In this document: positions 1-64,000 of the stretch, one piece after another
How positions within the stretch are numbered: position 1 is the stretch's first letter
Layout: each line of letters starts with the position of its first letter
Assembly (NCBI RefSeq): GCF_900103715.1
Contig: NZ_FNHL01000004.1
Span: 186,001 to 250,000, forward strand
Direction of reading: 5' to 3'
DNA: 64,000 nucleotides
Origin: Halogranum gelatinilyticum
Lineage (GTDB): Archaea > Halobacteriota > Halobacteria > Halobacteriales > Haloferacaceae
Program-made: the position numbers and the translations under genes
The notes under the pieces: model-generated
The model's database searches: none
What the model was told of the DNA's origin: nothing
What the model saw: the letters and a program-made list of their open reading frames with translations, nothing else

Positions 1-704
1 GCGTCGTCGCCGTCACCAGCGTCGTCGTCACCGGGCCCGTCGCCACCGCCCCGGTTGCCGGGACGGGTGACCTCGAACGCGAACTCCTCGGAGGCGAACG
101 CCGTCTCGTCGCCGGTGTCGACGCTGAGTTGGCCGACGAAGGCCGTGCGGTCGAGTGCCGTCGCGTCGAACGCGATGGTGTAGCCGAACTCGGGCGTGTC
201 GGTGTCGGCGTAGCCGTAGCCGTAGCCGTATCCGAAGTCACGCGTCTCGTCACCGTCGGCACCCGTCCGGTAGCCGTAACCGTAGCGAGCGTTTCGGTCG
301 GTCGGCGTGATCGTGAGCGATTCGACGAACTGCTCGACTCGGATGTCGCCGTTGTTGACCGTCCCGTCTTCGGGACCCACGTCGAGGACGGTCCCGTTCG
401 GCGCGAACGTCACGGTCAGCGCGTCGTCGACGCCGTCCGGACGCAGCGTCAGGACGAAGGCGTCGATGGGGACGCGCTCGTCGTCGGTCAGGTCGACCGT
501 CGCCGTCGTCGTGATGCGGTCGTTGCGGTCGACCTCGTCGGGACCGGTCAACGTCGTCTCGACGGCCGCAGAGGGCGTCGCAACCGCGACGAGCGACCCG
601 AGGAGAACCACGGTGACAGCGAGACTCAACACTGTCTGACGGTTCGCCGACAGATAGGCTCGGAGTCGCTGGCTCGACCACGTCACCAGCCGATTCCCCT
701 CCAT
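1..704 (-). CDS. Exported protein with Tyr-Gly repeat, 3' end outside window
   Basis: About 234 residues are visible and the gene runs off the left edge on the minus strand, so the C-terminus is missing. The chosen ATG (702-704) is followed by a basic stretch and one hydrophobic helix at about residues 24-43, read here as a signal peptide or anchor, then by a Thr- and Asp-rich exported domain. Near residues 140-160 there are alternating Gly-Tyr pairs coded by a repeated hexamer. The last visible residues form a Gly/Asp-rich stalk, as found before PGF-CTERM sorting helices of haloarchaeal surface proteins; such a helix would lie outside the window, so that is inference. No catalytic motif is visible. 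Confidence 0.75.
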   Translation of the reverse strand, partial: MEGNRLVTWSSQRLRAYLSANRQTVLSLAVTVVLLGSLVAVATPSAAVETTLTGPDEVDRNDRITTTATVDLTDDERVPIDAFVLTLRPDGVDDALTVTFAPNGTVLDVGPEDGTVNNGDIRVEQFVESLTITPTDRNARYGYGYRTGADGDETRDFGYGYGYGYADTDTPEFGYTIAFDATALDRTAFVGQLSVDTGDETAFASEEFAFEVTRPGNRGGGDGPGDDDAGDGDD

Positions 705-926
705 TCGGTGTCGCCACCGGTGTCGAACCGTCGGCGATAGTCGTCGAGACCGTGACCACCCGCTGGCGGAGCACAGCCTCGCTTGGCAGTACACTTCTCA
801 AATGACATTTTATATCGACTCCATCGTCAGAGAAACCGCTGTAGAGCCACATATTATTACTTCACTTTATAGAGAAAATTTACTGAATCGCGCCTGGAAG
901 GTTGAAACGAACCTAGAGAGGTGAGT

Positions 927-949
927 CGCTGTTCACCGACTGAACAGCG
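927..949. other. Perfect inverted repeat (8-bp arms)
   Basis: CGCTGTTC at 927-934 is followed by a 7-nt loop and its exact complement GAACAGCG at 942-949. It lies 3' of the leftward regulator gene and 5' of the leftward exported-protein gene. It could act as a transcript-end hairpin for the first or an operator for the second; the sequence does not decide. Confidence 0.5.
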
Positions 950-1013
950 GCATAGCAGCCGAACACCACTGCAGCACGTGGGGTCCGAAGCGGCGGCAGG
1001 TCCGAGGAACACG

Positions 1014-1028
1014 CCGGTCGACGACCGG
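1014..1028. other. Perfect palindrome (7-bp arms, 1-nt centre)
   Basis: CCGGTCG-A-CGACCGG is a perfect 15-bp palindrome 60 bp after the stop codon of the FilR1-like regulator. Such compact palindromes are protein-binding sites or RNA hairpins; no function can be assigned from sequence alone. Confidence 0.4.
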
Positions 1029-1088
1029 TGACGAGCGCGCCGCTCGCCGGATAGCTGCAGAAGAACGGTGACAGTGGTCGACGCCAGA

Positions 1089-1859
1089 CTACTCGTTGAT
1101 GCTCGGCTGCGTCGCCCTCTCGCGGTACGACTCGTAGAAGTCACGAGCCCACTGTACCGCGGCGGGGCTGTCGTTCTGGATGACGCCACGGAGCGTCCCG
1201 TCGTCGTAGACGATGACACAGACGCGTTCGACCGGCTCGTCGACGACGATGAGACCGAACGGGAGCGAGTCGTCGACGACGAGACAGCTCAAGCCGGCGT
1301 CGATGGTCTCCTCCAACTGGTCGGGCCAGTTCGACACCAGATACTCGAAGACGGCGGGAGTCGTGAGGATCTCCGCGTCGAGCGTCGTCGTCATCAGTTG
1401 GTCGTGAAACAGCGAGACGTATCGGCCGACGATGACCGGGGAGAACCCCCGGACAGTGGTCGCTTCGCGGACGACCGACTCGATGACGCCGAGTGGTCGC
1501 TCCGGGGCGAACGGCAGACTCCGAGTGTAGCTCGCACCCTCCAGCATATCCGACGAGATCTCGGCCGAGTCGCGCAGTGCCAACAGGAGCGACTTGTTCT
1601 GGTGGACCGTCTCGAACTCCGAGAGCGTCGAACGGTAGCGGTCGAAGACGAGTTGACCGTACGTGGTGAGACGGTAGCCGTCCGGTGTCTCGGTGACGAC
1701 GTCGTGTTCCTGCAAAGATTTCAGACTCCGGTGGACGGTGGGTCGCGAGACGTCGACGGCCGCTGTGAGAGAACGGATATCGATCGGACCGTCACTAATA
1801 TGAGCGACGATGTCGTCTCGACGAAAGAGAAGCCGCAGAAGGTCTTTGGTGTCGGTCAC
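1089..1859 (-). CDS. FilR1-like winged-helix transcriptional regulator
   Basis: The 256-residue protein has an N-terminal winged helix-turn-helix (about residues 20-75, with SRPTVHRSL as the recognition helix) followed by a domain that resembles the FilR1 middle domain (PF08350), which in haloarchaea typically makes up one-gene regulators with an unknown ligand. The start is GTG at 1857-1859; a TATA-like box on the minus strand at 1883-1892 places the transcript start at or next to it, so the mRNA is probably leaderless. It is divergent from the epimerase gene and upstream of the exported-protein gene, either of which could be a target; that is inference. Confidence 0.8.
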   Translation of the reverse strand: MTDTKDLLRLLFRRDDIVAHISDGPIDIRSLTAAVDVSRPTVHRSLKSLQEHDVVTETPDGYRLTTYGQLVFDRYRSTLSEFETVHQNKSLLLALRDSAEISSDMLEGASYTRSLPFAPERPLGVIESVVREATTVRGFSPVIVGRYVSLFHDQLMTTTLDAEILTTPAVFEYLVSNWPDQLEETIDAGLSCLVVDDSLPFGLIVVDEPVERVCVIVYDDGTLRGVIQNDSPAAVQWARDFYESYRERATQPSINE

Positions 1860-1882
1860 ACGCGATTGTTTTCATAAATACT

Positions 1883-1892
1883 CAAAAGTATA
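1883..1892 (-). promoter_or_regulatory. TATA box for the FilR1-like regulator
   Basis: The minus strand reads TATACTTTTG about 28 nt before the GTG start at 1859, the usual archaeal TATA-to-start distance for leaderless genes. A second AT-rich block at 1872-1880 is too close to serve. Confidence 0.45.
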
Positions 1893-2035
1893 CCGGCCAA
1901 ATGACAATAACAACTAGTTTGTCAGACGATTGTGCGACATACGTCAGATAAATTCAGATGCCCGCCTGCCGTCCGGGGGTTCGACTAAACCGAGCTGCCT
2001 ACAAGGCCAATTACAATAAATATTACTAGCCGAAA

Positions 2036-2043
2036 TATTTTTG
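2036..2043 (+). promoter_or_regulatory. TATA box for the epimerase gene
   Basis: The stretch TATTTTTG preceded by a purine-rich CGAAA element lies about 30 nt before the GTG start at 2069, consistent with a leaderless transcript. Confidence 0.5.
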
Positions 2044-2068
2044 AAAGGGGTCTCTCGCATATTGGTGT

Positions 2069-3001
2069 GTGAAAGACAAGCGGCTCTTGGTAACCGGTGG
2101 GGCGGGCTTCATCGGCTCGAACCTCGCGAACCGACTGGCAGCGGACAACGACGTCGTCGCACTCGACGACGGCTATCTGGGCACACCCGAGAACCTCTCG
2201 GACGACGTGGAGTTCGTCGAGGGGAGCGTCCTCGACGACGACCTTCCGACCGACGTCGACGTGGTGTTTCACCTCGCGGCACTCTCCTCGTACAATATGC
2301 ACGAGGAGGACCCGACGCAGGGTGCCCGCGTCAACGTCGAAGGCTTCGTCAACACAGTCGACCAAGCTCGGCAGGACGGCTGTGACACCGTCGTCTACGC
2401 GACGACCTCCTCGATCTACGGCAACCGGACCGAACCCTCGCCCGAGGACATGGCCGTCGAGGCTCGGACGGGCTACGAGGCGTCGAAGCTCGCTCGCGAA
2501 CGCTACGCCGAATACTTCCACCACCACTACGGGATGTCGATGGCGGGGATGCGGTTCTTCTCGGTCTATCAGGGCTACGGCGGTGCGGAGGCACACAAAG
2601 GCGAGTATGCGAACCTCATCGCGCAGTTCGCCGACGACCTCGCCGCCGGCGAGGCCCCGGTCATCTACGGCGACGGCACCCAGACCCGTGACTTCACCCA
2701 CGTCGACGACATCGTCGACGGCCTCGTCGCCGCCGCCGAGAACGAGTTGAACGGCGTCTACAACCTCGGGACCGGCGAGAGCTACGACCTGAACACGCTC
2801 GTCGAGAAACTGAACGACGAACTCGGGACCAGCATCGACCCGGAGTACGTCGAGAACCCGATTCCCGAGGACATCTACGTCCACGACACGATGGCCGACA
2901 CGACGAAGATGGCCGCGGCGACCGGCTGGGAGCCGTCGGTGTCGTTCAAAGAAGGGCTGCGACGGGTCTGCGCACAGTACCAGTCGACGGCGAGTCAGTA
3001 A
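2069..3001 (+). CDS. NAD-dependent epimerase/dehydratase (sugar nucleotide type)
   Basis: The 310-residue protein is a short-chain extended dehydrogenase of the UDP-glucose 4-epimerase type. The Rossmann motif GGAGFIGSN is at residues 10-18 and the catalytic Tyr-x3-Lys is in GYEASK near residue 136, with the upstream Ser/Thr in TTSSIYGN. Family members interconvert or dehydrate nucleotide sugars for glycan synthesis in the cytoplasm; the exact substrate cannot be read from the sequence. The start is GTG, chosen because the dinucleotide fold begins at once and the TATA box sits 30 nt upstream. It stands alone, divergent from the regulator at 1089-1859. Confidence 0.88.
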   Translation: MKDKRLLVTGGAGFIGSNLANRLAADNDVVALDDGYLGTPENLSDDVEFVEGSVLDDDLPTDVDVVFHLAALSSYNMHEEDPTQGARVNVEGFVNTVDQARQDGCDTVVYATTSSIYGNRTEPSPEDMAVEARTGYEASKLARERYAEYFHHHYGMSMAGMRFFSVYQGYGGAEAHKGEYANLIAQFADDLAAGEAPVIYGDGTQTRDFTHVDDIVDGLVAAAENELNGVYNLGTGESYDLNTLVEKLNDELGTSIDPEYVENPIPEDIYVHDTMADTTKMAAATGWEPSVSFKEGLRRVCAQYQSTASQ

Positions 3002-3034
3002 GCCAGCCACCGCGGGGTTCGGTTCGCCCGACCA

Positions 3035-3126
3035 GCGACGCGACTCCCGTTTTCGGCGACGTGACTCCCGTCCTCGACGCAACCCCCGTTTTCGGTGGCG
3101 TGACTCCCGTTCTCGGCGACGCGACT
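3035..3126. repeat. Degenerate tandem repeat, about 21-bp unit, four copies
   Basis: Between the convergent ends of the epimerase and the AI-2E permease the motif GCGACGYGACTCCCGTTYTC recurs about every 21 bp (third copy shortened). It reaches to within a few bases of the permease stop codon at 3133. Confidence 0.75.
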
Positions 3127-3132
3127 CAGCTC

Positions 3133-4314
3133 TCAGTCGTCACCCTCGGCGGAGCGTCCGAGCACGTCGGCTGTCCACTCGGACGCCGGTGCTCCCGCAG
3201 TCAGTTCGGTGGGGACGACCACGTCATCACCGTGAGCGTGGAGCAGTTGCGGCAACAGCACGCGGACGAACTCCACCGTAACGACGAGGAGGAGCGGCGC
3301 GAGGAAGATGCCGTACCAGCCGAAGAGCAACGACCCGAGGACGTACGTCAGCATGAGCGTCCCGCTGTGGAGCGTGCCGCCGGAGACGAACGGCCGGAGC
3401 ACGATGTCGGGTACGGTGTCGACGACGACGAGCGAGACGAGCACGAAGGCGGCGACGAACCACAGCAGGTCTTCGCGACCGGCGAGGACGAGGGTGCCGG
3501 TGAGGTAGAGCGAGACCGGCACGTAGACCAGCTTCATCCCGACCATCGGAATCAAGCTGGCGACGCCGGTGAGCATCCCCAAGAGTGCCGGATACGGGAT
3601 CGCCGCGCCGCGTGGCGCGAGGTAGACGTTGAGCAGCGTGTAGGCGATGACGCCGATGGCACCCGTCGCCGCCGCGTTGGCGATGTTGCCGAAGTAGACG
3701 TTTCTGAGGTCGCGGTCGACCGCCTGCCCGTAGGCCAAGAGGGCGTCGTTGGAGACCCAGTTGCGACCCCACGAGGCCAGCTGGTCGCCGTCACGCAGCA
3801 GGTAGAACGCCAGCGTGAGCATGATGAAGAGATGGATGACCCCGAGCCCGAGCAGCGAGAACGACTGCGAGAGGATGTCGAGTGCGATGGTGACCGACTG
3901 GACGACGAGTCCGACGTCGATGTCACGCGACAGCAACGCCTCCGGGTCGATGGCCGTAGGGACGGCGGTGACGTACCGGTCGAGCACCGAAGAGAGGAGT
4001 GCGACGTTCCGCTGGTTGGTGAGGAGACGGCCGAAGTCGTTGACAGCGACGGTGACGGCGTAGAAGACGACGAGCAGCGCGGGGAGGGCGAGTGCGAACA
4101 TCGAGAGGAACGCCGCGAGGCCGCCGGAGGGGACGACGCGGCGGAAGACCCGGTAGATGGGCCTGACCGAGTAGTAGATGAAGATGCCGAAGACGAAGGT
4201 GCCGACGAAGCTGTAGATGAAGACCGAGAGGGTGAGAAGACAGGCGACGCCGAGGACGGCCGTCACAGCCATCGCACGGTCGAGAGCTGGAGGGCTCGCG
4301 GTTTGGAGGGACAT
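3133..4314 (-). CDS. AI-2E family (PerM-like) membrane transporter
   Basis: The 393-residue protein has the AI-2E/PerM layout: two hydrophobic helices near the N-terminus, an extracytoplasmic or amphipathic middle part, and a C-terminal block of about five helices with Gly-rich turns. Family members are putative exporters or permeases whose substrates in archaea are unknown. The ATG at 4312-4314 (MSLQTASP) was chosen rather than upstream in-frame starts because those add a low-quality, non-acidic leader crossing the promoter region. The gene ends against a tandem repeat and is convergent with the epimerase gene. Confidence 0.85.
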   Translation of the reverse strand: MSLQTASPPALDRAMAVTAVLGVACLLTLSVFIYSFVGTFVFGIFIYYSVRPIYRVFRRVVPSGGLAAFLSMFALALPALLVVFYAVTVAVNDFGRLLTNQRNVALLSSVLDRYVTAVPTAIDPEALLSRDIDVGLVVQSVTIALDILSQSFSLLGLGVIHLFIMLTLAFYLLRDGDQLASWGRNWVSNDALLAYGQAVDRDLRNVYFGNIANAAATGAIGVIAYTLLNVYLAPRGAAIPYPALLGMLTGVASLIPMVGMKLVYVPVSLYLTGTLVLAGREDLLWFVAAFVLVSLVVVDTVPDIVLRPFVSGGTLHSGTLMLTYVLGSLLFGWYGIFLAPLLLVVTVEFVRVLLPQLLHAHGDDVVVPTELTAGAPASEWTADVLGRSAEGDD

Positions 4315-4429
4315 ATCTAATATAGTCGCGAGAGTCCGGCATAGCTTGCTAGAGACTACCACGTAGTAAGGCCCGATTACCGGGGTGAGCGCGGCCGAGA
4401 GGGGGAGGCCAACCCCACCGAAAGGCGGC

Positions 4430-5263
4430 TCAGTCGAGCGCGTCGCGGGTCCGCTCGGCGACCGCAGACCGGAAGGCACGGCCGTCGACGTCGCCGGTGA
4501 AGGCGTCCGGTGGATGCTCGCGGAAGAGCGTCTGCAAGAGGCGGTCGTAGACCGCGTCGAACGTGACGGGATAGCCCCGCGCCTCCAGCCGCGAGACGAC
4601 CTGTCGGACGCGCGCCGACGTCACGAGGTCGGCCGCGAGTGCCTCGGGCGACTGGTCGGCGGCCAGCGCGTCGTCGGGCGTCCGCGTCGAGACCGTCACG
4701 GCAGGGTTGTCGAGTCGCGCACAGCCGCCGCGTTTGTTCCGGAGGACGACGCCAGCGACCGGCCCGTCGTACCACGCGGAGGTGGGGAACTCGTAGCTCG
4801 TCGGGTCGAAGTCGGCCGCGCGAACCTCTTTGGCGACGGTGTTCAGCGAGTCGAGACCGAGCCGCTCGAAGACGTGTTCGACGGCGTCGACGCCGAGGAA
4901 GTCGCCGGTCGCGCCGTTCCAGACGTCGCTACCGAGGAACGCTGGCGTCCGCGTCCAGTCGTAGTCCAGCCCGCGGTGTTGCATGGCGTGGCCGAAGAAG
5001 ACGACCGACGACACGTCGTCGACGGCCGAGCGGAGCGCGGCCCAGTCGCAGGTCTCGCGGACGTGCCGGACGACGTGGCGGTACTGCGGGGGGACGTCTT
5101 CGGGGTCGTACTCCCGGTCGGCGTCGCCGACGCGGAGGCGGCCCGAGGGCTGCAGTTGAAACCGGAACGGCGCGCCGACAACCGCCTCGTAGAGCCAGAG
5201 ATGGCCCGAGAGGAGTCCGTCGGGAGCGGCCGACACGTCGGGGACGTCGCGGAAGGGCTGCAT
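4430..5263 (-). CDS. RNA-ligase-like protein lacking the catalytic lysine
   Basis: The 277-residue protein aligns by eye with the nucleotidyltransferase domain of Rnl/DRB0094-type RNA ligases: a strand with EAVVGAPFRF where active enzymes have E-K-x-x-G-T-N, then VFFGHAM in place of F-G-E, then FLGVDAVEHVFERLGL matching the segment before motif IV, then VAGVVLRNKRG in place of E-G-V-V-h-R/K. The nucleophilic Lys of motif I and the Glu residues of motifs III and IV are thus replaced by Ala, His and Ala. Either the protein binds RNA or nucleotides without ligation or the assignment is only structural. Its 5' side abuts a tandem repeat (5290-5368). Confidence 0.55.
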   Translation of the reverse strand: MQPFRDVPDVSAAPDGLLSGHLWLYEAVVGAPFRFQLQPSGRLRVGDADREYDPEDVPPQYRHVVRHVRETCDWAALRSAVDDVSSVVFFGHAMQHRGLDYDWTRTPAFLGSDVWNGATGDFLGVDAVEHVFERLGLDSLNTVAKEVRAADFDPTSYEFPTSAWYDGPVAGVVLRNKRGGCARLDNPAVTVSTRTPDDALAADQSPEALAADLVTSARVRQVVSRLEARGYPVTFDAVYDRLLQTLFREHPPDAFTGDVDGRAFRSAVAERTRDALD

Positions 5264-5289
5264 CTCCCGTCATCTCGCACGCGGGGGAG

Positions 5290-5368
5290 TATGAATCCGT
5301 GGGCGTCGCGGGTGAACGGTCCGTGGCTGTCGCGGACGAACGGTCCGTGACTGTCGCGGGCGACGGGC
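5290..5368. repeat. Degenerate tandem repeat, about 24-bp unit, about three copies
   Basis: The motif GAACGGTCCGTGGCTGTCGC and variants recur with a 24-bp period just upstream of the start of the RNA-ligase-like gene. Reading the minus strand, the repeat would code for RDSHGPF-type units, but no start or context supports translation. Confidence 0.65.
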
Positions 5369-5448
5369 GAGCCGAACACAGAAGCGAGCGGCCGGTCGGC
5401 TGGCGGGGGGTGAAGACTGTGGAAAAACGGCGCGGTCGTCGGAACGGG

Positions 5449-5577
5449 TCAGACAGCCGCAGGCGGTGGCGACCGCTCGTCGCCGCCGCGGATGATGCGG
5501 TCGACGAGGTCGTTCAGATCCGGTGCGCGCGTGGGGCTGTCCGGTTCGTCCGATGGATAGTGTGGTACGGCTGGCAT
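5449..5577 (-). CDS. Small hypothetical protein (42 aa)
   Basis: An ATG at 5575-5577 opens 42 codons with almost only G or C in third position in the second half, giving a Pro/Asp-rich peptide with one amphipathic stretch (DLNDLVDRIIRGG). A purine-rich GGGAGGA ends 9 nt before the ATG and is a good Shine-Dalgarno match, and a TATA-like GTTATG lies further upstream. No family is recognised. It sits alone between superoxide dismutase and the RNA-ligase-like gene, all on the minus strand. Confidence 0.5.
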   Translation of the reverse strand: MPAVPHYPSDEPDSPTRAPDLNDLVDRIIRGGDERSPPPAAV

Positions 5578-5788
5578 GACTCGGTTCCTCCCATTCCGGT
5601 CGTATGTCCCACGCCAGAAACATAACGGTTGTGCCTTCTGTCGGGTCGGAGACGACTGTGAACGGCGTCCGTGTAATCCGTGGCCGAGCCGACGCGTCGC
5701 TGGCGCAGTCGACACTGCGAAAGAAAACGACGGTGGTGCGGTCGGTGGACCCGACGGCACCGTGTGCCCACGAAAGAGACCGAGGACG

Positions 5789-6391
5789 TTACTCGAACAG
5801 CTCGACGGCCTGCTCGTAGCGCGCGCTCGGCTCGTCCCAGTCGACGACGTTGAAGAAGCCTTCGACGAAGTCGCCACGGGCCGGGCCGTAGTCGTGGTAG
5901 TAGGAGTGCTCCCAGACGTCGAGCGCGAGGATGGGGTGGCTGCCCCAGAGGGCACCCTGGTCGTGCTTGTCGACGACGACGTTGCGCAGCTGGTTCGAGA
6001 AGCTGTCGTAGACGAGCAGTGCCCAGCCACCGGCGTTGCCGGCTGCGGCCTCGAACTCGCCCTTCCAGGCCTCGTAGGAGCCGAAGTCCTCGGCGATGCG
6101 GTCGGCGAGCGCGCCTTCAGGCTCGTCGCCACCCTCAGGGGACATGGAGTTCCAGAAGAGGTCGTGGAGGATGTGGCCGGAGCCGTTGTGCGTGACGTTG
6201 CGGATGGCACCGGCGGAGCCGGAGAAGTCACCCTCTTCGCGGGCGGCTTCGAGCGTCTCCTCGGCGCTGTTCCAGCCGTTGACATAGCCCTGGTGGTGCG
6301 TGTCGTGGTGCCACGTCAGGACCTGCTCGGAGATGTTCGGTTCGAGTGCGTCGTAGTCGTACGGCAGGGGGTCGAGTTCGTAGTCGGACAT
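5789..6391 (-). CDS. sod: Superoxide dismutase, Mn/Fe type
   Basis: The 200-residue protein converts superoxide to hydrogen peroxide and oxygen in the cytoplasm. All four metal ligands of the Mn/Fe family are visible: His in LTWHHDTHHQ, His in GSGHILHDLFW, and Asp and His in LDVWEHSYYHDYG. GGWALLVYD and the terminal VVDWDEPSARYE are also typical. Start ATG at 6389-6391 (MSDYELDPLPYDY) fits the family; two further in-frame ATGs lie just upstream. A TATA-like TTACTAAAA on the minus strand near 6445-6454 is a plausible promoter. The His/Gln pattern suggests Mn, but metal choice cannot be proven from sequence. Confidence 0.96.
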   Translation of the reverse strand: MSDYELDPLPYDYDALEPNISEQVLTWHHDTHHQGYVNGWNSAEETLEAAREEGDFSGSAGAIRNVTHNGSGHILHDLFWNSMSPEGGDEPEGALADRIAEDFGSYEAWKGEFEAAAGNAGGWALLVYDSFSNQLRNVVVDKHDQGALWGSHPILALDVWEHSYYHDYGPARGDFVEGFFNVVDWDEPSARYEQAVELFE

Positions 6392-6519
6392 GTGCATTTC
6401 ATTCATGTCCCGCCACGCCTGTAAGGGTTCCCTGAACGGCGTTTTAGTAACTGAACGGATAGGTCAGAGACGCCGAATATGAGCCGCCTTCCCACGGTCT
6501 TCGGCGTTCCGAACGCTTT

Positions 6520-6536
6520 TGACTGACCAGTCAGTA
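6520..6536. promoter_or_regulatory. Palindromic operator upstream of the TetR-MATE operon
   Basis: TGACTGACCAGTCAGTA contains ACTGA-CCAG-TCAGT, a symmetric site just downstream of a TATA-like CTTTTGA (6516-6522) and 33 nt before the TetR start codon. Its position over the core promoter fits autorepression by the TetR protein encoded next to it. Confidence 0.6.
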
Positions 6537-6568
6537 AGTGAGATAACCACCTTTTCGAGTCCCAACCA

Positions 6569-7192
6569 ATGCCACAGGAACCAGCCGACGACATCGTCGA
6601 CGCGACGTATCGCGCGCTCTGTACGCACGGGTACACTGACCTGACCATGCAGGCCATCGCCGACGAGTGCGACAAGAGCAAGGCCGCGCTGCACTACCAC
6701 TTCGACAGCAAGCAGGAGCTGTTGGAGACCTTCCTCTCACATCTCCTAGACGACTTCGAGGAGCATCTCGCGGACGTCGAGGGCGACGACCCCGTCGAGC
6801 GGCTGTTCGCGCTCGTCGACACGATGCTCGTCGAGCCGTCGGCCGAGGAGGACGCGCCGGACGCGGAGTTCAAGACGGCCGTCCTCGAGTTGAAGGCCCA
6901 AGCCCCCTACGAACCGGTCTACCGCGAACGGCTGACGCTGTTCGACGAACGGCTCCGCGACCGCATCGAGGAACTCGTCGCCGACGGCATCGAGGCCGGT
7001 CTCGTCGTCCCCGAGCGTGACCCCGAAGACGTGGCGACGTTCGTCAAGACCTATCTGACGGGCGCGCAGACCCGCTTCGTCGCCACCGGCGCGCCGTTCG
7101 AGGAGAGTCGGCGGCTGCTCCACGAGTACATCCGGACGGAACTGCTCGTCGAGGGCGTCGACGTGAAGGAGTCCGGGGAGGTCACAGCGTGA
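6569..7192 (+). CDS. TetR/AcrR family transcriptional regulator
   Basis: The 207-residue protein has the TetR N-terminal helix-turn-helix (about residues 8-55; LTMQAIADECDKSKAALHYHFDSKQELLE), followed by an acidic helical ligand-binding domain. TetR proteins act as dimers that release DNA on binding a small molecule. Its last bases overlap the start of the MATE gene (GTGA), so the two are cotranscribed, and a palindrome over the promoter suggests autoregulation. The likely role is control of the neighbouring efflux pump in response to its substrate; the substrate is not inferable. Confidence 0.93.
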   Translation: MPQEPADDIVDATYRALCTHGYTDLTMQAIADECDKSKAALHYHFDSKQELLETFLSHLLDDFEEHLADVEGDDPVERLFALVDTMLVEPSAEEDAPDAEFKTAVLELKAQAPYEPVYRERLTLFDERLRDRIEELVADGIEAGLVVPERDPEDVATFVKTYLTGAQTRFVATGAPFEESRRLLHEYIRTELLVEGVDVKESGEVTA

Positions 7193-8700
7193 GTCTCCGC
7201 GACCGACTCGACTCCGTCTTCAAGGGCCAAGAGGAGATCAATCTGACCGAAGGCTCTATCGCGAAGCCGCTGTTCTACCTCTCGCTGCCTATCGTCGTCA
7301 CCAATCTGCTGCAGACGGCGTACAACCTCGCCGACACCTTCTGGCTCGGCCAATACAGTACAGAAGCACTCGCCGCCATCAGCTTCGCCTTCCCGATGGT
7401 CTTTCTCCTCATCGCGCTCGGGATGGGGCTGTCGGTGGCCGGGAGCGTCCTCGTCGCCCAACACACCGGTGCCGAGGAGGAGGAGGAGGCCGAGTACGCC
7501 GCCTCCCAGACGGTGACGTTCTCGCTCGTCGCCGCCGTCCTGCTCGGAACGGTTGGCTATCTCGGCGTCGACCAGTTCCTCGGCCTGCTCGGGGCGTCGC
7601 CGGACGTGCTGCCGCTGGCGACGAGCTATATGCAGGTCATCTCGCTCGGTCTCGTCTTCATGTTCGGCTTCTTCGTCTTCATCTCGCTCATGCGGGGCTA
7701 CGGCGACACCATCACGCCGATGCTCGTCATGTTCGGTTCTGTGGTACTGAACATCTTCCTCGACCCCTTCCTCATCTTCGGGTTCACGGACAACCCGCTC
7801 TTTTCGATGCTCGGGCTACAGGGACTCGAAGCGAGCCTCTACGCTGCGACGGGTTACACCGGTGACGGCATCACGGGCGCGGCCGTCGCGACCATCTTCT
7901 CGCGGGCACTCGCGCTCGTCGTCGGTCTCGGCATCATGTTCAGCGGGACCCGCGGCGTCCAGATCCGGCTCTCGCAGATGACGCCGAACTTCTCGTACGC
8001 CCGCAAACTGCTCCGGATCGGCGTGCCCGCCTCCATCGAGGGGACCGGCCGCGCGCTCTCGGTCAACCTCCTCTTGATCATCGTCGGGCTGTTCTCGACG
8101 CAGGTCGTCGCCGGCTACGGTATCGGCGTCCGCATCTTCTCGGTCATCTTCCTCCCCGCCATCGCCGTTGCCCGCGGCGTCGAGACGATGACAGGCCAGA
8201 ACATCGGCGCGGGCAAGCCCGACCGCGCCGAGGGAGCGGCGAACTTCGCAGCGAAGGTGATGTTCGTCGTCCTCTCACTGCTCGGCGTCGTCGCCATCCT
8301 CGCGGCACAGCCCATCGCCGCGGTGTTCTCCAACGACCCGGCTGTCGTCGACGTCGCCGCCGCGTTCCTTCGGTGGGTCGCGCCGACGTTCGGCTTCATC
8401 GGTATCATGCGCGCCTACACCGGCAGCTTCCGCGGTGCGGGCCAGACCATCGTCGCCGCCGCCATCGCCATCACGATGCTCGGGCTGATTCGGCTCCCGG
8501 TCGCCTGGATCGGCTCCCAGCAGTTCGTGCCGGGACAGAACGGCATCTGGTTCGCCTTCTCGGTCTCCAACGTCGCCGGGGCGGCCATGGCCTACGCGTG
8601 GTACCGCCGTGGCACGTGGCGTGACGCCGACGCGACCCGCGGTCCCGGCGGCGACGTCGACGTCGACCTCGACGAGGGTGCGGCCGCTGCCGACGACTGA
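7189..8700 (+). CDS. MATE family efflux transporter
   Basis: The 503-residue protein has the two-fold MATE layout with about twelve membrane helices. Each half begins with the family pattern (LSLPIVVTNLLQTAYNLADTFWLG in the first, LLRIGVPASIEGTGRAL in the second; quoted only for position, near residues 27 and 265). MATE pumps export cationic compounds in exchange for Na+ or H+. The start is GTG at 7189, overlapping the TetR stop by 4 nt. The C-terminus is an acidic tail typical for haloarchaeal membrane proteins. Confidence 0.94.
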   Translation: MSLRDRLDSVFKGQEEINLTEGSIAKPLFYLSLPIVVTNLLQTAYNLADTFWLGQYSTEALAAISFAFPMVFLLIALGMGLSVAGSVLVAQHTGAEEEEEAEYAASQTVTFSLVAAVLLGTVGYLGVDQFLGLLGASPDVLPLATSYMQVISLGLVFMFGFFVFISLMRGYGDTITPMLVMFGSVVLNIFLDPFLIFGFTDNPLFSMLGLQGLEASLYAATGYTGDGITGAAVATIFSRALALVVGLGIMFSGTRGVQIRLSQMTPNFSYARKLLRIGVPASIEGTGRALSVNLLLIIVGLFSTQVVAGYGIGVRIFSVIFLPAIAVARGVETMTGQNIGAGKPDRAEGAANFAAKVMFVVLSLLGVVAILAAQPIAAVFSNDPAVVDVAAAFLRWVAPTFGFIGIMRAYTGSFRGAGQTIVAAAIAITMLGLIRLPVAWIGSQQFVPGQNGIWFAFSVSNVAGAAMAYAWYRRGTWRDADATRGPGGDVDVDLDEGAAAADD

Positions 8701-8739
8701 TAACGGCGGCTGACGCGGTGCCGCAGTCTCCGACTGAAC

Positions 8740-8748
8740 GCTTATTTT
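8740..8748 (+). promoter_or_regulatory. TATA box for the UspA gene at 8771
   Basis: GCTTATTTT is centred about 27 nt before the ATG at 8771, implying a leaderless transcript. Confidence 0.5.
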
Positions 8749-8770
8749 CTCATCCCACGAACCGCCCCCA

Positions 8771-9202
8771 ATGACGTTTGTCGTCCCGTTTGATGGCTCC
8801 GAACTGGCAACAGCCGCCCTCGACCGCGCGGTCACCCTCGGCGACGCCCTCGGCGAACCTGTGGTCGCAGTCAGCGTCGTCCGACGGAACGACGCCCCCT
8901 ACGCCCGCAAGAAGGGATGGCTCGACGCCGACGAGCCGTTCGACCTCGAAACGATCGTCGAGAGACTCCGCGAACAGGTCGCCGAGGCTGCCCCCGACGC
9001 CGAGTTCCGCCACACCACCATCGGCCGGTTCACGACGGATTCGGAGGTCGCACGGGCGATTCGGGGCCTCACAAGGGAGGTCGACGCGACGGTCGTCTTC
9101 GTCGGCAGCGACAACGCGGGCCGCATCGTCTCGTCGCTGTCGAGCATCGGAACGAAAGTCGCGACCGACGTCGCCTACGACGTCTACATCGTGCGGAGCT
9201 GA
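8771..9202 (+). CDS. Universal stress protein (UspA family)
   Basis: The 143-residue protein begins with the Usp strand and loop TFVVPFDGSELATAALDRA and ends with a hydrophobic strand DVYIVRS. The family nucleotide-binding motif G-x2-G-x9-G-S/T is degenerate here (FVGSDNAGRIVSSLSSIGT), so ATP binding is uncertain. Usp proteins are cytoplasmic dimers of poorly defined role, induced under stress. It is monocistronic with its own TATA box. Confidence 0.85.
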   Translation: MTFVVPFDGSELATAALDRAVTLGDALGEPVVAVSVVRRNDAPYARKKGWLDADEPFDLETIVERLREQVAEAAPDAEFRHTTIGRFTTDSEVARAIRGLTREVDATVVFVGSDNAGRIVSSLSSIGTKVATDVAYDVYIVRS

Positions 9203-9260
9203 GAGCCGATGGATCTTGTCACCGGCTTCGACAGGTGAACCGTGACATCTCATCGACGCA

Positions 9261-9270
9261 TATATTTATA
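9261..9270 (+). promoter_or_regulatory. TATA box upstream of the small gene and HalX operon
   Basis: TATATTTATA lies 35 nt (centre) before the GTG at 9301. A second AT-rich block at 9283-9299 may contribute. The box is the strongest TATA match in this part of the window. Confidence 0.5.
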
Positions 9271-9300
9271 CCAGCTCGGCCAGTAATTATTTGTATCATA

Positions 9301-9504
9301 GTGACTCTCTGGGGTGGCCAGCAGTTCGACTCGGCCGTCGACGGCTGGACGACCGCGGTGTTCACCCGCGACGAGAGCGAATCCGCTGAACGCGACAGTG
9401 TCAGCGGACCCCTCGGAACCAGTGGAACCAACAGGACCAGCGAGACGATGGCGACGAACGCTGCGGAGACCCGTCGGCCGACAGTCGAAGGGACCGACAG
9501 ATGA
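9301..9504 (+). CDS. Small hypothetical protein coupled to the HalX regulator (67 aa)
   Basis: A GTG at 9301 opens 67 codons with near-complete G/C third positions from the first codon on, which marks genuine haloarchaeal coding sequence. The product is hydrophilic, starts with VTLWGGQQFDSAVDGW and continues into a Ser/Thr/Glu-rich tail. It has no Cys, no membrane helix and no family that I recognise. Its TGA overlaps the ATG of the response regulator (ATGA at 9501-9504), so translation is probably coupled. The start is uncertain; an internal ATG at 9448 would leave only 18 residues. Confidence 0.55.
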   Translation: MTLWGGQQFDSAVDGWTTAVFTRDESESAERDSVSGPLGTSGTNRTSETMATNAAETRRPTVEGTDR

Positions 9505-10142
9505 CCACAGACGACGAGACGACTCACTCGGCCGACGACGAAGCCAGTCGGACAGACGAAAGCGAGAGCGACCGGCCGGTCGTCCTCGTGGTCGAAGACC
9601 AGCCCGCAGTCGCCGAGACCTACCGGCAGATGCTCGCGGACCGCTACACGGTCCGCGTTGCGACCGACGGAGGGGCGGCACTCGCCGCCCTCTCGACGGG
9701 CGTCGACGTCGTGTTGCTCGACCGCACGATGCCCGGCATATCGGGCGAGGAGATACTCGCGGAGATCCGTGACCGTGGCTCCGAGTGCCGGATGGCGATG
9801 GTGACCGCCGTCGAGCCCGACGTCGACATCGTCGAGATGGGCTTCGACGCCTACGTCCAGAAGCCGCCGACGCGGGCGGAGCTGGTCGCGACGGTCGAGG
9901 ACCTCCTCCGCCGGAGTCGCTACGCCGCGGATCTCCGGAACTACTGCACCGCCCTGTCGAAACAGGCGACGCTGGCGGCTGCCGAGAAGCCGATGGCGGC
10001 CCACCCGGAGTACGCGACGTTGGTGGCCGACATCGAAGCGACGGGCGAGCGACTGCAGGCGGCCGCGGTGGACCTCACCGACGACATGGCGTTTCTCTCC
10101 GTTATCCGCCACATCGACGAGACGCCCGGCGTCGACGCCTGA
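9501..10142 (+). CDS. Response regulator with HalX domain
   Basis: The 213-residue protein has a receiver domain at about residues 28-145 (VVLVVEDQP with the acidic pair, phospho-acceptor Asp in VVLLDRTMPG, Thr in VTAVEP, Lys in YVQKPP) and a C-terminal HalX domain (about residues 147-205), an all-helical module found in haloarchaeal response regulators. The first 25 residues are an acidic leader. No kinase gene is adjacent. The start codon overlaps the stop of the small gene at 9301-9504. Confidence 0.92.
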   Translation: MTTDDETTHSADDEASRTDESESDRPVVLVVEDQPAVAETYRQMLADRYTVRVATDGGAALAALSTGVDVVLLDRTMPGISGEEILAEIRDRGSECRMAMVTAVEPDVDIVEMGFDAYVQKPPTRAELVATVEDLLRRSRYAADLRNYCTALSKQATLAAAEKPMAAHPEYATLVADIEATGERLQAAAVDLTDDMAFLSVIRHIDETPGVDA

Positions 10143-10220
10143 CGCCGCCGTTGCTCACTGCGGGCACCCTCGTCGCCTCGGTGTCGGCGTGGCCGACGGC
10201 TGTCGCTACTCACGCCGTCG

Positions 10221-12008
10221 CTACTCGCGTCGTCGCTGCCGCATCTCCTGGCGCGTGAACTGCGGGCTGACGCGGAGGCCGCGCTTGCCGCGGAGTGACT
10301 GGGCGAACAGCAGGCAGAGGACGGCGGTCCCGGCAGCCGCGACGAGCGGGACGGGTCCGGTCGTCGTCGCGACGAGCAGCAGGGTCGCGGCGACGCTCGC
10401 CGCCAGCAGGATGCCGAGACAGAGCCGTTTGGCGAAGCGGTCCCACGGCTCCTCGCGGCCGCCCGCGAGGACGATGCCCAGCGCGAGGTTGCCGCGTTCC
10501 GCACGGTCGAGGACGCGTTCGAGTTTGGGCGGTACCCGAACCAGCGACTGTGCAGTGGCCTGAATCTCTTTCTGCGTCGACTCGACGACGCGCTTGACGC
10601 CTTCCTCGCCGTAGCCCTCCTCGCGGACGTAGTCGGTGATGAGCGCGATGACGTCGAACTCGGGGTCGAGCGTCCCGGCGACGCCGTCGAGGACCGTCGT
10701 CACCCGGACGATGAGCGCGACCTGCTGAGGCAAGCGAAGGGGAAACTCGTAGATGTTCGACTGGAACTCGCCGACCAGCTGCTCGATGCGGTAGTCGTCG
10801 AGGTCGTTGCCGCGGAACGACTCGATGGCGAGGTCGAACACCTCGCGCATCAGTTCGCGGTCGGCCGTCGGGTCCAGCGCGTCCATCGCGACGAAGGCGT
10901 CGATGACGCCGTCGATGTCGTCGCGGGCGATGGCGACGTAGAAGTCGAGGATGTTGTTCTGAAGTTCCTGAGACACCCGGCCGGTCATGCCGAAGTCGTA
11001 GAAGACGATCGAGCCGTCGCGCTTGACCGCCAGATTTCCCGGATGCGGGTCGGCGTGGAAGACGCCGTCTTCGAGAATCATCTGGATGTACGCGGATTCG
11101 AGGCGGCGGATGAGTGCCGTCCGGTCGATACCGGCCTCGTCGAGCGCGTCGACGTCGTCGATCTTGATACCGTCGACGTACTCCATCGTCAGCACGCGCG
11201 GCGAGGAGTGGTCGACGAGCACCTCGGGGACGATGATCGACTCGTCGTCGGCGAAGTTGTCGCGGATGGTCCGGAGCATCGCCGCCTCGTGGGCGTAGTC
11301 CATCTCCTCGCGGATGGCGTCGGCGAACTCTCGCCCTAAGTTCTGCAGGGTGTACGCCTGTCCCTGGGGTGCAGTGGCCGTGAGCAGGGGCATGAGCGCG
11401 TCGATGACCCGGAGGTCGGCTTCGACGCGCGGGCGGATGTCCGGGCGGAGCACCTTCACCGCGACCTGCTGGCCGTCGACGCGGGCGGTGTAGACCTGCC
11501 CGAGGCTCGCGCCGCTGATGGGCTCGGTGTCGAAGTCGTCGAAGACCTCGTCGACCGGGCCGAGGTCGCTCTCGACGACGGGGCGTACTTCGTCCCAATC
11601 GTCGGCGGGCACGCGGTCCTGGAGCCGCGAGAGGACGTCGATGTAGGTCCGCGGGAGGGCGTCGGGGCGGGTCGAGAGGATCTGGCCGAGTTTGATGAAC
11701 GTCGGCCCGAGCGCGACGAGGCTGTCGAGCAGCCGTTCGGCGCGGGCGGTCTGCTGGTCGGCCGTGACCTGTCGGCGACGGCCGAAGAGGAGGAAGCGTC
11801 GGCGGTCCCGGAGATACGTGAGCGCGAGCGGGAGGAACTCGCGGACGACGGCGACGAGTCGGACGAGCGCGCGCAGGCGGAGCCAGTCGGTGTCGGCGTC
11901 CGTGTCGCTCGCGGCGGACTGCTCGTCGGCGGCCGCACCGTCGGCGTCGGAGCTCACGCCGTCTGCGACGGCGGCGGCGAGCGAGGACCGGGTGGTGTCG
12001 TCGTCCAT
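10221..12008 (-). CDS. ABC1/UbiB family atypical protein kinase
   Basis: The 595-residue protein carries the UbiB-family hallmarks in order: the KxGQ motif (FIKLGQILSTRPDALP), the modified Ala-rich nucleotide loop (ISGASLGQVYTA), VAVKVLRPDI with the invariant Lys, HADPHPGNLAV as catalytic loop and YDFGMTG as metal-binding DFG. Two hydrophobic segments at the C-terminus anchor it to the membrane. Relatives support isoprenoid quinone biosynthesis as ATPases or kinases; the archaeal substrate is unknown. The start MDDDTTRS at 12006-12008 was chosen because earlier in-frame codons would be non-acidic. It is divergent from the reductase at 12175. Confidence 0.92.
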   Translation of the reverse strand: MDDDTTRSSLAAAVADGVSSDADGAAADEQSAASDTDADTDWLRLRALVRLVAVVREFLPLALTYLRDRRRFLLFGRRRQVTADQQTARAERLLDSLVALGPTFIKLGQILSTRPDALPRTYIDVLSRLQDRVPADDWDEVRPVVESDLGPVDEVFDDFDTEPISGASLGQVYTARVDGQQVAVKVLRPDIRPRVEADLRVIDALMPLLTATAPQGQAYTLQNLGREFADAIREEMDYAHEAAMLRTIRDNFADDESIIVPEVLVDHSSPRVLTMEYVDGIKIDDVDALDEAGIDRTALIRRLESAYIQMILEDGVFHADPHPGNLAVKRDGSIVFYDFGMTGRVSQELQNNILDFYVAIARDDIDGVIDAFVAMDALDPTADRELMREVFDLAIESFRGNDLDDYRIEQLVGEFQSNIYEFPLRLPQQVALIVRVTTVLDGVAGTLDPEFDVIALITDYVREEGYGEEGVKRVVESTQKEIQATAQSLVRVPPKLERVLDRAERGNLALGIVLAGGREEPWDRFAKRLCLGILLAASVAATLLLVATTTGPVPLVAAAGTAVLCLLFAQSLRGKRGLRVSPQFTRQEMRQRRRE

Positions 12009-12174
12009 CGGGAGGCTAGATGGAGTGGCGACCCGCGACGACAAGAACCCCACGTCCGCGGCGAGACGAGTGTTCTGTGTCCACACGGCCCATATCTCAC
12101 TGCCCCGAGAGGGGGCAAGACCCTCGCCCGGCGGAGGTCCTTTTACCACTCTCAATCAATTGGCTGTTGTTCCG

Positions 12175-13203
12175 ATGACCGACCTCCCCGAGACCAACCG
12201 CCAGTACCACCTCGCCAAGCGACCGACCGGCGAGCCCGACATGGACACCTTCGAACTCGTCGAGGCAGACGTTCCCGAGCCGGACGCGAACGAAGTGCTC
12301 GTCAAGACGCTCTATCTCTCCGTCGACCCCTATATGCGGGGCCGGATGCGGGACGCCGAGTCCTACGCGGAGCCGTGGGACGTCGGCGAGCCGATGCAGG
12401 CCGGTGTCGTCGGCGAAGTCGTCGCCTCGAACCACGCCGCGTTCGGCGAGGGCGACGTCGTCGTCGGCAACCTCGACTGGGCCGAGTACACGGCCGCGGA
12501 CGGCGGCGAGCTGACCGCCATCGACCCGGACGTCGCGCCCGTCTCAACCGCGCTCGGCGTCGTCGGGATGCCCGGCCGGACGGCCTACTTCGGCCTGCTC
12601 GACGTCGCGGGACCGAAACCAGGCGACACCGTCGTCGTCTCCGGTGCGGCGGGCGCGGTTGGCTCTGTGGTCGGCCAGTTGGCGCGCGAGGCTGGCTGTC
12701 GCGTCGTCGGCTTCGCCGGGTCGGACACCAAGACAGAGTGGCTCACGGACGAGTTGGGCTTCGACGCGGCGATCAACTACAAGACGACCGACGACCTCTC
12801 GGCCGCGCTCGCGGACGCCGCGCCCGACGGCGTGGACGTCTACTTCGACAACGTCGGCGGTCCCATCACGGACGCCGTCTTCAATCAGTTGAACGTCGAC
12901 GCCCGCGTCGCGGTCTGCGGGCAGATCTCGCAGTACAACGCGATCGAACTACCCACTGGACCCCGAAAGCTCGGGACGCTCATCCAGAAGCGCGCGAGCG
13001 TCGAAGGCTTCCTCGTCAGCGACTTCCAGCCGCGGTTCGAGGAGGCGACGACGCGGCTGGCCGGCTGGGTCGCAGACGGCACCATCCAGTACCGCGAGAC
13101 GGTGACCGAAGGCTTCGAGAACGCCCCCGACGCGTTCCTCGGGCTGTTCGAGGGCGAGAACATCGGCAAGCAGCTCGTGAAGGTCGCCGAGCGGTCCGAA
13201 TAG
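12175..13203 (+). CDS. NADP-dependent oxidoreductase, zinc-free medium-chain (MDR) family
   Basis: The 342-residue protein is of the leukotriene B4 dehydrogenase / curcumin reductase type. It has the N-terminal GroES-like part (NRQYHLAKRPTG, SVDPYMRGRM) and a Rossmann domain with GAAGAVGSVVGQLA near residue 156 and FDNVGG near residue 224. No zinc-binding Cys set is present. Family members reduce the alpha,beta double bond of enones and enals with NADPH. ATG at 12175 follows a T-rich stretch; the longer frame to the left is antisense to the ABC1 gene and was not used. Confidence 0.92.
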   Translation: MTDLPETNRQYHLAKRPTGEPDMDTFELVEADVPEPDANEVLVKTLYLSVDPYMRGRMRDAESYAEPWDVGEPMQAGVVGEVVASNHAAFGEGDVVVGNLDWAEYTAADGGELTAIDPDVAPVSTALGVVGMPGRTAYFGLLDVAGPKPGDTVVVSGAAGAVGSVVGQLAREAGCRVVGFAGSDTKTEWLTDELGFDAAINYKTTDDLSAALADAAPDGVDVYFDNVGGPITDAVFNQLNVDARVAVCGQISQYNAIELPTGPRKLGTLIQKRASVEGFLVSDFQPRFEEATTRLAGWVADGTIQYRETVTEGFENAPDAFLGLFEGENIGKQLVKVAERSE

Positions 13204-13266
13204 TCCCGTCGAATATACTGTCGTTGGCCACAGAACACAAGTCCCTCCAGCCGGCTATTGGGAGAT

Positions 13267-13491
13267 ATGGAAGAAGCACTCGAAGTCGTCGACGTGGTCG
13301 CGGACTCCGAACTGGAGGGTGCAGTCACGTGGCTGCTGCGCATCGTCGGCCTCGTGTTGCTCCTCGGCGGATTGGGGCTGTGGCTCCTGACCGAGATGGG
13401 ACTCCTGGTGCTGCCCGCGCTGCTCATCGTGGCCGGGTTGGTACTGCTCGTCGCGCCGAGCATCCTGCTCGCGCTCGCAGAGTTGGCCTAG
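13267..13491 (+). CDS. Small membrane protein (74 aa)
   Basis: The product has an acidic N-terminus (MEEALEVVDVVAD) and two hydrophobic helices at about residues 23-43 and 46-68 separated by a short turn. Third codon positions are strongly G/C biased. No family is recognised. The ATG at 13267 is preferred over a TTG three codons earlier. It follows the reductase gene by 63 nt. Confidence 0.65.
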   Translation: MEEALEVVDVVADSELEGAVTWLLRIVGLVLLLGGLGLWLLTEMGLLVLPALLIVAGLVLLVAPSILLALAELA

Positions 13492-13556
13492 CGAACTAGC
13501 AAACACGACGCGCAGTACGGAGTCGGAGTTATTCTCACCGCCCGCGTAGGGGCGGT

Positions 13557-13826
13557 ATGGTCCTCGAACAGGAGACGAACAGTGACGAGACGGCCAGTGG
13601 CGAGGCTGTGCGTGCGAGGTGGCCGCCCGCCGTCGCCGCGCTGCTCGGTCTCGGCTCGCTCTTCGGCGTCGGACTCGCGGTGACAGCCTACTTGGAGCCG
13701 TACGTCTGGCCGTCGGTGCTCGTCGGGGTTCCGGCGGGACTCGTCGCGGGCGTCGTCGTCACCGTCGTGAGCTACTGGCTGTTGACGCGCTGGCAGCGGA
13801 GGGCTGCGGCACAGCACGAAGACTGA
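13557..13826 (+). CDS. Small membrane protein (89 aa)
   Basis: After a hydrophilic Glu/Ser/Thr-rich N-terminus of about 22 residues there are two membrane helices (about 24-45 and 50-76), then a basic C-terminus (RWQRRAAA). No family is recognised. The last 55 nt overlap, tail to tail, the end of the SprT-like gene on the other strand. Confidence 0.65.
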   Translation: MVLEQETNSDETASGEAVRARWPPAVAALLGLGSLFGVGLAVTAYLEPYVWPSVLVGVPAGLVAGVVVTVVSYWLLTRWQRRAAAQHED

Positions 13827-14362
13827 TACTGGCTGTGTTCGCGGACGAGTTTGCAGTCGCGGTAGCGACGCGCCACGACCTGCTCGCAGTCGCCACAGGA
13901 GAGGACGAACTTCGGCGTCGCGAAGCGTCGGCACTTGACCGGCGTGTCGAGCGTTTCGGCGCGGTGCTTGAACCGGGAGCCGTGGTTAGTCGTCCCGAAC
14001 CGCTGGAACTGCTCGACGTGGACGAGTTCGTGTCGGAGGGTTGCGGCCCACTCCTCGCGGTCGAAGCTCTGGGCTGCTTCCCAGGTGAGTGAGACGGTGC
14101 AGGTCGGCGGGTGGGGGTCGGCCGTTGCGTCGTGACTGGACCAGTCGACTGGCGTGCCGACCGCGGCGTCGGGGATGCGCGGGCGTTTGACGGCGGCGGC
14201 GCGGCGTTTGGCGCGAGTCGAGACCTCCCACTCGACGCGCGAGAGGTCGACTGCGAGGTCGGTTGTCTCGGTTTGGGTGTGGGCGTAGCGGCGGGACCAC
14301 GCGACTAGGGCGGCGTGGCTGTCGAGGGTCTCGTACGCGTCGGGGACGGCGTCGTCTGCCAC
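13772..14362 (-). CDS. SprT-like zinc metalloprotein
   Basis: The 196-residue protein has the SprT/Spartan-type active-site motif HELVHVEQFQRFG near residue 112 with a downstream acidic/His element (NHGSRFKHRAE), followed by a zinc-ribbon-like segment with CGDCEQ and, near the C-terminus, SCC. In eukaryotes relatives degrade DNA-crosslinked proteins; in archaea the function is not established. The final 18 codons lie inside the convergent small membrane gene, which is unusual, so the C-terminus may be extended relative to relatives. Confidence 0.85.
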   Translation of the reverse strand: MADDAVPDAYETLDSHAALVAWSRRYAHTQTETTDLAVDLSRVEWEVSTRAKRRAAAVKRPRIPDAAVGTPVDWSSHDATADPHPPTCTVSLTWEAAQSFDREEWAATLRHELVHVEQFQRFGTTNHGSRFKHRAETLDTPVKCRRFATPKFVLSCGDCEQVVARRYRDCKLVREHSQYQSSCCAAALRCQRVNSQ

Positions 14363-14816
14363 GATTGGCGTGTTGTGGGCGAGTGGTATGAATGGTTCTG
14401 CTATCTGTGGCGGAGTCTGTTAGGGCGAGGAAGTGCGTAGGCGATTGTGTAACTGGAGACGCCTCGAAAGCCCCGACGCGCTGGACTCGGTGACCTCGTT
14501 GCGCGCGCTCCCTCCGGTCGCGTGCTAACGTCGGTCGCCTTCGCCCAGCGCGTCGCCCCTTTCAGTCCCGCCCGCGACAGCCACGTCCTCCCCAGCCGAT
14601 TCGCTCACTTCGCTCCCGCTCGTTCGCTCATCCCTCGCGTGCGTGTCTCGCGGCACAGAGGCCGCGAAGCCACGCGCCACGACCAGTTGGACACTCCACG
14701 GGGCTTTCGAGGAGTCCTCTTCAGCGGACGAGACCAATTTGACCGACACGAACGAATCGACGAGACACACCATCACTCGATAAACGTTCAAACCGATCCG
14801 TGCCGACACGTCGAGT
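14363..14816. other. Intergenic gap containing a dispersed repeat element
   Basis: Most of this gap is the inverted-repeat-bounded element at 14462-14712. The remaining left part (14363-14461) is the likely promoter of the leftward SprT-like gene, and the right part (14713-14816) precedes the Cys-rich small gene, with a TATA-like ATAAACG near 14779. No protein-coding frame looks genuine. Confidence 0.6.
14462..14712. repeat. Dispersed element, copy 1, with 14-bp terminal inverted repeats
   Basis: The stretch begins with CCTCGAAAGCCCCG and ends with its exact complement CGGGGCTTTCGAGG. Inside, on the minus strand, are blocks shared with the second copy at 57779-58001: CGTGGCTTCGCGGC, GCGAGGGATGAGCGAACGAG, AGCGAATCGGCTGGGGAGG and GGGACTGAAAGGGG. 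There is no transposase and no clear target-site duplication. It could be a non-autonomous mobile element (MITE-like) or a structured RNA family. Confidence 0.7.
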
Positions 14817-15092
14817 ATGAAAGTCAAGTACCGCGTCACGAACCCTGAGAGTCCCGAACCGGACTACGAAGCCGTCGAGACCGTCCCCTGCTGTCAGGAG
14901 TGTCTCGACGCCTGGGAGCGCGAGACGTTCACCTTCGAGGCGGGCGTCGACCTCGACACCGACGAGTCGGTCGCCATCGTCTGCGTCCGCGCCTACGAAC
15001 GCACCGACGAGGGCGAGTTCGAGAGCGCGCTTCCGATGTATTACTGCCCCTTCTGCGGGACCGGCATCCTCTGTGTCGAAGTCGACGACTAG
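14817..15092 (+). CDS. Small Cys-rich hypothetical protein (91 aa)
   Basis: The acidic product has two Cys clusters, VPCCQECLD near residue 25 and YYCPFCGTGILC near residue 78, which together could bind one zinc ion. The region between them is a predicted beta-rich segment (SVAIVCVRAYE). No family is recognised. It ends 6 nt before the convergent CARF-type regulator gene. Confidence 0.65.
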   Translation: MKVKYRVTNPESPEPDYEAVETVPCCQECLDAWERETFTFEAGVDLDTDESVAIVCVRAYERTDEGEFESALPMYYCPFCGTGILCVEVDD

Positions 15093-15098
15093 CCCGAA

Positions 15099-15866
15099 TT
15101 ATCCGAATTTCAGTTTGTGCTCGAAGGCGACGTAGACGCTGTGGCCGATGTCGGTCAGCGAGACGAGTTTCCGGCGGCCCGCGCTCCGCACGTCGAGATA
15201 GCCCTTCTCCGTCAGCGGGTCGACGACCGCGCTCTGGAGTCGCCGGTACTTCGACTGGCGGTTCGTCGTCGGCGGGTCGACCATGAACCGGAGGTCTGCG
15301 TTCTCGGCGAACTCGATGAGGTCGCGCTTGCGGACGGTGTAGCCCTTCTCAGCCTGTTTCGCGAGATAGTCCATCACCGCGATCTGTGGGCGGGTCGGCG
15401 ACTCGATGGGGTAGTCCGGGAGGGACTCGACGTTCGCGACGCCCGTGGTCCGCGGTTCGCGGTGAACGTCGTGGGCGTTGGTCTCGGGTTCGACGGTGTA
15501 GGCCGTCGCGTGGGTCGTCATGCAGGCGATGGTGGTGCCGACGGCCGCCAACGCGGTCCCACTGGAAACGTTGACCAGCACCTCGTCGTCGCCGTGTCGG
15601 GCGACGAGCGTGGTCGTCCGGCCGAGCACGTCGTAGATGTCTTGGAGGTCGACGTCGACGCGTTCGACTTCGATACCGGTCTCGACGAGCCTGGCGACGA
15701 GGTCGTCGTGGTAGTCGGGTGACGACGACGAGGGCGTCGTCGGCCCGAGCAGGTAGAGGAGGTCGGCGTCGTACCGCGTCGCGGGCAGGAGGATGCGGTC
15801 GTGTTCGTACCCGAGCGGGGCGATGTGGACGCGCCGCACCGAGTGGAGTCCACGTGAGTCGTCCAT
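15099..15866 (-). CDS. CARF-type sensor with winged helix (HFX_2341/DUF6293-like)
   Basis: The 255-residue protein has an N-terminal Rossmann-like domain (about 1-150: VRRVHIAPLGYEHDRI, then VNVSSGTALAAVG, a Ser/Gly-rich ligand loop) like that of CARF proteins, and a C-terminal winged helix (about 170-250: YRRLQSAVVDPLTEKGYLDV). This matches the haloarchaeal HFX_2341 family of regulators. CARF domains bind cyclic oligoadenylate or related nucleotides in type III CRISPR systems, but no CRISPR or cas gene is present here. The ligand and target are unknown. It is convergent with the Cys-rich small gene. Confidence 0.78.
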   Translation of the reverse strand: MDDSRGLHSVRRVHIAPLGYEHDRILLPATRYDADLLYLLGPTTPSSSSPDYHDDLVARLVETGIEVERVDVDLQDIYDVLGRTTTLVARHGDDEVLVNVSSGTALAAVGTTIACMTTHATAYTVEPETNAHDVHREPRTTGVANVESLPDYPIESPTRPQIAVMDYLAKQAEKGYTVRKRDLIEFAENADLRFMVDPPTTNRQSKYRRLQSAVVDPLTEKGYLDVRSAGRRKLVSLTDIGHSVYVAFEHKLKFG

Positions 15867-16342
15867 AGCACTCCTGGTCGTGAGAACGGCTTGAATGGTT
15901 CGGAGGTGAGTGGGAGAATGTGGATGGTCGGCGTCGAGGAGGTGATGAACGGTCGGTATCGACGAGACCGGAGAGAGTCGACGTCGACGATGGTGGAGGG
16001 CCGACGTCGACGAAGCGATGGAGGGCTGGCGTCAGCGGGGCAAACGGACACGCGCCCCACAGCGGGCAGCGGACAGGCGAACACGCCGCGGGGCACGTGC
16101 AACTCAGTCAACTCCGGATCGGCTATTGAGAATTGACACGAGACAGCCGTGACAGTCGAGAATATCAGGATGACAAGTAACGGCCACTGGGAGCGCGTAT
16201 TATCGGCTGGACGGCCGGTAAATCGGGAGAAAACGGGTGGATGGGAATCTCTTGTGAGCGACGTGGAAATAGAGATGACACCTGTTTGAACAAGCCATTG
16301 ATTACCCCTGATGGCATAGCTTGTTACCAAGGAGCATGGCTT
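15867..16342. other. Intergenic gap with a short tandem repeat and AT-rich promoter
   Basis: The left half contains a tandem repeat (15978-16036). The right half (about 16130-16342) is markedly poorer in GC than its surroundings and presumably carries the promoter of the HTH-10 regulator. Translated frames across it have no haloarchaeal codon bias, so I see no gene. Confidence 0.55.
15978..16036. repeat. Degenerate tandem repeat, about 24-25-bp unit, 2-3 copies
   Basis: CGACGTCGACGATGGTGGAG is followed 24 bp later by CGACGTCGACGAAGCGATGG and then by a partial third copy. It lies upstream of the CARF-type regulator gene (minus strand) and well upstream of the HTH-10 regulator. Confidence 0.5.
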
Positions 16343-18451
16343 GTGGATTTGGATGACACGAAACAGTACAACGAGCACGCACGGGCCGTCGACGGGGAAG
16401 CACAGTTACAGACACTCGTAGACAACGCGCCGGTCGTCCTGTCGGCACTGGACGACGACGGCGTCGTCCTGCTCTCGGAGGGGAGAGGGCTGGACGCGCT
16501 CGGACTCGAACCGGGAGAGCTCGTCGGCGACTCCGTGTTCGACCGCTACGACGACGTACCGACCGTCGTCCGTAACGCCCGTCGGGCACTCGCTGGCGAC
16601 TCGTTCACCGCGACCGAGGAGGTCGAGGGCATCAGTTTCGAGAGCATCTACCGGCCGGTCTTCGGCCAACGGGGCACCGTCGAGTGGGTCGCTCGGGTGT
16701 CCGTCGACGTCACCGACCGCCGCCAGTACGAGGAGACGCTGGCCGCGCTCCACGGGTCGACGCTCGCACTGGTCGACGCCGAAACGAAGAGCGAGGTCGC
16801 CGAACGCATCGTCGACGCCGCGACCGACGTACTCGATCTGACCGGCGTCGTCCTCTTTCTGTTCGACGAGACGACGAACTGTCTCGAACCCGTCGCGGTC
16901 TCGCCCGACGTCGAGTCGTTCGTCGGCGAGCCGCCGACCTACCGTCCGGGGACGTCGATCACCTGGGACGTCTTCGCGGAGGGCGAATCGCGCGTCTACG
17001 GCGACGTCCGAGAGTCGGAGTTCGTCGACAACCCCGACACGCGCGTCCGCAGCGGTCTCTACATTCCGTTGGGGAGCCACGGCGTCCTGGTCGCCATCTC
17101 CGCCGAGCGCGACGCCTTCGGGGAGGAGACCACCGACCTCGTGACGCTGTTCGCGACGAACGCCGAGGTCGCCCTCGACCGCGTCGACTACGAGGAGATG
17201 CTTCGCACACGCGACGACGAGTTACAGACGCAGAACGACCAGCTCACCCGACTCAACGAACTCAACGGCACCATCCGCGAGCTAGTCCAACGGCTCATCC
17301 GCGCCGACACACGCGAGGAGATCGAGCGCGCCGTCTGCGAGCGGCTGACGACCGTCGACCGCTACGGGCTGGCGTGGGTCGGCGACGCCGACGTGGTCCG
17401 CGAAGAGCTGGTCCCGCGCACCTGGGCCGGTGGCGACCACAGCTATCTCGACAGCGTCGACCGGTCGCTCACGCCCGAGGGCGGTTCGACCGAGCCAGCC
17501 TGCGTCGCGGCGAGCAGGCGTGAACTCGTCGCCGTCGACAACGTCGCCGAGGGACTCCGGGACGACCCGTGGCGCAAGGAGGCACTGTCGCGCGACTACC
17601 AGTCCGTCCTCGCCGTCCCGCTCGTCTACGAGGGCTTCCTCTACGGCGTGCTCACGGTCTACGCCGCCCGGCTGAACGCCTTCGACGAGACCACCTCGGC
17701 GGTCCTCAGCGAACTCGGCGAGACCATCGGCTACGCCATCAACACCGTCGAGACGAGACGGGGCGTGTTGACCGACGGGACGCTCGAACTCGACATCCGG
17801 CTCTCGGAGACCGACGACCTGCTGGCCCGCGTCGCGCGGAGCGTACCGTGTCGGCTGGGCTTGGAGGGAATCGTCCCCGAGACGGACACGGCCGTGTTGT
17901 TCGTGACCGTCACCGACGCCGACGTCGAGGAGGTTCGCGCGGCCTTCGAGGAGCTGGTGAGCGTCTCGGCGGTCCGCGTCGTCGCCGAACACGACGACGA
18001 GGGGCTGCTGGAAGTCGTGACGAGCGGCGAGACGCTGCCGGGGACGTTGACCCGACACGGGGCCGTCCCGAAGTCCGTCACCACGACCGACGACGGCCTG
18101 CGCGCCTTGGTCCACGTCGCCTACGACACCGACGTCCGGGCCTTCTTGGCGATGCTCCGCGAGAAGTATCCCGACGTCGAACTGGTGGCCCGCCGCGACC
18201 GGGAGCGGTCGCTCGACCCCGGACAGGGCTTCGCGGCCGAACTCGACCGACGGCTGACCGACCGACAGGCGGAGGTGTTGAAGACGGCGTACTGCGGCGG
18301 CTTCTTCGAGTCGCCACGCGAGAGCACCGGCGAGGAACTCGGTGCCTCGCTCGGCATCACCCAGCCGACGTTCAACCACCATCTCCGGGCTGGCCAACGG
18401 AAGCTGTTCGACCAGCTCTACGACGGCGAGGGTCGCCGTCTAGATGAATAG
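16343..18451 (+). CDS. Bacterio-opsin-activator-type regulator (PAS, two GAF, HTH-10)
   Basis: With the GTG at 16343 the protein has 702 residues: a PAS-like domain (about 20-130), a first GAF (about 140-290), a short coiled-coil (DDELQTQNDQLTRLNELN), a second GAF (about 320-470), a BAT-specific domain, and a C-terminal HTH-10 (about 640-695, DRQAEVLKTAYCGGFFESPR and LGITQPTFNHHLRAGQRK). The family activates target genes in response to light, redox or oxygen cues; the cue here is unknown. AAGGAG ends about 8 nt before the GTG, which decided this start over a longer one at 16241 whose added residues lack haloarchaeal composition. Confidence 0.9.
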   Translation: MDLDDTKQYNEHARAVDGEAQLQTLVDNAPVVLSALDDDGVVLLSEGRGLDALGLEPGELVGDSVFDRYDDVPTVVRNARRALAGDSFTATEEVEGISFESIYRPVFGQRGTVEWVARVSVDVTDRRQYEETLAALHGSTLALVDAETKSEVAERIVDAATDVLDLTGVVLFLFDETTNCLEPVAVSPDVESFVGEPPTYRPGTSITWDVFAEGESRVYGDVRESEFVDNPDTRVRSGLYIPLGSHGVLVAISAERDAFGEETTDLVTLFATNAEVALDRVDYEEMLRTRDDELQTQNDQLTRLNELNGTIRELVQRLIRADTREEIERAVCERLTTVDRYGLAWVGDADVVREELVPRTWAGGDHSYLDSVDRSLTPEGGSTEPACVAASRRELVAVDNVAEGLRDDPWRKEALSRDYQSVLAVPLVYEGFLYGVLTVYAARLNAFDETTSAVLSELGETIGYAINTVETRRGVLTDGTLELDIRLSETDDLLARVARSVPCRLGLEGIVPETDTAVLFVTVTDADVEEVRAAFEELVSVSAVRVVAEHDDEGLLEVVTSGETLPGTLTRHGAVPKSVTTTDDGLRALVHVAYDTDVRAFLAMLREKYPDVELVARRDRERSLDPGQGFAAELDRRLTDRQAEVLKTAYCGGFFESPRESTGEELGASLGITQPTFNHHLRAGQRKLFDQLYDGEGRRLDE

Positions 18452-18592
18452 ACGGTCACTCCCGTGTGACTCGTTCCACGAAGAGAACACCGCTATGACC
18501 CTCCCACTGATACTGGTGACTGTGAACGTGACACGGACCCACGCATCTCCGACGGCTCGTGTTGCCGCCACGCTCGACATCCGCAACGAACC

Positions 18593-18739
18593 ATGAACGA
18601 CGAGCAACAGTCCCAACAGACGATTGCCGCAGAGTACACCGAGTTCACCCTCGGAACCAAGACCATCAGCCTCATCTCCGACCCGGACAACGCCCGAGCG
18701 TGGCTCAAGTCCGACGTCACAGTGGGTCTCGAGCGATAA
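18593..18739 (+). CDS. DUF7331-like microprotein (48 aa)
   Basis: An ATG at 18593 opens 48 codons with good codon bias. The acidic product has a Gln-rich start, then TEFTLGTKTISLISD and DNARAWLKSDVTVGLER; this pattern of a short beta segment, Asn/Ala-Trp and Ser-Asp-Val matches what I know of the haloarchaeal DUF7331 family of roughly 50-residue proteins of unknown role. It is placed 141 nt after the HTH-10 regulator, in the same direction. Confidence 0.7.
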   Translation: MNDEQQSQQTIAAEYTEFTLGTKTISLISDPDNARAWLKSDVTVGLER

Positions 18740-19282
18740 GTACGGCTCTCACGGCTTTTCTGACGGTATCACCCGAATCACCCCGAGCGAAGCGACGGTT
18801 TCGCCGACGAGCGAGGGACGAAACCCGACGACTGCGGAGGGGTTCGAACGTGTCAGATCAGACTGTACTCTAGATGAATAGTATCCGTTCGGGGCGGCGT
18901 CGTTTCACGTAGATAGAACCGATATGGCCTTCCCCGGAGTACCGTGGTATGTGAACACCCGGCCGACGCGGGGCGACCGCGGGTGGCTGGCGACAGCTGT
19001 TCACAGTCCAACTGCCATGTGGACCGGACCCGGCCGTGAGGCACGCACCCATCCCTTCCCACACCCCCCTCGTTGCCCCACGCCTATCCTCGGACTGACC
19101 GGGTCCGTCCCGTCGACCGGCCGCCACAGACGGCGTTACTGCCAATCGTAACCATAACCATGGCCGTGGTGGCCCGTTCCAACCAATCGAGCGAGCCGCT
19201 GCGATGCCGACACGCACAGGGCGTCGGCCGTGCCGCAGTCGGGGATTACTTACCGCTGCCCGGAGAGGCTAGCCTGAGACCG
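18740..19282. other. Intergenic gap with a hairpin and no clear gene
   Basis: Of note are an inverted repeat GGTTTCG (18797-18803) / CGAAACC (18829-18835), a 12-mer CTAGATGAATAG near 18870 that also occurs at the end of the HTH-10 gene (about 18440), and a TATA box for the Lrp gene at 19244-19252. Frames in this gap on either strand have poor codon bias; GGTTCGAA near 18852 resembles a T-arm but no tRNA fold surrounds it. Confidence 0.5.
18797..18835. other. Inverted repeat downstream of the DUF7331-like gene
   Basis: Seven-base arms GGTTTCG and CGAAACC flank a 25-nt loop, about 60 nt after the microprotein stop codon. No T-tract follows, so a terminator role is doubtful. Confidence 0.35.
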
Positions 19283-19768
19283 ATGGACGAGCGTGACATC
19301 AGACTGCTGAAGGCCATCGCGGACCTCGAAACCGGGAGTCCCGAACAGCTCCACGAGGAGACGGGGATTCCCGTTTCGACGATCCACTACCGGCTGAACA
19401 ACCTTCGGGACGAAGGCATCATCGTCAACGACCTCTACGACATCGACCTCGACGCGCTGGGACTCGGTGTGACCGTCATCGTCGAGATTCTGGCCGACTA
19501 CAGCGGCAGCCACGAGACGGTCGGCGAGAAGATCACCGATATCGAAGGCGTCACGCAGGTCTACTTCACGATGGGCGAGACCGACTTCGTCGTCATCGCC
19601 CAACTCTCCTCCAGCGACATGGTCGAACGGCTCATCAGCGACTTCGAGTCCGTCCCCGAGGTCGAACGCACCAACTCGACGTTCGTCATCTCGACGCTCA
19701 GAGAGAGCCACCGCGCGCTCCAACAGTACAGCCTCGACACGCTCGTCGACGAACTCGCCGACGAGTAG
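19283..19768 (+). CDS. Lrp/AsnC family transcriptional regulator
   Basis: The 161-residue protein starts MDERDIRLLKAIADLETGS and has the AsnC-type helix-turn-helix (about 4-50, IPVSTIHYRLNNLRDEGII) and a C-terminal RAM-like beta-alpha-beta-beta-alpha-beta domain (about 70-145, VIVEILADYS, VTQVYFTMGETDFVVIAQL). Such proteins bind amino acids or related metabolites and form octamers on DNA. A TATA-like GATTACTTA at 19244-19252 lies about 35 nt upstream. The ATG at 19283 was chosen because the domain begins there; a longer frame adds a non-conserved leader. Confidence 0.9.
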   Translation: MDERDIRLLKAIADLETGSPEQLHEETGIPVSTIHYRLNNLRDEGIIVNDLYDIDLDALGLGVTVIVEILADYSGSHETVGEKITDIEGVTQVYFTMGETDFVVIAQLSSSDMVERLISDFESVPEVERTNSTFVISTLRESHRALQQYSLDTLVDELADE

Positions 19769-19790
19769 CGCGCCCCCTCGCTCGGCTGTC

Positions 19791-19799
19791 ACTTATTTG
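19791..19799 (+). promoter_or_regulatory. TATA box for the UspA gene at 19824
   Basis: ACTTATTTG is centred about 28 nt before the ATG at 19824, which is the archaeal spacing for a leaderless transcript. Confidence 0.5.
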
Positions 19800-19823
19800 A
19801 GACCCGAACGCGTACCGCATGGT

Positions 19824-20288
19824 ATGTACGAGACCATCCTCCACGCGACCGACGGCAGCCCCTACTCCGCGGCCGCCGCGGAGAACGCCGTCGACCTCGC
19901 CGCACAGTACGACGCCGCACTCCACGTCGTCTCGGTCGTCGAGACGGACGTCGCCTTCTCGGAGACCATCTCCGAACAGATTCTGGAGGACCTCGAAAAG
20001 CGCGGCCAGCAGGCGGTCGACGCAGTCGCCGAGCGCGCGGCCGAAAGCGGCGTGAGCGACGTCCACACCGCCGTCGTCCAGGGGACACCCCACCGCGCCA
20101 TCCTCGACTACGCCGACGAGCACGGGGTCGACCTCGTCGTCGTCGGCACCCACGGCCGGACGGGACTCGACCGGCTGCTGCTCGGCAGCGTCGCCGAGCG
20201 GGTGCTCCGGACGGCGGAGCTGCCGGTGTTGGTCGTCCGTGGCGAGCCAGAAGAGGAAGAGGAAGAGGAAGAGGAAGAGGAGGAGTGA
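19824..20288 (+). CDS. Universal stress protein with poly-Glu tail
   Basis: The 154-residue protein is a complete UspA domain with the ATP-binding motif intact (VVVGTHGRTGLDRLLLGSVAERV, near residues 108-130) and the closing strand LPVLVVRG. ATG 19824 (MYETILHATDGSPYS) fits the family. The C-terminus is extended by a run of twelve Glu residues after EP, coded by an almost perfect GAAGAG hexamer repeat (20252-20285). Such a repeat can change length by slippage in steps of two residues without shifting frame. Its role, if any, may be solubility in high salt; that is inference. Confidence 0.93.
   Translation: MYETILHATDGSPYSAAAAENAVDLAAQYDAALHVVSVVETDVAFSETISEQILEDLEKRGQQAVDAVAERAAESGVSDVHTAVVQGTPHRAILDYADEHGVDLVVVGTHGRTGLDRLLLGSVAERVLRTAELPVLVVRGEPEEEEEEEEEEEE
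20252..20285. repeat. GAAGAG hexamer repeat coding for a Glu run
   Basis: About five and a half copies of GAAGAG/GAGGAA in direct succession, entirely inside the last codons of the UspA gene. Confidence 0.85.
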
Positions 20289-20289
20289 C

Positions 20290-21018
20290 TCAGAACGGCG
20301 TGCCGACCGCGCCGAGGACCATCGTGGCCGCGAGCGCGACGACGCCGACACCGGCGACGGTCTGGACCGCGCCGAAGGCCCGCACGCCGCGACCCTGCGT
20401 CAGGCCGAAGACGGCACCCGCTCCCGCGCCGATGAGACTCATCGCGACGGTGATGCTGACCGCGTAGGTCGTCACCGCGAGGCCGACGACGCCGCCGTCG
20501 AACTGCGGCAGGAGCGTCGACGTGAACGCGAGCATACTGAGCGGGGGTGAGAGCGTGAACAGTGCCCCGACGAGACCGGTCTTCAGATAGGCTCGGACGC
20601 TCCGGTCGTGTTCGGCGTGGCTGTCGTGGTCGGTCGTCCCGAAGAACGGCAGACCGACGTGGACGTGGCTGTGACTCTCGCCGCCGTGGTCGTGTTCGTA
20701 GACCGCGGCACGGAGACCCGAGACGGCCATCATGGCACCGAAGAGACCGAGGATGACGCCTGCGGCCGTCGTCCCGACCGTGTCGAGAATCGGCGGGAAC
20801 GACGTGCTGCCGAGGACGAGATAGGCCAGTCCGACCCAGACGACGACGACGGCGGCGTGGCCGAGGCTGAAACAGGCCCCGACGAGTGCCGACAGCCGGG
20901 CGTCGCCGTAGCGACTCGTGAGCGATGAGATGCCCGCGACGTGGTCGGGTTCGATGGCGTGGGTGACGCCGAGCAATCCGGCCGTCGCGAGCGCGACACC
21001 GACCGACTCTGCACTCAT
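20290..21018 (-). CDS. Nickel/cobalt-type (NiCoT/UreH-like) membrane transporter
   Basis: The 242-residue protein has six or so membrane helices. The N-terminal GVTHAIEPDHVAGISS holds the H-x4-D-H motif that marks nickel/cobalt permeases, and a second SLGHAAVVVV segment carries another conserved His. The loop between helices is His-rich (YEHDHGGESHSHVHV, DHDSHAEHDR), as expected for a metal transporter. It is divergent from the urease operon, with both promoters between 21019 and 21211, so import of Ni2+ for urease is the most likely function. A TATA-like ACTCAAATC lies on the minus strand near 21041-21050. Confidence 0.85.
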   Translation of the reverse strand: MSAESVGVALATAGLLGVTHAIEPDHVAGISSLTSRYGDARLSALVGACFSLGHAAVVVVWVGLAYLVLGSTSFPPILDTVGTTAAGVILGLFGAMMAVSGLRAAVYEHDHGGESHSHVHVGLPFFGTTDHDSHAEHDRSVRAYLKTGLVGALFTLSPPLSMLAFTSTLLPQFDGGVVGLAVTTYAVSITVAMSLIGAGAGAVFGLTQGRGVRAFGAVQTVAGVGVVALAATMVLGAVGTPF

Positions 21019-21181
21019 GATACTGCCCGGTTCACCGTCGGGTGATTTGAGTTCCCCGGTCCGGCGGCGGATGCCGCGGAGCCGGTGACTGTGTGTGCGT
21101 CACGCATGGATTCCTCCGTGTCTTTCTCGGTGTCAGTGCTAACCGTATTCGAGTGGGCAAATATTGGGTGATTCGGCCAAG

Positions 21182-21190
21182 CCTATTACA
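21182..21190 (+). promoter_or_regulatory. TATA box of the urease operon
   Basis: CCTATTACA is centred 26 nt before the ATG at 21212, the spacing expected for the transcript start itself. It is preceded by an imperfect TTGG-N9-CCAA dyad (about 21164-21180) that might be a regulator site. Confidence 0.5.
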
Positions 21191-21211
21191 TTCTTCTCGG
21201 AACGGTGCGCT

Positions 21212-21298
21212 ATGCGTGACAAACACCAATTGACTGTCGAGCAGCGGGATGGACGCTGCGCGCCCTCCGCGACCCCGGGAGCGGTCGTCCATGACTGA
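21212..21298 (+). CDS. Upstream reading frame (28 codons) leading the urease operon
   Basis: If transcription starts 26 nt after the TATA centre, the first three bases of the mRNA are this ATG. The frame codes for 28 residues ([16 protein letters not shown] then an Ala/Pro-rich end) and stops at TGA 21296-21298, overlapping the first codons of ureB (ATG 21291) in a different frame. It may be a translated leader that feeds ribosomes to ureB, or a chance frame. No family is recognised. Confidence 0.35.
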
Positions 21299-21671
21299 GG
21301 AGTCACTCGTCCCCGGCGAAGTGATTCCGGGCGACGGCACCGTCACCATCAACGAGGGGCGGAAGGAAGCGACCGTCAGCGTCGCCAACACGGGCGACCG
21401 GCCGGTCCAGGTCGGCTCGCATTTCCACTTCTTCGAGGTGAACAAGGCGCTCGACTTCGACCGCGAGACCGCCTTCGGGATGCGACTCGACATCCCCGCG
21501 GGCACAGCCGTCCGGTTCGAACCCGGCGACGAGCGCGAGGTCGACCTCGTCGCCTACGCAGGCAAGCAGCGTATCACCGGCATGAACAGCCTCGTCGACG
21601 GCGCGACGAGTCGTGGCGCGCGCGAGGACGCACTGAAACGTGCCCGCGACGCCGGATTCAAGGGGGCCTGA
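21291..21671 (+). CDS. ureB: Urease beta subunit
   Basis: The 126-residue protein matches the urease beta chain: [18 protein letters not shown] at the N-terminus, [28 protein letters not shown] and [12 protein letters not shown] further on. With the alpha and gamma chains it forms the trimer that hydrolyses urea to ammonia and carbamate in the cytoplasm. The ATG at 21291 is chosen over an in-frame one at 21249 since beta chains begin a few residues before the PGE motif. It is the first structural gene of ureBCAGDEF; its stop is 1 nt before the ureC start. Confidence 0.95.
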
Positions 21672-21672
21672 G

Positions 21673-23382
21673 ATGGCGCGCGACTTGGACAAAAAGCGGT
21701 ATACGGACCTCTACGGGCCGACCGAGGGCAGCAAAGTGCGCCTCGGCGACACCACTCTATTCGCCGAGGTCGAGGAGGACTACACCACCTACGGCGACGA
21801 GGCGGTCTTCGGCGGGGGGAAGACCCTCCGTGACGGGCTCGGGATGGCTCCCGGCACGACGGCCAAAGAGGGCGCGCTCGACTGGGTGCTGACGAACGCG
21901 ACCGTCATCGACCCGGTGCTCGGCATCGTCAAGGGCGACATCGGCATCAAGGACGGCGAAATCGCGGGCGTCGGCAAGGCCGGCAACCCGAACACGATGG
22001 AGGGGGTCCATCCGGACCTCGTCGTCGGCGCGAGCACGGACGTCTACCCCGCGGAGGGCCGCATCGCCACCGCGGGCGCGCTGGACATCCACGTCCACTT
22101 CAACAGCTCCGGTCTCGCCGAACACGCGCTGGCCGCGGGCATCACGACGATGATGGGCGGCGGCTACGGCGGCGGCGCGACCACGACCACGACCGGCCCG
22201 GTCAACATCAAACGCTTCCTGCAGGCGGCCGAGGAGTGGCCCATCAACGTCGGCTTCTACGGCAAGGGCAACAGCAGCAAGCCCGCCAGCCTGGAGGAGC
22301 AGGCGGAGGCGGGGGCCTGCGGGCTCAAACTCCACGAGGACTGGGGGGCGACGCCCGCGGCCATCGACACCTGTCTCTCCGTCGCCGACGACATGGACCT
22401 CCAGGTCTGTCTTCATACTGATACGCTCAACGAGGCCGGCTTCGTCGAGGACACCTTCGCCGCCATCGACGGCCGGACGATCCATATGTTCCACATCGAG
22501 GGCGCGGGCGGCGGCCACGCCCCGGACATCCTCGAGCTCGTCGGCGAGCCGAACATGCTGCCGTCGTCGACGAACCCGTCGATGCCCTACACGGTCAACA
22601 CGTTCGACGAACATCTCGACATGGTGATGGTCTGTCACCATCTGAACCCCGACGTCCCCGAGGACGTCGCCTTCGCCGAGTCGCGCATCCGCGCGGAGAC
22701 GCTCGGCGCGGAGGACGTCCTCCACGACGAGGGCGCGGTCAGCATGATGACCTCCGACTCGCAGGCGATGGGGCGGATCGCCGAAGTGATTCCCCGTACC
22801 TGGCAGACGGCGGACAAGATGAAGAAACAGCGCGGGCCGTTACCCGAAGACGAGGACACTAGAAACGACAACCACCGTATCAAGCGCTACGTCGCGAAGT
22901 ACACGAAGAACCCCGCCATCGCGGCGGGCATCGACGACTACGTCGGCTCGCTCGAACGCGGCAAGCTCGCGGACATCTGTCTGTGGGACCCGGCGTTCTT
23001 CGGCATCAAGCCGGACCTCGTCATGAAGGGCGGCTTCCCCGTCCTCTCGGAGATGGGCGAGTCCAACGGCTCGCTCATGACCTGCGAACCCGTCAAGCAG
23101 CGGCCGCGTGCGGGTGCCATCGGCAAGGCCAAACACGCCCTGTCGCTGGCGTTCGTCAGCCAAGCCGCCGCCGAAGCGGAGGTCGGCGAGAAGTACGGTC
23201 TCGACAAGACGGTCGTCCCCGTTCGGGGGACGCGGAACCTCGACAAGGGCCAGATGCTCTACAACGAGGCCACCCCGGACATCGACGTCGACGCCGAGAC
23301 CTTCGAGGTGAAGGTCGACGGCGAGATCGTCACCAGCGAACCCGCCGAGGAGATCCCGCTCGCACAGCGGTACACCCTGTAA
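21673..23382 (+). CDS. ureC: Urease alpha (catalytic) subunit
   Basis: The 569-residue protein has all active-site elements: DIHVHF (two Ni ligands), GLKLHEDW with the Lys that is carbamylated to bridge the two nickels, [27 protein letters not shown], the flap [21 protein letters not shown] (position near 320-340; quoted in part) and [10 protein letters not shown] with the Asp ligand. Length equals that of bacterial alpha chains (about 570). It hydrolyses urea after Ni insertion by UreD-E-F-G. ATG 21673 directly follows the ureB stop. Confidence 0.97.
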
Positions 23383-23410
23383 CTGCCTCACTCACCCACT
23401 CACATCACCA

Positions 23411-23728
23411 ATGAAACTCAGCCCCAAAGACGAAGAACGGCTCACGGTCTTCATGGTCGCCGAACTGGCCCGCCGCCGCAAGGAGCGCGGCGTGAAACTC
23501 AACCATCCCGAGACAGTCGCCTACATCTCCGATTGGGTCTGCGAGGGCGCGCGCGACGGCCGCGACGTGGCCGAACTTCGCGCCGACGCGACCCAGCTGC
23601 TGACCCGTGCGGACGTCATGGAGGGCGTCCCCGAGATGATCGACATGATTCAGGTCGAACCCACCTTCCCCGACGGCACGAAGCTCGTCACCGTCCACGA
23701 CCCCATCCGGCTGGAGGGCGACGAATGA
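23411..23728 (+). CDS. ureA: Urease gamma subunit
   Basis: The 105-residue protein has the gamma-chain signature: [59 protein letters not shown] and TVHDPI. It is the smallest structural subunit of urease and sits after ureC, an order (B-C-A) that differs from the A-B-C of most bacteria and is used in other haloarchaea. The stop overlaps the ureG start by 4 nt (ATGA at 23725-23728). Confidence 0.97.
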
Positions 23729-24342
23729 ACTACCGCAACGTCGCGAAGGTCGGTATCGGCGGTCCCGTCGGCTCAGGGAAGACCTCGCTCATCAAGGAGA
23801 TAACGCCCTCTCTCCTCGAAGACGAACTCGACGTCGGGCTCATCGCCAACGACATCCTGACCCAGGAGGACGCGAAGGCACTCAAGGCCGCCTTCGCGGG
23901 CGACATCCCCGACGAACTCGTGCAGGGCGTCGAGACCGGCGCGTGTCCGCACACAGGAATCAGAGAGGACCCCTCGATGAACTTAGAGAAGATCAACGAG
24001 TTCGTCGACACCGAACCCGACCTCGACCTCGTGATCGTCGAGAGCGGCGGCGACAACCTCGCGGCGACGTTCAACCCCGAACTCGCCGACTACTTCATCT
24101 ACATCATCTCGGTAGCCGAGGGCGACGACATCCCCCGCAAGCGCGGGCCGGGCGTCGTCGACGCCGACCTGCTCATCATCAACAAGACCGAACTCGCGCC
24201 CTACGTCGACGCCGACTTGGAAGTCATGGAGCGCGACGCCCGCGAGGTTCGGGACGGCCCGACCGTCTTCACCGACTGCAAGACCGGCGAGGGCATCGAG
24301 GCCGTGGTCGAACACATCCGCGAGCAGGTGCTCTTCGCGTAG
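23725..24342 (+). CDS. ureG: Urease accessory GTPase UreG
   Basis: The 205-residue SIMIBI-class GTPase has the P-loop GPVGSGKTS near residue 14, [10 protein letters not shown], the [13 protein letters not shown] metal-binding Cys-Pro-His, [13 protein letters not shown], and NKTELAPYV as the GTP specificity motif. GTP hydrolysis powers nickel delivery into the apo-urease complex with UreD and UreF. Its start overlaps the ureA stop, and ureD follows with no gap. Confidence 0.97.
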
Positions 24343-25296
24343 ATGTCCACGGAATTCCGCCCCGCGTCGTTCGACGAGTACGCGACCGAAGCCGTCCCGC
24401 AGGCCGCCGCAGGCTCCGCGGGCAAGAACGGCATACTGGAAGCGACGTTCGCGGCCGATTCGACGGGGCAGACACGGCTCGTCCGCGACTACGCGAAGGT
24501 CCCCTTCCACGTCACGGGCGACCTGAGCCACGACCAGGAGCTGCCCGAACTGGCGAGCCTGTTCGTCCAGTCGCCGACGGGCGGCATCGCGCAGGGCGAC
24601 CGACACAGTATGGACGTCGAGGTCGGCGCGGACGCGAAGGCCCACGTCACCACCCAGAGCGCGACGCAGGTGCTCGGGATGGAGCGCAACTACGGCCGTT
24701 CGGACGTCACCATCAGCGTCGACGACGGCGGCTACGTGGAGTTCCTCCCCGAGCCGGTCATCCTCTTTCGGGACTCGCGGCTGCTCCAGCGGGTCGACAT
24801 CGAGTTGGGCGAGGACGCGACCGCCGTCTTCGGCGAGACAGTCGTCCCCGGCCGACTCGCCCGCGGTGAGGCGTTCGATTACGACCGCTACTACTCGCGA
24901 ATCACGGCGTGGGACGGGAGAGACGACGGAGACAGTGCTGACGGCGGCCGACGACTGTTCGAAGACGTCGTCCATCTCGCGGGCAAAGACGCCGTCCAGG
25001 GACCGGGCGTCTTCGGCGACTACCGCGTGCTCGGCAACCTCTACGTCGTCGGGACGGGGTTCGACGAGGGCGAGGCCGCCGAACTGAGCGACCGGTTGCA
25101 CGAACGGGTCGCAGGCGACGGCGACGAGGAAACCGAGGCACTCGCGTCGGCGTCGACGCTCCCTCGAGAGCGCGGCGTCGTCGTCCGCGCGCTCGGGCCA
25201 CGGACCGACACCGTCACCACGGCACTCGCCGCCGCGTGGGACGAGACACGGCAGGCGCGCTTCGGCGTCTCCGCCCCGGAATCGAGGAAGCTCTGA
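24343..25296 (+). CDS. ureD: Urease accessory protein UreD (UreH)
   Basis: The 317-residue protein shows UreD traits: PLxHVTGDLS-like start of the beta sandwich (KVPFHVTGDLSHD), SPTGGIAQGDRHSMDVEVG, AHVTTQSATQVLGMERN, YVEFLPEPVILFRDSRLLQRVDIE region and VPGRLARGEAF. UreD is the scaffold that binds apo-urease and channels nickel from UreG and UreF. ATG 24343 abuts the ureG stop. The stop overlaps the ureE ATG by 1 nt. Confidence 0.93.
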   Translation: MSTEFRPASFDEYATEAVPQAAAGSAGKNGILEATFAADSTGQTRLVRDYAKVPFHVTGDLSHDQELPELASLFVQSPTGGIAQGDRHSMDVEVGADAKAHVTTQSATQVLGMERNYGRSDVTISVDDGGYVEFLPEPVILFRDSRLLQRVDIELGEDATAVFGETVVPGRLARGEAFDYDRYYSRITAWDGRDDGDSADGGRRLFEDVVHLAGKDAVQGPGVFGDYRVLGNLYVVGTGFDEGEAAELSDRLHERVAGDGDEETEALASASTLPRERGVVVRALGPRTDTVTTALAAAWDETRQARFGVSAPESRKL

Positions 25297-25928
25297 TGTT
25301 GGTCGCAGACGGGGTGCGAGGCAACGTCCACGAGGACGACGCACTGCACGACGCGTACCACGACCACGAGGACGCGGGGACGCTCGAACGGGTCGTCGTC
25401 GACCGCACGACCCGGCGGCGCTCGCGGTTCCGGACGACCACGGAGTCGGGGACGGACCTCGGCGTCGTCGTCGGAACGGGAGAACTGACGCCCGGCGACG
25501 TGCTCGCCGTCGACAGCGAGCGGCTGTTCGTCGTCGAGTTCGAGCGGGAGGACGCGGTGGTCGTCGAGCTACCCGAGAGCGAGGGCGACGCCGAGACGCT
25601 CGCCGCCGCCGTCGCGTTCGGCCATCTCGTCGGCAACAAACACTGGGACCTCGCGGTCGACGACGGCGAGGTGTACGTTCGCGTCGGCGCGGACGGCCAC
25701 CGCGTCGAAGAGGAACTGGACGCCGAGTTGCTCGACGGCGCGACGCTCCGGCGCGAGCAAGTCGACCCGACGCTGTTCGACGAGAGTCCGGGGGACCACG
25801 AGCATACGCACGGCGGTGAAGGACACGGCCACAGCCACGACCACGGCGGTGGAACGCACGACCACGACCACGGAGACGCGGGCCACAGCCACCCCGTCTC
25901 GCGCCCGAGGGAGGGCCGTGATGACTGA
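25296..25928 (+). CDS. ureE: Urease accessory nickel metallochaperone UreE
   Basis: The 210-residue protein has the UreE N-terminal region (EDAGTLERVVVDRTTRRRSRFR, LGVVVGTGELTPGDVL), the metal-binding core LVGNKHWDLAVDDGEVYV near residue 112, and a C-terminal tail with about 17 His among Asp, Gly and Glu (residues about 165-200) able to store nickel. It carries Ni2+ to the UreG-UreF-UreD complex. Its start and end overlap ureD and ureF by 1 and 8 nt. Confidence 0.94.
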   Translation: MLVADGVRGNVHEDDALHDAYHDHEDAGTLERVVVDRTTRRRSRFRTTTESGTDLGVVVGTGELTPGDVLAVDSERLFVVEFEREDAVVVELPESEGDAETLAAAVAFGHLVGNKHWDLAVDDGEVYVRVGADGHRVEEELDAELLDGATLRREQVDPTLFDESPGDHEHTHGGEGHGHSHDHGGGTHDHDHGDAGHSHPVSRPREGRDD

Positions 25929-26619
25929 CTCGGATCCGCTCGCGACGGTGACGGCCTTCCAGTTGGCCGACTCCTTCCTCCCGGTTGGGACCTACACCGC
26001 CTCCTACGGTCTCGAACAGTTCGTCGCCAGCGACGCCGTCGACGACGTCGAGAGCCTCCAGACCGTCCTCGAAGACTACCTCCGTCACCAGATCGGGCCG
26101 TGCGACACGGTCGTCCTCGCCCGCGCCTACGACGCAGCGAGCGAGGGGGACCTCGACGGCGTGGTCGCCACTGACCGCCGACAGGAGGCGGTGACGCTCA
26201 CCGCGGAGTTCCGCGAGAGTTCGACGAAGTCCGGCGGCCAACTACTCTCGTTGCTGGCCGAGACGGAGGACGACGAGTTCCTGGCGGCGTACCACTCGCG
26301 CGTCGCCGACGGCGACGCGCCGGGCAACTACGCCGCGGCCTTCGGAGCCGTCGCAGCAAGTCAAGGAATTCCCCGCGAGACGGCCTGTCTCGCGCAGGGA
26401 TACGGTTTCGTCGTCGGCCTGCTCGGGGCGGCCCAGCGGCTGATGCGGATCGGCCACACCGACACCCAGCGGGTGCTGGCCGGGCTGAAGCCCGTCGTCA
26501 CCGAGATTGTCGCCGACCACGAGACGCGGCCGCTCGACGAGATCCAGTCGTTCGCGCCGATGGTCGAGTTGGCGTCGATGGAACACGAGCGCGCCGAGCG
26601 GCGGCTGTTCGTCAGCTGA
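25921..26619 (+). CDS. ureF: Urease accessory protein UreF
   Basis: The 232-residue all-helical protein starts with the UreF pattern TAFQLADSFLPVGTYTASYGLEQFV and ends with FAPMVELASMEHERAERRLFVS. UreF bridges UreD and UreG and gates nickel transfer. It is the last gene of the urease operon; after its stop at 26619 the gap to the next gene contains a tandem repeat. The ATG at 25921 is inside ureE (8-nt overlap), chosen because the family begins there. Confidence 0.95.
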   Translation: MTDSDPLATVTAFQLADSFLPVGTYTASYGLEQFVASDAVDDVESLQTVLEDYLRHQIGPCDTVVLARAYDAASEGDLDGVVATDRRQEAVTLTAEFRESSTKSGGQLLSLLAETEDDEFLAAYHSRVADGDAPGNYAAAFGAVAASQGIPRETACLAQGYGFVVGLLGAAQRLMRIGHTDTQRVLAGLKPVVTEIVADHETRPLDEIQSFAPMVELASMEHERAERRLFVS

Positions 26620-27013
26620 CAGCCGCCGCCGTCCGCTTCACGTCGGCTCAGACGGTCGTTGATAGTTGTGTCTCCCCGCCTACATCAACCGCGCACATTC
26701 GCTAAACAAACATAACGGAATTTTGATACTCTCGGTGCTGAAAACGGAGCGTGCGACCAACGTCCCCGTCGGGGACGGTCGCCGCTCAGAGGCATCCACC
26801 GATTCGACGCTCTCCTGCGTTCTGGCCGTCGGCGGTAGTCTCGCGGACTCGGGCAACTGCTCGCAACTACTCGACCGATGGCCGGAGCGCGTTCTTCTCT
26901 CGGAGGTGTCGACGACGAACAATGGACCTTGTCGATAACGGGCAGCAGATGCTGTCGGCGACGGACAGTGGACGCTGTCGACGACGAGCAATGGACCCTG
27001 CCGACGACGAGCG
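26620..27013. other. Gap between convergent urease operon and histidine kinase gene
   Basis: The first 100 bp contain AT-rich stretches (for example around 26695-26730). The right third is a 23-bp tandem repeat (26908-27023). Frames in the gap lack codon bias, so no gene is called. Confidence 0.6.
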
Positions 27014-27023
27014 TCACGACGCT
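26908..27023. repeat. Tandem repeat with exact 23-bp period, five copies
   Basis: Units starting GTCGACGACGAACAATGGAC repeat at 26908, 26931, 26954, 26977 and 27000, with 3-10 differences per unit. The last unit runs into the final codons of the histidine kinase gene (minus strand, stop at 27014-27016). Confidence 0.8.
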
Positions 27024-28996
27024 GGTGTCGCGGGGAGCGTGACGGTGACGGTCGTACCCTGTCCGTCGTCAGCGAGGCCGATGTCGATGTCGCCGTCGAC
27101 GGCATCGACGAGCCAGTAGCTGAGCCACAGGCCGAAGCCGTCGCTGTGGTCGAGCGGCGTCTCCTCGTTGCCGAGCAGTCGCCGCTCGTGGGGCGGAATG
27201 CCGGGTCCGTTGTCGACGATGCGGACGACGACCTGTGGCCGCGCGCTCGCGGCCCGACAGGAGACGTCGACGGCGACGCGGGGTGTCTCGGCGTCGTTGT
27301 GGACGATGGCGTTCTCCACGAGTTGCTGAAAGGCGAACCCGAGTCGGTCGGTCGCGAGCACCCTCGCCTCGGTGGGTGCCGAGAGCGTCACCGCCGCGTG
27401 GGGGAACGCCTCCTCGACCGTCGAGAGACAGCGTTCGAGCAGTGCGACGACGTCGACCGGATACGTCGGTGATGGTTCGTCGAGCGTCGACTCGACGAGT
27501 CGGGCGGCGTCGCTGAGTTCGAGGAGGTCGTTCGCAGTCCGAGAGATGACGGTGGCGAACGGGCGGGCCGCCGGGTCGCGGTCGACGAGGAGGTCGGTGT
27601 AGCCCTCGATGATGTTGACGCGCGTACGGATGTCGTGACGGAGGACGCGGTTGAGGACCGAGAGCCGCTGTCGGTGGCGGGTGAGCCGCTGGTTCTGTCG
27701 TTCGAGGTTGGTGACGTCGACGACCGAGAGGATGACACCGCCCGCTCCCTCGTCGCGGAGGGGAGCGGTATCCAGCGAGTACCACCGTCGGTCGCCGTCG
27801 GGAAACTGGACCTGTAGCTCCACGCCCGAGACGCTCTCGCCCGTCTCGATGGTGTGGCGCGCCGCCGAGTCCTCCGGCGACAACGGTTCGCCGTCGGCGG
27901 TGAACAGCCGGACGTGCTGGGAGTCGAACAGTTCGTCGAGCGACCCGATGCCGGTCCGTTCGACCAGCCGCTCGAACTCGCCGCTGGCGCGGACGATCCG
28001 TCCATCCTGGTCGAGGACGGCGAGTCCGACTGGCGCGGTGTCGAGGACCCGCGCCAGCAGCTTCCGCTCGTCGGCGAGCGCGACCTGTGACTGCTGGCGG
28101 TCGATGAGCGTCCCCATCTCCGTCGCCACCGTCGACAGCAGGTCGAGGAGCTGCTCGTCGCGCTCGCGGCGGTCGGCCAGGAAGAAGACGAGGACGACGA
28201 TGACCGACCCGTCGTGACAGATCGGGACGCTGACAGCCGACTCGAACCCGGCGGCGGCGACCTCCGCGGCACGACAGAAGGGGTCGTCGTCGCCAGTCGG
28301 GAGGTCGGCGAGCCAGATCGGCGTGGCCGACGCCCACGTCCGACCCGGCAACCCCTCGCCCGGCGCGAAGCTGAACGAGGCCGACAGCTCCCGAAAGGTC
28401 CGGTGGCCGGAGTCGCTCCCGTGCCAGATGGGACTCGGCTCCAGCCGTCCCTCCGCGTCGTCGGGAAGCCACGCCTCGCCGTAGACGAACGGCGTCGTCC
28501 GGCAGATGGTGTCGACGACGGTTCGCAACGCCTCCGCCGTCGTCTCGGCGGTCGCCGTCTCCCTGATGACCTGTTGGAGTAGCTGCCGCTCGGCGAGCGT
28601 CCGCGTCTCGTCCGTGATGTCGATGCCCTCCGCGAGAACCGCGTCGACGTCGCCGTCGGCGTCACGGAGGGGTCGGAGGGAGACGGTGAGCGTTACGGTG
28701 TCGTCGACGCCGTAGTGCTCCGCGTCGAACCGGACGAACTCGCCGTCGGCCGCGCGGCCGATGGCGGCGACGAGTTCCTCGCGCTGCTCGTCGCTTTGGT
28801 CCCACCACGGCAGCGTCCAGAAGGGCTGGCCGACGACGTCCGCCTCGGCCGCGTCGACGAACCGGAGTGCCGCGTCGTTCACGCGGCGGAGCGTCCCGTC
28901 GGTGTCGAGAAGTCCGACGAACGCGCCGGGATCCACGAAGAGCGCGTCGAACCAACGGTCCGGCGGGTCTCCACTGTGGCCGTCTGGATCCCTCAT
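27014..28996 (-). CDS. PAS-GAF-PAS sensor histidine kinase
   Basis: From the ATG at 28994-28996 the protein has 660 residues: PAS (about 15-125), GAF (about 150-300), a second PAS (about 310-425), a HisKA-like helix pair with the phospho-acceptor in RVLRHDIRTRVNIIEGYT near residue 445, and a HATPase domain with ENAIVHND (N box), VDNGPGIPPHE (G1) and DGFGLWLSYWLVDAVDG. There are no membrane helices, so it senses a cytoplasmic signal. No response regulator is adjacent. The stop is embedded in the tandem repeat shared with the gap. Confidence 0.92.
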   Translation of the reverse strand: MRDPDGHSGDPPDRWFDALFVDPGAFVGLLDTDGTLRRVNDAALRFVDAAEADVVGQPFWTLPWWDQSDEQREELVAAIGRAADGEFVRFDAEHYGVDDTVTLTVSLRPLRDADGDVDAVLAEGIDITDETRTLAERQLLQQVIRETATAETTAEALRTVVDTICRTTPFVYGEAWLPDDAEGRLEPSPIWHGSDSGHRTFRELSASFSFAPGEGLPGRTWASATPIWLADLPTGDDDPFCRAAEVAAAGFESAVSVPICHDGSVIVVLVFFLADRRERDEQLLDLLSTVATEMGTLIDRQQSQVALADERKLLARVLDTAPVGLAVLDQDGRIVRASGEFERLVERTGIGSLDELFDSQHVRLFTADGEPLSPEDSAARHTIETGESVSGVELQVQFPDGDRRWYSLDTAPLRDEGAGGVILSVVDVTNLERQNQRLTRHRQRLSVLNRVLRHDIRTRVNIIEGYTDLLVDRDPAARPFATVISRTANDLLELSDAARLVESTLDEPSPTYPVDVVALLERCLSTVEEAFPHAAVTLSAPTEARVLATDRLGFAFQQLVENAIVHNDAETPRVAVDVSCRAASARPQVVVRIVDNGPGIPPHERRLLGNEETPLDHSDGFGLWLSYWLVDAVDGDIDIGLADDGQGTTVTVTLPATPAS

Positions 28997-29102
28997 GGTT
29001 AACGTAATTATGATGTGTGCCGACATTAATCGTTGCGACGGCCGTGACAGGTCGCTGGGGCCGCCAGTAGATTGATATCGGGGGTGGCGTATGCTAGCAG
29101 TG

Positions 29103-29258
29103 ATGTCTTCGACCATTGACCGTGACACACTCGTCGACAAGCTATCCGGCCGTGACTGTCACTACTGTGACGACGGGACCCTCTCCAGTGGGACGTACAA
29201 GGACAACACCGCCGTGGTCTGCGGAGACTGCGACACGCCCGCGCTCCAGCTCTGGTGA
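29103..29258 (+). CDS. Zinc-finger microprotein (HVO_A0556-like, 51 aa)
   Basis: An ATG at 29103 opens 51 codons. The product has CHYCDDGTL at residues 19-27 and CGDCDTPALQLW at the C-terminus, that is, two CxxC knuckles that can bind one zinc, a pattern of the HVO_A0556 family of haloarchaeal small zinc-finger proteins. It is divergent from the histidine kinase gene. No direct function is known to me. Confidence 0.75.
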   Translation: MSSTIDRDTLVDKLSGRDCHYCDDGTLSSGTYKDNTAVVCGDCDTPALQLW

Positions 29259-29424
29259 GCCGCGTCGAGTGAGGCGGGCGGCCGCCTCCGTGCCGTCGAG
29301 TCGGCCCGAGCAGTCGAAGTCGAACGAGCGAGGAGCGTCCGCTGGACCGCGAGCGTGGAACGCTGCACCGCGTCCGGCAGGCGCAGTCCAAGCGTTCTTA
29401 CCGCTGGCGCGACAAGGTCAAGCG

Positions 29425-29655
29425 ATGCCACGAATCGAAGTCTCCCTGTCGGACGACGTCCATTTCCAGTTCGAACGCATGGTCGACGAGGAGTTCGTCA
29501 ACGAGGACCAGGCGGTCGAGGAGTTGCTGTCGGCCGGGCTCGAAGCCTACAACGTCGCCCCGGAGGCCGAAGACCGGACGGGCTACGAACAGGGTGCAGA
29601 AGACAACCTCTTCGACACGGACGGCGAGGACCCGAGCGCCCGCGACACGCTCTGA
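29425..29655 (+). CDS. Small CopG-like protein (DUF7120-like, 76 aa)
   Basis: The 76-residue protein begins MPRIEVSLSDDVHFQFERMV, a beta strand plus helix typical of ribbon-helix-helix proteins, followed by FVNEDQAVEELLSAGLEAY as second helix pair, then an acidic tail. This resembles the haloarchaeal DUF7120 family. A DNA-binding role is possible but not shown, given that the acidic tail is unusual for a repressor. Its stop is 1 nt from the convergent phosphatase gene. Confidence 0.7.
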   Translation: MPRIEVSLSDDVHFQFERMVDEEFVNEDQAVEELLSAGLEAYNVAPEAEDRTGYEQGAEDNLFDTDGEDPSARDTL

Positions 29656-29656
29656 G

Positions 29657-30478
29657 CTAGACGAACAGTAATCCGACGCCACCCGCGACCGCCAGCCCTC
29701 CTAACCCGACGCAGACGCCCCAGAAGGGGACCCGCCGGACGAGTTTCATCAGCGCGCCGATAGTCAGATACCCCACGAGCGCCGCGACCGACAGCGAGAC
29801 GAGCGCCGCGGCTGGCGTGACGCCCGGCAGCCCCCCGAGGTCGGCGACGGCCAGCACCCCGCCGCCGAGCGCGGCCGGAATCGAGAGGAGAAACGACAGC
29901 CGAAACGAGTCGGGACCGTCGTGGCCGCGGAGCAAGAGCGCGCTCGCAGTCGTCCCCGACCGGGAGACGCCGGGGAGGACGGCCAGCCCCTGTAACGTCC
30001 CGACGACGACGGCGTCTACGAGGTCCGGATTCTCGCGGCCGCCGAGCGACAGCGACCCGGCGAACCGCTGGAGCAGTCCAGTCAGCACAAGGAGACCGCC
30101 GACGAGTGCGACGAACGCGCCGCCGGTTAGTTCCGAGACGAACCGGTCGAGCGCGCTGTAGGCGACGATAGCAACGACGCCAGAGGCGAGCGTCCCGAGC
30201 GCGAGAAACGAGAGCGTCGCGGTCTCGCCGTCGAAGGCCGTTCCAGGTCGCCACGAGGGGAGACGGCGAGCCACGCCGAGCAGTTCGTCGCGGTAGTAGA
30301 CGGTCGCCGAGAGCGCGGTTCCGGCGTGGAGAAAGAGCGCGTAGGCGACGGCGGTCGAGGGGTCCGAGCCGAGCGCGGTCAAGGCGATGGCGATGTTGCC
30401 CTCGCTGGAGATGGGGAGCCACTCGAAGACCCCCTGCAACAGTCCAACGACGACGGCGATGACGAGCGCGCGGTCCAT
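29657..30478 (-). CDS. Undecaprenyl-diphosphatase (BacA/UppP)-type membrane phosphatase
   Basis: The 273-residue protein has about eight membrane helices and both BacA motifs: GLLQGVFEWLPISSEGN near residue 13 and LPGVSRSGTTASALLLRG near residue 168. In bacteria the enzyme removes a phosphate from C55 diphosphate; in archaea, which lack peptidoglycan, the natural substrate is probably a dolichyl/polyprenyl diphosphate used in glycosylation. In the first motif the His that follows SS-x-G in bacterial enzymes is replaced by Asn. Confidence 0.85.
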   Translation of the reverse strand: MDRALVIAVVVGLLQGVFEWLPISSEGNIAIALTALGSDPSTAVAYALFLHAGTALSATVYYRDELLGVARRLPSWRPGTAFDGETATLSFLALGTLASGVVAIVAYSALDRFVSELTGGAFVALVGGLLVLTGLLQRFAGSLSLGGRENPDLVDAVVVGTLQGLAVLPGVSRSGTTASALLLRGHDGPDSFRLSFLLSIPAALGGGVLAVADLGGLPGVTPAAALVSLSVAALVGYLTIGALMKLVRRVPFWGVCVGLGGLAVAGGVGLLFV

Positions 30479-30525
30479 GTCCTCACCGGCGGGAGAGTCC
30501 TACAAAAACGGTTCGGGACGTCGGC

Positions 30526-30963
30526 TCAGTCCTCCGCGGTGTCGGCCGCGGCCGTACGGATTGTCGCCTCCGAGCGGACGTCGGCGACGAGGTCCGACAG
30601 CAGATGGACGTAGAGGACGAGACCGACGAACACGGCGAGAAAGCCGTCGACGAGTACGAGTCCGCCGACCGCGAGACCGCCGAGGACGACGTGGCTCAGG
30701 AGCCGCCGGAGGACGCCCACGTCGCCCGGGTCGAAGATGGCACTCTGGTCGAGGAAGACGATGCGAGGGTCACGAAGGCAGCGACGGACGGCCGTCCACG
30801 AGCCGGTGTTGAGCCGGGCGACGAGGAAGTGATCGAAGTCGATGCCGACGCCGACGGCGGCCGCGAGCCCGACGAGCAGCCACCACGGATACGGGACGTC
30901 GACAGCGAGGAGGACGGTACCGGCGACCGCGAGCGAGCCGAGGAGATGGTGTTTCGAGTAAAT
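30526..30963 (-). CDS. Small membrane protein with no canonical start codon (about 145 aa)
   Basis: The frame reads YSKHHLLGSLAV, a membrane helix, then GIDFDHFLVARLNTGSW, VFLDQSAIFDPGDVGVLRRLLSH and two more helices up to stop 30526-30528. This is clearly coding (codon bias, hydrophobic segments, HFLVARLN and D-x-D motifs), yet the only codons between the in-frame upstream stop and Tyr are GCG ACG ATT. Either ATT (30961-30963) initiates, or one base has been gained (or a sequencing error made) after the out-of-frame GTG at 30972-30970. A TATA-like TTTATC on the minus strand near 31000 supports transcription. The function is unknown; the first GTG in frame (30720) would remove half the protein. 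Confidence 0.6.
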   Translation of the reverse strand: MYSKHHLLGSLAVAGTVLLAVDVPYPWWLLVGLAAAVGVGIDFDHFLVARLNTGSWTAVRRCLRDPRIVFLDQSAIFDPGDVGVLRRLLSHVVLGGLAVGGLVLVDGFLAVFVGLVLYVHLLSDLVADVRSEATIRTAAADTAED

Positions 30964-31123
30964 CGTCGCTCACCAGCCACTCCGACGGGCGGGGGCGGGA
31001 TAAAGCCGTCCCGGTCGGAGACGGGCGAATCCACCCGACGACGAGAACCTGACAGCCGACAAACGTTCTGTGGATTCAGCTATGCAAACAATGAAGTGTG
31101 ACAGCGTACCTATGAAACTGTGA

Positions 31124-31927
31124 ATGTCACTCTCGGAACTCATCGCGGGCGTCGAAGACCATCGGAAGACGCTCACCGTCGTCAACGCGAGTCCGGGGGT
31201 CGCCGACAGTCTCCGTGACTACTTCGTCGATAGAAACCTCCACGTCGCCGAAGAGACCTCCGAACACACACCGAAAAACTACATCGTCCTCGGGCAGGAC
31301 GAGACGTTTCTCACGGCGACCAGCGTCGCGACCCTCCTCGCCGACGAACAGGTCGACCCGGGCTTCGAAAACGCCAGCTACCGGCCGGTGCTCGACGAGA
31401 TGGACGAGACCATGTTCACCTCCTACGACATCGGGCGGATGGTCGCGGCCTCGCGAGAGATCGAAGACCGCGCGTGGCGAAACGGGAAGGGACAGCTCCA
31501 CGCCGGGTTCCAGCGGCTCTCGACGCTCGAAACGCAGTTCGAGGTCTACAGCCGACTGGGGAGCCGCGGCGACCTCGATGTCCACGCCTACGCCGCACCC
31601 GACGTCGACGTTCCGGAGACGCCGGGCGTGCGGGTCCACGTCGAAGACACGGAGGAGATCCGTCGCTCGTGGTTCGTCGTCTACGACGGCGGCGGCGTCG
31701 ACGAGAACAAATGTGCCCTCCTCGCCGAGGAGCGAGAGCCGCGGGAGTTCTACGGCTTCTGGACCTACGGTAGCGACACGGTCGACTACATCATCGACCA
31801 TCTGACCACGTCCTACGCGTTCGCCGAGACCGACGGTGGCGATGGCGACGGTGACGGCCGCGAGCGGCCGACGGGGCGTCGGGGAGACCGGCCGCTCCAG
31901 CCACCGCAACGGCTCGTCAGCCGGTAG
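31124..31927 (+). CDS. DICT-domain sensory protein
   Basis: The 267-residue protein fits the DICT sensory domain (about residues 1-220: MSLSELIAGVEDHRKTLTVVN, YIVLGQDETFLTATSV, FTSYDIGRMVAASREIEDRAW, SWFVVYDGG), which occurs with light and stress signalling modules in haloarchaea and cyanobacteria. The C-terminal 40 residues are low complexity (Gly/Asp then Arg-rich). A short upstream frame of ten codons (31091-31123) ends in TGA directly before this ATG. The ligand is unknown. Confidence 0.82.
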   Translation: MSLSELIAGVEDHRKTLTVVNASPGVADSLRDYFVDRNLHVAEETSEHTPKNYIVLGQDETFLTATSVATLLADEQVDPGFENASYRPVLDEMDETMFTSYDIGRMVAASREIEDRAWRNGKGQLHAGFQRLSTLETQFEVYSRLGSRGDLDVHAYAAPDVDVPETPGVRVHVEDTEEIRRSWFVVYDGGGVDENKCALLAEEREPREFYGFWTYGSDTVDYIIDHLTTSYAFAETDGGDGDGDGRERPTGRRGDRPLQPPQRLVSR

Positions 31928-31951
31928 TCGTCGCGTCGGCGACGCGGGTGC

Positions 31952-32905
31952 TCAGAGTCCCATCGCTTCGATCTGTTCTTGATACCGGTTGCGGATGGTG
32001 ACCTCCGTCACCTGTGCGACGTCGGCGACCTCCCGTTGGGTCTTCTTCTCGTTACAGAGCAGCGAGGCAGCGTAGATTGCGGCGGCCGCGAACCCGGTCG
32101 GCGACTTGCCGGACAGGAGACCCTTCTCGGCGGAGACGTCGATGATCTCGTTGGCCTTCGACTGGACCTCTTTGCTCAACTCGAGTTCGCTCGCGAACCG
32201 GGGGACGAACTGCTTGGGGTCGACCGGCTTGAGTTCGAGACCGAGTTCCTGGGAGATGTAGCGGTAGGTGCGGCCGATCTCCTTCTGTGGGACGCGCGAG
32301 ACCTCGGCGACCTCGTCGAGGCTTCGAGGAATGCCCTCCTGCCGACAGGCGGCGTAGAGCGCGCTCGTCGCGACGCCTTCGATGGAGCGGCCGCGGATGA
32401 GATCCTCGTTGAGCGCGCGTCGGTAGATAACCGACGCCACCTCGCGGACGGAGTCGGGGACGCCGAGCGCGCTCGCCATCCGGTCCAGTTCCGACAGTGC
32501 GAACTGGAGGTTACGCTCGCCCGCATCCTTCGTTCTAATTCGTTCCTGCCACTTGCGCAGGCGGTGCATCTGGCTCCGCTTCTCCGAGGAGAGCGACCGC
32601 CCGTAGGCGTCTTTGTTCTTCCAGTCGATAGTCGTCGTCAACCCCTTGTCGTGCATCGTCTTCGTCGTCGGGGCACCGACACGCGATTTGGACTGCCGTT
32701 CGGAGTGGTTGAACGCCCGCCACTCGGGACCGTGGTCGATGTTGCTCTCGTCGACGACAAGCCCGCAGTCGTCGCAGACGAGTTCGCCATCGGTCCGGAT
32801 CAACGCCTCGGAGTTGCACTCCGGACACGCCTCCTGGGCTGACTCCGACTCGACATCCGTTTCGCGCTCGCGCGTTCGCTGCCGTTCACGAAACGAATCT
32901 GTCAT
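31952..32905 (-). CDS. tfb: Transcription initiation factor TFB (TFIIB)
   Basis: The 317-residue protein has a zinc ribbon with CPEC (residues 27-30) and CDDC (44-47), a B-finger/linker region ([22 protein letters not shown]), and two cyclin repeats (about 115-205 and 210-305) including the helix-turn-helix that contacts the BRE ([22 protein letters not shown], given in part). It recruits RNA polymerase to TBP-bound promoters. Haloarchaea have several TFB paralogs and the number cannot be assigned. The ATG at 32903-32905 follows another ATG (32906-32908). It is divergent from the DUF2270 gene. Confidence 0.97.
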
Positions 32906-33044
32906 CATCTGAGACTCACGTCCCCCAGTACTTAATTGTCTGTCGGACGCTGGCACGGCACACTCTCTCCCACACCGACGTGTTTGTTGTAGAGAATTGG
33001 GTCTTACGCACAATTCTTTTGCAGTCGGAGCGAGTATCGGGGGT

Positions 33045-33782
33045 ATGACCGGAGACGACGGGTCGTCCGACCGTGGTCCGACCGATGCCGCGTTCGACCC
33101 GAGCGACAAGCGGGCGCGGACGCTCGGCCGGGGCTTCTTCGAGGAGGAGAGTGCCCCCGGTTCGGCGATGGCGCATCTCTACCGCGGCGAGCTTCACCGC
33201 ATGAAGCTCTGGCGCGAGCGACTTGACCGCACGACCAACTGGGCGGTGACGGTGATGGCCGCCATCCTCACCTGGGCGTTCGCGGACCCCTCGAATCCCC
33301 ACTATGTCATCCTCGTCGGAGGAGTCATGGTCGGCATCTTCCTCGTCATCGAGGCGCGACGCTACCGCGGCTACGATATCTGGCGCTCGCGTGTGCGACT
33401 CTTACAAGAGAACGTTTTCGCCTACGCACTCGACCCCTCACACGGCGTCGTCGACGACGACTGGCGGCGGAAGTTGGCCGACGACTACCGGACGCCGACG
33501 ACGAAGATCAGCTACGAGGAGGCCATCGCCCACCGGCTGCGACGGGTCTATCTCCCGCTTTTCACCGTCCTCGTCGCCGCGTGGCTGGTCCGCGTCTGCG
33601 TGATGCCGCCGACCGGCTGGCCGACGACCGCCGCCGTTGGAATGGTTCCCGGCGTCGTCGTCACCGGTGGAATCGGTCTCGTATATCTCGGTCTCGTCTC
33701 CGTGACGTTCCGACCGCGCCGGTGGCGCGCGCACGGCGAACTGCGGAACCACGACATCGGCGCGTGGGACGACATGGAGTGA
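33045..33782 (+). CDS. DUF2270 family membrane protein
   Basis: The 245-residue protein has the DUF2270 features: [27 protein letters not shown] region near residue 42, two membrane helices, [23 protein letters not shown] near residue 105, a second pair of helices and a C-terminal [11 protein letters not shown]. The function is unknown. A TATA-like AATTCTTTTG near 33012-33021 is about 28 nt before ATG 33045, indicating a leaderless mRNA. The earlier in-frame start at 32997 lies upstream of that box. Confidence 0.85.
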
Positions 33783-33863
33783 CCGAGACCGTCGTTTGTG
33801 GAGGGAATAGCGGTCCGATAAATGGCATAGTGCGATAGCAAACCGGCATGAGACACTGAACTG

Positions 33864-33977
33864 TCGACACGAGAGACACCACGCGGGACGACACGGAGGG
33901 AGGCGAAACAGAGAAGGACGACACGGAGAGCGACACAGCAGGAGGCGACACGGCGAGGGGCGACATCGGAGCCGCGA
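33864..33977. repeat. Degenerate tandem repeat, about 15-bp unit
   Basis: The motif GACGACACGGAGAG and variants recur about every 14-15 bp, six or more times, in the 277-bp gap between the DUF2270 gene and the FAD oxidoreductase. No gene is seen in this gap. Confidence 0.7.
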
Positions 33978-34059
33978 GACCGGGGGGTCGCCATCACAGA
34001 TGCCGGTGAGACTGTACCCTTCGACAATATCTATCCGTCCGCACCGAGAAGGCGTGGAC

Positions 34060-34644
34060 ATGACACACGTCATCGTTGTCGGCGGCGGACCCGCAGGACT
34101 GAGCGCAGCGCTGTTCACACAGAAGAACGGCCTCGAAACCACCGTCTTCGACACCGATAAGACCTGGATGCACAAGGCGCATCTGTTCAACTATCCGGGC
34201 ATCGGCTCGCAGGACGGGACGGCCTTCCTCGACACCCTCCGTCGGCAGGTCGACAGTTTCGGCGTCGAGCGCCACCAGGGTGAGAAAGTCACCGACGTCG
34301 CTGCGACTGACGACGGCTTCACCGTCACGGTCGGCGACGACGAGCACGAGGCAGATTACGTCGTGCTCGCGACGGGCGCGAACCGCGATCTCGCCGAATC
34401 GCTCGGCTGTGAGTTCGACGGCGACCTCGTCGACGTCGACGTGACGATGGAGACGAGCGTCGAGGGTGCCTACGCCACGGGCGCGATGGTCCGCGCCGAG
34501 GAGTGGCAGGCGGTCATCTCCGCGGGCGACGGTGCGGCCGCGGCCCTGAACATCCTCTCGACGGAGAAGGGCGAGAACTACCACGACTTCGACGTCCCTG
34601 CCGACGCCGACCGCGTCTTCGGCGAGCTGGCCGACGAAGAGTAA
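34060..34644 (+). CDS. Single-domain FAD/NAD(P)-dependent oxidoreductase
   Basis: The 194-residue protein has the N-terminal FAD motif THVIVVGGGPAGLSAALF (residues 2-19), the middle LATGANRD and the C-terminal GAYATGAMVRAEEWQAVISAGDGAAAA segment in which thioredoxin-reductase relatives bind flavin. The NAD(P) domain of thioredoxin reductase is missing and no CxxC is present, so it is much shorter than the usual 310-350 residues. It probably uses bound FAD with another partner; the substrate is unknown. ATG 34060 lies about 32 nt after a TATA-like ACAATATC. Confidence 0.82.
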   Translation: MTHVIVVGGGPAGLSAALFTQKNGLETTVFDTDKTWMHKAHLFNYPGIGSQDGTAFLDTLRRQVDSFGVERHQGEKVTDVAATDDGFTVTVGDDEHEADYVVLATGANRDLAESLGCEFDGDLVDVDVTMETSVEGAYATGAMVRAEEWQAVISAGDGAAAALNILSTEKGENYHDFDVPADADRVFGELADEE

Positions 34645-34658
34645 GTTCGCACCCCAGA

Positions 34659-34670
34659 TTTCTGTTTTTT
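34659..34670 (+). terminator. T-tract terminator after the FAD oxidoreductase gene
   Basis: TTTCTGTTTTTT starts 15 nt after the stop codon; T-rich tracts on the non-template strand end transcripts in archaea. No stable hairpin is needed. Confidence 0.55.
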
Positions 34671-34691
34671 CGCCGCGTCGCTCCGATGTCC

Positions 34692-34769
34692 GAAGCGACA
34701 GCCAGGCCTCTGAGTGCCAGCAACGCTACTGAGCGACAGCCACGCTATCGAAGCGACAGCCACGTCGCC
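34692..34769. repeat. Degenerate tandem repeat, about 20-bp unit, four copies
   Basis: GAAGCGACAGCCAGGCCTCT and variants (GCGACAGCCACGCTATC, GCGACAGCCACG) recur every 19-20 bp in the gap between the T-tract and the moxR promoter. Confidence 0.65.
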
Positions 34770-34868
34770 GCCGCCTGAACCACCGCCACGGGTATTTCGT
34801 ATCGCACTCGAAGGTTTATGGTCGGGGTGTTCGCAACGTTCAACACCTCGTCGTGTGACGTTTCGCAC

Positions 34869-35831
34869 ATGAACGTAGCCGAGGCCGCCGCCACCTGCGA
34901 CGACGTACTCGACGCGGTGGGTGAGGCGGTCATCGCCGACCGGCAGTTCCTCGAAACCGTCCTGACGGGCGTCCTCGCCCGCGGGCACGTCCTCCTCGAA
35001 GACGTCCCCGGCACGGGCAAGACGCTCACGGCTCGGAGTTTCGCCAGCGCGCTCGGTCTCTCCTTCAAGCGCGTCCAGTTCACCCCCGATCTTCTCCCCG
35101 CGGACATCACCGGCTCGAACGTGTTCAACCGCGCCGAGAGTTCCTTCGAGTTCCAACCCGGCCCGGTCTTCGCCAACATCGTCCTCGCTGACGAGATCAA
35201 CCGCGCGCCGCCGAAGACGCAGGCCGCGCTGCTGGAGGCGATGGGCGAGGGGCAGGTCACTGTCGACGGCGAGACCCACCCGCTGCCCGAACCGTTCTTC
35301 GTCATCGCGACGCAGAACCCCGTCGAACAGGAGGGAACCTTCGCGCTGCCGGAGGCCCAGCGCGACCGCTTCGTCGTCAAGACCGAGTTGGGCTATCCCT
35401 CCCGCGAGGGTGAACGCACTCTCATCGACCGTCGCGCCGAGCGTGCCTCGCAGTCGCCGAGCGTCGACCCCGTCCTACAGGGCGATGCCGTCACCGACCT
35501 CCAAGCGGTCCCCGAGACGGTCCGCGTCGACGGCAAGCTCCGCGACTACGTCGTCGACCTGGGGAGAGCGACCCGCGACGACGACCGCGTCGACGTCGGC
35601 GTCTCACCCCGTGGCATCCAGCGACTGTTCGAAGCCAGCCGCGCCGTCGCCGTCGTCGCTGGCCGCGACTACGTCGTCCCGGACGACGTGAAACGCATCG
35701 CACCGGTGGTCTTCGGCCACCGGCTCGTCCTGACGAACGAGGCCGCTGTCCGCGACACCGACCCCCGTGTCGTCATCCGCGACGTGCTCGACCGCGTCGA
35801 GGTTCCCGCCGTCGCGAGCACGGGGACGTAG
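34869..35831 (+). CDS. moxR: MoxR-family AAA+ ATPase
   Basis: The 320-residue protein has Walker A EDVPGTGKTLTA, Walker B VLADEINRAPPKTQAALLEAM, sensor 1 ATQNPVEQEGTF, arginine-finger region ALPEAQRDRF and a C-terminal lid domain. MoxR ATPases act as chaperones that activate partner complexes containing von Willebrand or DUF58 proteins. The ATG at 34869 (MNVAEAAAT) is preferred over 34818, which overlaps a TATA-like GGTTTATGG. Here moxR points toward the DUF7519-like gene and stops 9 nt from it, whereas it is often the first gene of the same operon elsewhere. Confidence 0.93.
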   Translation: MNVAEAAATCDDVLDAVGEAVIADRQFLETVLTGVLARGHVLLEDVPGTGKTLTARSFASALGLSFKRVQFTPDLLPADITGSNVFNRAESSFEFQPGPVFANIVLADEINRAPPKTQAALLEAMGEGQVTVDGETHPLPEPFFVIATQNPVEQEGTFALPEAQRDRFVVKTELGYPSREGERTLIDRRAERASQSPSVDPVLQGDAVTDLQAVPETVRVDGKLRDYVVDLGRATRDDDRVDVGVSPRGIQRLFEASRAVAVVAGRDYVVPDDVKRIAPVVFGHRLVLTNEAAVRDTDPRVVIRDVLDRVEVPAVASTGT

Positions 35832-35840
35832 CGCGGCGAA

Positions 35841-37508
35841 CTAGCGCAACGCGACGACCAGCGAGACGACGCCAGCGACGGCCGCAGCAAGCGCGAGGAG
35901 TACCGGCGTCTCACTCCCGGCTGCGAGCCGCGGCACCGACCGCGCGAGCGCGAGCACGGCACCCGCGGCCAGCGCGCCGACGAGCAGGCTGCCAGCCACG
36001 TGGACGAGTTCCGTCTGTCGGGTCGGCGCGCGGCGGCCGACCTCTCGGCCCAGTCCGACCGCGTACTCACCAGCGTCCCAGACGGCGAGACTCGCGACGA
36101 GACAGCCGAGGACGAGCGGCGCGCTCACCCCGACGGTCTTCGCGAGCGTGGCCGCGACGAACAGGCCGCTGCCAGCGACGCCCGCCGCGGCGGCCCGCCC
36201 CGAGAGGAAGCCGAGCCAGCCGCCGACGACCAGCCCGAGCGTCACCCAGGCGGTGACGACGAGCGCGCCCACCAGGAGCCCGAGGACGACGGTCTGCGGC
36301 CCGTAGAACTCCACGACGCTCGTCGCAACCGAGTCGAACTCGGTCGCGAGCTCCGTCGGCAGCAGCTCGAGGACGGTCGCGAAGAGCGCGTCGACCACAC
36401 CGGCGGGGTCGGCCGACGCGGCGGCGACGAGCAGCCCGCCACCGGCCACCGCGACGACGTAACTGCGGGTTCGTTCGTCGACGCGAGCGGCCCGTCGAAG
36501 CGCGGCGAGGACGCCGACCGCAAGAAGCGAGGCGGCCGCGATGGTGACGAAGAGCCACCGAAGGCTGGGCGCGTTCGAGACGACGGCGAGCAGCGTCGTG
36601 ACCGCCGCGGGCAGCCGCGAGAAGACGGGGTCGGAGGGGATGGCCGCGACGACGCCGACGAACGCGAGCAGCAGCCCGCCGAAGCCGGACCACAGGAGCG
36701 TCCGGTCGAGGGCTGCCACCGTCGCCGTCACCGTCTCGACAGTCTCGTCGGGCGTCAGTTCGGCCAGCGGCAGCCGATTCAGTGCCCAGCGGGCGGCGAC
36801 GGCCGCGGCGACGAGCAGGACCGCAAAGGAGATGAGATGCGGTTCGTCCGCCGGGGTCGGGCGTATGAAGGTCGCTTCGGCCGCGCTCGTCAGTCCGTCG
36901 GCGACCTCACCCGCGGGCGTCAGCGGCAGCAGCGAGGCGGCCGCCAGTCCGAGGAAGGCCACAAGCGGTATCCCGAGCGTCGCAGCGGTGACGGCCGTCA
37001 GTCGGCGGAGCGCGTCGGTCGTGAGCACGTCGCGGACGGCCGCGGCCGCACCGAACCCCCCGACGGTCAGTCCGGCGACGACGAAGACGCTGCCGACCGC
37101 GACGCTGCCGTTCAGCTGTTGTAAGAGTGTGTAGCCGACGCCGACGGCGAGACCGACACCCGCCGGGAGCAGGAGCAGGCTCCCCGCGAGTGTCGCCGGA
37201 AGCCGGAAGCGGTCGCGGGCGACACACCACAGCGCGGCGGCGAGTGCGAGGCTGCCGCCGACGCCGACGCCGACCGGCGTCGTCAGCCCGGTCGCCGTGA
37301 CGAGGAGCGCGGTCACGAGGAGCGTGCCGAGGAGGACCAGCCCGCTACCGAGTCGGGTGGGTCCCCACGTCGACTCGGGCGGGCTGTGCTCGTTTGCCTC
37401 CGGAAGGCGTCCGTCCCGGCGAGCGTCGGCCGGAGCGTCGGACGCCGTGGACTGAGCAGGCGAGGCGGGCGAGGCAGACGAGCGGCCAGCGGGGTGAGAG
37501 TCGGACAT
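35841..37508 (-). CDS. Polytopic membrane protein (DUF7519-like)
   Basis: The 555-residue protein has a hydrophilic, Ser/Ala/Pro-rich N-terminus (about 50 residues) followed by some twelve to fourteen membrane helices. It is the last gene of the TgpA-DUF7269-DUF58 operon (7-nt gap after DUF58). DUF7519-type proteins occur in this position in haloarchaea; I assign it by context and topology rather than by motif. It presumably is part of the membrane complex served by MoxR. Its 3' end is convergent with moxR. Confidence 0.75.
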   Translation of the reverse strand: MSDSHPAGRSSASPASPAQSTASDAPADARRDGRLPEANEHSPPESTWGPTRLGSGLVLLGTLLVTALLVTATGLTTPVGVGVGGSLALAAALWCVARDRFRLPATLAGSLLLLPAGVGLAVGVGYTLLQQLNGSVAVGSVFVVAGLTVGGFGAAAAVRDVLTTDALRRLTAVTAATLGIPLVAFLGLAAASLLPLTPAGEVADGLTSAAEATFIRPTPADEPHLISFAVLLVAAAVAARWALNRLPLAELTPDETVETVTATVAALDRTLLWSGFGGLLLAFVGVVAAIPSDPVFSRLPAAVTTLLAVVSNAPSLRWLFVTIAAASLLAVGVLAALRRAARVDERTRSYVVAVAGGGLLVAAASADPAGVVDALFATVLELLPTELATEFDSVATSVVEFYGPQTVVLGLLVGALVVTAWVTLGLVVGGWLGFLSGRAAAAGVAGSGLFVAATLAKTVGVSAPLVLGCLVASLAVWDAGEYAVGLGREVGRRAPTRQTELVHVAGSLLVGALAAGAVLALARSVPRLAAGSETPVLLALAAAVAGVVSLVVALR

Positions 37509-37515
37509 GGTCAGA

Positions 37516-38862
37516 TCAGAGCAGTCGGGAGAGCGTGCGTTCGAGGAGCAGTTCCAGGGGGTCGGCAGGGTCCCAGTCGGCGGCGGTCACGCCGCCGTCG
37601 AGCCGACGGAGCCTGACCTGTCGCTGGATTCCGGCGAGCGACTGGCCGGGCGTCGCGTTGCCGACGACGTCCGGGCTGACGACGAGCGTGTCGTAGCCGC
37701 GGCGCGCGAGGTCGGTCGCCAGCGTGGCCGGGTCGTCGTCGAGCAGCGGCGAGAAGACGACGACGCTGGTGTCGCTCGGGAGCCGGGCGGCCAACCGCGT
37801 CGCGAGCGGGTCGCCGCCGTCGGTAGCCGGAGACCGGGTGTGTCGGCCGCGGCCCGCTGTACTGGCCGAATCCCGATTCTTCCTCCCGGCGGCCGTCGCC
37901 CGGACCGCCTCGAAGAGCGCGGTAGCTTGCGCGCGGACGTTGCCCGACGCGGTCGAGTCGACCCACGGCAGGCCGTCGGGCGTGACGGTGACGGTCTCCG
38001 GAACGCCGTCGTCGAGACCGAGTGCCGTCACCCGGACGTCGTGACCGGCGGCACGGAGACCGACGAAGGTCCGTTCGGCGGCGTAGGCCGCGAGTTCGGT
38101 CCCTGTGGGGAAGCCCAGCCGTGAGGAGACCCGCGAGATGGCGCGGCCGTCGACGACGAGCGCGACGCTCGCCGACCGCTCCTCGGTGAAGTTGACCGTC
38201 GTCAGCTCGCCGCGCTTGGCGTAGCCGCGCCAGTCGATGCGGCTCTTGGGGTCGCCCGAGCGGTACTCCCGCGTCGAGTGGAACTCCAGGCCCTCGCCGC
38301 CGGTCGGCCGCGTCCGGGTGCCGACGCGGCTCGTCGCCGTCGTGACCGGCGTCTCGTTGACGACGCCGTGACAGGCGAGCGTGGTCGCGCCCGACACCGC
38401 CAGCCGGTCGGTGAGGACGTGTGTCGCCGCGACCGTCCGGACCCGGACGAGCGGCTCGTCGAAGGCGTGGTCGCCGCGGCGGGCGACCAGTTCGTACTCG
38501 GCGGTGACCGTCGCCCCGGGGCGGAGCGCGCCGCTCACCCGCGGCGAGCCGTCCGTGACCGCGAGTTCCTCGGGGACGCCGTCGACCGCGCGGACGTCCG
38601 GAAGGGTTGTCTCGCCCGTGTTTTCGAGCGTCAGCGAGACGGTCACGCGCTCGCCGGGTGCGGGTGACGACGGCGTGACGGTCCGTTCGACCGCGAGGTC
38701 CGCATCCGTGGGTAGCGACGAGAGCGCGCCGAAGACGACGTACGCGAGCGGGACGAGTGCCGCGGTGAATAGCAACGGGTCGGCGTAGACCAGCCCGACG
38801 ACGACGAGCACGAGCGTCCCCGCCAGCCCGACGTTCCACCGACGGTCGCGGGCGACGGTCAT
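37516..38862 (-). CDS. DUF58 domain protein
   Basis: The 448-residue protein has two N-terminal membrane helices, a beta-rich domain (about 60-190, DLAVERTVTPSSPAPGERV) and the DUF58 signature FHSTREYRSGDPKSRIDWRGYAK near residue 210, followed by a von Willebrand-like fold (ASVALVVDGR, GHDVRVTALGL, TSVVVFSPLLDD). DUF58 proteins pair with MoxR ATPases. Its ATG overlaps the DUF7269 stop by 4 nt. A longer in-frame reading upstream only repeats the antisense of the TgpA linker, so it was not used. Confidence 0.9.
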   Translation of the reverse strand: MTVARDRRWNVGLAGTLVLVVVGLVYADPLLFTAALVPLAYVVFGALSSLPTDADLAVERTVTPSSPAPGERVTVSLTLENTGETTLPDVRAVDGVPEELAVTDGSPRVSGALRPGATVTAEYELVARRGDHAFDEPLVRVRTVAATHVLTDRLAVSGATTLACHGVVNETPVTTATSRVGTRTRPTGGEGLEFHSTREYRSGDPKSRIDWRGYAKRGELTTVNFTEERSASVALVVDGRAISRVSSRLGFPTGTELAAYAAERTFVGLRAAGHDVRVTALGLDDGVPETVTVTPDGLPWVDSTASGNVRAQATALFEAVRATAAGRKNRDSASTAGRGRHTRSPATDGGDPLATRLAARLPSDTSVVVFSPLLDDDPATLATDLARRGYDTLVVSPDVVGNATPGQSLAGIQRQVRLRRLDGGVTAADWDPADPLELLLERTLSRLL

Positions 38863-39479
38863 CGGTCGGCCTCCAGTCGGGCTTCGAGCGCGGCGACCGT
38901 CCGCCGGAGCCGCCGCTCGCGTTCGCTTTCGGGGTCGAGCCAATGCCGCAGACGCGCCCACAGTGGCGGCCGCGGGCCGTCGACCCCCGCCAGCGTCGCC
39001 GCCGCGAGCCGGTCGTCGGTCCACGTCCCGCGGTCGACGGCGCGTGTCGCGTCCTCGGTCCCCTCCGTCAGCGCGACCACGTCGACGGCGGTGTGTCGGA
39101 GGTGGGTCCGTGCGCCACTCTCCGCCCAGCGGTCGCGGCTCGCCCCCGCGGCTGCGAACTGGTCGTCGAACTGCCGACCGGCGACGACCGCCCCGGTCGA
39201 GACGCTCTCCGGCGGCGTCGCCACCAGGCGGTCGAAGGCGTCGTCGGGGGCGGAGCCGCGGCTCCGGACGAGCCAGAGGACGAACAGGGCCACGACGGCC
39301 GCGACGACGAGCAGTGCCTGGCCGGGGTCGACGTCCGCGAGAGCCTCGACGACTGCCGAGAGTACCGGGAGGGCGAGTAGCCGGTCGGGGGCGACGACGA
39401 GACCGACGGCGACGGCGACGACGGCGACGCCGACACCGGCGAAGACGGCAGTCCGTGCCGAGACGCGCGGCCGACGCAT
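38859..39479 (-). CDS. DUF7269-like membrane protein
   Basis: The 206-residue protein has a membrane helix at about residues 11-34 and another at about 54-73, then an acidic cytoplasmic part with FDDQFAAAG and ending in a charged helix (SERERRLRRTVAALEARLEADR, residues 185-206, shown only in position). It lies between the TgpA-like gene (1-nt overlap) and the DUF58 gene (4-nt overlap), as expected for the DUF7269 member of this module. No enzymatic motif is visible. Confidence 0.8.
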   Translation of the reverse strand: MRRPRVSARTAVFAGVGVAVVAVAVGLVVAPDRLLALPVLSAVVEALADVDPGQALLVVAAVVALFVLWLVRSRGSAPDDAFDRLVATPPESVSTGAVVAGRQFDDQFAAAGASRDRWAESGARTHLRHTAVDVVALTEGTEDATRAVDRGTWTDDRLAAATLAGVDGPRPPLWARLRHWLDPESERERRLRRTVAALEARLEADR

Positions 39480-42400
39480 CAGGCGCGCACCTCCGGGCTG
39501 TCGCCGCCGGTGTCGTCCGACTCGTCCGATTCGTCCGACTCGTTGGCCGTGTCGGTCGCGTCGGCCGCGTCGGCAGCACCGCCCGCGCCGCCCGCTCCGT
39601 CCTCCGCGGACGCGCCGTCGTCCGGCGCGTTGCCCGCGCCGTTCGCGGCCGCCTCCCGCCGCTCGACCGCGCGTTCGATGCCGTCGAGCGCGTCCTCGAC
39701 GTGCGCCAGCCGGTCGCTCGGCTCGCGGCCGCCGTACTCGACCGACTGGAACACGTCGACCAGCGTGTCGACGTCGGGGGCGGGGAGACCGTCCACGTCG
39801 ACGGCGTGGGTCCGAATCTCGCCCGGCGTCTTGGTCCGCACGTCGCGGAGACTGACGAGCGCGAGCAGCCGTGTCCACGCTTCCCGGACCGTCCGGTAGG
39901 CAGTGTCGACCTGTTCGGTCTCGTCGCCGGCGACGGCCCGTCCGCGGGAGACGAACCCTCGCGTCGCCGCCGTCGCCTGCGAGCGTGCGGCGGTCAGACT
40001 CGCGTGGAGCCACGCACGCAGCGCGGCCAGGAGCTCCGACAGCGACCGACGCCGGGCGACGAGCGAGCGGAGCGCGAGGAGTGCCCGCCGGAGGGCGACG
40101 GCCGTCCGGCGGAGCAGTCGGTCGACGGCCTCCGCGAGACCGACGAGCAGTGCCAGGACGTGCCGGACGAGCCGCGTGACGAGGAAGCCGAGCGTCCGCA
40201 GGACGGAGCGGGCTGTCACGCCCCGGCGGGCCGCCGAGACGACGACCCCCGCGAGGAGCGCGAGCGGCGGGAGACCGACGAGCAACGCGTTGAGATACAG
40301 CCCCGAGACGCCGGTTCGGGCGGTCTGGCCGTACTGCTGGACCGTGATGGCCGCGCTGTCCGCGAGCGGCAGGTCGGTGCGGAGCGTCCCGTCGACGTCC
40401 GTGCGGCCGACGGACTCGCCAGCGACGGTCGCGTTCACGCCAGCGGCGGGGCGGTCGCCGAGCGTCGCCCGCACTGTGACGGGCTGGAGCGGGAGCGCGA
40501 GCGGCAGGGACGGCTCGACGCGCACGCCGAGTTCGGCCAGTGAGAGCGTCTCCCGGCCGCTGACCGCCCCACGGCTGACCGCGAGGGTGACGTTGCCCGG
40601 CTGGGTCGGGAGCGTGACTCGCGCCCGGCCCGTCCGGTTCGTCCGGGCGACCTGCTCGCCGTCGAGCGTGAGAGCCGCGTCGCGGACAGGGAAGCCACTG
40701 ACGCTCGCGGTCACCAGGACGTCGTTGCCGGTGACGCGCTCGCCGGTGACCGAGAGCGTCGCGTTCGTCTCCAGCCGGTAGGACCGCGAGGTGTTCGACT
40801 CGTTCGCGGCGGCGTCCTGCTGGAGGACCACAGTTGTGTCCGACGATAGCGCGAACCGCCGGTCGTCGTCGAGTATCCCGACGCCGGGGACCGAGCCGAC
40901 CGCAGCGCGCCGTTCCACGTCGGCCGCGCCGATGGAGACGGTCAGGTTCTCGGTGTAGGGGACCGTCGCGACGACGGTGCCGTTGGCGTCCGTGCGGCCG
41001 ACCGACGCGTCGTTGAAGAAGACCTCGACACGCTCGGCCGGGTCCCCGTCGTTCGTGACCGTGACCGCGACCGACGCGCCCGGTACGGGAGTCGTGTTCA
41101 GGTCGATTGCGTAGCCCGACGACGGGTCGGCGTCGTCGTCAACCGAGTTCTCCGAGGAACTGTCGCCGTCCGACTCCCCATCCGACTGTGACGACTCCGA
41201 CCCCGACTCCGACTCGTCGCCGTCGCCAGCGGAGCCACCGCCGGAGGGCGTCCCGGCCGTCGGCTCGCTGCCACTACCCGACGTTCCGTCGGCGGCCGAT
41301 CCGGTTCCCGTACCGTTCTGCGTGCCGTTCTCCGCGCCGTCGGGTGGGTTCGTGCTCTCGTCGCCCGACGCGCTGTCGTTCGCCGAGAACGTCTCGCCGG
41401 GGCTGCCTTCTTCGACTCCGTCGTAGCTGCCGGACTCGCCCGCCGCCTCGAAGGCCTGCTGTTCGGCGTTCAGCCGTTCGGACCCCGGCGTCGGGTCGAA
41501 GCGGACCCAGCCCACGTCGGCGAAGTAGACCTCGACCCACGCGTGGGCGTTCATCCCGCGGACGGTGTAGGCGTTCTCGCCCGTCGCCTGTCCGGTGGAG
41601 TAGCCGACGACGTAGCGGGCGGGGACGCCCTGCGAGCGCAGCATGGCGGTCATCGTCGTCGCGAAATATTCGCAGTAGCCCGCGTCCATCTCGAAGACGA
41701 ACTGGTCGGCGACGTCGCCCCCGTCGTGGCTCGCGTCCAGCGAGTAGGTCTTGTTCGCCTCCAGCCACCGCTCGATGCGGACGGCCTCCTCGTAGGGCGA
41801 GCGTGCCCCGGCGGTCAGCTCGTCGGTGAACGTCGTCAGCCGCTCGGGCGTCGAGTCGGGCAGTCGGGTGTACCGCGTCTCGACGGCGGCCGGGTAGTCG
41901 CGGCCGCTCGTGCGGAGGACGTCGGGGTCGCTCGGCGGCCGGACGCTCGTGCCGGTGTACGTCGTCCCGGCGGGGACCGGCTCGTCGGCGCGGACCGCGC
42001 CGCCGTCGGTGACGAGCAGGTCCGCGTCGCCAGCGTCGACGCGCTGGGGGATCCAAACCGTCGGCAGCGACGTCGCAGAGCGGTTGAGCCGGACCTCGTA
42101 CTGGACCTCGCGGTCGCCCAGCCCCGCGACGTCGACGCGGCCGTCAGTCGGGCGGACGGCACCGGTCTGCTCCCAGCCGCTACCGGTGTAGCGGTCGTAC
42201 GAGCCGGTCCGCCAGTAGCCCGCGCTGGTGCTCCGGACGGTGAAGTGGACCTCGGGACTCAGCGAGCGCAGCGAGCCGTTGTCGTCCGCGAGCGACCCGC
42301 CCACGTCGGTCCGGTTAGCAGCGTTGAGCGCGCCGAGCTGCGGGCGGTGGGCACCGTCGAGGCTGCCGACACCGTCGCTACCGCTGCCCTCGCCCTCGAC

Positions 42401-42547
42401 GAAGACGAGCGAGTCGGCGGGGGCGTCACCGGCGAGCGCAGGAACCAGCGAGGCCGCGAGGACGAGCGCGACGACGCACGAACAGACGAGGGCGATCCGC
42501 CCGTACTCGCGGCCGCCGACGTCGGAGAAGGGGTTCCTGTCTGCCAT
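39479..42547 (-). CDS. Membrane-anchored transglutaminase-like protein with DUF4129 (TgpA-type)
   Basis: The 1022-residue protein has one N-terminal membrane helix (about 14-37), an extracellular beta domain, a transglutaminase core with Cys in AGYCEYFATTMTAML, His in NAHAWVEVYF and Asp in VRFDPTPGSERL, a Ser/Gly/Asp-rich linker of about 120 residues, several Ig/carboxypeptidase-like repeats with T-V-x-T-x-L-P patterns (about 510-740), a second membrane helix (about 760-780) and a C-terminal DUF4129-like cytoplasmic domain. It is a probable surface cross-linker or peptidase. Unlike bacterial TgpA, which has five or six N-terminal helices, it has one. It is the first gene of the four-gene operon. 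Confidence 0.88.
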   Translation of the reverse strand: MADRNPFSDVGGREYGRIALVCSCVVALVLAASLVPALAGDAPADSLVFVEGEGSGSDGVGSLDGAHRPQLGALNAANRTDVGGSLADDNGSLRSLSPEVHFTVRSTSAGYWRTGSYDRYTGSGWEQTGAVRPTDGRVDVAGLGDREVQYEVRLNRSATSLPTVWIPQRVDAGDADLLVTDGGAVRADEPVPAGTTYTGTSVRPPSDPDVLRTSGRDYPAAVETRYTRLPDSTPERLTTFTDELTAGARSPYEEAVRIERWLEANKTYSLDASHDGGDVADQFVFEMDAGYCEYFATTMTAMLRSQGVPARYVVGYSTGQATGENAYTVRGMNAHAWVEVYFADVGWVRFDPTPGSERLNAEQQAFEAAGESGSYDGVEEGSPGETFSANDSASGDESTNPPDGAENGTQNGTGTGSAADGTSGSGSEPTAGTPSGGGSAGDGDESESGSESSQSDGESDGDSSSENSVDDDADPSSGYAIDLNTTPVPGASVAVTVTNDGDPAERVEVFFNDASVGRTDANGTVVATVPYTENLTVSIGAADVERRAAVGSVPGVGILDDDRRFALSSDTTVVLQQDAAANESNTSRSYRLETNATLSVTGERVTGNDVLVTASVSGFPVRDAALTLDGEQVARTNRTGRARVTLPTQPGNVTLAVSRGAVSGRETLSLAELGVRVEPSLPLALPLQPVTVRATLGDRPAAGVNATVAGESVGRTDVDGTLRTDLPLADSAAITVQQYGQTARTGVSGLYLNALLVGLPPLALLAGVVVSAARRGVTARSVLRTLGFLVTRLVRHVLALLVGLAEAVDRLLRRTAVALRRALLALRSLVARRRSLSELLAALRAWLHASLTAARSQATAATRGFVSRGRAVAGDETEQVDTAYRTVREAWTRLLALVSLRDVRTKTPGEIRTHAVDVDGLPAPDVDTLVDVFQSVEYGGREPSDRLAHVEDALDGIERAVERREAAANGAGNAPDDGASAEDGAGGAGGAADAADATDTANESDESDESDDTGGDSPEVRA

Positions 42548-42781
42548 CGATTGATATGTACGGGATACTGTCACCGTGGAACAAATACTCTCGGTTCGGG
42601 GTGGTGGCCGTCGCCCGACCCGCGCGCACAGCGTCGGCAGCCTGTCGAGCACAGTTGTCAAGAGCAGAAACTGATGTTCGTCTACTTCTACCGCAATTAG
42701 CTAGCGATTGTTTACAGTAAGTCGCGCCTACCAACCGGTAAGCAGGCACTGATTCGTCCTTTCGAGGAACAAACGCCAACA

Positions 42782-42790
42782 AACTTATTA
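42782..42790 (+). promoter_or_regulatory. TATA box for the DUF7501-like gene
   Basis: AACTTATTA is centred 30 nt before the ATG at 42816, implying little or no leader. Confidence 0.5.
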
Positions 42791-42815
42791 GCCCCGGCTA
42801 CAATCGGAAACCTGT

Positions 42816-43004
42816 ATGAGCGCGAGAACAGCTACCACACGGAACTGGGACACACCCGATGCCTGTCCGTTCTGTGGCGGGCATCTGACAGACGGCGGCG
42901 CGGGGTTCATCGACCACATCGACGACAATCCGTCGTGTGCCGAGGAGTTCCACGACTGGCGGTCGATGGTCGCCTCCGACATGAGCGGCGAGTGGGGTGG
43001 ATAG
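42816..43004 (+). CDS. Small zinc-finger protein (DUF7501-like, 62 aa)
   Basis: The 62-residue product has CPFCGGHL near residue 17 and, further on, FIDHIDDNPSCAEEFHDW, so two Cys, one His and one further Cys could bind zinc. The closing SDMSGEWGG matches a haloarchaeal family known to me as DUF7501. It has its own TATA box and is divergent from the TgpA-like operon. The function is unknown. Confidence 0.75.
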   Translation: MSARTATTRNWDTPDACPFCGGHLTDGGAGFIDHIDDNPSCAEEFHDWRSMVASDMSGEWGG

Positions 43005-43091
43005 CCGAGACGTGAACACAGCCCGACCGTCCCAAACCTCGATGTCACGGCCCGCGTCGGCCACAACGACGCACACCTTCTGTGAGTCCTT

Positions 43092-43859
43092 CTACTCGGT
43101 CAAGCCGTAGCCACGCTTGAACAGCGCGACGTTCACCAGCGCGACGGCCGCGGTGAGTGCCGTCAAGACGGCGAGCGAGAGGTTCGGGTCGACCTCCGAC
43201 GCGCCGAGGAAGCCGTAGCGAATCCCGTTGACCATGTAGACCATCGGGTTCAAGAGTGACAGCGTCTCCAGCAGCGGCGGCAGCTCCTCGATGGAGTAGA
43301 AGACGCCGCCGAAGAAGACCAGCGGTCGGAGAATGAACTGGTTCATCATCGTCAGGTCGTCCCAGTCGTCGGCCCAGAGACCGCCGATGATGCCGATACT
43401 GGAGAACAGCAGCGTGATGACGAGCGCGAACGCGACGAGGTAGAGCGGTCGCGTGATGCCGACCGGTGTGAACACCGCGCCGACGATGGAGATGAGGACG
43501 CCGACGATGAGGCCACGAGACGCGCCGGCGATGGTGTACGAGGAGACCATCTCCGTATAGGACAGCGGCGAGGTCAGCGGCTCGTGGATGTAGTCGTTCC
43601 ATCTACCGTGGAAGATACTGAACGAGGCGTTCTCGAAGGCGTTGGAGATGGCACCGAGGACGACAAGCCCGGGGAGGATAAAGAGGATGTACGGGATGCC
43701 CTGAATCTCGTTGATGCGCTGGCCGAGGATGACCCCGAACACCGAGAAGTAGAGGATGTTCGTGATGAGCGGCGGCGCGAAGGTGTTCTTCGGCCGGCGG
43801 AGGAACCGCTGGATCTCCCGCTTCGTCAGCGTCGTGAAGCCGGTCGGCAGCAGGCTCAT
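43092..43859 (-). CDS. ABC-2 type transporter permease
   Basis: The 255-residue protein has six membrane helices in the ABC-2 layout: FLRRPKNTFAPPLITNILYF at the N-terminal membrane entry, NAFENASFSIFHGRWNDYIHEPLTSPLSY with the amphipathic loop, and the closing LNPMVYMVNGIRYGFLG motif of exporters of the DrrB/NodJ type. It pairs with the ATPase encoded directly upstream (4-nt overlap). The exported compound is unknown; drug, lipid or polysaccharide export are possible. Confidence 0.92.
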   Translation of the reverse strand: MSLLPTGFTTLTKREIQRFLRRPKNTFAPPLITNILYFSVFGVILGQRINEIQGIPYILFILPGLVVLGAISNAFENASFSIFHGRWNDYIHEPLTSPLSYTEMVSSYTIAGASRGLIVGVLISIVGAVFTPVGITRPLYLVAFALVITLLFSSIGIIGGLWADDWDDLTMMNQFILRPLVFFGGVFYSIEELPPLLETLSLLNPMVYMVNGIRYGFLGASEVDPNLSLAVLTALTAAVALVNVALFKRGYGLTE

Positions 43860-44803
43860 TGGCCACCTCCGATGTTCGCGGACTGCCCCTCGGTCAGCTC
43901 GACGAACACCTCTTCGAGCGAGGTCCGCGAGATGTCGAGGTCGACGATTTCGTGGCCCGCACGGTCGAGTTCGCGGAGGATGTCCGGCGCGACGACGCCA
44001 CCCTGGCGGGCGGTGACGACGAGCCGACCGTCGACGAGTTCGACGTCGTCGATGTGGCCGTTGCCGGCGGTGAGGTCGGGGCGTGCCGAGAGCGGCTCGC
44101 GGAACTGGATGGTGATCTTGTCGGCACCGCGGTCCATCAGCTCCTCGGGGCTGGCGACGTCGACGACGCGGCCCGAGTCGAGGATGGCGACCTCGTCGCA
44201 GAGGCGTTCGGCCTCCTCGATGTAGTGGGTCGTGAGCAGAATCGTGGTGCCGTTGTCGTTGAGTTCGGTGATGAGCTTCCAGAGGTCACGGCGGAGCTGG
44301 ACGTCGACCCCGGCGGTCGGCTCGTCGAGGATGAGCAGGTCGGGTTCGGTGATGAGTGCTCGGGCGAGCATGAACCGGCGTTTCATCCCGCCGGAGAGCC
44401 AGTCGAAGCGGGTGTCGCGCTTCTCGTAGATACCGACGCGCTTGAGCACGTCGTCGGCGCGTTCGCGGGCCTCGGCGGTCGGAATCCCGTGGTAGCCCGC
44501 CTTGTGCTCCAGTACCTCTTTGATGGGGAAGAAGCGGTCGACGTTGAACTCCTGGGGGGCGAGCCCGATGGCGTCGCGCGCCTCGCGGTAGTCGGTCTCG
44601 ACGTCGTAGCCGAAGACCTGCGCGTCGCCGCCGGTCTTGCGGACCAGCCCGACGAGGATGTTGATGAACGTCGTCTTGCCCGCGCCGTTGGGACCGAGAA
44701 GACCGAAGAAAGAACCCTCGGGGACGGTCAGCGACAGGCCGTCGAGCGCCTGGACGTTGCCGTACTGTTTGCGGAGATCTGTGACGTCTATCGCGGCAGT
44801 CAT
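43856..44803 (-). CDS. ABC-2 type transporter ATP-binding protein
   Basis: The 315-residue protein has Walker A GPNGAGKTT near residue 38, Q-loop in LAPQEFNVD, signature LSGGMKRR, Walker B LLILDEPTAGVD and the switch His in LLTTHYIEEAE. The C-terminal extension (about 225-310) is the DrrA-type domain. Its stop overlaps the permease start. Together they form one exporter. Confidence 0.94.
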   Translation of the reverse strand: MTAAIDVTDLRKQYGNVQALDGLSLTVPEGSFFGLLGPNGAGKTTFINILVGLVRKTGGDAQVFGYDVETDYREARDAIGLAPQEFNVDRFFPIKEVLEHKAGYHGIPTAEARERADDVLKRVGIYEKRDTRFDWLSGGMKRRFMLARALITEPDLLILDEPTAGVDVQLRRDLWKLITELNDNGTTILLTTHYIEEAERLCDEVAILDSGRVVDVASPEELMDRGADKITIQFREPLSARPDLTAGNGHIDDVELVDGRLVVTARQGGVVAPDILRELDRAGHEIVDLDISRTSLEEVFVELTEGQSANIGGGQ

Positions 44804-44928
44804 TCGTCTGAACGTGGACGGGACAGCGGTTTAAGGGGAGTGAACGGGGAAGCCATAGACAGCCACCCACATACCGGCAACGGTGGCCGCGAGCCGGCGG
44901 CCGGACGCCACCGACGCAGGTCGGTGCG

Positions 44929-45936
44929 TCACTCGCCGGTGCGGGAGACCAGCCGTCTGAGCGACGCCATCGCCGCGCGAGTGGCGAGACCGTCGGCCTG
45001 CCGGGTCGCGGTCGCCAGCCCGTCGGTGACGACGCCGAAGGCGGGCGCGGCGGGGTCGGCGGCGGCGTAGAGTCGCGTATCGAAGGCGTCGACGTCGTCG
45101 GCGACGTCCGCCGCCCGCGCTCGGACGTCGTGGGCGACGCTCGGGTCGTCGCCGTCGAACAGCACCTCGACGGCGTCTTCGACCAGCGAGCGGATCCGGT
45201 GGACCAGCGTCTTCGTCGTCTCGGTCCACTCCTCGGGCGCGTCGACGTCCCGCTGGACGGGTTCGGTGAGCGACTCGGCCGCCGCGGCAATCGACCCGAG
45301 CTGGTCGGCGGCGACGTGATAGTCGACCAACGTCGAGCGCGTCAGGCCGAGTTCGTCCAGCGTCTCGTGGTCTCGGAGCGTCCGTTCGAAGTAGCGTCCG
45401 ACGACGGCCGCCCGGCGGTCGGCGTCCTCGCTGCGGTCGGCGACGTGGCGCGCGAGGTCTCGGTCGTCGGCCGTCAGTGCCGAGACGGCGTCGCCGAGCG
45501 TCGAGAGCGCGACGTACTGCAGTTGGACGACAGAGCGGTCGATGGAGACCTCGCTCGTCGCGAGCAGACAGCCGAGCGTGACGCGGCCCTCGTTCTCGTC
45601 GACGACTTCGAAGCCGGAGAGTCCGTTCACCGCGCGGGAGACCGCCCGACGCGGCTCGTCGTCGAAGCCGTCGGTGGCGACGAGCGCGACTCGGTCGTAG
45701 CCGAGCCGGTAACAGGCCTCGACGGTCCGGCGGACGGTGTCGGACGACGCGCCGGTGAGGTCGACCGTCGGCGTCCCCTCGTGGCGGTCGCCCGTGCCGA
45801 TGACGAGCGAGCCGTCGTCGTGCGGACGGAGCGCGAGCTGCATCCCGGGTTCGATGCCGTGTTCGCAGGCCCATCCCTTCGGGAGCGAGATGGTGAACGT
45901 CGAGCTGCCGGTCTGTTGGACCTTGCGACGCTCCAT
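44929..45936 (-). CDS. AbrB-PhoU fusion phosphate signalling regulator
   Basis: The 335-residue protein has an N-terminal SpoVT/AbrB swapped-hairpin DNA-binding domain (residues 1-50, MERRKVQQTGSSTFTISLPK, HGIEPGMQLALR) and C-terminal PhoU-like helical bundles (about 110-325, with repeated D/E patterns). In haloarchaea such fusions sit at the end of pst operons and are thought to regulate phosphate uptake. The start follows pstB by 5 nt. The longer frame upstream is antisense-like and was not used. Confidence 0.9.
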   Translation of the reverse strand: MERRKVQQTGSSTFTISLPKGWACEHGIEPGMQLALRPHDDGSLVIGTGDRHEGTPTVDLTGASSDTVRRTVEACYRLGYDRVALVATDGFDDEPRRAVSRAVNGLSGFEVVDENEGRVTLGCLLATSEVSIDRSVVQLQYVALSTLGDAVSALTADDRDLARHVADRSEDADRRAAVVGRYFERTLRDHETLDELGLTRSTLVDYHVAADQLGSIAAAAESLTEPVQRDVDAPEEWTETTKTLVHRIRSLVEDAVEVLFDGDDPSVAHDVRARAADVADDVDAFDTRLYAAADPAAPAFGVVTDGLATATRQADGLATRAAMASLRRLVSRTGE

Positions 45937-45941
45937 TGCGG

Positions 45942-46865
45942 TCACCCGAACTTCCCGGAGATGTAGTCTTCGACGCGCTGACTCTGCGGTTCCTCGAACA
46001 CCTGGTCGGTCGCCCCGTACTCGACGAGTTCGCCGCCCGTGAGGAAGACGGCCGTCTGGTCGGAGATGCGGGCGGCCTGCTGCATGTTGTGCGTGACGAT
46101 GACGACCGTGTAGTCCTGTGAGAGGTCGTCGATGAGGTCCTCGATCTTCGAGGTGGCGATGGGGTCGAGCGCCGAGGCGGGCTCGTCCATCAGGATGACG
46201 TCCGGGTCGACCGAGAGACAGCGGGCGATACAGAGCCGCTGTTGCTGGCCGCCCGAGAGACCGAGCGCGTTGTCGTCGAGTCGGTCCCGCACCTCGTCCC
46301 AGAGTGCGGCGTCGCGGAGGCAGGTCTCCACGAGTTCGTCCCGCTCGTCCTCGTTGGACCGGCCGAGGAGTCTGGCGAGCAGCCCCGTCTCGATGTCGCC
46401 GTGCTTGCTCGGCCCGTAGGCGATGTTCTCCCGGATCGACTTCGGGAAGGGATTCGGCGACTGAAACACCATGCCGACGCGCTTGCGGAGTTCGACGAGG
46501 TTGACGCCGTCCTGGTAGATCTCCTCGCCGTCGAGTGCGACCGACCCGTCGATACGGGCGGTCTTCACCCGGTCGTTCATCCGGTTGAGACAGCGCAGGA
46601 AGGTGGACTTCCCACAGCCCGACGGCCCGATGAGCGCGGTGACGCTGTTTTCGGGGATGTCCATCGAGACGTTCTTGAGCGCGTGGTCGTCGCCGTAGTA
46701 GACGTCCAGATCCTCGACAGCGAGCTTCGCGTCGCCGTCGAACTCGTAGTTGCGCCACTCTTCGCGGACGCGCTCGTCGCTCTCGCCGCTGACCGTCTGC
46801 GGCTGCTGTACCGTCTTCGTCGGGTCGTTCTCCGTTGTCTTCGGTTTCTGGTTGGTTTCGCTCAT
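45942..46865 (-). CDS. pstB: Phosphate ABC transporter ATP-binding protein PstB
   Basis: The 307-residue protein carries [19 protein letters not shown] (Walker A), [18 protein letters not shown] (Q loop, PstB-specific), [15 protein letters not shown] and [14 protein letters not shown] (Walker B) and the switch His in [15 protein letters not shown]. It powers phosphate import with PstA, PstC and PstS. The first 45 residues are an acidic, Gln/Thr-rich extension absent from bacterial PstB. The ATG overlaps the pstA stop by 4 nt. Confidence 0.97.
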
Positions 46866-48490
46866 TGGTTGAGTTTCCTCCTGAAGTAGTATCGCGCGCC
46901 GATGCCGACCGCGTAGAACGAGAGGACGACGACGAGCAACACGAGTGCCGTCGCCCACTTGAACTCGTCAGGGTTGGCGATGTTGCCGGACGCACCGACA
47001 CCAGCCGTGATGAGTGCGTAGAGCTGGTAGGGTAACGCCGAGGTCGCTTCGAGTAAGACCGGGTTCGCCACGAAGGGGGGGCTGCCGGTGAACTGGAAGC
47101 CGCCGACGACGTCGGCGGTCTGATTCCCGGGAACGAAGACCCCACCGGCCATCACCAGCAGAATCGGGGCGGTCTCGCCGGCGATGCGGCCGACGCCGAG
47201 GATGATGCCCGTGACGACGCCGGGGAGTGCCGCGGGGAGCACGACGCTCCGGATGGTCTGCCACTTCGAGACGCCGAGCGCGGCACTCGCATCCCGGTAC
47301 TCGTCGGGGACGGCGAGCATCGCCTCCCGACTCGTGATGACCACGAGCGGCAGGAGCATGAAGCCGAGCGTGATCATCCCCGAGAGCAGCGACTTCCCGT
47401 TGCCGAACCGCGGGATGAGGAACGCGAAGCCGAACAGCCCGAAGACGATGCTGGGGGTGCTCCACAGCCCGTTCGTCGCCACCTCGACGACCTGCGTGAA
47501 CCGGCCGCGTTCGGCGTACTCCGTCAGGAAGACGGCCGCACCGATGCCGAGCGGGACGGCGAACAGGACCGCGCCGACGACGAGCCAGATTGTCCCGACG
47601 ATGGCGGGCAGGACCCCGTTGAACTCGTTCGTCAGCCCGACGCCGTTCATGACGAACGGCAGATAGACGGGCCACGTGAACGACAGCTGCTGGCCGAAGA
47701 GGACGACCGTCGATTCCGGGCCGACACCGGGACCGACCGCGAAGCCGCCGACCAGCCCCGGCAGTCCCTTCACGATAGTGAACGCGAGCAGGACGAAGAG
47801 GACGCCGACGATGGAGATGGCGTTCAGATACACGAGCAGGTACGCGCCCGTGTGTCGGCCACGGGCACCGAACCCGCCGTACGCCTTCGCCGCCGCCCAC
47901 CCCGAGAGGAGCGCGCAGAACAGCGTCAGGACGGGCACGGCGAACTCGGCGGTGAACGACGCGCTCTGCTCGAAGCCGAGGTTCCAGACCCACGAGGGAC
48001 CGATGGTGTCGGTGAGGAAGACGAGACCCGCGAACGCGGTGAGGGTGCCCGCCGGAAGCGTCGAGCCGATGTCCTCACGGGTGACTGTCGCCACGAGGAA
48101 CGCGGCCACCCCTAAGACGAGAGCCGACAACACCCAGCCGACCGTCCCGAGACCGAGCGTCTGCGAGGCGACGAGGGCACCGATGGTGAACCACAGCAGG
48201 CCGAAGGCGACGCCCGCGACCAGCCCGGCGGTGGGCAGCGGTTCCGTCTCGACCGCGCCCAGGCGCGAGCCGACGCCGAAGACGACGACGGCCCCGCCAA
48301 GGAGGAGGAGCAGTCCGCCGAGCAGCGAGACGACAGGGATGCCCGCGATGGGGTCGGTGAGCGTGAGCACTTCGAACAGCGCGGCGAGCGAGACGGCGAA
48401 CAGTAGTGCGGCGAGCGCGACTGCACCCGCGGCGACGAGACCCGTCGTGGAGTTCTCCTCGCGGACGAGCCTCCCGGTCGACGTCGCCAT
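46862..48490 (-). CDS. pstA: Phosphate ABC transporter permease PstA (long form)
   Basis: The C-terminal 290 residues form the standard PstA permease: [35 protein letters not shown], then the EAA-like motif [24 protein letters not shown] region and [12 protein letters not shown]. The first roughly 250 residues are an extension with about six additional membrane helices, so the protein has 542 rather than about 290 residues. It overlaps pstB by 4 nt and touches pstC. Confidence 0.95.
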
Positions 48491-49620
48491 CAGTGCTCAC
48501 CTCCCAGTTTGCTCCGCATCCGCGCCTCGATATACTGTGAGCCGACCGAGAGGAAGAGGACCGTCACGAACAGGATGACACCGGCGGCGAACAGCGCGCT
48601 GAGCTGCAGGCCGTCCGCCTCCCCGTAGTTCCGCGCGATGAGCGACGTGAGCGTCTCCTGCCCGTAGAAGGCGTTGTACAGCGGTTCGGTGAGCCGGGGG
48701 ACCCCCCGGAGCATCACCGTCGCCGCCATCGTCTCGCCGATGGCGCGGCCGACGCCGAGGAGCACGGCGGCGGAGACACCCGAGAACGCGGCCGGAAGGG
48801 TGATCGACGTCATCGTCTGCCAGTCGGTCGTCCCCATCGCGAGCGAGCCGCTTTTCATCGACTCGGGCACGCTCGACAGGGCGTCCTCGGCGACGGAGAC
48901 GACCGTCGGCAACGCCATCAGGCCGACGACGATGCCGACGAACAGATACGTCCCCTGTCCGAGGATGTCGAACTGGTCGGAAGCCCACGGACTGAGGATG
49001 GTAAAGCCGATGAAGCCGTAGACGATCGACGGGATCCCGGCGAGAATCTCGACGCCCGGCTTGACCAGCTCACGGACCGTCGCGGGCGCGATCTCCGAGA
49101 GGAAGAGCGCGGCCGAGACGCCGAGCGGTGCGGCGACGGCGGTCGCGATGAGCGTCACCATCACCGTCCCGTGGATCATCGGGACCATCGAGTAGCGCAC
49201 GGGCGAGGAGACGGCGTTCCACCGCGTCTCGACGAACATCCGGACGGCCGGAAGCTCGATGCCGAGCACCGTGACACTCTCGTACTGGAAGACCGGCACC
49301 GCCTCGATGAAGATGAAGACAGTGATCAGGAGGAGGATCAGGATCGTCGACACAGTCATCGAGAGGGCGAGTATCTTCGCGGTCAGTTCCTGATGCCGGA
49401 GCCAGCCGTATCCCGCAGTGACGACGAAGAGTGCGAACGGAAGCACCGTGTACGACGAGACGGTGAGGAAGCCGAGGAACGCGGCCAGCAGTGCCACGGA
49501 CATGACGGTGCCGACGACGAGCGCGGCGGGGTCCTCGTCGTCGACGACGTCTCGGGCACGGCCGACGAGTCGCTGGACGGGGTCAGACTCCGTATCGGTT
49601 TGGTTTGTAGACTGAACCAT
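48490..49620 (-). CDS. pstC: Phosphate ABC transporter permease PstC
   Basis: The 376-residue protein has the PstC permease core with ALFLSEIAPATVRELVKPGVEILAGIPSIVYGFIGF (position near 175-210) and the cytoplasmic EAA loop ALSSVPESMKSGSLAMGTTDWQ, then VGRAIGETMAATVML. About 90 N-terminal residues (acidic start, two helices) are added compared with short bacterial forms. Stop and pstA start overlap by 1 nt. It follows pstS in the operon. Confidence 0.95.
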   Translation of the reverse strand: MVQSTNQTDTESDPVQRLVGRARDVVDDEDPAALVVGTVMSVALLAAFLGFLTVSSYTVLPFALFVVTAGYGWLRHQELTAKILALSMTVSTILILLLITVFIFIEAVPVFQYESVTVLGIELPAVRMFVETRWNAVSSPVRYSMVPMIHGTVMVTLIATAVAAPLGVSAALFLSEIAPATVRELVKPGVEILAGIPSIVYGFIGFTILSPWASDQFDILGQGTYLFVGIVVGLMALPTVVSVAEDALSSVPESMKSGSLAMGTTDWQTMTSITLPAAFSGVSAAVLLGVGRAIGETMAATVMLRGVPRLTEPLYNAFYGQETLTSLIARNYGEADGLQLSALFAAGVILFVTVLFLSVGSQYIEARMRSKLGGEH

Positions 49621-49708
49621 TTGTTGCGTTGTATGAGTAGTGTGAACGTGTCGAAAGAGTGGATCTGGTTGGAAGACGGAACAGCGTGCGAGACGGCAGG
49701 CTCTCCGA

Positions 49709-50899
49709 TTAGACCTGGTCCGGCAGCTTCGCGGACTCGCTCTCGATGTCGGACGTCGGCAGCGGGATGTAGTTGTTGTCCTCGACGAAGACCTTCTGAC
49801 CGAAGTCGGTCAGGAACATGTTCATGAACGCGGCCTCGCGCATGTCCGTACCGTTCGGCGTGTCCTCCGTGATCTTCGTGTACTGGTGCAGGTCACGGTT
49901 GAGCGGATACGCCGAGTCGAAGATGGTGTTCTCGGCGTCGCGGTCGGGCTCGTACAGCGTGCCCTCGAAGTTGATGCCGATGGGGAGCACCGTGTCGCTC
50001 GTGAACGCGAGCGCCATGTAGGCGATGGCACCGTCGTTCTGCGAGACAGCCTGTGCGACCTGCTGGTTCTGGCCGAAGCGAGTGTCGACGCCCGGCATCG
50101 GGGCGTCGGCGTCACCGAGCATGTTGAGGCGGAACGCGGTGTCGGTTCCGGAGCCTTCCGCACGGCCGATCACGTAGATCTCCTGGTCCGGGCCGCCGAC
50201 TTCGCTCCAGTTGGTGATCTCGTCCTGGTAGATGCCGCGGACTTCCTCACCGGTGAGCTGCGTGACACCGTTGTTGTAGATGTCGGAGCTGACGACGACC
50301 GGCTGGCCGTCACGGCCGAGGACGTGGTCGACGACTTCCTCGTCGGCCTTCTCCTGGCTCCAGTCGAGTTCTGCCGTGATGGGACCCGAAGAGTTCCCGA
50401 TGTCGACGAGGCCGTCGACGACGGACTGACAGCCGGTACCCGAGTGGCTCAGACCGATGGAGGTCGCGAACGGCGGCGTCGCCTGCTCGCCCGTCGGCTC
50501 GAAGCCGTAGAGGCTCGCGAAGTAGTCGGCGAGGCGCATATCCGGCTGGCCGAGCGCCTCCCATCCGGGGACGGTGTTCCCCTCTTCCTCGTTGCTCCCC
50601 CAGTATTCGCCGTCCGAGTTCGGCGGGTTGGAGTTCCAGTAGGAGCTTCCTTTGTTGGCGATGGGGTAGACCGTCGAGGATCCCTCGGCCGTCAGCATCG
50701 ACGGTGCCTGCGAACCGGTCTCTTCTCCGGTCTCGGTCTGGCCGCTGCTTGCCTCGTTGTTGTTGTTACTTGCCTCGGTGTTCTCGCTGTCACCGCTGTT
50801 GCCGGAACAGCCCGCGAGGCCCGCAACCCCTGCCGCACCAGAGGCCACAAGGAATTTGCGACGCGAAACGCCCGTCGGGTTCTCCGAATCCTGCGTCAT
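49709..50899 (-). CDS. pstS: Phosphate-binding lipoprotein PstS
   Basis: The 396-residue protein has a Tat signal (SRRKFLVASGAAGVAGLAGC) whose Cys at residue 31 fits a haloarchaeal lipobox, then an acidic Asn/Glu/Ser linker and the PstS fold with TAEGSSTVYPIA near the N-terminus, GLSHSGTGCQSVVDGLVDIG, IGRAEGSGTDTAFRL and KVFVEDNNYIPL. It captures phosphate at the cell surface for PstCAB. The ATG at 50897-50899 is preferred to a TTG one codon earlier. TATA candidates lie on the minus strand at about 50920-50929 and 50933-50941; a phosphate-response site cannot be identified. Confidence 0.95.
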   Translation of the reverse strand: MTQDSENPTGVSRRKFLVASGAAGVAGLAGCSGNSGDSENTEASNNNNEASSGQTETGEETGSQAPSMLTAEGSSTVYPIANKGSSYWNSNPPNSDGEYWGSNEEEGNTVPGWEALGQPDMRLADYFASLYGFEPTGEQATPPFATSIGLSHSGTGCQSVVDGLVDIGNSSGPITAELDWSQEKADEEVVDHVLGRDGQPVVVSSDIYNNGVTQLTGEEVRGIYQDEITNWSEVGGPDQEIYVIGRAEGSGTDTAFRLNMLGDADAPMPGVDTRFGQNQQVAQAVSQNDGAIAYMALAFTSDTVLPIGINFEGTLYEPDRDAENTIFDSAYPLNRDLHQYTKITEDTPNGTDMREAAFMNMFLTDFGQKVFVEDNNYIPLPTSDIESESAKLPDQV

Positions 50900-51088
50900 C
50901 AACTGTGAGCACGCGATTTGCTATTAAACCCGTTTATAATACTGGTACTGACGGATTCGGTACGTCCGAGAGGGAACAGCATGAGACAGTCCACCACACG
51001 CACCGAGATGGAGGGATACCGAGTGCTACATATTTCACAGTATATACATGACGGAAGATATAACGAGTCGCCATCGCAAGCGGTGGCT

Positions 51089-52096
51089 ATGAGCTCGGAT
51101 TCGGACGTGAGCGACGCTGCGTCCCTCGAAGGCCGTCCAGTGGACGAGGTAGTCGACCAGCTGGTGGAGACGCGGGACGCCGAGGCGGACACAGTCCGCG
51201 CCGCACTCGGCTACGTCAGCGACGACGGCGTCGTGTCTCGGGAGGCCGCACAGGACTCGCTCGCACACGTCTCGAAGGTCGTCTCGACCCCGGAGACACG
51301 GGTCGAGCTGGCACGCATGGAGCTGAGCGAGGCACGGGAGAAGGCGAGTGGCGTCGCCGACCTCGACGTCGTTGCCGCACGACTCTCGCGTTTCGAGACC
51401 CAGGTCGAGCGTGTCGAAGAGCGGGCCGCGGCACTCGGCCCCCGGCTACAGCGTCTCGTCGAACGGCAGGAGCGCGACGGGGACCTCTTCGAGATCGGCC
51501 GGGAGATTCGGCAGCTCACCACCGACGCCAACGAGGTGCAGCGCGACGCCGACGACCTCATGTTGGCCATCGAGGACGGCTTCGGCAAGTGGCTCGCGTC
51601 GAACGCCGTCCGCGTCCGCGAACTGCGTGAGGACGTCGATGCCCTCGACGCCTCGCACGACGAACTCGCGGCCAGTGTCGAGACGCTGGTAGACTTCGCG
51701 ACGGGCGAATCCGACGACCCCCCCGACGGCTCCGAGCGCGTCTCCGACCCCGCCCTCGCGTGGGCGACGATTTCCCAGCAGCTCGCCGTGCACGATCTGT
51801 TGGCGGCGGACGTCCGGGCCGAACTCGAGGGGATTCGGACGTGGAAAGCGCGGGAGGATATCGAGGGTGACGGCTCACTCGACGACCTCGAACCGACGCT
51901 CGACAGGCTCGCCGAACGGCGGACGCGACTGCGGGAGCGACTCGCCGACGTCGCCCGCGACGAGTGGGTCGAACAGTACGGCGACCAAGTCGACGCCGTC
52001 GAAACGAAACTCGCCGCCTTCGACCCGCCGACGTCCTGGGAAACGGTCCAGACAGCGGTCGACCGCCACGGAGTCACGCCGACGGACTCGGCGTAG
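51089..52096 (+). CDS. Coiled-coil halo-specific protein ('halo transducer' type)
   Basis: The 335-residue protein is acidic and almost entirely helical, with heptad-like coiled-coil stretches at about 85-150 and 270-320 and no membrane helix. Haloarchaeal proteins of this kind are called halo transducer proteins in databases, but I see neither a methyl-accepting nor a HAMP domain, so the name is only historical. The ATG at 51089 lies 29 nt after a TATA-like GATATAAC. The longer frame includes the AT-rich promoter and was rejected. It is divergent from pstS. Confidence 0.75.
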   Translation: MSSDSDVSDAASLEGRPVDEVVDQLVETRDAEADTVRAALGYVSDDGVVSREAAQDSLAHVSKVVSTPETRVELARMELSEAREKASGVADLDVVAARLSRFETQVERVEERAAALGPRLQRLVERQERDGDLFEIGREIRQLTTDANEVQRDADDLMLAIEDGFGKWLASNAVRVRELREDVDALDASHDELAASVETLVDFATGESDDPPDGSERVSDPALAWATISQQLAVHDLLAADVRAELEGIRTWKAREDIEGDGSLDDLEPTLDRLAERRTRLRERLADVARDEWVEQYGDQVDAVETKLAAFDPPTSWETVQTAVDRHGVTPTDSA

Positions 52097-52275
52097 CGAC
52101 GAACGGAATCCGTGCGAATTGAACGCCGGAGTACTGTGACCCAGACTCCCCGCTCGCCACGCGCCGGTGCTATCCCTGTCAGTTCGTGTCACACACGAAC
52201 AATCTTTAAGTGAGTACCACGAATCATGTAGGATACGCCAAGCGCGTGGCAGTCACGCCGCGCGAGGTGACCCAC

Positions 52276-52410
52276 ATGACCACGCTCGACTCTCCCATCC
52301 CGATGCTCGCCCGCTATGGCAGCGACGGGACGGTTCGCCGCACGAAGTGCGGCAATGGGGTCGGCGTGGGTACTCACCCGCGCACTCGGTTCGACCTCGT
52401 CGTCGCATAG
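52276..52410 (+). CDS. Small hypothetical protein (44 aa)
   Basis: The ATG at 52276 is preceded by GAGGTGA, a strong Shine-Dalgarno match, at a spacing of about 5 nt, and further upstream a TATA-like ATCTTTAAG lies at 52202-52210. The peptide starts MTTLDSPIPMLARYGSD and ends with a basic/hydrophobic mixture; no family is recognised. Codon bias is moderate. It heads a run of closely packed small frames. Confidence 0.4.
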   Translation: MTTLDSPIPMLARYGSDGTVRRTKCGNGVGVGTHPRTRFDLVVA

Positions 52411-52739
52411 ACGGATGCGGCGGCCGTCGACCCGCTTCTCTCACTCTCACGAAGCAGGGTCGACGCTGTCGGTCGAACCCGAGTACGGGTTCTGCCTTCT
52501 CCGCCGCTTCCATCCGACGACAGCCAGCCGACCGGTTCGGTCCGTGTGACCCACACCAGCGGTCCACGTGACCGACCCCGTCGGCAGCGTCGAACCGTCA
52601 CCGACCGCCGAGTCCCGACGACTCGGCCCGTCGGTCCGGCTGCCGCTCCCACAGTGAGAGACATCGCTGTCGACCCCTGCGGGTTCCACCCGAGGCTGTG
52701 CCGTCCGGCACACCGCGTTCGACTCGCGGCAGGGGACTC
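52411..52739. other. Gap with two doubtful small frames
   Basis: A frame at 52415-52549 (44 codons) and a GTG frame at 52546-52764 (72 codons, overlapping the next gene) follow each other with 1-4 nt spacing. Their codon bias is weak and the second is Arg/Pro/Thr-rich, so I do not call them as genes. Nothing else is visible. Confidence 0.4.
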
Positions 52740-53075
52740 ATGTCAACCTACCAACACGACATGACGGTCCGCGCCGAACTCACCGTCCTCGTCTCGCGCA
52801 ACGCGCGCGGCGACCTCTACGACGGGGTTCGCGACCGTCTCCGGAAAATCGCCGACGTTCACCGCGTCGACGACGTCGAAATCCGCGGTCTCCAACCCGG
52901 CCTGAACGACCTCACCGTCGACGTCCGTGCGCGACTCGTCGTCCGCGCGGACGGTCACGACGTCACCGCCGACAGCGACGCTGTCGACGCAGACGACGTC
53001 GCCAGCCGACTGGCCGCCGGATTCGGCATCAAGCATGCGGCCGTCACGGCCGACTCACAGACCGGCATCAGTTGA
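52740..53075 (+). CDS. Small hypothetical protein (111 aa)
   Basis: The 111-residue product has strong G/C third positions and a regular alpha/beta pattern: a strand (MTVRAELTVLVS), a helix (DGVRDRLRKIADVHR), a strand (DDVEIRGLQ), strands (LTVDVRARLVVRADG) and a final helix (DVASRLAAGFGIK). It is acidic and without Cys. I do not recognise the family; the fold order resembles a ferredoxin-like domain, which is inference. Start ATG 52740, with a second in-frame Met seven residues later. Confidence 0.65.
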   Translation: MSTYQHDMTVRAELTVLVSRNARGDLYDGVRDRLRKIADVHRVDDVEIRGLQPGLNDLTVDVRARLVVRADGHDVTADSDAVDADDVASRLAAGFGIKHAAVTADSQTGIS

Positions 53076-53209
53076 CAGCCGTCCGACCACGTTGACTGCT
53101 GTCGGTGACGCCCTCGCGGTCTCCTGAATAACTCCGCGTCGGCCCTCCCACGCCCGTGACGGTCGGCCCGCCGTACCGCCCGCCGACCACGACCATTCAC
53201 ACACATCCG

Positions 53210-53407
53210 ATGACACGCACTCGCGTCACCCGACACACCGTATCGTCCGACTACCAGACCCGCCGACCCGCACCCGCCGTCCACGTCTCGCTGGCGTTCG
53301 CGCTCGCCGCGCCCGCCGCAGTCTACGCGGTCACGCATCCGCTGTTTGCGGCACTGTTCGCCGTCACAGTCGCCGTCGCTGTCGCCGTCGGTCGCCGCCG
53401 CGACTGA
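53210..53407 (+). CDS. Small membrane protein (65 aa)
   Basis: After a basic N-terminus (MTRTRVTRHTVSSDYQTRR) there are two short hydrophobic stretches (about 25-40 and 44-60) and a terminal GRRRD. Codon bias is good. No family is recognised. It is followed by a tandem repeat (53419-53464) and the convergent protease gene. Confidence 0.5.
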   Translation: MTRTRVTRHTVSSDYQTRRPAPAVHVSLAFALAAPAAVYAVTHPLFAALFAVTVAVAVAVGRRRD

Positions 53408-53418
53408 CGACGGTGCCG

Positions 53419-53464
53419 GTGTCGACGCCGTTGACGTCGTTGACGCTGTTGACGCCGCTGAGAC
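53419..53464. repeat. Tandem repeat, 9-bp unit, about five copies
   Basis: GTTGACGCC, GTTGACGTC, GTTGACGCT and GTTGACGCC follow each other directly, with degenerate copies on both sides, in the gap between two convergent genes. Confidence 0.65.
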
Positions 53465-53519
53465 GACCCCACCAAGAATCGCCCGCCATCCGCTGACGCT
53501 GCTACCCTCCCACCGCGAC

Positions 53520-54560
53520 TCACACCATCGACCGAAGTCGGTCGACACGGCGGCGAGTCGACGGATGCGACCGCACCGGAAGCGGAATCGGCTCCTCGTT
53601 CTTCTCGTCGGTCCGTCGCTTCAGCGGCTGGTTCTCGTACATCGACTCGACGGCGGCCGGATCGGTCCAGTCGATGTCCGCGTTGGTGTCGGCGCGCTGC
53701 TCGCGGTGCTCGAACGGATACGGCAGGAACGACACCGCCTGCACGCTCCCTTCCTGTGTACGGAGGTCCCCCCGGGGGACCGCACGGACCCGCTCGTCGA
53801 GCGTCGAGAGCGCAGCGGCCAGCGCCGCCGGGTTTCCGGTGAGCCGTGCGGCGGCCCGGTCGGCGGCGTACTCCCGTTGGGTGGCGAAGAGCCGGAAGAC
53901 GGCCTCGCTGACGACGCCGAAGACCAGGCCGACGGCGATACCGAGCAGGCCACTCGCGAAGTCGCTCTCGCCGGAACCGACGAGACCGCCTCGGTCGGCC
54001 CGTTCGACCTCCCGGCTCAGCCGTCGCGACTGCCAGACGAGATACTGGTGGGCGAGGATGGCCGGGGCAGCGGCGAACACCGTCGCGAAGCGGTCGCGGT
54101 TCTTGACGTGGGCGAGTTCGTGGGCGAGGACCGCCGCGAGTTCCTCACGGTCGAGCGCGTCGACGAGCGCCGTCGTCACGACGACGACCGGGTCGCCGGG
54201 ACGGCCCGCGACGACGCTGTTCGGCACCGTCGAATCGGCGACGGCGAGGCCGGGCTTCGGCACGTCGCCCTGCCGACAGAGGCGGTCGAGGAGCGCGTGC
54301 AGTTCCGGTTCCTCCTCGGGACTGACCGTGCGCGGGGAGAGCGCGCCCAGCGTCCGTCGGTACGCGAACCAGCCCTGGAGGACGACGAGGACCGGCGTCA
54401 CGACCGCGGCAGCCAGCACCGCGTCGCGGAGCGTGACGTTCGGCACGAGCTGGGCGACCGCCCACGCCGGGGCGAAGACGAGGAGGGCGTCGAAGCCGAG
54501 GACGGCGGCGACCGCGACGCCGAGTCGGACGCGAAGCGCGTGGTCGGGACGGAGCGACAT
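53520..54560 (-). CDS. M48 family zinc metalloprotease (HtpX-like)
   Basis: The 346-residue protein has two N-terminal membrane helices (about 10-30 and 38-58), the active-site motif AAVLAHELAHVKNRD near residue 145, a further pair of hydrophobic segments and the third zinc ligand in REYAADRAAARLTGN near residue 230. Family members degrade damaged membrane proteins. It is divergent from the DUF4112 gene at 54633, with only 72 nt between. Confidence 0.92.
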   Translation of the reverse strand: MSLRPDHALRVRLGVAVAAVLGFDALLVFAPAWAVAQLVPNVTLRDAVLAAAVVTPVLVVLQGWFAYRRTLGALSPRTVSPEEEPELHALLDRLCRQGDVPKPGLAVADSTVPNSVVAGRPGDPVVVVTTALVDALDREELAAVLAHELAHVKNRDRFATVFAAAPAILAHQYLVWQSRRLSREVERADRGGLVGSGESDFASGLLGIAVGLVFGVVSEAVFRLFATQREYAADRAAARLTGNPAALAAALSTLDERVRAVPRGDLRTQEGSVQAVSFLPYPFEHREQRADTNADIDWTDPAAVESMYENQPLKRRTDEKNEEPIPLPVRSHPSTRRRVDRLRSMV

Positions 54561-54632
54561 CGGCGCGACGTTGTCGTTCGTCGGTGAAAAATCGCCGGGA
54601 GACTCAAGCCACTCGCCGACCTTCCACGTCGT

Positions 54633-55166
54633 GTGAGTGACACGTCACCGCGTGTGGGCGACGCGCCGTCCGGAGAGTCGTGGCTCTCCGTCGCCGACGA
54701 GGCGGAGGCTCAGGAGACGCTCGACCGCCTCCACGGCATCAGCCACCTGCTCGACAACGCGTTTCGGATTCCGGGGACGCAGTATCGGATCGGACTCGAC
54801 CCGATTCTCGGCCTTCTCCCGGTCGTCGGCGACGTTCCGGGCGCGGTGCTCGCGGCGTACATCGTCGTCGAAGCCGCGTATCTCGGTGTCCCGCGCGAGA
54901 CGCTCGCGCGGATGCTGTTCAACCTCGTCGTTGACGCCACCATCGGCTCGTTGCCCGTCGTCGGCGACGCCTTCGACGCGGTCTGGAAGGCCAACGCGCG
55001 CAACGTCGGCCTGCTCGAAGCACGTCGACTCGACCCCGGCGACGCGGCGACCGACCGTCGGTTTCTGCTGCTGGCGGTCGTCGCAATCGTAGGGTTCATC
55101 CTCGCGCTCGGCGCGCTGTCGGCACTCGTCGTGGTGTGGGCCGTCGGCAGACTCGGACTCGTCTGA
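54633..55166 (+). CDS. DUF4112 family membrane protein
   Basis: The 177-residue protein shows the DUF4112 core: LLDNAFRIPGTQYRIGLDPILGLLPVVGDVPGAVLAAYIV (about 38-77) and LVVDATIGSLPVVGDAFDAVWKANARNV (about 100-128), each with a LPVVGD repeat, and a C-terminal membrane helix. The function is unknown. The start is GTG at 54633; the next Met is too far downstream. It is convergent with the DMT transporter gene. Confidence 0.88.
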   Translation: MSDTSPRVGDAPSGESWLSVADEAEAQETLDRLHGISHLLDNAFRIPGTQYRIGLDPILGLLPVVGDVPGAVLAAYIVVEAAYLGVPRETLARMLFNLVVDATIGSLPVVGDAFDAVWKANARNVGLLEARRLDPGDAATDRRFLLLAVVAIVGFILALGALSALVVVWAVGRLGLV

Positions 55167-55196
55167 TTCTCGGCTCCGTCGACTACTTCGGCCGCG

Positions 55197-56210
55197 TCAG
55201 TCGTCGCTCGGATAGCCGTGGCCGCCGTCACGAGCGGGCGTGTCCGGCACGTAGACGTTCTTCGCCGTGTAGCCGCGGGCGAGACGGGCTTCGAGGCGGA
55301 CGACGCGGCCGAAGACGGCGTTCCACTTCATCAGCGCGAAGCCGACGAGGATGAGCGCGAAGCCGCCGACGGTCGCCGTGGTGATGGTCTCGCCGAGCAG
55401 TGCCCAGCCCGAGAGCGCGGCGAAGACCGGGACGGCGTAGTTGACGAGGCTGATCTCGGTCGGGCCGAGGCGGTCCAGCAGGTGGAAGTAGACGAGGAAG
55501 CCGCCTGCACCGGCGACGACCGCGAGGTAGCCCAGCGAGAGCAGGACGTCGGTCGACCACGCGACGGTCGACAGCGCGGGTTCGCCGAGCACGACGTGGA
55601 GGACGTGGAGGAAGCCCGCGCCGAGCAGCATCGTCCAGGCCTGCGTCGTCGCCAGCGGCAGGTGGCCGGGCAGTCGCTTCGTGAGAACCGCACCGAACGC
55701 GAAGCTCACGGCCGCGAGGAACATCAGCCCGACGCCGATGAACTGCCCGCCGAGGACCGACGGGTCGGGGTTGGCGACGGCGACGACGCCCGCGAGCCCG
55801 AAGAGCACGCCGAGCATCCCCGGCAGGCCGAGTCCCTCGTCCGGCAGGAGGAGCCACGCGAACAGCGGCGTCAACATCGGTGTCGTGCTCAGGATAATCG
55901 CGCCGGTGGCACTCGTCACGTACTGCTGGCCCGTGAAGAGAAGGCCGAAATGGAGGCCGATGACCAGCAAGCCGCCGACGGCGACAAGCGTCCACTCCTC
56001 GCGCGTCCCCGGCCGCCAGCGGTCGGTCCGCCAGAGCGCGACGGCGAGCAGGAGGACGCCAGCGACGTCGTAGCGGAGGGCCGCAAAGAGAACCGGCGGG
56101 AGTTCCGCGAGACCGGCCTTGATCGCCATGAACGAGGTACCCCAGACGAAGGCGAGGGCGACGAACAACAGTGCATCACGATTCGCAGAGAGATTAGATA
56201 CGAACTTCAT
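55197..56210 (-). CDS. EamA/DMT family transporter
   Basis: The 337-residue protein has ten membrane helices in two EamA repeats (about 15-145 and 160-290). FVWGTSFMAIKAGLAELPP opens the first and GRxxxLPL-like GHLPLATTQAWTMLLGAG the second. The C-terminal 50 residues are hydrophilic and end in GHGYPSDD. DMT proteins export metabolites or amino acids; the substrate is unknown. TATA candidates on the minus strand lie around 56231-56240. Confidence 0.9.
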   Translation of the reverse strand: MKFVSNLSANRDALLFVALAFVWGTSFMAIKAGLAELPPVLFAALRYDVAGVLLLAVALWRTDRWRPGTREEWTLVAVGGLLVIGLHFGLLFTGQQYVTSATGAIILSTTPMLTPLFAWLLLPDEGLGLPGMLGVLFGLAGVVAVANPDPSVLGGQFIGVGLMFLAAVSFAFGAVLTKRLPGHLPLATTQAWTMLLGAGFLHVLHVVLGEPALSTVAWSTDVLLSLGYLAVVAGAGGFLVYFHLLDRLGPTEISLVNYAVPVFAALSGWALLGETITTATVGGFALILVGFALMKWNAVFGRVVRLEARLARGYTAKNVYVPDTPARDGGHGYPSDD

Positions 56211-56317
56211 TTTGGTAGTTGTATTGGTGTATAACTTCGCTAAACGCTCGATAAATAAGAGTATTCTCTAACGCACGCTAACACGCCACATGGAGTGAGT
56301 GGTGATCGTTCGTCGTC

Positions 56318-56362
56318 GGCCCGGTGGGTAGTCCGGTGGGTGGTCCGGTGGGTGGCCAGTAC
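56318..56362. repeat. Tandem repeat, 12-bp unit, about three copies
   Basis: CCGGTGGGTAGT, CCGGTGGGTGGT and CCGGTGGGTGGC follow each other directly in the 234-bp gap between the divergent DMT and pus10 genes, upstream of both. Confidence 0.75.
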
Positions 56363-56413
56363 CGACCGGGACCGGTCACCGGTGCGAGCGGCAGCGACTC
56401 GCCGAATAGCAAG

Positions 56414-56422
56414 GCAATTACA
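56414..56422 (+). promoter_or_regulatory. TATA box for pus10
   Basis: GCAATTACA is centred 27 nt before the ATG at 56445, so the pus10 mRNA is probably leaderless. Confidence 0.5.
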
Positions 56423-56444
56423 TCCGCGCGGACAGCGATAGAGC

Positions 56445-57734
56445 ATGAGCATTCTCGACGACGCCCGCGAACTGGCCGCGAGCGGCCCGCTGTGTGACGC
56501 CTGTCTCGGCCGGGTCTTCGCCGAGCGGAGTTTCGGGTTGACGAACGCCGAGCGGGGCCGAAGCCTCCGCGTCGCCGCCGCACTGGACGCCGACGAGCCG
56601 TTCGAGCCGGTCGATACCGCAGACTGCTGGGTCTGTGAAGGTCTCTGTGACGAGTTCGACGAGTGGGCCGAACGCTGCGCGGAGAGCATCGAGGGCACGG
56701 AATTCGGGACGTACCAGGTCGGAACGCGCGCGCCGCCGCTCGTCGAGGAGAACGAGCTACTCCTGCGTGAGGGCGCAGGACTGCCCGAGGACGCGGGTGA
56801 GCTGTTCAAATCGGAGTTCAACCGCGAGGTCGGCAAGCGCGTCGGTCGGCTGACGGAGACGGAGGTCGACTTCGGTCGGCCGGACGTCCAGTTCACGCTG
56901 GACCTCGAAGGCGACACGGTCGAGACGCGCGTCCACTCGGCGTTCGTCTACGGCCGCTACCGAAAGCTGGAACGCGACATCCCGCAGACGGAGTGGCCGT
57001 GTCGCGAGTGTGACGGCAGCGGCTACCAGGGCAAACAGCCCTGTGACTACTGTGGTGGCTCGGGCTACCTCTACGACGAGAGCGTCGAGCAACTCACCGC
57101 GCCGGTCGTCCTCGACGTGATGGACGGCATCGAGGCACTGTTCCACGGCGCGGGCCGCGAGGACGTCGACGCCCTGATGCTCGGCACGGGCCGACCGTTC
57201 GTCATCGAGGTGAAGGAGCCGCGACGGCGCGTCGTCGACGTCGAGCAGCTGGAGGGCGACATCAACGCCTTCGCCGAGGGCAAGGTCGAGGTCGAAGGGC
57301 TTCGGCTCGCGACCTACGACATGGTCGAGCGCGTGAAAGAACTCGACGCCAACAAGACCTACCGCGCGGAGGTCGAGTTCGGCGACGACGTGACCGCCGA
57401 CGCACTGAAGGAAGCACTCGCGGAACTCGACGGGGCGACGGTCGAACAGTACACGCCTCACCGGGTCGACCACCGGCGCGCCAGCCTCACCCGGACGCGG
57501 GACGTCTACGACGCGGACGGCGAACTCCACGACGCCCGCCACGCCACCGTCGATATCCACGGCGCGGGCGGTCTCTACATCAAGGAACTCGTCTCCGGCG
57601 ACGAGGGGCGGACGAACCCGAGTCTGGCAGGCATTCTCGGTGTCGACGCCGTCGTGACGGCACTCGACGTGGTCGCGGTCGAGGGCGAGGAGGAAGCCTT
57701 CGAGGACGAGGAGTTCTTCAAGCAGGCTGAGTAG
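56445..57734 (+). CDS. pus10: tRNA pseudouridine(54/55) synthase Pus10
   Basis: The 429-residue protein is the archaeal Pus10, which makes pseudouridine at positions 54 and 55 of tRNA. The N-terminal THUMP-containing part has the zinc ligands CDACLGRVF and CWVCEGLCDEF. The catalytic part has SAFVYGRYRKLERDIPQT, a zinc-knuckle insertion CRECDGSGYQGKQPCDYCGG, and the catalytic Asp in GREDVDALMLGTGRPF near residue 245, then KELDANKTYRAEV and GLYIKELVSGDEGRTNPSLA region. The length (about 430) is typical. Confidence 0.96.
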   Translation: MSILDDARELAASGPLCDACLGRVFAERSFGLTNAERGRSLRVAAALDADEPFEPVDTADCWVCEGLCDEFDEWAERCAESIEGTEFGTYQVGTRAPPLVEENELLLREGAGLPEDAGELFKSEFNREVGKRVGRLTETEVDFGRPDVQFTLDLEGDTVETRVHSAFVYGRYRKLERDIPQTEWPCRECDGSGYQGKQPCDYCGGSGYLYDESVEQLTAPVVLDVMDGIEALFHGAGREDVDALMLGTGRPFVIEVKEPRRRVVDVEQLEGDINAFAEGKVEVEGLRLATYDMVERVKELDANKTYRAEVEFGDDVTADALKEALAELDGATVEQYTPHRVDHRRASLTRTRDVYDADGELHDARHATVDIHGAGGLYIKELVSGDEGRTNPSLAGILGVDAVVTALDVVAVEGEEEAFEDEEFFKQAE

Positions 57735-57759
57735 CGCGTTTTCTTCTCTTTCTGCGCTG
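57732..57759 (+). terminator. T-rich hairpin terminator after pus10
   Basis: AGCGC and GCGCT flank a T-rich loop (GTTTTCTTCTCTTTCT), beginning at the pus10 stop codon. This fits archaeal T-tract termination. Confidence 0.5.
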
Positions 57760-58110
57760 AATTATCCATCTTCAGTGGCGCGTGGCTTCGCGGCGTTTCA
57801 TCGCCGCGAGCCACTCGTGCGAGGGATGAGCGAACGAGCCTGCGAGTGAGCGAATCGGCTGGGGAGGGTGTGGCTGCGGCGGGTGGGACTGAAAGGGGAC
57901 GGGCTCTCGGGGAAGACGGACGATGTAAGCACCGCAGTCGAGTGAAACGAGACGAGGAGCACAGCGAGTCCATCGACCCGAGAGTGCGTGGGCTTTCGAG
58001 GTGGTCCCAGCGAATCCAGTGCATGGTGCCGAATTGCTCACACCACCAGGACACACGACAACGAGTCAGAGAAGCAAATCGCTTAGTCACCCCACCGAAA
58101 CCACCCGAGT
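57735..58110. other. Gap holding dispersed element copy 2 and the rnhB promoter
   Basis: Apart from the terminator the gap is filled by the second copy of the dispersed element (57779-58001). A TATA-like CTTAGTC centred near 58085 is 26 nt before the rnhB ATG. No gene is seen. Confidence 0.6.
57779..58001. repeat. Dispersed element, copy 2 (opposite orientation to copy 1)
   Basis: On the plus strand it has the same ordered blocks as the minus strand of 14462-14712: CGTGGCTTCGCGGC, GCGAGGGATGAGCGAACGAG, AGCGAATCGGCTGGGGAGG, GGGACTGAAAGGGG and, at the end, GGGCTTTCGAGG. The left terminal inverted repeat of copy 1 is absent here, so this copy is truncated on the side of pus10. Confidence 0.7.
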
Positions 58111-58773
58111 ATGATTCACGTCGGAGCCGACGAAGCAGGCAAAGGGCCAGTCTTGGGCCCGATGGTCGCCGCCGCTGTCCGCGCCGATTCCGACGCTCTC
58201 CCCGACGGCATCGACGACTCGAAGCGCGTCAAGCCAGCACGTCGGACGGAAATCGCTGAAACCCTCAGACGCCACGACGACATCACGGTCGGCGTCGGCA
58301 TCGTCCCGACAGAGCAAATCGACGATCCCGAGACGGATATGAACTCCCTGACGGTCGCGGCGCAGGTCGAAGCCGTCGCGAGCGTCGCACGCGAGGGTGA
58401 CACCGTCGTCGTCGACGCAGGCGACGTGAGCGAGGCACGGTTCGGGCGGCGGGTCCGCGAGGGCGTGTCGGAGAGAGCAGACATCCGAATCGAGGTCGTC
58501 TCGGAACACGGTGCCGACGAATCCCACGCAATCGTCGGCGCGGCGAGCATCGTCGCGAAGGTCGAGCGCGACCGGCAGGTCGAGAACATCTCCGAGGAGT
58601 ACGCCGACTACGGCCCGGTCGGCAGCGGCTATCCGAGCGACCCGAAGACGAGGGAGTTTCTCAAAAGGTACGTCGCCGAGACCGGTGACGTGCCAGCCTG
58701 CGCGCGTCGGTCGTGGTCGACGTGTGCGGACCTTCTCGCTGCCCAAGAGCAGTCGTCGCTGGGCGAGTTCTAA
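58111..58773 (+). CDS. rnhB: Ribonuclease HII
   Basis: The 220-residue protein has the RNase HII catalytic residues: GADEAGKGPVLGPMV at the start (Asp-Glu), VDDSKRVKP region, VVVDAGD (Asp) and SHAIVGAASIVAKVERDR with the final acidic residue. It removes RNA from RNA-DNA hybrids, including single ribonucleotides. The length is normal for archaea. The last 4 nt overlap the convergent DUF7511-like gene. Confidence 0.96.
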   Translation: MIHVGADEAGKGPVLGPMVAAAVRADSDALPDGIDDSKRVKPARRTEIAETLRRHDDITVGVGIVPTEQIDDPETDMNSLTVAAQVEAVASVAREGDTVVVDAGDVSEARFGRRVREGVSERADIRIEVVSEHGADESHAIVGAASIVAKVERDRQVENISEEYADYGPVGSGYPSDPKTREFLKRYVAETGDVPACARRSWSTCADLLAAQEQSSLGEF

Positions 58774-59027
58774 CCCATCTCCGCCAGCGAGACGTACGAC
58801 CCCTCTTGGGCCGAAATCCACGTCGTCACTAACTCCGCGTCTGCGACGTCGGTCGGGTAGATGGTACACTCGTCGGGCGCGCCCTCGTAGTGAACGACCG
58901 TCGCCGCGTAGCATCCGAGCGTCGTCTCCGTCTCGTGAGAGACCCGCTCCTGCGATTCGTTCGGGATGGTGTCGGTCGGACTGGCTCCGTCTGTTTCGTC
59001 GTCTCGGAGTGGGGTGGGTGCTGCCAT
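58770..59027 (-). CDS. Small protein (DUF7511-like, 85 aa)
   Basis: The C-terminal part, VVHYEGAPDECTIYPTDVADAELVTTWISAQEGSYVSLAEM, matches in pattern the haloarchaeal DUF7511 family (D-E-C-T-I-x-P and TTWI). The N-terminal 35 residues are acidic and low complexity. The function is unknown. It is convergent with rnhB, overlapping by 4 nt. Confidence 0.75.
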   Translation of the reverse strand: MAAPTPLRDDETDGASPTDTIPNESQERVSHETETTLGCYAATVVHYEGAPDECTIYPTDVADAELVTTWISAQEGSYVSLAEMG

Positions 59028-59150
59028 GGTGGAAGTCGGTGCCTGTCGTCCCCGACAGGTTCAGGTGTTCTGATGGTGGTACAGGTCCTCCTTCGCCATC
59101 CGAGTCGATGTATCCGGACGCTCGTTCTCGGCGGGTGAGAACGATGTGAG

Positions 59151-59429
59151 TTAGTCGTCGGCCGGCGACGGCGACCCGCTTTCGCTGGAACGGTTGAACG
59201 GCTGTTGGCCGTAGAGTGCGGCCGCTCCGAACAGTCCGACCAGGAGCCCGATGCCGAACACCGCGCCGGCGTTTGCGAGAGCAATCCCCACAAACAGCAC
59301 TGCCAAGCCACCGAAGAACGCGAAGCTCCCGAGTATCGTCGTTCGTTGGTGTCGCAGCGCGGCGTCGAGTTCCTCGCGAACAACTGCTCTGACTTCTGCT
59401 TCCGTCAGTTCCGACTCGTCGGAGGGCAT
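59151..59429 (-). CDS. Small membrane protein (92 aa)
   Basis: An acidic N-terminal helix (ELTEAEVRAVVREELDAALRH) is followed by two membrane helices (about 33-52 and 55-75) and a Ser/Pro/Asp tail. No family is recognised. It lies between the DUF7511-like gene and secD, all on the minus strand. Confidence 0.65.
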   Translation of the reverse strand: MPSDESELTEAEVRAVVREELDAALRHQRTTILGSFAFFGGLAVLFVGIALANAGAVFGIGLLVGLFGAAALYGQQPFNRSSESGSPSPADD

Positions 59430-59476
59430 GGCTCGCGAGTCAAATGGGTGAGCAAAAAGCGTTCCGCGTCGATTGC

Positions 59477-61060
59477 TTAGCGGTCCTCGGTCAAGAGCGA
59501 GCGCAGGATGTCACCGTAGGCGGGTCGCGTCAGGAGCACGCCAGCGATGACACCGAGGATGGTGAAGATGGCGAAGCCCTGGAGGTCGCCGAGCGAGAGC
59601 ACGGCGAGCGGGCTCATGGCGATGATGGTCGTCGCGGCGGCCGCGCCGATGACCCAGAACGCCTTGCGGAAGCGTGACTGGAAGATCTTCCGCGAGCGGA
59701 CGTCACCTTCCTGCATCACCTCGTCGGCGATGATGATGAGGTCGTCCACCCCGGTCCCGATGACCGCGATGAAGCCCGCGATGACCGAGAGGTCGATGGG
59801 GTAGCCGATGGCCGCGGCGAACCCGAGGAGGATGACCACCTCCGAGAGTGCCGTGACGATCATCGGCAAGGCGACCTTCGCCTCGCCGTAACGGAGGAAG
59901 ACGACCCCGCTGACGGCGAGGACGGCGATGATACCCGTGAGGAGCGAGTCGAACTTGAAGCTCTCACCCTGTGCGGGCGAGATGAACGAGGAGGTTCCCT
60001 CGCCGCCCTGGCCGATGTCGAGCTGGGCCGGGAGCGCGCCTGCACGGAGGTTGATAGCGAGCGTCTGGGCTTCCGAGAAGTTGGTCGTCCCGAGGATGAA
60101 CTGCGGGTCGTCGACCCACTCGCCCGTCTGCATACTGTTCGCGAGCGACGGGCTCATCCCGGCGGAGTAGACGACGTCACCGTCGACCTTCGTCAGGAGA
60201 CACGACTCGGTGCTCTCGGGTGCCTCGTCGTAGCGACAGGTCGACCCGCCGGGGCGGGCGACGCCGGTCTCGACGACGTCGTCACGGAACTGCGGTGCGA
60301 CGTCTTCACGGACGGTGACCGGCACGTTCGCGGGCTGGCTGCCCTGTGCCTGGACGGCCGCGCCGATACGGCGGAAGTCACCCTGTTCGAGGACGGCTTC
60401 GCGGGTCACGTAGGTCCCGTTCTCCGCCTGGTAGTAGATGTCGATGCGGACGCTCCCGCGGGAGTCGACGAGGTCGATGACGTCCGAACGGTCCTGGTTC
60501 GGCACCTCGATGAGGATGAAGTTGTCACCCGTCGAGGTCGTCACCTGCTGGACCGTCCCCCCGCTGAGCCCCGCCTCGTTGATCTTCGACTGGAGGATGG
60601 CGACGGTCTGCTGGCGCGTGATTTCGGTGACGCCCTCGCGGACCTCGCCGTGTTCGTAGCCCGCGTCGCTGAGCGCCCGGTCGAGGTCGTCGGTCGTGAC
60701 GCCCTCGGCGGTCACTTCGACGGCGTTCGTCTCCTGCGTCTCGGCCGCGCGACGCGCGGTCACGTCGGTGACGGACACGTTGGTCAACTCGGCGGCGACG
60801 TTATCCTCGACGCTCGCGAGGTCCTCGTTACCGAACTGGACCTCCTCGGCGGTCACGCCGACGAGCGGCGCGCGGATACGCGTCCCGCCGGAGAGTTCGA
60901 GACCGAACTTGAGGTTCGTCGGCCCCTCACGGGCGGTGTCGTTGCCGGGTGAGCCGGCGGGCGAACCGGGTGTCCCCGGTGGTGCGAGCAGTGCGAACGA
61001 ACTCCCGAAGAGGACGACGACGAGCACGATGACTCGCCAGTTGTCGCGGAGGACGCCCAT
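59477..61060 (-). CDS. secD: Protein-export membrane protein SecD
   Basis: The 527-residue protein has a first membrane helix (about 10-28), a large extracytoplasmic domain with LKFGLELSGGTRI (the SecD D1 motif) near residue 47 and five C-terminal helices with SGVVFLRYGEAKVALPMIVTALSEVVILLGFAAAIG region and GTGVDDLIIIADEV, the RND-type motif. With SecF it assists late steps of Sec-dependent export, using the ion gradient. The ATG overlaps the secF stop by 1 nt, so secF is translated first. Confidence 0.95.
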   Translation of the reverse strand: MGVLRDNWRVIVLVVVLFGSSFALLAPPGTPGSPAGSPGNDTAREGPTNLKFGLELSGGTRIRAPLVGVTAEEVQFGNEDLASVEDNVAAELTNVSVTDVTARRAAETQETNAVEVTAEGVTTDDLDRALSDAGYEHGEVREGVTEITRQQTVAILQSKINEAGLSGGTVQQVTTSTGDNFILIEVPNQDRSDVIDLVDSRGSVRIDIYYQAENGTYVTREAVLEQGDFRRIGAAVQAQGSQPANVPVTVREDVAPQFRDDVVETGVARPGGSTCRYDEAPESTESCLLTKVDGDVVYSAGMSPSLANSMQTGEWVDDPQFILGTTNFSEAQTLAINLRAGALPAQLDIGQGGEGTSSFISPAQGESFKFDSLLTGIIAVLAVSGVVFLRYGEAKVALPMIVTALSEVVILLGFAAAIGYPIDLSVIAGFIAVIGTGVDDLIIIADEVMQEGDVRSRKIFQSRFRKAFWVIGAAAATTIIAMSPLAVLSLGDLQGFAIFTILGVIAGVLLTRPAYGDILRSLLTEDR

Positions 61061-61965
61061 TATCGCGACACCCCCTCGAACTTCCACCAGCGAAGCAGGC
61101 TGAGGTTGAGCATGTAGGTGTTCATCAGGTCGGCGGTGAGACCGAAGACGAGGATGATCCCGATGGAGGCGAGCAGCTGAATCCCGAACAGCGTCGCCGT
61201 GATGGTCATGACGACCATCGCCGCCAGCGACGTGAGCGTCATCGTCACACCGGTCCGCATCGCGCTCGCGACGGACTCGTAGAAGCTCCCGCTCCGGCGG
61301 ATGACGTGGTTGTTGAGCAGGATGTCGGAGTCGACGGAGTATCCGATGATCATCAGCAGCGCGGCGACTGTCCCGAGCGAGAGTTCGATGCCGAGCAGGT
61401 TCATCAGCGCGACGGGGATGACGATGTCCGAGAACGCCGAGATGACGACGGCGATGGAGGGAACGAACGAGCGGAACATCGCGAAGACGAGCAGGCTCAT
61501 GCCGAGGAAGGCGACGAGAACGCCGAACAGTGCGGTCTGTTGGGTGTCGGCACCGAAGCTCGGGCCGACGGCGTCGATGGAGAGGATCTCGAACCCGGCC
61601 GACTCGGCCTGCTGTTCGAGCTGGGTCGTGCTCGGCCCGGAGCCGTCACCGGCCTCGAACGTCACGATGTAGGTCTGCTCGGCCGCGGCGACCGACTGGA
61701 TCGCCTCGGGCTGCGTCGAGAACGCCGACTGGATCTGGTCGCGTGCGGCGTCGTTGCTCGGTGCGTCGACGGCGACGCGGAGTTCCGTCCCACCGGTGAA
61801 CTCGACGCCGGGGTCGACCGGCGCGCCCGTCAGCGCGAAGGTCGCCGCGATGACGACGATTGCGGCGAAGAGGACTCCGAGCGGGATGGCCGCGAGTTGG
61901 CGATTCGAGTACCGCGTGTAGTCGACCTCCGCGAGGTCGAACGGGAGGGTTATCGTGCCCGACAC
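61060..61965 (-). CDS. secF: Protein-export membrane protein SecF
   Basis: The 301-residue protein has six membrane helices. After the first helix is PVDPGVEFTGGTELRVAV (the SecF D1 motif), and the membrane part has SVDSDILLNNHVIR and MTLTSLAAMVVMTITATLFG in the SecF order. It is the first gene of the secF-secD pair, and it is divergent from the small gene at 62098. The start MSGTITLPFDLAEVDY is typical for haloarchaea. Confidence 0.95.
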   Translation of the reverse strand: MSGTITLPFDLAEVDYTRYSNRQLAAIPLGVLFAAIVVIAATFALTGAPVDPGVEFTGGTELRVAVDAPSNDAARDQIQSAFSTQPEAIQSVAAAEQTYIVTFEAGDGSGPSTTQLEQQAESAGFEILSIDAVGPSFGADTQQTALFGVLVAFLGMSLLVFAMFRSFVPSIAVVISAFSDIVIPVALMNLLGIELSLGTVAALLMIIGYSVDSDILLNNHVIRRSGSFYESVASAMRTGVTMTLTSLAAMVVMTITATLFGIQLLASIGIILVFGLTADLMNTYMLNLSLLRWWKFEGVSR

Positions 61966-62097
61966 GGTGTCAGGCTCCCTCCGGTACGGCGTGCTGGTTC
62001 ATGGCTTGCGCTCGTTCTGGATGCCGAATAAGCCTTCTTCTTTCCAGCGTTCTCCATGCGGCGCGAAATCTTTGCCCGTCGAGCGCGTAGCGACAGT

Positions 62098-62415
62098 ATG
62101 GCCGAGACACGAGCGACGCGCGTCGTCGTCTCCCATCCGACGGCACTGAGCGACTGGGGTCGCGACCAGCTGACGAGCGACCGCTACGTGAACTACCTGC
62201 GGAAGACGCTCGGGAGGGTCCACGCCGGCGACGAGTTCGAGGAGTTCCTCGACGTCGGCTGCTGCGGCGACAGCCTCGACGTGCCGCTCAGAGTCGAAGC
62301 GGTCGACGGCGGGCGCGAGGTCGGGATGGAGACGACAGTCGAGTTCGTCGAACGCGACGTCCCGATGGACGGTGGCTGGCGCGTGCAGAGCGCGGCCGGA
62401 CCGGAAGACGCGTGA
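62098..62415 (+). CDS. Small hypothetical protein (105 aa)
   Basis: The 105-residue product starts MAETRATRVVVSHPTALSDWGR and is acidic with a Cys pair (DVGCCGDSLDVPLR) near residue 58 and a beta-rich C-terminus (GMETTVEFVERDVP). Codon bias is strong. No family is recognised with confidence. The ATG at 62098 is preferred to an earlier one at 62056 which adds basic, untypical residues. Confidence 0.65.
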   Translation: MAETRATRVVVSHPTALSDWGRDQLTSDRYVNYLRKTLGRVHAGDEFEEFLDVGCCGDSLDVPLRVEAVDGGREVGMETTVEFVERDVPMDGGWRVQSAAGPEDA

Positions 62416-62436
62416 AAAGACGGGGACGGACGTGGT

Positions 62437-62922
62437 TCAGGGCATATAGCGGACGCTCACGACGCCCGGCGTCCAGCGAATCTCGACGCGGTTGACGCCG
62501 AGACGGGCCGCCCGGCTGAGCGTCGTCTCGATGTCGTCGGCGACGTCGTCGACGGCCTGTTCGGTCAGTTCTTCGGGGACCGTCAGAACGTGAATCTCGC
62601 CGGTTCCGGCGCGTTCCTCGCGGTGAATCTCGCCCTCGGGCTGGTCGGCCGCGATGTCCGTGACGTGCGCCGTCGGCGACTCGTCGTTCTTCTCTATCGG
62701 GATGGTCCAGCGGCGTTCGATCTCGACGAGTTGCCACGAGACGTTCATCGGCGGGTCGGGCGCGACCGTCCCGGTGACGGCGTCGTGAAGGTCGACGCCG
62801 GGGTTCGTCGACAGGGTGTGGACCTGCCCGTCGTGGACGTCCCGCAGGACGGCCGAGTCGTCGTCCGCGGCCGTCACGAGGAACGTGCTCTCCTTCGCTT
62901 CGTCTGTCGGCTCGTCAGTCAT
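62437..62922 (-). CDS. DUF5812-like protein
   Basis: The 161-residue acidic protein has STFLVTAADDDSAVLRDVHDGQVHTLS at the N-terminus, VSWQLVEIERRWTIPI in the middle and VNRVEIRWTPGVVSVRYMP at the end, a pattern of the haloarchaeal DUF5812 family. The function is unknown. It is convergent with the gene at 62098-62415 (21-nt gap). Confidence 0.8.
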   Translation of the reverse strand: MTDEPTDEAKESTFLVTAADDDSAVLRDVHDGQVHTLSTNPGVDLHDAVTGTVAPDPPMNVSWQLVEIERRWTIPIEKNDESPTAHVTDIAADQPEGEIHREERAGTGEIHVLTVPEELTEQAVDDVADDIETTLSRAARLGVNRVEIRWTPGVVSVRYMP

Positions 62923-63009
62923 TGTCCTCTCTACTTCGTCTGTCCTTTTCCCGGTTTCGTCGCAGGTGCGGTGCGGGACGGTGTCACAGGGAGAGCGGGC
63001 ATCCCGACG

Positions 63010-63528
63010 TTACCGGCCGAGCACACGGTGGACGGCGAGGATGAGCAGTCCCGCCACGAACGGCGGCAGCAGTCCGGCCAGCGGCGGCAGCCCGTAGAGC
63101 ACCGAGACGACCGGAGCGAAGAATCCAGTCGGCGGCGTCTGGAACTCCGCGGGGACCGAGATGACGAGCCCGACGAACAGCGAGGCCAAGAAGAGGTAGC
63201 CAGCGACCGCGAGCAACTGGTCGTAGCGCGCGCCCGCGCCAGCCGCCAGCTCCCGGCGGTGGCGGCGGGCGACGAGCAGGACGGGGGCGAGGACCGGCGT
63301 CACCACGAAGAGACCGACGACGATGTAGAACGCCCGCGAGAGCGTCAGCGACCCGCCCTGGATGCTCGCCGTCTGCCCGATGAGGACGACCAGTGCCAGA
63401 AGCACGAACAGGGAGAGGGCGGCGGCGGCGACGCCGCCGACGAGGACGTACGATTTGAACAGCCGGGAGTCGGTACTGCCGAACGCGTAGGGGAACGCCC
63501 CGAACAGCCCACGGTAGCCGTCTGCCAT
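63010..63528 (-). CDS. Membrane protein of unknown function (172 aa)
   Basis: The 172-residue protein starts MADGYRGLFGAFPYAFGSTDSRLFKSY and has four or five membrane helices. RRHRRELAAGAGARYDQL is a basic cytoplasmic loop. No family is recognised. The ATG at 63526-63528 is preferred to an upstream one at 63639, which would overlap the pgi promoter. It is divergent from pgi. Confidence 0.75.
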   Translation of the reverse strand: MADGYRGLFGAFPYAFGSTDSRLFKSYVLVGGVAAAALSLFVLLALVVLIGQTASIQGGSLTLSRAFYIVVGLFVVTPVLAPVLLVARRHRRELAAGAGARYDQLLAVAGYLFLASLFVGLVISVPAEFQTPPTGFFAPVVSVLYGLPPLAGLLPPFVAGLLILAVHRVLGR

Positions 63529-63641
63529 TACTCGGGGTTGGGCCTTCGAGCGATTAAACTGCCCGATTGCGGGCGGGAGAGAGTGGTGGGTCGCCGACGA
63601 CAGGGACAACGACTTTACTGCCGCCACACGCGCGTTCACCC

Positions 63642-64000
63642 ATGTACGTCGACCTCGGTAACGTCCTCGACGCGACGCCCGGCATCTCCCGCGAGGGACT
63701 CGAACGGCTGGACGGCCGCGTCGCCGACGCCCACGACCGCATCGAACGGGGCCGCGCGGACGCGGAACACGGCTACGCCGCGCTCAATCTGCCAGAAACG
63801 ACCGACGCCGACGAGATTCGGACCGCCGTCTCGCGGTTCGACGACCCCGAAGCCGTCCTGACAGTCGGCATCGGCGGCAGCGCGCTCGGTGCGGCCACCA
63901 TCTCCGAAGCACTCGACTCCGACGTCGACGCCTACTACCTCGACAACGTCGACCCCGAGTGGGTCGCGGGGATGGTCGCCGACCTCCCGCTGGAAGACAC
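63642..64000 (+). CDS. pgi: Glucose-6-phosphate isomerase, 5' part
   Basis: The first 119 codons are visible; the rest lies outside the window. GIGGSALGAATISEAL is the conserved GPI/SIS phosphate-binding segment and YYLDNVDPEWVAGM follows as in archaeal and bacterial isomerases of the PGI superfamily. The enzyme interconverts glucose 6-phosphate and fructose 6-phosphate. A TATA-like CTTTACTG lies near 63613-63620, about 26 nt before the ATG, so the mRNA is probably leaderless. Confidence 0.92.
   Translation, partial: MYVDLGNVLDATPGISREGLERLDGRVADAHDRIERGRADAEHGYAALNLPETTDADEIRTAVSRFDDPEAVLTVGIGGSALGAATISEALDSDVDAYYLDNVDPEWVAGMVADLPLED

Follow-up and report, generated by a model that had tools for sequence, protein, structure and literature searches.

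Translation of overlapping genes is coupled in several described systems, which provide the closest precedents for the locus analysed here. ATGA-type coupling has been demonstrated in Haloferax volcanii, and 13 of 14 overlapping pairs tested, 9 of the 14 being from that species, were strictly coupled (PMC6728339). Coupling is almost abolished by a distance of ~20 nt, and in Escherichia coli the final 15 nt of the upstream gene are enough for it (PMC10666635). H. volcanii transcripts are mostly leaderless (72%), including 118 that start with GUG, at lower average coverage, and small ORFs occur in 16 of 97 long 5'-UTRs (PMC4983044).

We analysed a 67-codon frame in a 64,000-nucleotide stretch of Halogranum gelatinilyticum DNA, the whole of which we call the window. 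The ORF occupies 9301-9504 on the plus strand, begins with GTG and ends with TGA at 9502-9504, sharing 4 nt, in an ATGA overlap, with a gene on the same strand that starts with the ATG at 9501; the frame and the overlap are thus both as an earlier sequence-only reading had described them. That reading had also named the downstream gene correctly: 9501-10142 (+) encodes a REC-HalX response regulator of 213 aa, with a receiver domain starting at residue 28 (Pfam Response_reg, residues 28-132, E = 8.4e-19, 68.2 bits against a cut-off of 30.2) followed by a HalX domain (residues 137-200, E = 2.1e-8, 34.9 bits against a cut-off of 23.2). Genes for Usp (universal stress protein; 8771-9202, +), MATE and TetR proteins lie upstream of the ORF on the same strand, and a convergent UbiB-like gene lies downstream of the regulator. 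The ORF frame is open upstream of 9301, back into the DNA of the Usp gene in another frame (the same-frame ORF from 8917 is 195 aa), so that the start at 9301 is picked only by promoter and codon signal. An N-terminal extension of the regulator was rejected as an explanation of the interval, with a stop in the regulator frame 114 nt upstream of 9501, no ATG, GTG or TTG between that stop and 9501, and codon scores of -0.49 to -0.01 from 9361 to 9481. The second half of the ORF product is of low complexity and rich in S, T and G. At 9415-9441 a degenerate 9-nt repeat (ggaaccagt ggaaccaac aggaccagc) encodes the stretch GTSGTNRTS. An AlphaFold prediction from the lone sequence was uninformative, its confidence being low (mean pLDDT 64.3, pTM 0.12, no DSSP assignment).

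The probable TATA box of the ORF-regulator transcript is TTTATA at 9265-9270 (+). The sequence-only reading had placed it 35 nt upstream; the box is present, and by our counting its centre lies 33 nt from the GTG at 9301. In 234 called genes preceded by 100 nt or more of free sequence, TATA-like hits fell 27-32 nt before the start in 21 of 37 cases. Gene calling for this control and for the start and ORF controls below used a crude rule of length and GC3 that took the leftmost ATG or GTG, so some of the starts are wrong. The distance of 33 nt, one nucleotide outside this peak, predicts a leader of ~1-6 nt and hence a near-leaderless GTG start. A second AT-rich site, ATTATTT at 9286-9292 (+), has centres 12 and 11 nt from 9301 and, taken as the box under the same spacing rule, would put the transcript start near 9316-9322, after the GTG. 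We found no run of five A/T, as a mark of a nearer promoter, at 9321-9495, where a weaker box is still possible. A weak Shine-Dalgarno-like stretch, GAAGGG at 9487-9492 (+), was read directly 8 nt before the ATG at 9501; judged by eye, it may pair with the 3' end of the 16S rRNA. A riboswitch or structured leader was rejected, with no Rfam match at E <= 1 and ordinary RNA folding (z = -0.90; 38 of 200 shuffles fold as well).

Codon use was scored with a model built from the 52 called genes of the window and compared with 421 pieces of called genes. It is gene-like in the first half of the ORF and carries no signal in the second. Scores of 20-codon segments rise from -0.39 at 9256 to 0.24 to 0.50 from 9286 to 9331, with the ORF frame the highest of all six at 9286, 9301 and 9316 (0.39, 0.32 and 0.50), and then range from -0.51 to 0.07 between 9376 and 9496; the stretch 9400-9501 scores -0.06. 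Over its full length the ORF reaches ~0.085 per codon, the 5th percentile of the gene pieces, and its synonymous codon choice falls at the 3rd. Its GC2 (0.627) exceeds its GC1 (0.582), an inversion equalled or surpassed in 1.2% of gene pieces. The strong GC3 bias from the first codon claimed by the sequence-only reading survives only in part: the signal does rise at the start and hold through the 9331 segment, but it is lost from 9376 onwards, and overall GC3 is 0.776, again the 5th percentile (median 0.894). In base shuffles the frame stayed open in 18.8% of cases, and 0.19% of these open frames reached the codon score of the ORF. Inside called genes, 40.5% of open codon-aligned antisense frames reached it, as did 5.9% and 0.3% or less of the other shadow frames.

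Layouts of this kind are common. Of 129 called genes preceded by 200 nt or more of free sequence, 43 have an ATGA or GTGA start, and wherever a start reads ATGA, as the regulator's does, the overlapping TGA arises automatically. The frame ending at the overlap was open for at least 67 codons at 16 of these 43 starts, which are not independent of one another because the control loci are partly homologous or overlapping, and it held an ORF of at least 67 aa at 8, counting the window ORF and one probable real gene. Because such starts and open frames upstream of them are so frequent, the overlap is weak evidence by itself. A codon control took 42 sequences (the window and the loci of at least 8 kb) and collected ORFs of at least 40 aa that end at an ATGA or GTGA start preceded by 200 nt or more of free sequence. 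It returned 13: the window ORF, there extended to a start further upstream (89 aa, -0.03); a 202-aa ORF of locus L189 scoring 0.376, probably a real gene; and 11 others scoring -0.094 or less, all 11 of which the window ORF exceeds when counted from 9301. At 30 of 84 related regulator loci (92 minus 4 of the window's own genome and 2 with too little upstream sequence, repeats merged), some frame of 40-120 aa ended near the regulator, no more than 57 nt ahead of the first base of the matched regulator segment or 42 nt beyond it; many of these were shadow frames.

The ORF product is unrecognised, as had been claimed, with no Pfam, NCBIfam or PHROGs family at E <= 1. Searched against its own genome at E <= 10, it matched nothing but itself, and searches of 99 relatives and of 392 genomes of the order, each including its own, gave only weak matches, the best others at E = 0.007 and, per genome, 0.0064. 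In the order search 38 other genomes reached E <= 0.05, whereas exact E-values would predict ~20 by chance; several weak matches contain internal stops, and the query composition is biased. Plasmids held no credible homologue: a match on a Haloterrigena turkmenica plasmid (E = 0.4, 37.7%) was taken as chance, since it lies wholly opposite a 146-aa ORF and none of the 6 features annotated near that stretch, in an incomplete gene table, is a HalX gene. On viral contigs 7 stretches fitted a pattern and none was confirmed. The sequence-only reading had pointed to the same small gene upstream of HalX regulators in other haloarchaea, and none of the frames before the 84 related regulators convincingly resembles the window ORF. 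The best alignment was marginal (score 62; shuffles averaged 51.5 with a maximum of 69, and 2 of 60 reached 62) and, lying at another position, 169-364 nt before the matched regulator segment of locus L020, was taken as chance, as were the next four, in frames with two stops. By these comparisons the ORF is not a conserved small-protein gene: no homologous frame was found in the genomes searched, an outcome that the sequence-only reading had itself said would refute it, although the genomes that bear on the point are distant relatives, as the two congeners have no ortholog of the regulator.

Both congeners compared keep the TetR, MATE and UbiB-like genes in order, and at E <= 1e-5 nothing in their MATE-UbiB interval matched Usp, the ORF or the regulator. 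Neither has an ortholog of the regulator, their best matches grouping with L067, another regulator of the window genome. Since the whole Usp-ORF-regulator block is missing there, the absence of the ORF is no independent test of it. The congener interval itself carries a minus-strand gene of 115 or 113 aa (L187:4181-4528 and L188:4340-4681); the two versions look similar to the eye, and neither matched a Pfam family at E <= 0.1.

The closest listed relatives of the regulator are a paralogue in its own genome, at 58% identity, and others at 53% or less. A histidine kinase directly upstream, defined by motif and with its stop no more than 250 nt ahead of the first base of the matched regulator segment or 60 nt beyond it, is present at 15 of the 92 related-regulator loci, a total that counts own loci and repeats; 8 of these 15 are among the ten best-scoring loci after the window's own two. 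Wherever a recognised signalling gene lies directly upstream in the related loci, it is a histidine kinase. A tree was built from 86 regulators cut to 190 residues, after merging identical sequences, dropping fragments below 130 residues and excluding L001 and L106 by name. Its 13 kinase-labelled rows all belong to a single clade of 21 rows (support 99/96), which also contains the window regulator, row L158. Further clade members are likewise without a recognised kinase. L084, in the same clade, carries the label 'no kinase' because the motif missed its upstream kinase-like ORF. L158 joins L063 and L006 with support of 94/89, subject to a long-branch warning for L158 with L006. L063 is the own-genome paralogue (G000:C1:643797-644778) and has a histidine kinase directly upstream. 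Given how many members of the clade have upstream kinases, an origin of the window regulator from a kinase-regulator pair is probable.

The window regulator itself has no adjacent kinase, in agreement with the sequence-only reading: the nearest HATPase_c match on the contig (E <= 1e-5) is at C4:213026-213349, ~17 kb away. A lone regulator is nothing special in this genome, however, since only 1 of its 4 HalX regulators adjoins one of its 31 HATPase_c matches. The kinase of the L063 locus is a candidate to phosphorylate the orphan.

We tentatively favour, at somewhat short of an even chance, the reading that the 67-codon frame is a lineage-specific leader ORF from which the orphan regulator is reached by termination-reinitiation. 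Transcription would start from the TTTATA at 9265, ~1-6 nt before the GTG, and ribosomes would initiate at this near-leaderless codon, make a short lineage-specific peptide, stop at the TGA and reinitiate at the overlapping ATG. Coupled translation of the two frames is plausible because of the predicted near-leaderless GTG, the ATGA overlap, the lack of a five-A/T run at 9321-9495 and the coupling known from H. volcanii; with a transcript start near 9297, the regulator start would lie ~200 nt inside the transcript, which makes reinitiation the simplest route to it. The strict coupling of tested pairs and the sufficiency of short 3' parts suggest that the act of translation, not the peptide, is the point, so the ORF may serve as a ribosome-delivery device whose peptide sequence is probably of little importance, and it may have assumed the part played in related loci by a kinase gene upstream. 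In its favour we counted the box spacing, the codon jump at the GTG, the score above the 11 control ORFs, the lack of a five-A/T run to serve as a nearer promoter, the absence of an Rfam match, unusual folding or a credible homologue, and the published coupling data. Against it we counted the excess of GC2 over GC1, the second-half codon score, antisense frames scoring as high, the box one nucleotide outside the spacing peak, the second AT-rich site, and the frequency of ORFs at ATGA/GTGA starts (8/43) and of frames at related loci (30/84).

The main rival holds that the ORF arose by accident and that the DNA is an untranslated 5' leader or a spacer next to a lineage-specific Usp-regulator block; the regulator would start on its own from a leadered transcript, and the frame would be open because the DNA is rich in G+C. 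This is a real possibility, if a doubtful one. It accords with the 18.8% of base shuffles that stay open, the 5th-percentile codon score that 40.5% of open antisense frames reach, the automatic ATGA and the 43 such starts among 129, the frames at 30 of 84 related loci, the AT-rich site at 9286 and the lack of a credible homologue. It fits less well with a codon score above 99.8% of open base shuffles and all 11 other control ORFs, and with a signal that begins at the GTG, at a near-leaderless distance from TTTATA. The sequence-only reading had instead cast the small protein as a sensor-side partner or modulator of the regulator, for which we found no support; the recognised signalling genes directly upstream in related loci are histidine kinases. 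A genuine lineage-specific small protein acting with the HalX regulator would agree with the co-directional 4-nt overlap and the gene-like first half, but we consider it unlikely given the lack of a credible homologue in the searches or before related regulators, the S/T/G-rich, low-complexity second half and the uninformative AlphaFold prediction. That a newly evolved small protein replaced a lost kinase and now sets the activity of the orphan regulator seems very unlikely. Hardly credible, finally, is a remnant of a histidine kinase that once preceded the regulator; the placement of the regulator with all 13 kinase-labelled rows, beside its kinase-bearing paralogue, would suit such an origin, but no kinase trace emerged when the ORF and the three forward frames of 9203-9500 were compared with 19 kinase frames (23 to 34 of 40 shuffles reached the score), and own-genome DNA matches were short (best E = 0.006 over ~30 bases).

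If translated, the leader ORF would be a further case of a haloarchaeal gene start reached through a leader ORF, longer than the examples in the available text of the H. volcanii report, and would explain how translation reaches a regulator gene ~200 nt from its promoter in organisms with mostly leaderless transcripts; it reveals no new signalling partner. Like the H. volcanii leader ORFs (PMC4983044), it is a short frame between a promoter and a normal-sized gene in a haloarchaeon. Those given in the accessible part of that report are 15-31 aa long and lie in leaders mapped by dRNA-Seq, whereas the window ORF has 67 aa, is a predicted leader ORF and overlaps the next start by ATGA. With the ATGA-coupled pairs (PMC6728339, PMC10666635, as far as their available text goes) it shares the 4-nt overlap on the same strand and the lack of an obvious promoter between the genes; coupling of those pairs was tested with reporters, whereas that in the window is inferred and its upstream product is unconserved. 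The kinase-HalX pairs of haloarchaea, such as L063 in the same genome, L003 and L068, likewise combine a related regulator with another gene directly upstream, but there the upstream gene is a histidine kinase, which the window locus lacks.

Follow-up and report, generated by a model that had tools for sequence, protein, structure and literature searches.

Among described systems, the bacterial MITE-like ERIC and BOX elements come closest to the repeat reported here: they are likewise 100-300 bp long, palindromic, intergenic, free of open reading frames, modular and structured, occur in tens of copies and were presumably spread in trans. Compared by description rather than by sequence, the present family is set apart from them by its confinement to Halobacteria, a conserved fold that is specific to one strand and includes a tandem-GA ladder, and an age as deep as the class. 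The MITEs of Haloquadratum and Halobacterium are also short and noncoding with terminal repeats, but share their ends with a known transposon, whereas none was found here among the IS605 types searched. The large structured noncoding RNAs HEARO, OLE, GOLLD and ROOL have elaborate covarying structures and are partly tied to mobile DNA. In contrast to these, the present family, known here from DNA alone, has no Rfam match, numbers tens of copies on the chromosomes and has no partner gene. The PATEs of Haloquadratum are short, palindromic and transposase-free, undergo repeat-mediated core deletion and receive insertions into their palindromes (PMC3119063). The PATEs and SMR elements of Haloquadratum walsbyi thus have in common with the present family a haloarchaeal host, the lack of a transposase, palindromy, core deletions between direct repeats and palindrome insertions; unlike PATEs, complete copies here carry terminal inverted repeats, show no IS605-type end match and conserve their fold far inside the element. 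Archaeal interspersed repeats are poorly catalogued; the open-licence papers searched hold no description of this family, and it is apparently undescribed so far.

The window, i.e. the whole stretch of 64,000 nucleotides that was analysed, covers C4:186001-250000 of the 3.77-Mb genome of Halogranum gelatinilyticum (G000; 11 contigs). The initial annotation had noticed an element there bounded by perfect 14-bp inverted repeats, and the geometry is exact: CCTCGAAAGCCCCG (14462-14475) is fully complementary to CGGGGCTTTCGAGG (14699-14712), the two enclosing 251 bp, and together with their flanks the arms reach 18 nt at 94% (14458-14475 / 14699-14716). That it is noncoding likewise stands, since an ORF check, Pfam and a codon-usage gene caller gave no plausible gene over the element: it is crossed by two chance ORFs of 104-108 aa, neither with a Pfam family above the cut-off, and no gene was called in 14363-14816. 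With MITEs it shares terminal inverted repeats, shortness (251 bp) and the lack of a transposase. For both strands the fold is better than that of any of 200 dinucleotide-shuffled sequences, with z-scores of -4.6 and -5.2. The folding strand, hereafter S, is the minus strand, with its 5' end at the high coordinate. Downstream in the S direction, a SprT-like gene (13772-14362, minus strand) starts ~93 bp past the modelled element; upstream lies a divergent 91-aa ORF (14817-15092, plus strand), recognised by the gene caller and with a weak zinc-ribbon match in Pfam.

As delimited by the inverted-repeat arms, alignments and two covariance models, R1 for domain B and R2 for domain A, the whole element spans 14456-14716 on the minus strand, as do all its parts. 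Read along S, it begins with the 5' inverted-repeat arm (CCTCGAAAGCCCCG plus flank; 14699-14716), delineated by arm comparison and by the intact inverted A arms of other loci, followed by a linker (GTGGAGTGTCCAACTGGTC; 14680-14698) that is partly common to copies with module C, described below (..CCCGTGGAYTGGYCARCCGGT..). Domain B (14572-14679; R1, 106.7 bits, E 1.1e-23) comprises hairpin 1, whose stem covaries in the alignment (GTGGCTTCGCGGCCTCTGTGCCGCGAGACAC; 14643-14673), hairpin 2 (14598-14632), in which the alignment and the ladder count show 2-bp Watson-Crick steps alternating with tandem GA/GA, and a near-invariant unpaired core evident from the alignment (GGCTGGGGAGGACGTGGC, family pattern TGGnGAGGnnGTGG; 14580-14597). 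In this copy hairpin 2 reads GAT-GA-GC-GA-AC-GA-GC...GC-GA-AG-TGA-GC-GA-ATC on S, with one extra base. Domain A (14456-14573; R2, 111.1 bits, E 3.8e-23) is made up of a GAAAG/CTTTC outer stem, a 3x3 GGG/GGG internal loop, a long covarying stem and an AGCAC...GCGC inner motif, and includes the 3' inverted-repeat arm CGGGGCTTTCGAGG (14462-14475), whose extent follows from arm and end comparison and which corresponds to the family 3' end GGGCTTTCGAGGTGTTCTC.

The relative proposed 43 kb away on the opposite strand is real as well: 57776-58007 (plus strand) aligns best over 158 bp, at 80% identity and E 3.3e-33, with domain B at 57776-57882 (R1) and domain A at 57881-58007 (R2), S here being the plus strand. 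This second copy sits between pus10, which ends at 57734, and an RNase HII gene that starts at 58111. Nor are the shared blocks chance similarities of just two sites, for there are ~50 copies in this genome and more throughout Halobacteria. BLASTN gave 41 matches at E<=1e-6 in the H. gelatinilyticum genome, and matches in 21 of 40 related genomes; in the own genome R1 recovers 47 copies of domain B, and R2 some 31 good ones of domain A. Across sampled Halobacteria, R1 is positive in 86/145 genomes and 35/58 genera, several of these genomes having at least 26 copies each among the matches listed. In a phylum sample of 197 genomes R2 is positive in 28, all within the window's order, and none of the genomes listed from outside that order or class has a match. 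The exact 19-base end sequence was matched in Halomarina, Halonotius, Halogranum, Halorussus and Natrinema and in two bacterial records, the latter probably reflecting chance or contamination. The whole element is found on plasmids in 3 records only, and the phage records and viral contigs searched have no match to the family. At the gathering score, Rfam 15 matched no family in the window or the related plasmid loci, including the ~560-bp plasmid region discussed below, and a permissive search gave nothing credible.

The family shows a characteristic modular order along S: an optional CCTCGAAAGCCCC, the linker, domain B, domain A and GGGCTTTCGAGGTGTTCTC. Domain B is laid out as hairpin 1 (..GTGGCTTCGCGGC..GCCGCGA..CAC..), the GA ladder of hairpin 2 and the invariant TGGnGAGGnnGTGG core. 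Domain A begins with GACTGAAAGGGG; the GAAAG of this sequence pairs with the terminal CTTTC and so encloses the long covarying stem. The domain A motif AGCACCGCAG..CGAGGAGCGCAG stands in for the GA ladder in some B domains. Copies consist of BA, of a solitary B plus the 3' end, of a solitary A, or of a composite A(-)-C-B(+) with an extra hairpin module C, and in Halonotius terminal repeats flank a plain A(-)-spacer-A(+) palindrome. A good left arm, with <=2 mismatches of 12, is present in 3/52 copies as against 35/52 for the right arm; in most copies, unlike 14462-14712, the left arm is absent or degenerate, and ends common to every form are difficult to delimit. Intact inverted A arms occur in L224, L225, L229 and L235 and in the Halonotius loci L241, L243 and L247. 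In light of the Halonotius palindrome, the left repeat of 14462-14712 can be read as a left A-arm stub, so that the arm at 14699-14716 would be what remains of another domain A, in inverted orientation, that has lost its hairpin. Module C (CACCGCGCCGACCCTTCCCCATGAGACCGCG..CGCGGTCAGTGCCCGTGG) was observed as an upstream extra at C1:322110, C1:862704 and C2:476734 and in L224, L225 and L229, and its letters resemble part of the plasmid region (CAGCACCGCGCGCCGACC).

Folding and covariation argue for the structured family that had been offered as one of two readings, with strong covariation and a strand-specific tolerance of G.T. In domain A (alignment A6, 37 copies) 97.1% of cells are paired and 29/34 pairs have changed on both sides, against 30-47% paired and 6-8 such pairs in slid controls. 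In domain B (A5, 47 copies) the figures are 95.7% and 19/25, and sliding the partner by 1-3 columns lowers the pairing of A6 and A5 to 13-52%. Alignment A9 (43 copies, mostly of other genera) has 94.2% of cells paired and 20/25 pairs compensated. Alignments of the A5/A6/A9 type were fitted to the covariance models and hence lean toward them; an unfitted MAFFT alignment agrees with the model-fitted picture of the fold. A palindrome acting as double-stranded DNA predicts G.T equal to A.C; the observed excess of G.T in S thus indicates that the fold of the S strand matters. The counts are 30 vs 4 on the MAFFT alignment, in stems common to the folds of both strands, and 43:3 and 69:6 on the model alignments, these last two summing to 112 vs 9, and the asymmetry is weaker across genera (45:13). 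S folds better than its complement in every own copy, and both the sign of G.T over A.C and the pairing hold in all four gene-orientation contexts. Of the own copies 31/47, and of the others 25/43, follow the ladder pattern GAT-GA-NN-GA-NN-GA-NN...NN-GA-NN-GA-NN-GA-ATC, and 332/336 of the step pairs are standard; GA steps with a preceding pyrimidine are a known setting for sheared tandem G.A pairs. For the conserved G/GA motifs a box C/D reading was dropped as the box letters vary, and a G-quadruplex reading was considered and then dropped.

The alternative reading in the initial annotation, a non-autonomous mobile element, also gains support: sister-species sites are empty, and the solo, partial and inverted-composite forms are what an element mobile in the past would be expected to leave. 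The site of 14462-14712 is empty in both relatives examined, G001 of the same genus and G002. At C1:215433 (L204), the element is gone in G001 and has left the remnant GGAAACCCACGCGCCA, which consists of two element ends fused at the repeat GCGCGTGG, i.e. a repeat-mediated core deletion. Seven sites are occupied in the own genome and in sister genomes alike, with the orientation unchanged at each; the stems there show 28 (domain B) and 25 (domain A) both-side changes that still pair, with 14 and 15 broken, and copies mostly keep pairing while the intergenic DNA nearby hardly aligns. Copies at common sites are no more similar to each other than to paralogs, and replacement by another copy is therefore possible. 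Mean identity is flat, at 0.81 within the own genome and 0.806 both between genomes and within G001, and the most similar pair of copies reaches 95.4% against a mean of 81%; these identities show no recent burst or genome-specific homogenisation. The family is old, with saturation under structural constraint most simply explaining the flat identities. No target-site duplication is visible, the intergenic flanks being too diverged for clean empty/filled pairs, and among the IS605 types searched no enzyme that would mobilise the element turned up.

By the codon-usage gene caller all copies are intergenic. For 52 copies, the orientations of the upstream and downstream genes are same/same in 16, opposite/same in 16, same/opposite in 11 and opposite/opposite in 9, and the bias within tandem gene pairs (16 same vs 9 opposite) is insignificant. 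Without an orientation bias, many copies would be left without sense coverage by neighbouring genes. TATA-like signals are not enriched upstream of S (1/46 copies) and a conserved promoter was not found there; with the mixed orientations, this leaves both a leader or terminator role and a shared promoter unsupported.

A conserved, GC-rich noncoding region of ~560 bp that ends in domain A is carried by 161-168 haloarchaeal plasmid records, the number varying with the query; pNRC100 is among them, and identity to the query across genera is 77-96%. Examples are L258:2536-3115, L267:2506-3072, L165 2464-3100 and pNRC100 (NC_001869) 146379-147077. R2 scores on 17 plasmid loci run from 120.7 down to 33 bits. 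The region is heavily structured. Head-to-head with it stands a gene labelled 'DNA-binding protein', whose 288-299-aa product matches the OB fold weakly (PF01336, PF21473); this link suggests a nucleoprotein partner. The own genome carries a plasmid-type region of this kind on contig C5. The same contig has two very similar domain-A-like sequences of another subtype (C5:97884-98003 and C5:3575-3693), one of them ~1.3 kb upstream of a TnpB domain.

We give about even chances to the reading that this is an old non-autonomous intergenic repeat that spread long ago and in which the S strand functions in its folded state, RNA being a likelier form for it than single-stranded DNA. Under this proposal 14462-14712 would be one copy of an old, imperfectly palindromic Halobacteria repeat, the archaeal analogue of elements of the ERIC/BOX kind. 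In the most complete forms, two inverted A hairpins stand beside terminal repeats of the CCTCGAAAGCCC type; in Halogranum, domain B with its hairpin 1, tandem-GA ladder and invariant G-rich core lies between the two A hairpins, and the present element would be a full-ended copy minus its left A hairpin. In the past the copies may have been dispersed by an enzyme supplied in trans that acted on their ends, and selection on the fold, rather than recent transposition, would keep them recognisable, with S functioning as an RNA domain of any covering transcript rather than as single-stranded DNA. RNA is preferred mainly because of the G.T tolerance, which is typical of RNA folds more than of DNA folds. 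More tentatively, the family might constitute a new class of structured RNA in Halobacteria, large, modular and strand-specific, with a ~560-nt plasmid parent by the gene of the OB-fold protein, there taken as nucleic-acid-binding, and dozens of chromosomal copies; the tandem-GA ladder helix would then be part of the RNA, and the chromosomal copies would be independently maintained, solo or composite. It is rather unlikely that S instead acts as folded single-stranded DNA, the chromosomal copies being offshoots of a plasmid element for replication or transfer that serves as a single-strand origin or promoter, as in conjugative leading regions, and is recognised by the adjoining OB-fold protein. 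The position of domain A at the end of the plasmid region facing the OB-fold gene, the many MPF_T-typed plasmids among its carriers, the lack of a promoter signal upstream of S and a constraint on the fold that is independent of gene orientation would all suit such a function, and tandem-GA and GCGAAGC-type motifs also give stable DNA structures. Besides the G.T tolerance, however, variation in the plasmid region favours neither strand (GT 26, AC 27), the MOB-suite calls for its plasmids are all non-mobilizable, and domain B is not seen on it.

As a dispersed noncoding repeat the element is ordinary; what is unusual is how deeply it is conserved, that its fold is specific to one strand, and that it has a relative on plasmids. 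It is improbable that the copies are ordinary MITE debris, i.e. neutral palindromic insertions whose fold is a by-product of the palindrome: neutral palindromes would yield neither the 29/34 compensated pairs, nor G.T far above A.C in one strand, nor pairing kept at old common sites, and the family lacks near-identical copies, a partner transposon among the IS605 types searched and a visible target duplication, even though terminal inverted repeats, the lack of an ORF, intergenic multicopy occurrence, empty and filled sites, and partial and nested copies are all as such debris would have them. Class-wide, old and structurally selected in one strand, the repeat is thus not simply recent-transposon junk. 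It is very improbable that the copies are what is left of IS200/IS605-type transposons, as in haloarchaeal PATEs, or of the omega-RNA ends of such transposons. None of the TnpA/TnpB loci of the own genome has domain B, and their sole domain-A match is well away from the element ends, at a point >1 kb upstream of a TnpB domain; 14462-14712 and the Halonotius copies have the terminal inverted repeats that PATEs lack, and no orientation clustering along contigs is apparent by eye, whereas the core deletion at GCGCGTGG and the inserts in hairpin 1 do recall PATEs. Hardly any weight falls on a role in the mRNAs of the neighbouring genes, where the element would act in cis as a riboswitch, leader or terminator: both sites in the window have a gene in the S direction starting about 100 bp downstream, but the 52 copies show all four gene arrangements and the functions of their neighbours are unrelated.

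The repeat makes it testable whether intergenic repeats act as folded RNA or folded single-stranded DNA, and the pNRC100 relative in Halobacterium NRC-1 brings a laboratory model within reach; in cells with molar potassium the tandem-GA ladder also deserves attention as a structural motif in itself. Hairpin 1 holds a near-identical palindromic insert (..CCGCGAGGGAACCGAGCGGAAGCCAGCAAGAGC..GCTCTTGCG..) at C1:713625 (L144), C2:105430 (L146) and C1:862704 (L159), which can be likened to the SMR elements inserted in PATE palindromes. A subtype of domain B (GGCGCGCGCTGGC...) at C1:143857, C4:253308, C4:328674, C4:418762 and C7:9372 is mostly followed by a (G)AGCGCGAGCAGTCGG-like sequence or CGGTGTGTTTCG in place of domain A. 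A 45-nt Halonotius end, used as a clue to a transposon, had no haloarchaeal match. In the Halonotius loci L241, L246 and L251 the flanks past the terminal repeats are partly common (..TTTAGATAAGCCGG..GGAAC / GTTCTCAATCCAATCGC..), suggesting that the element ends are longer in this genus.
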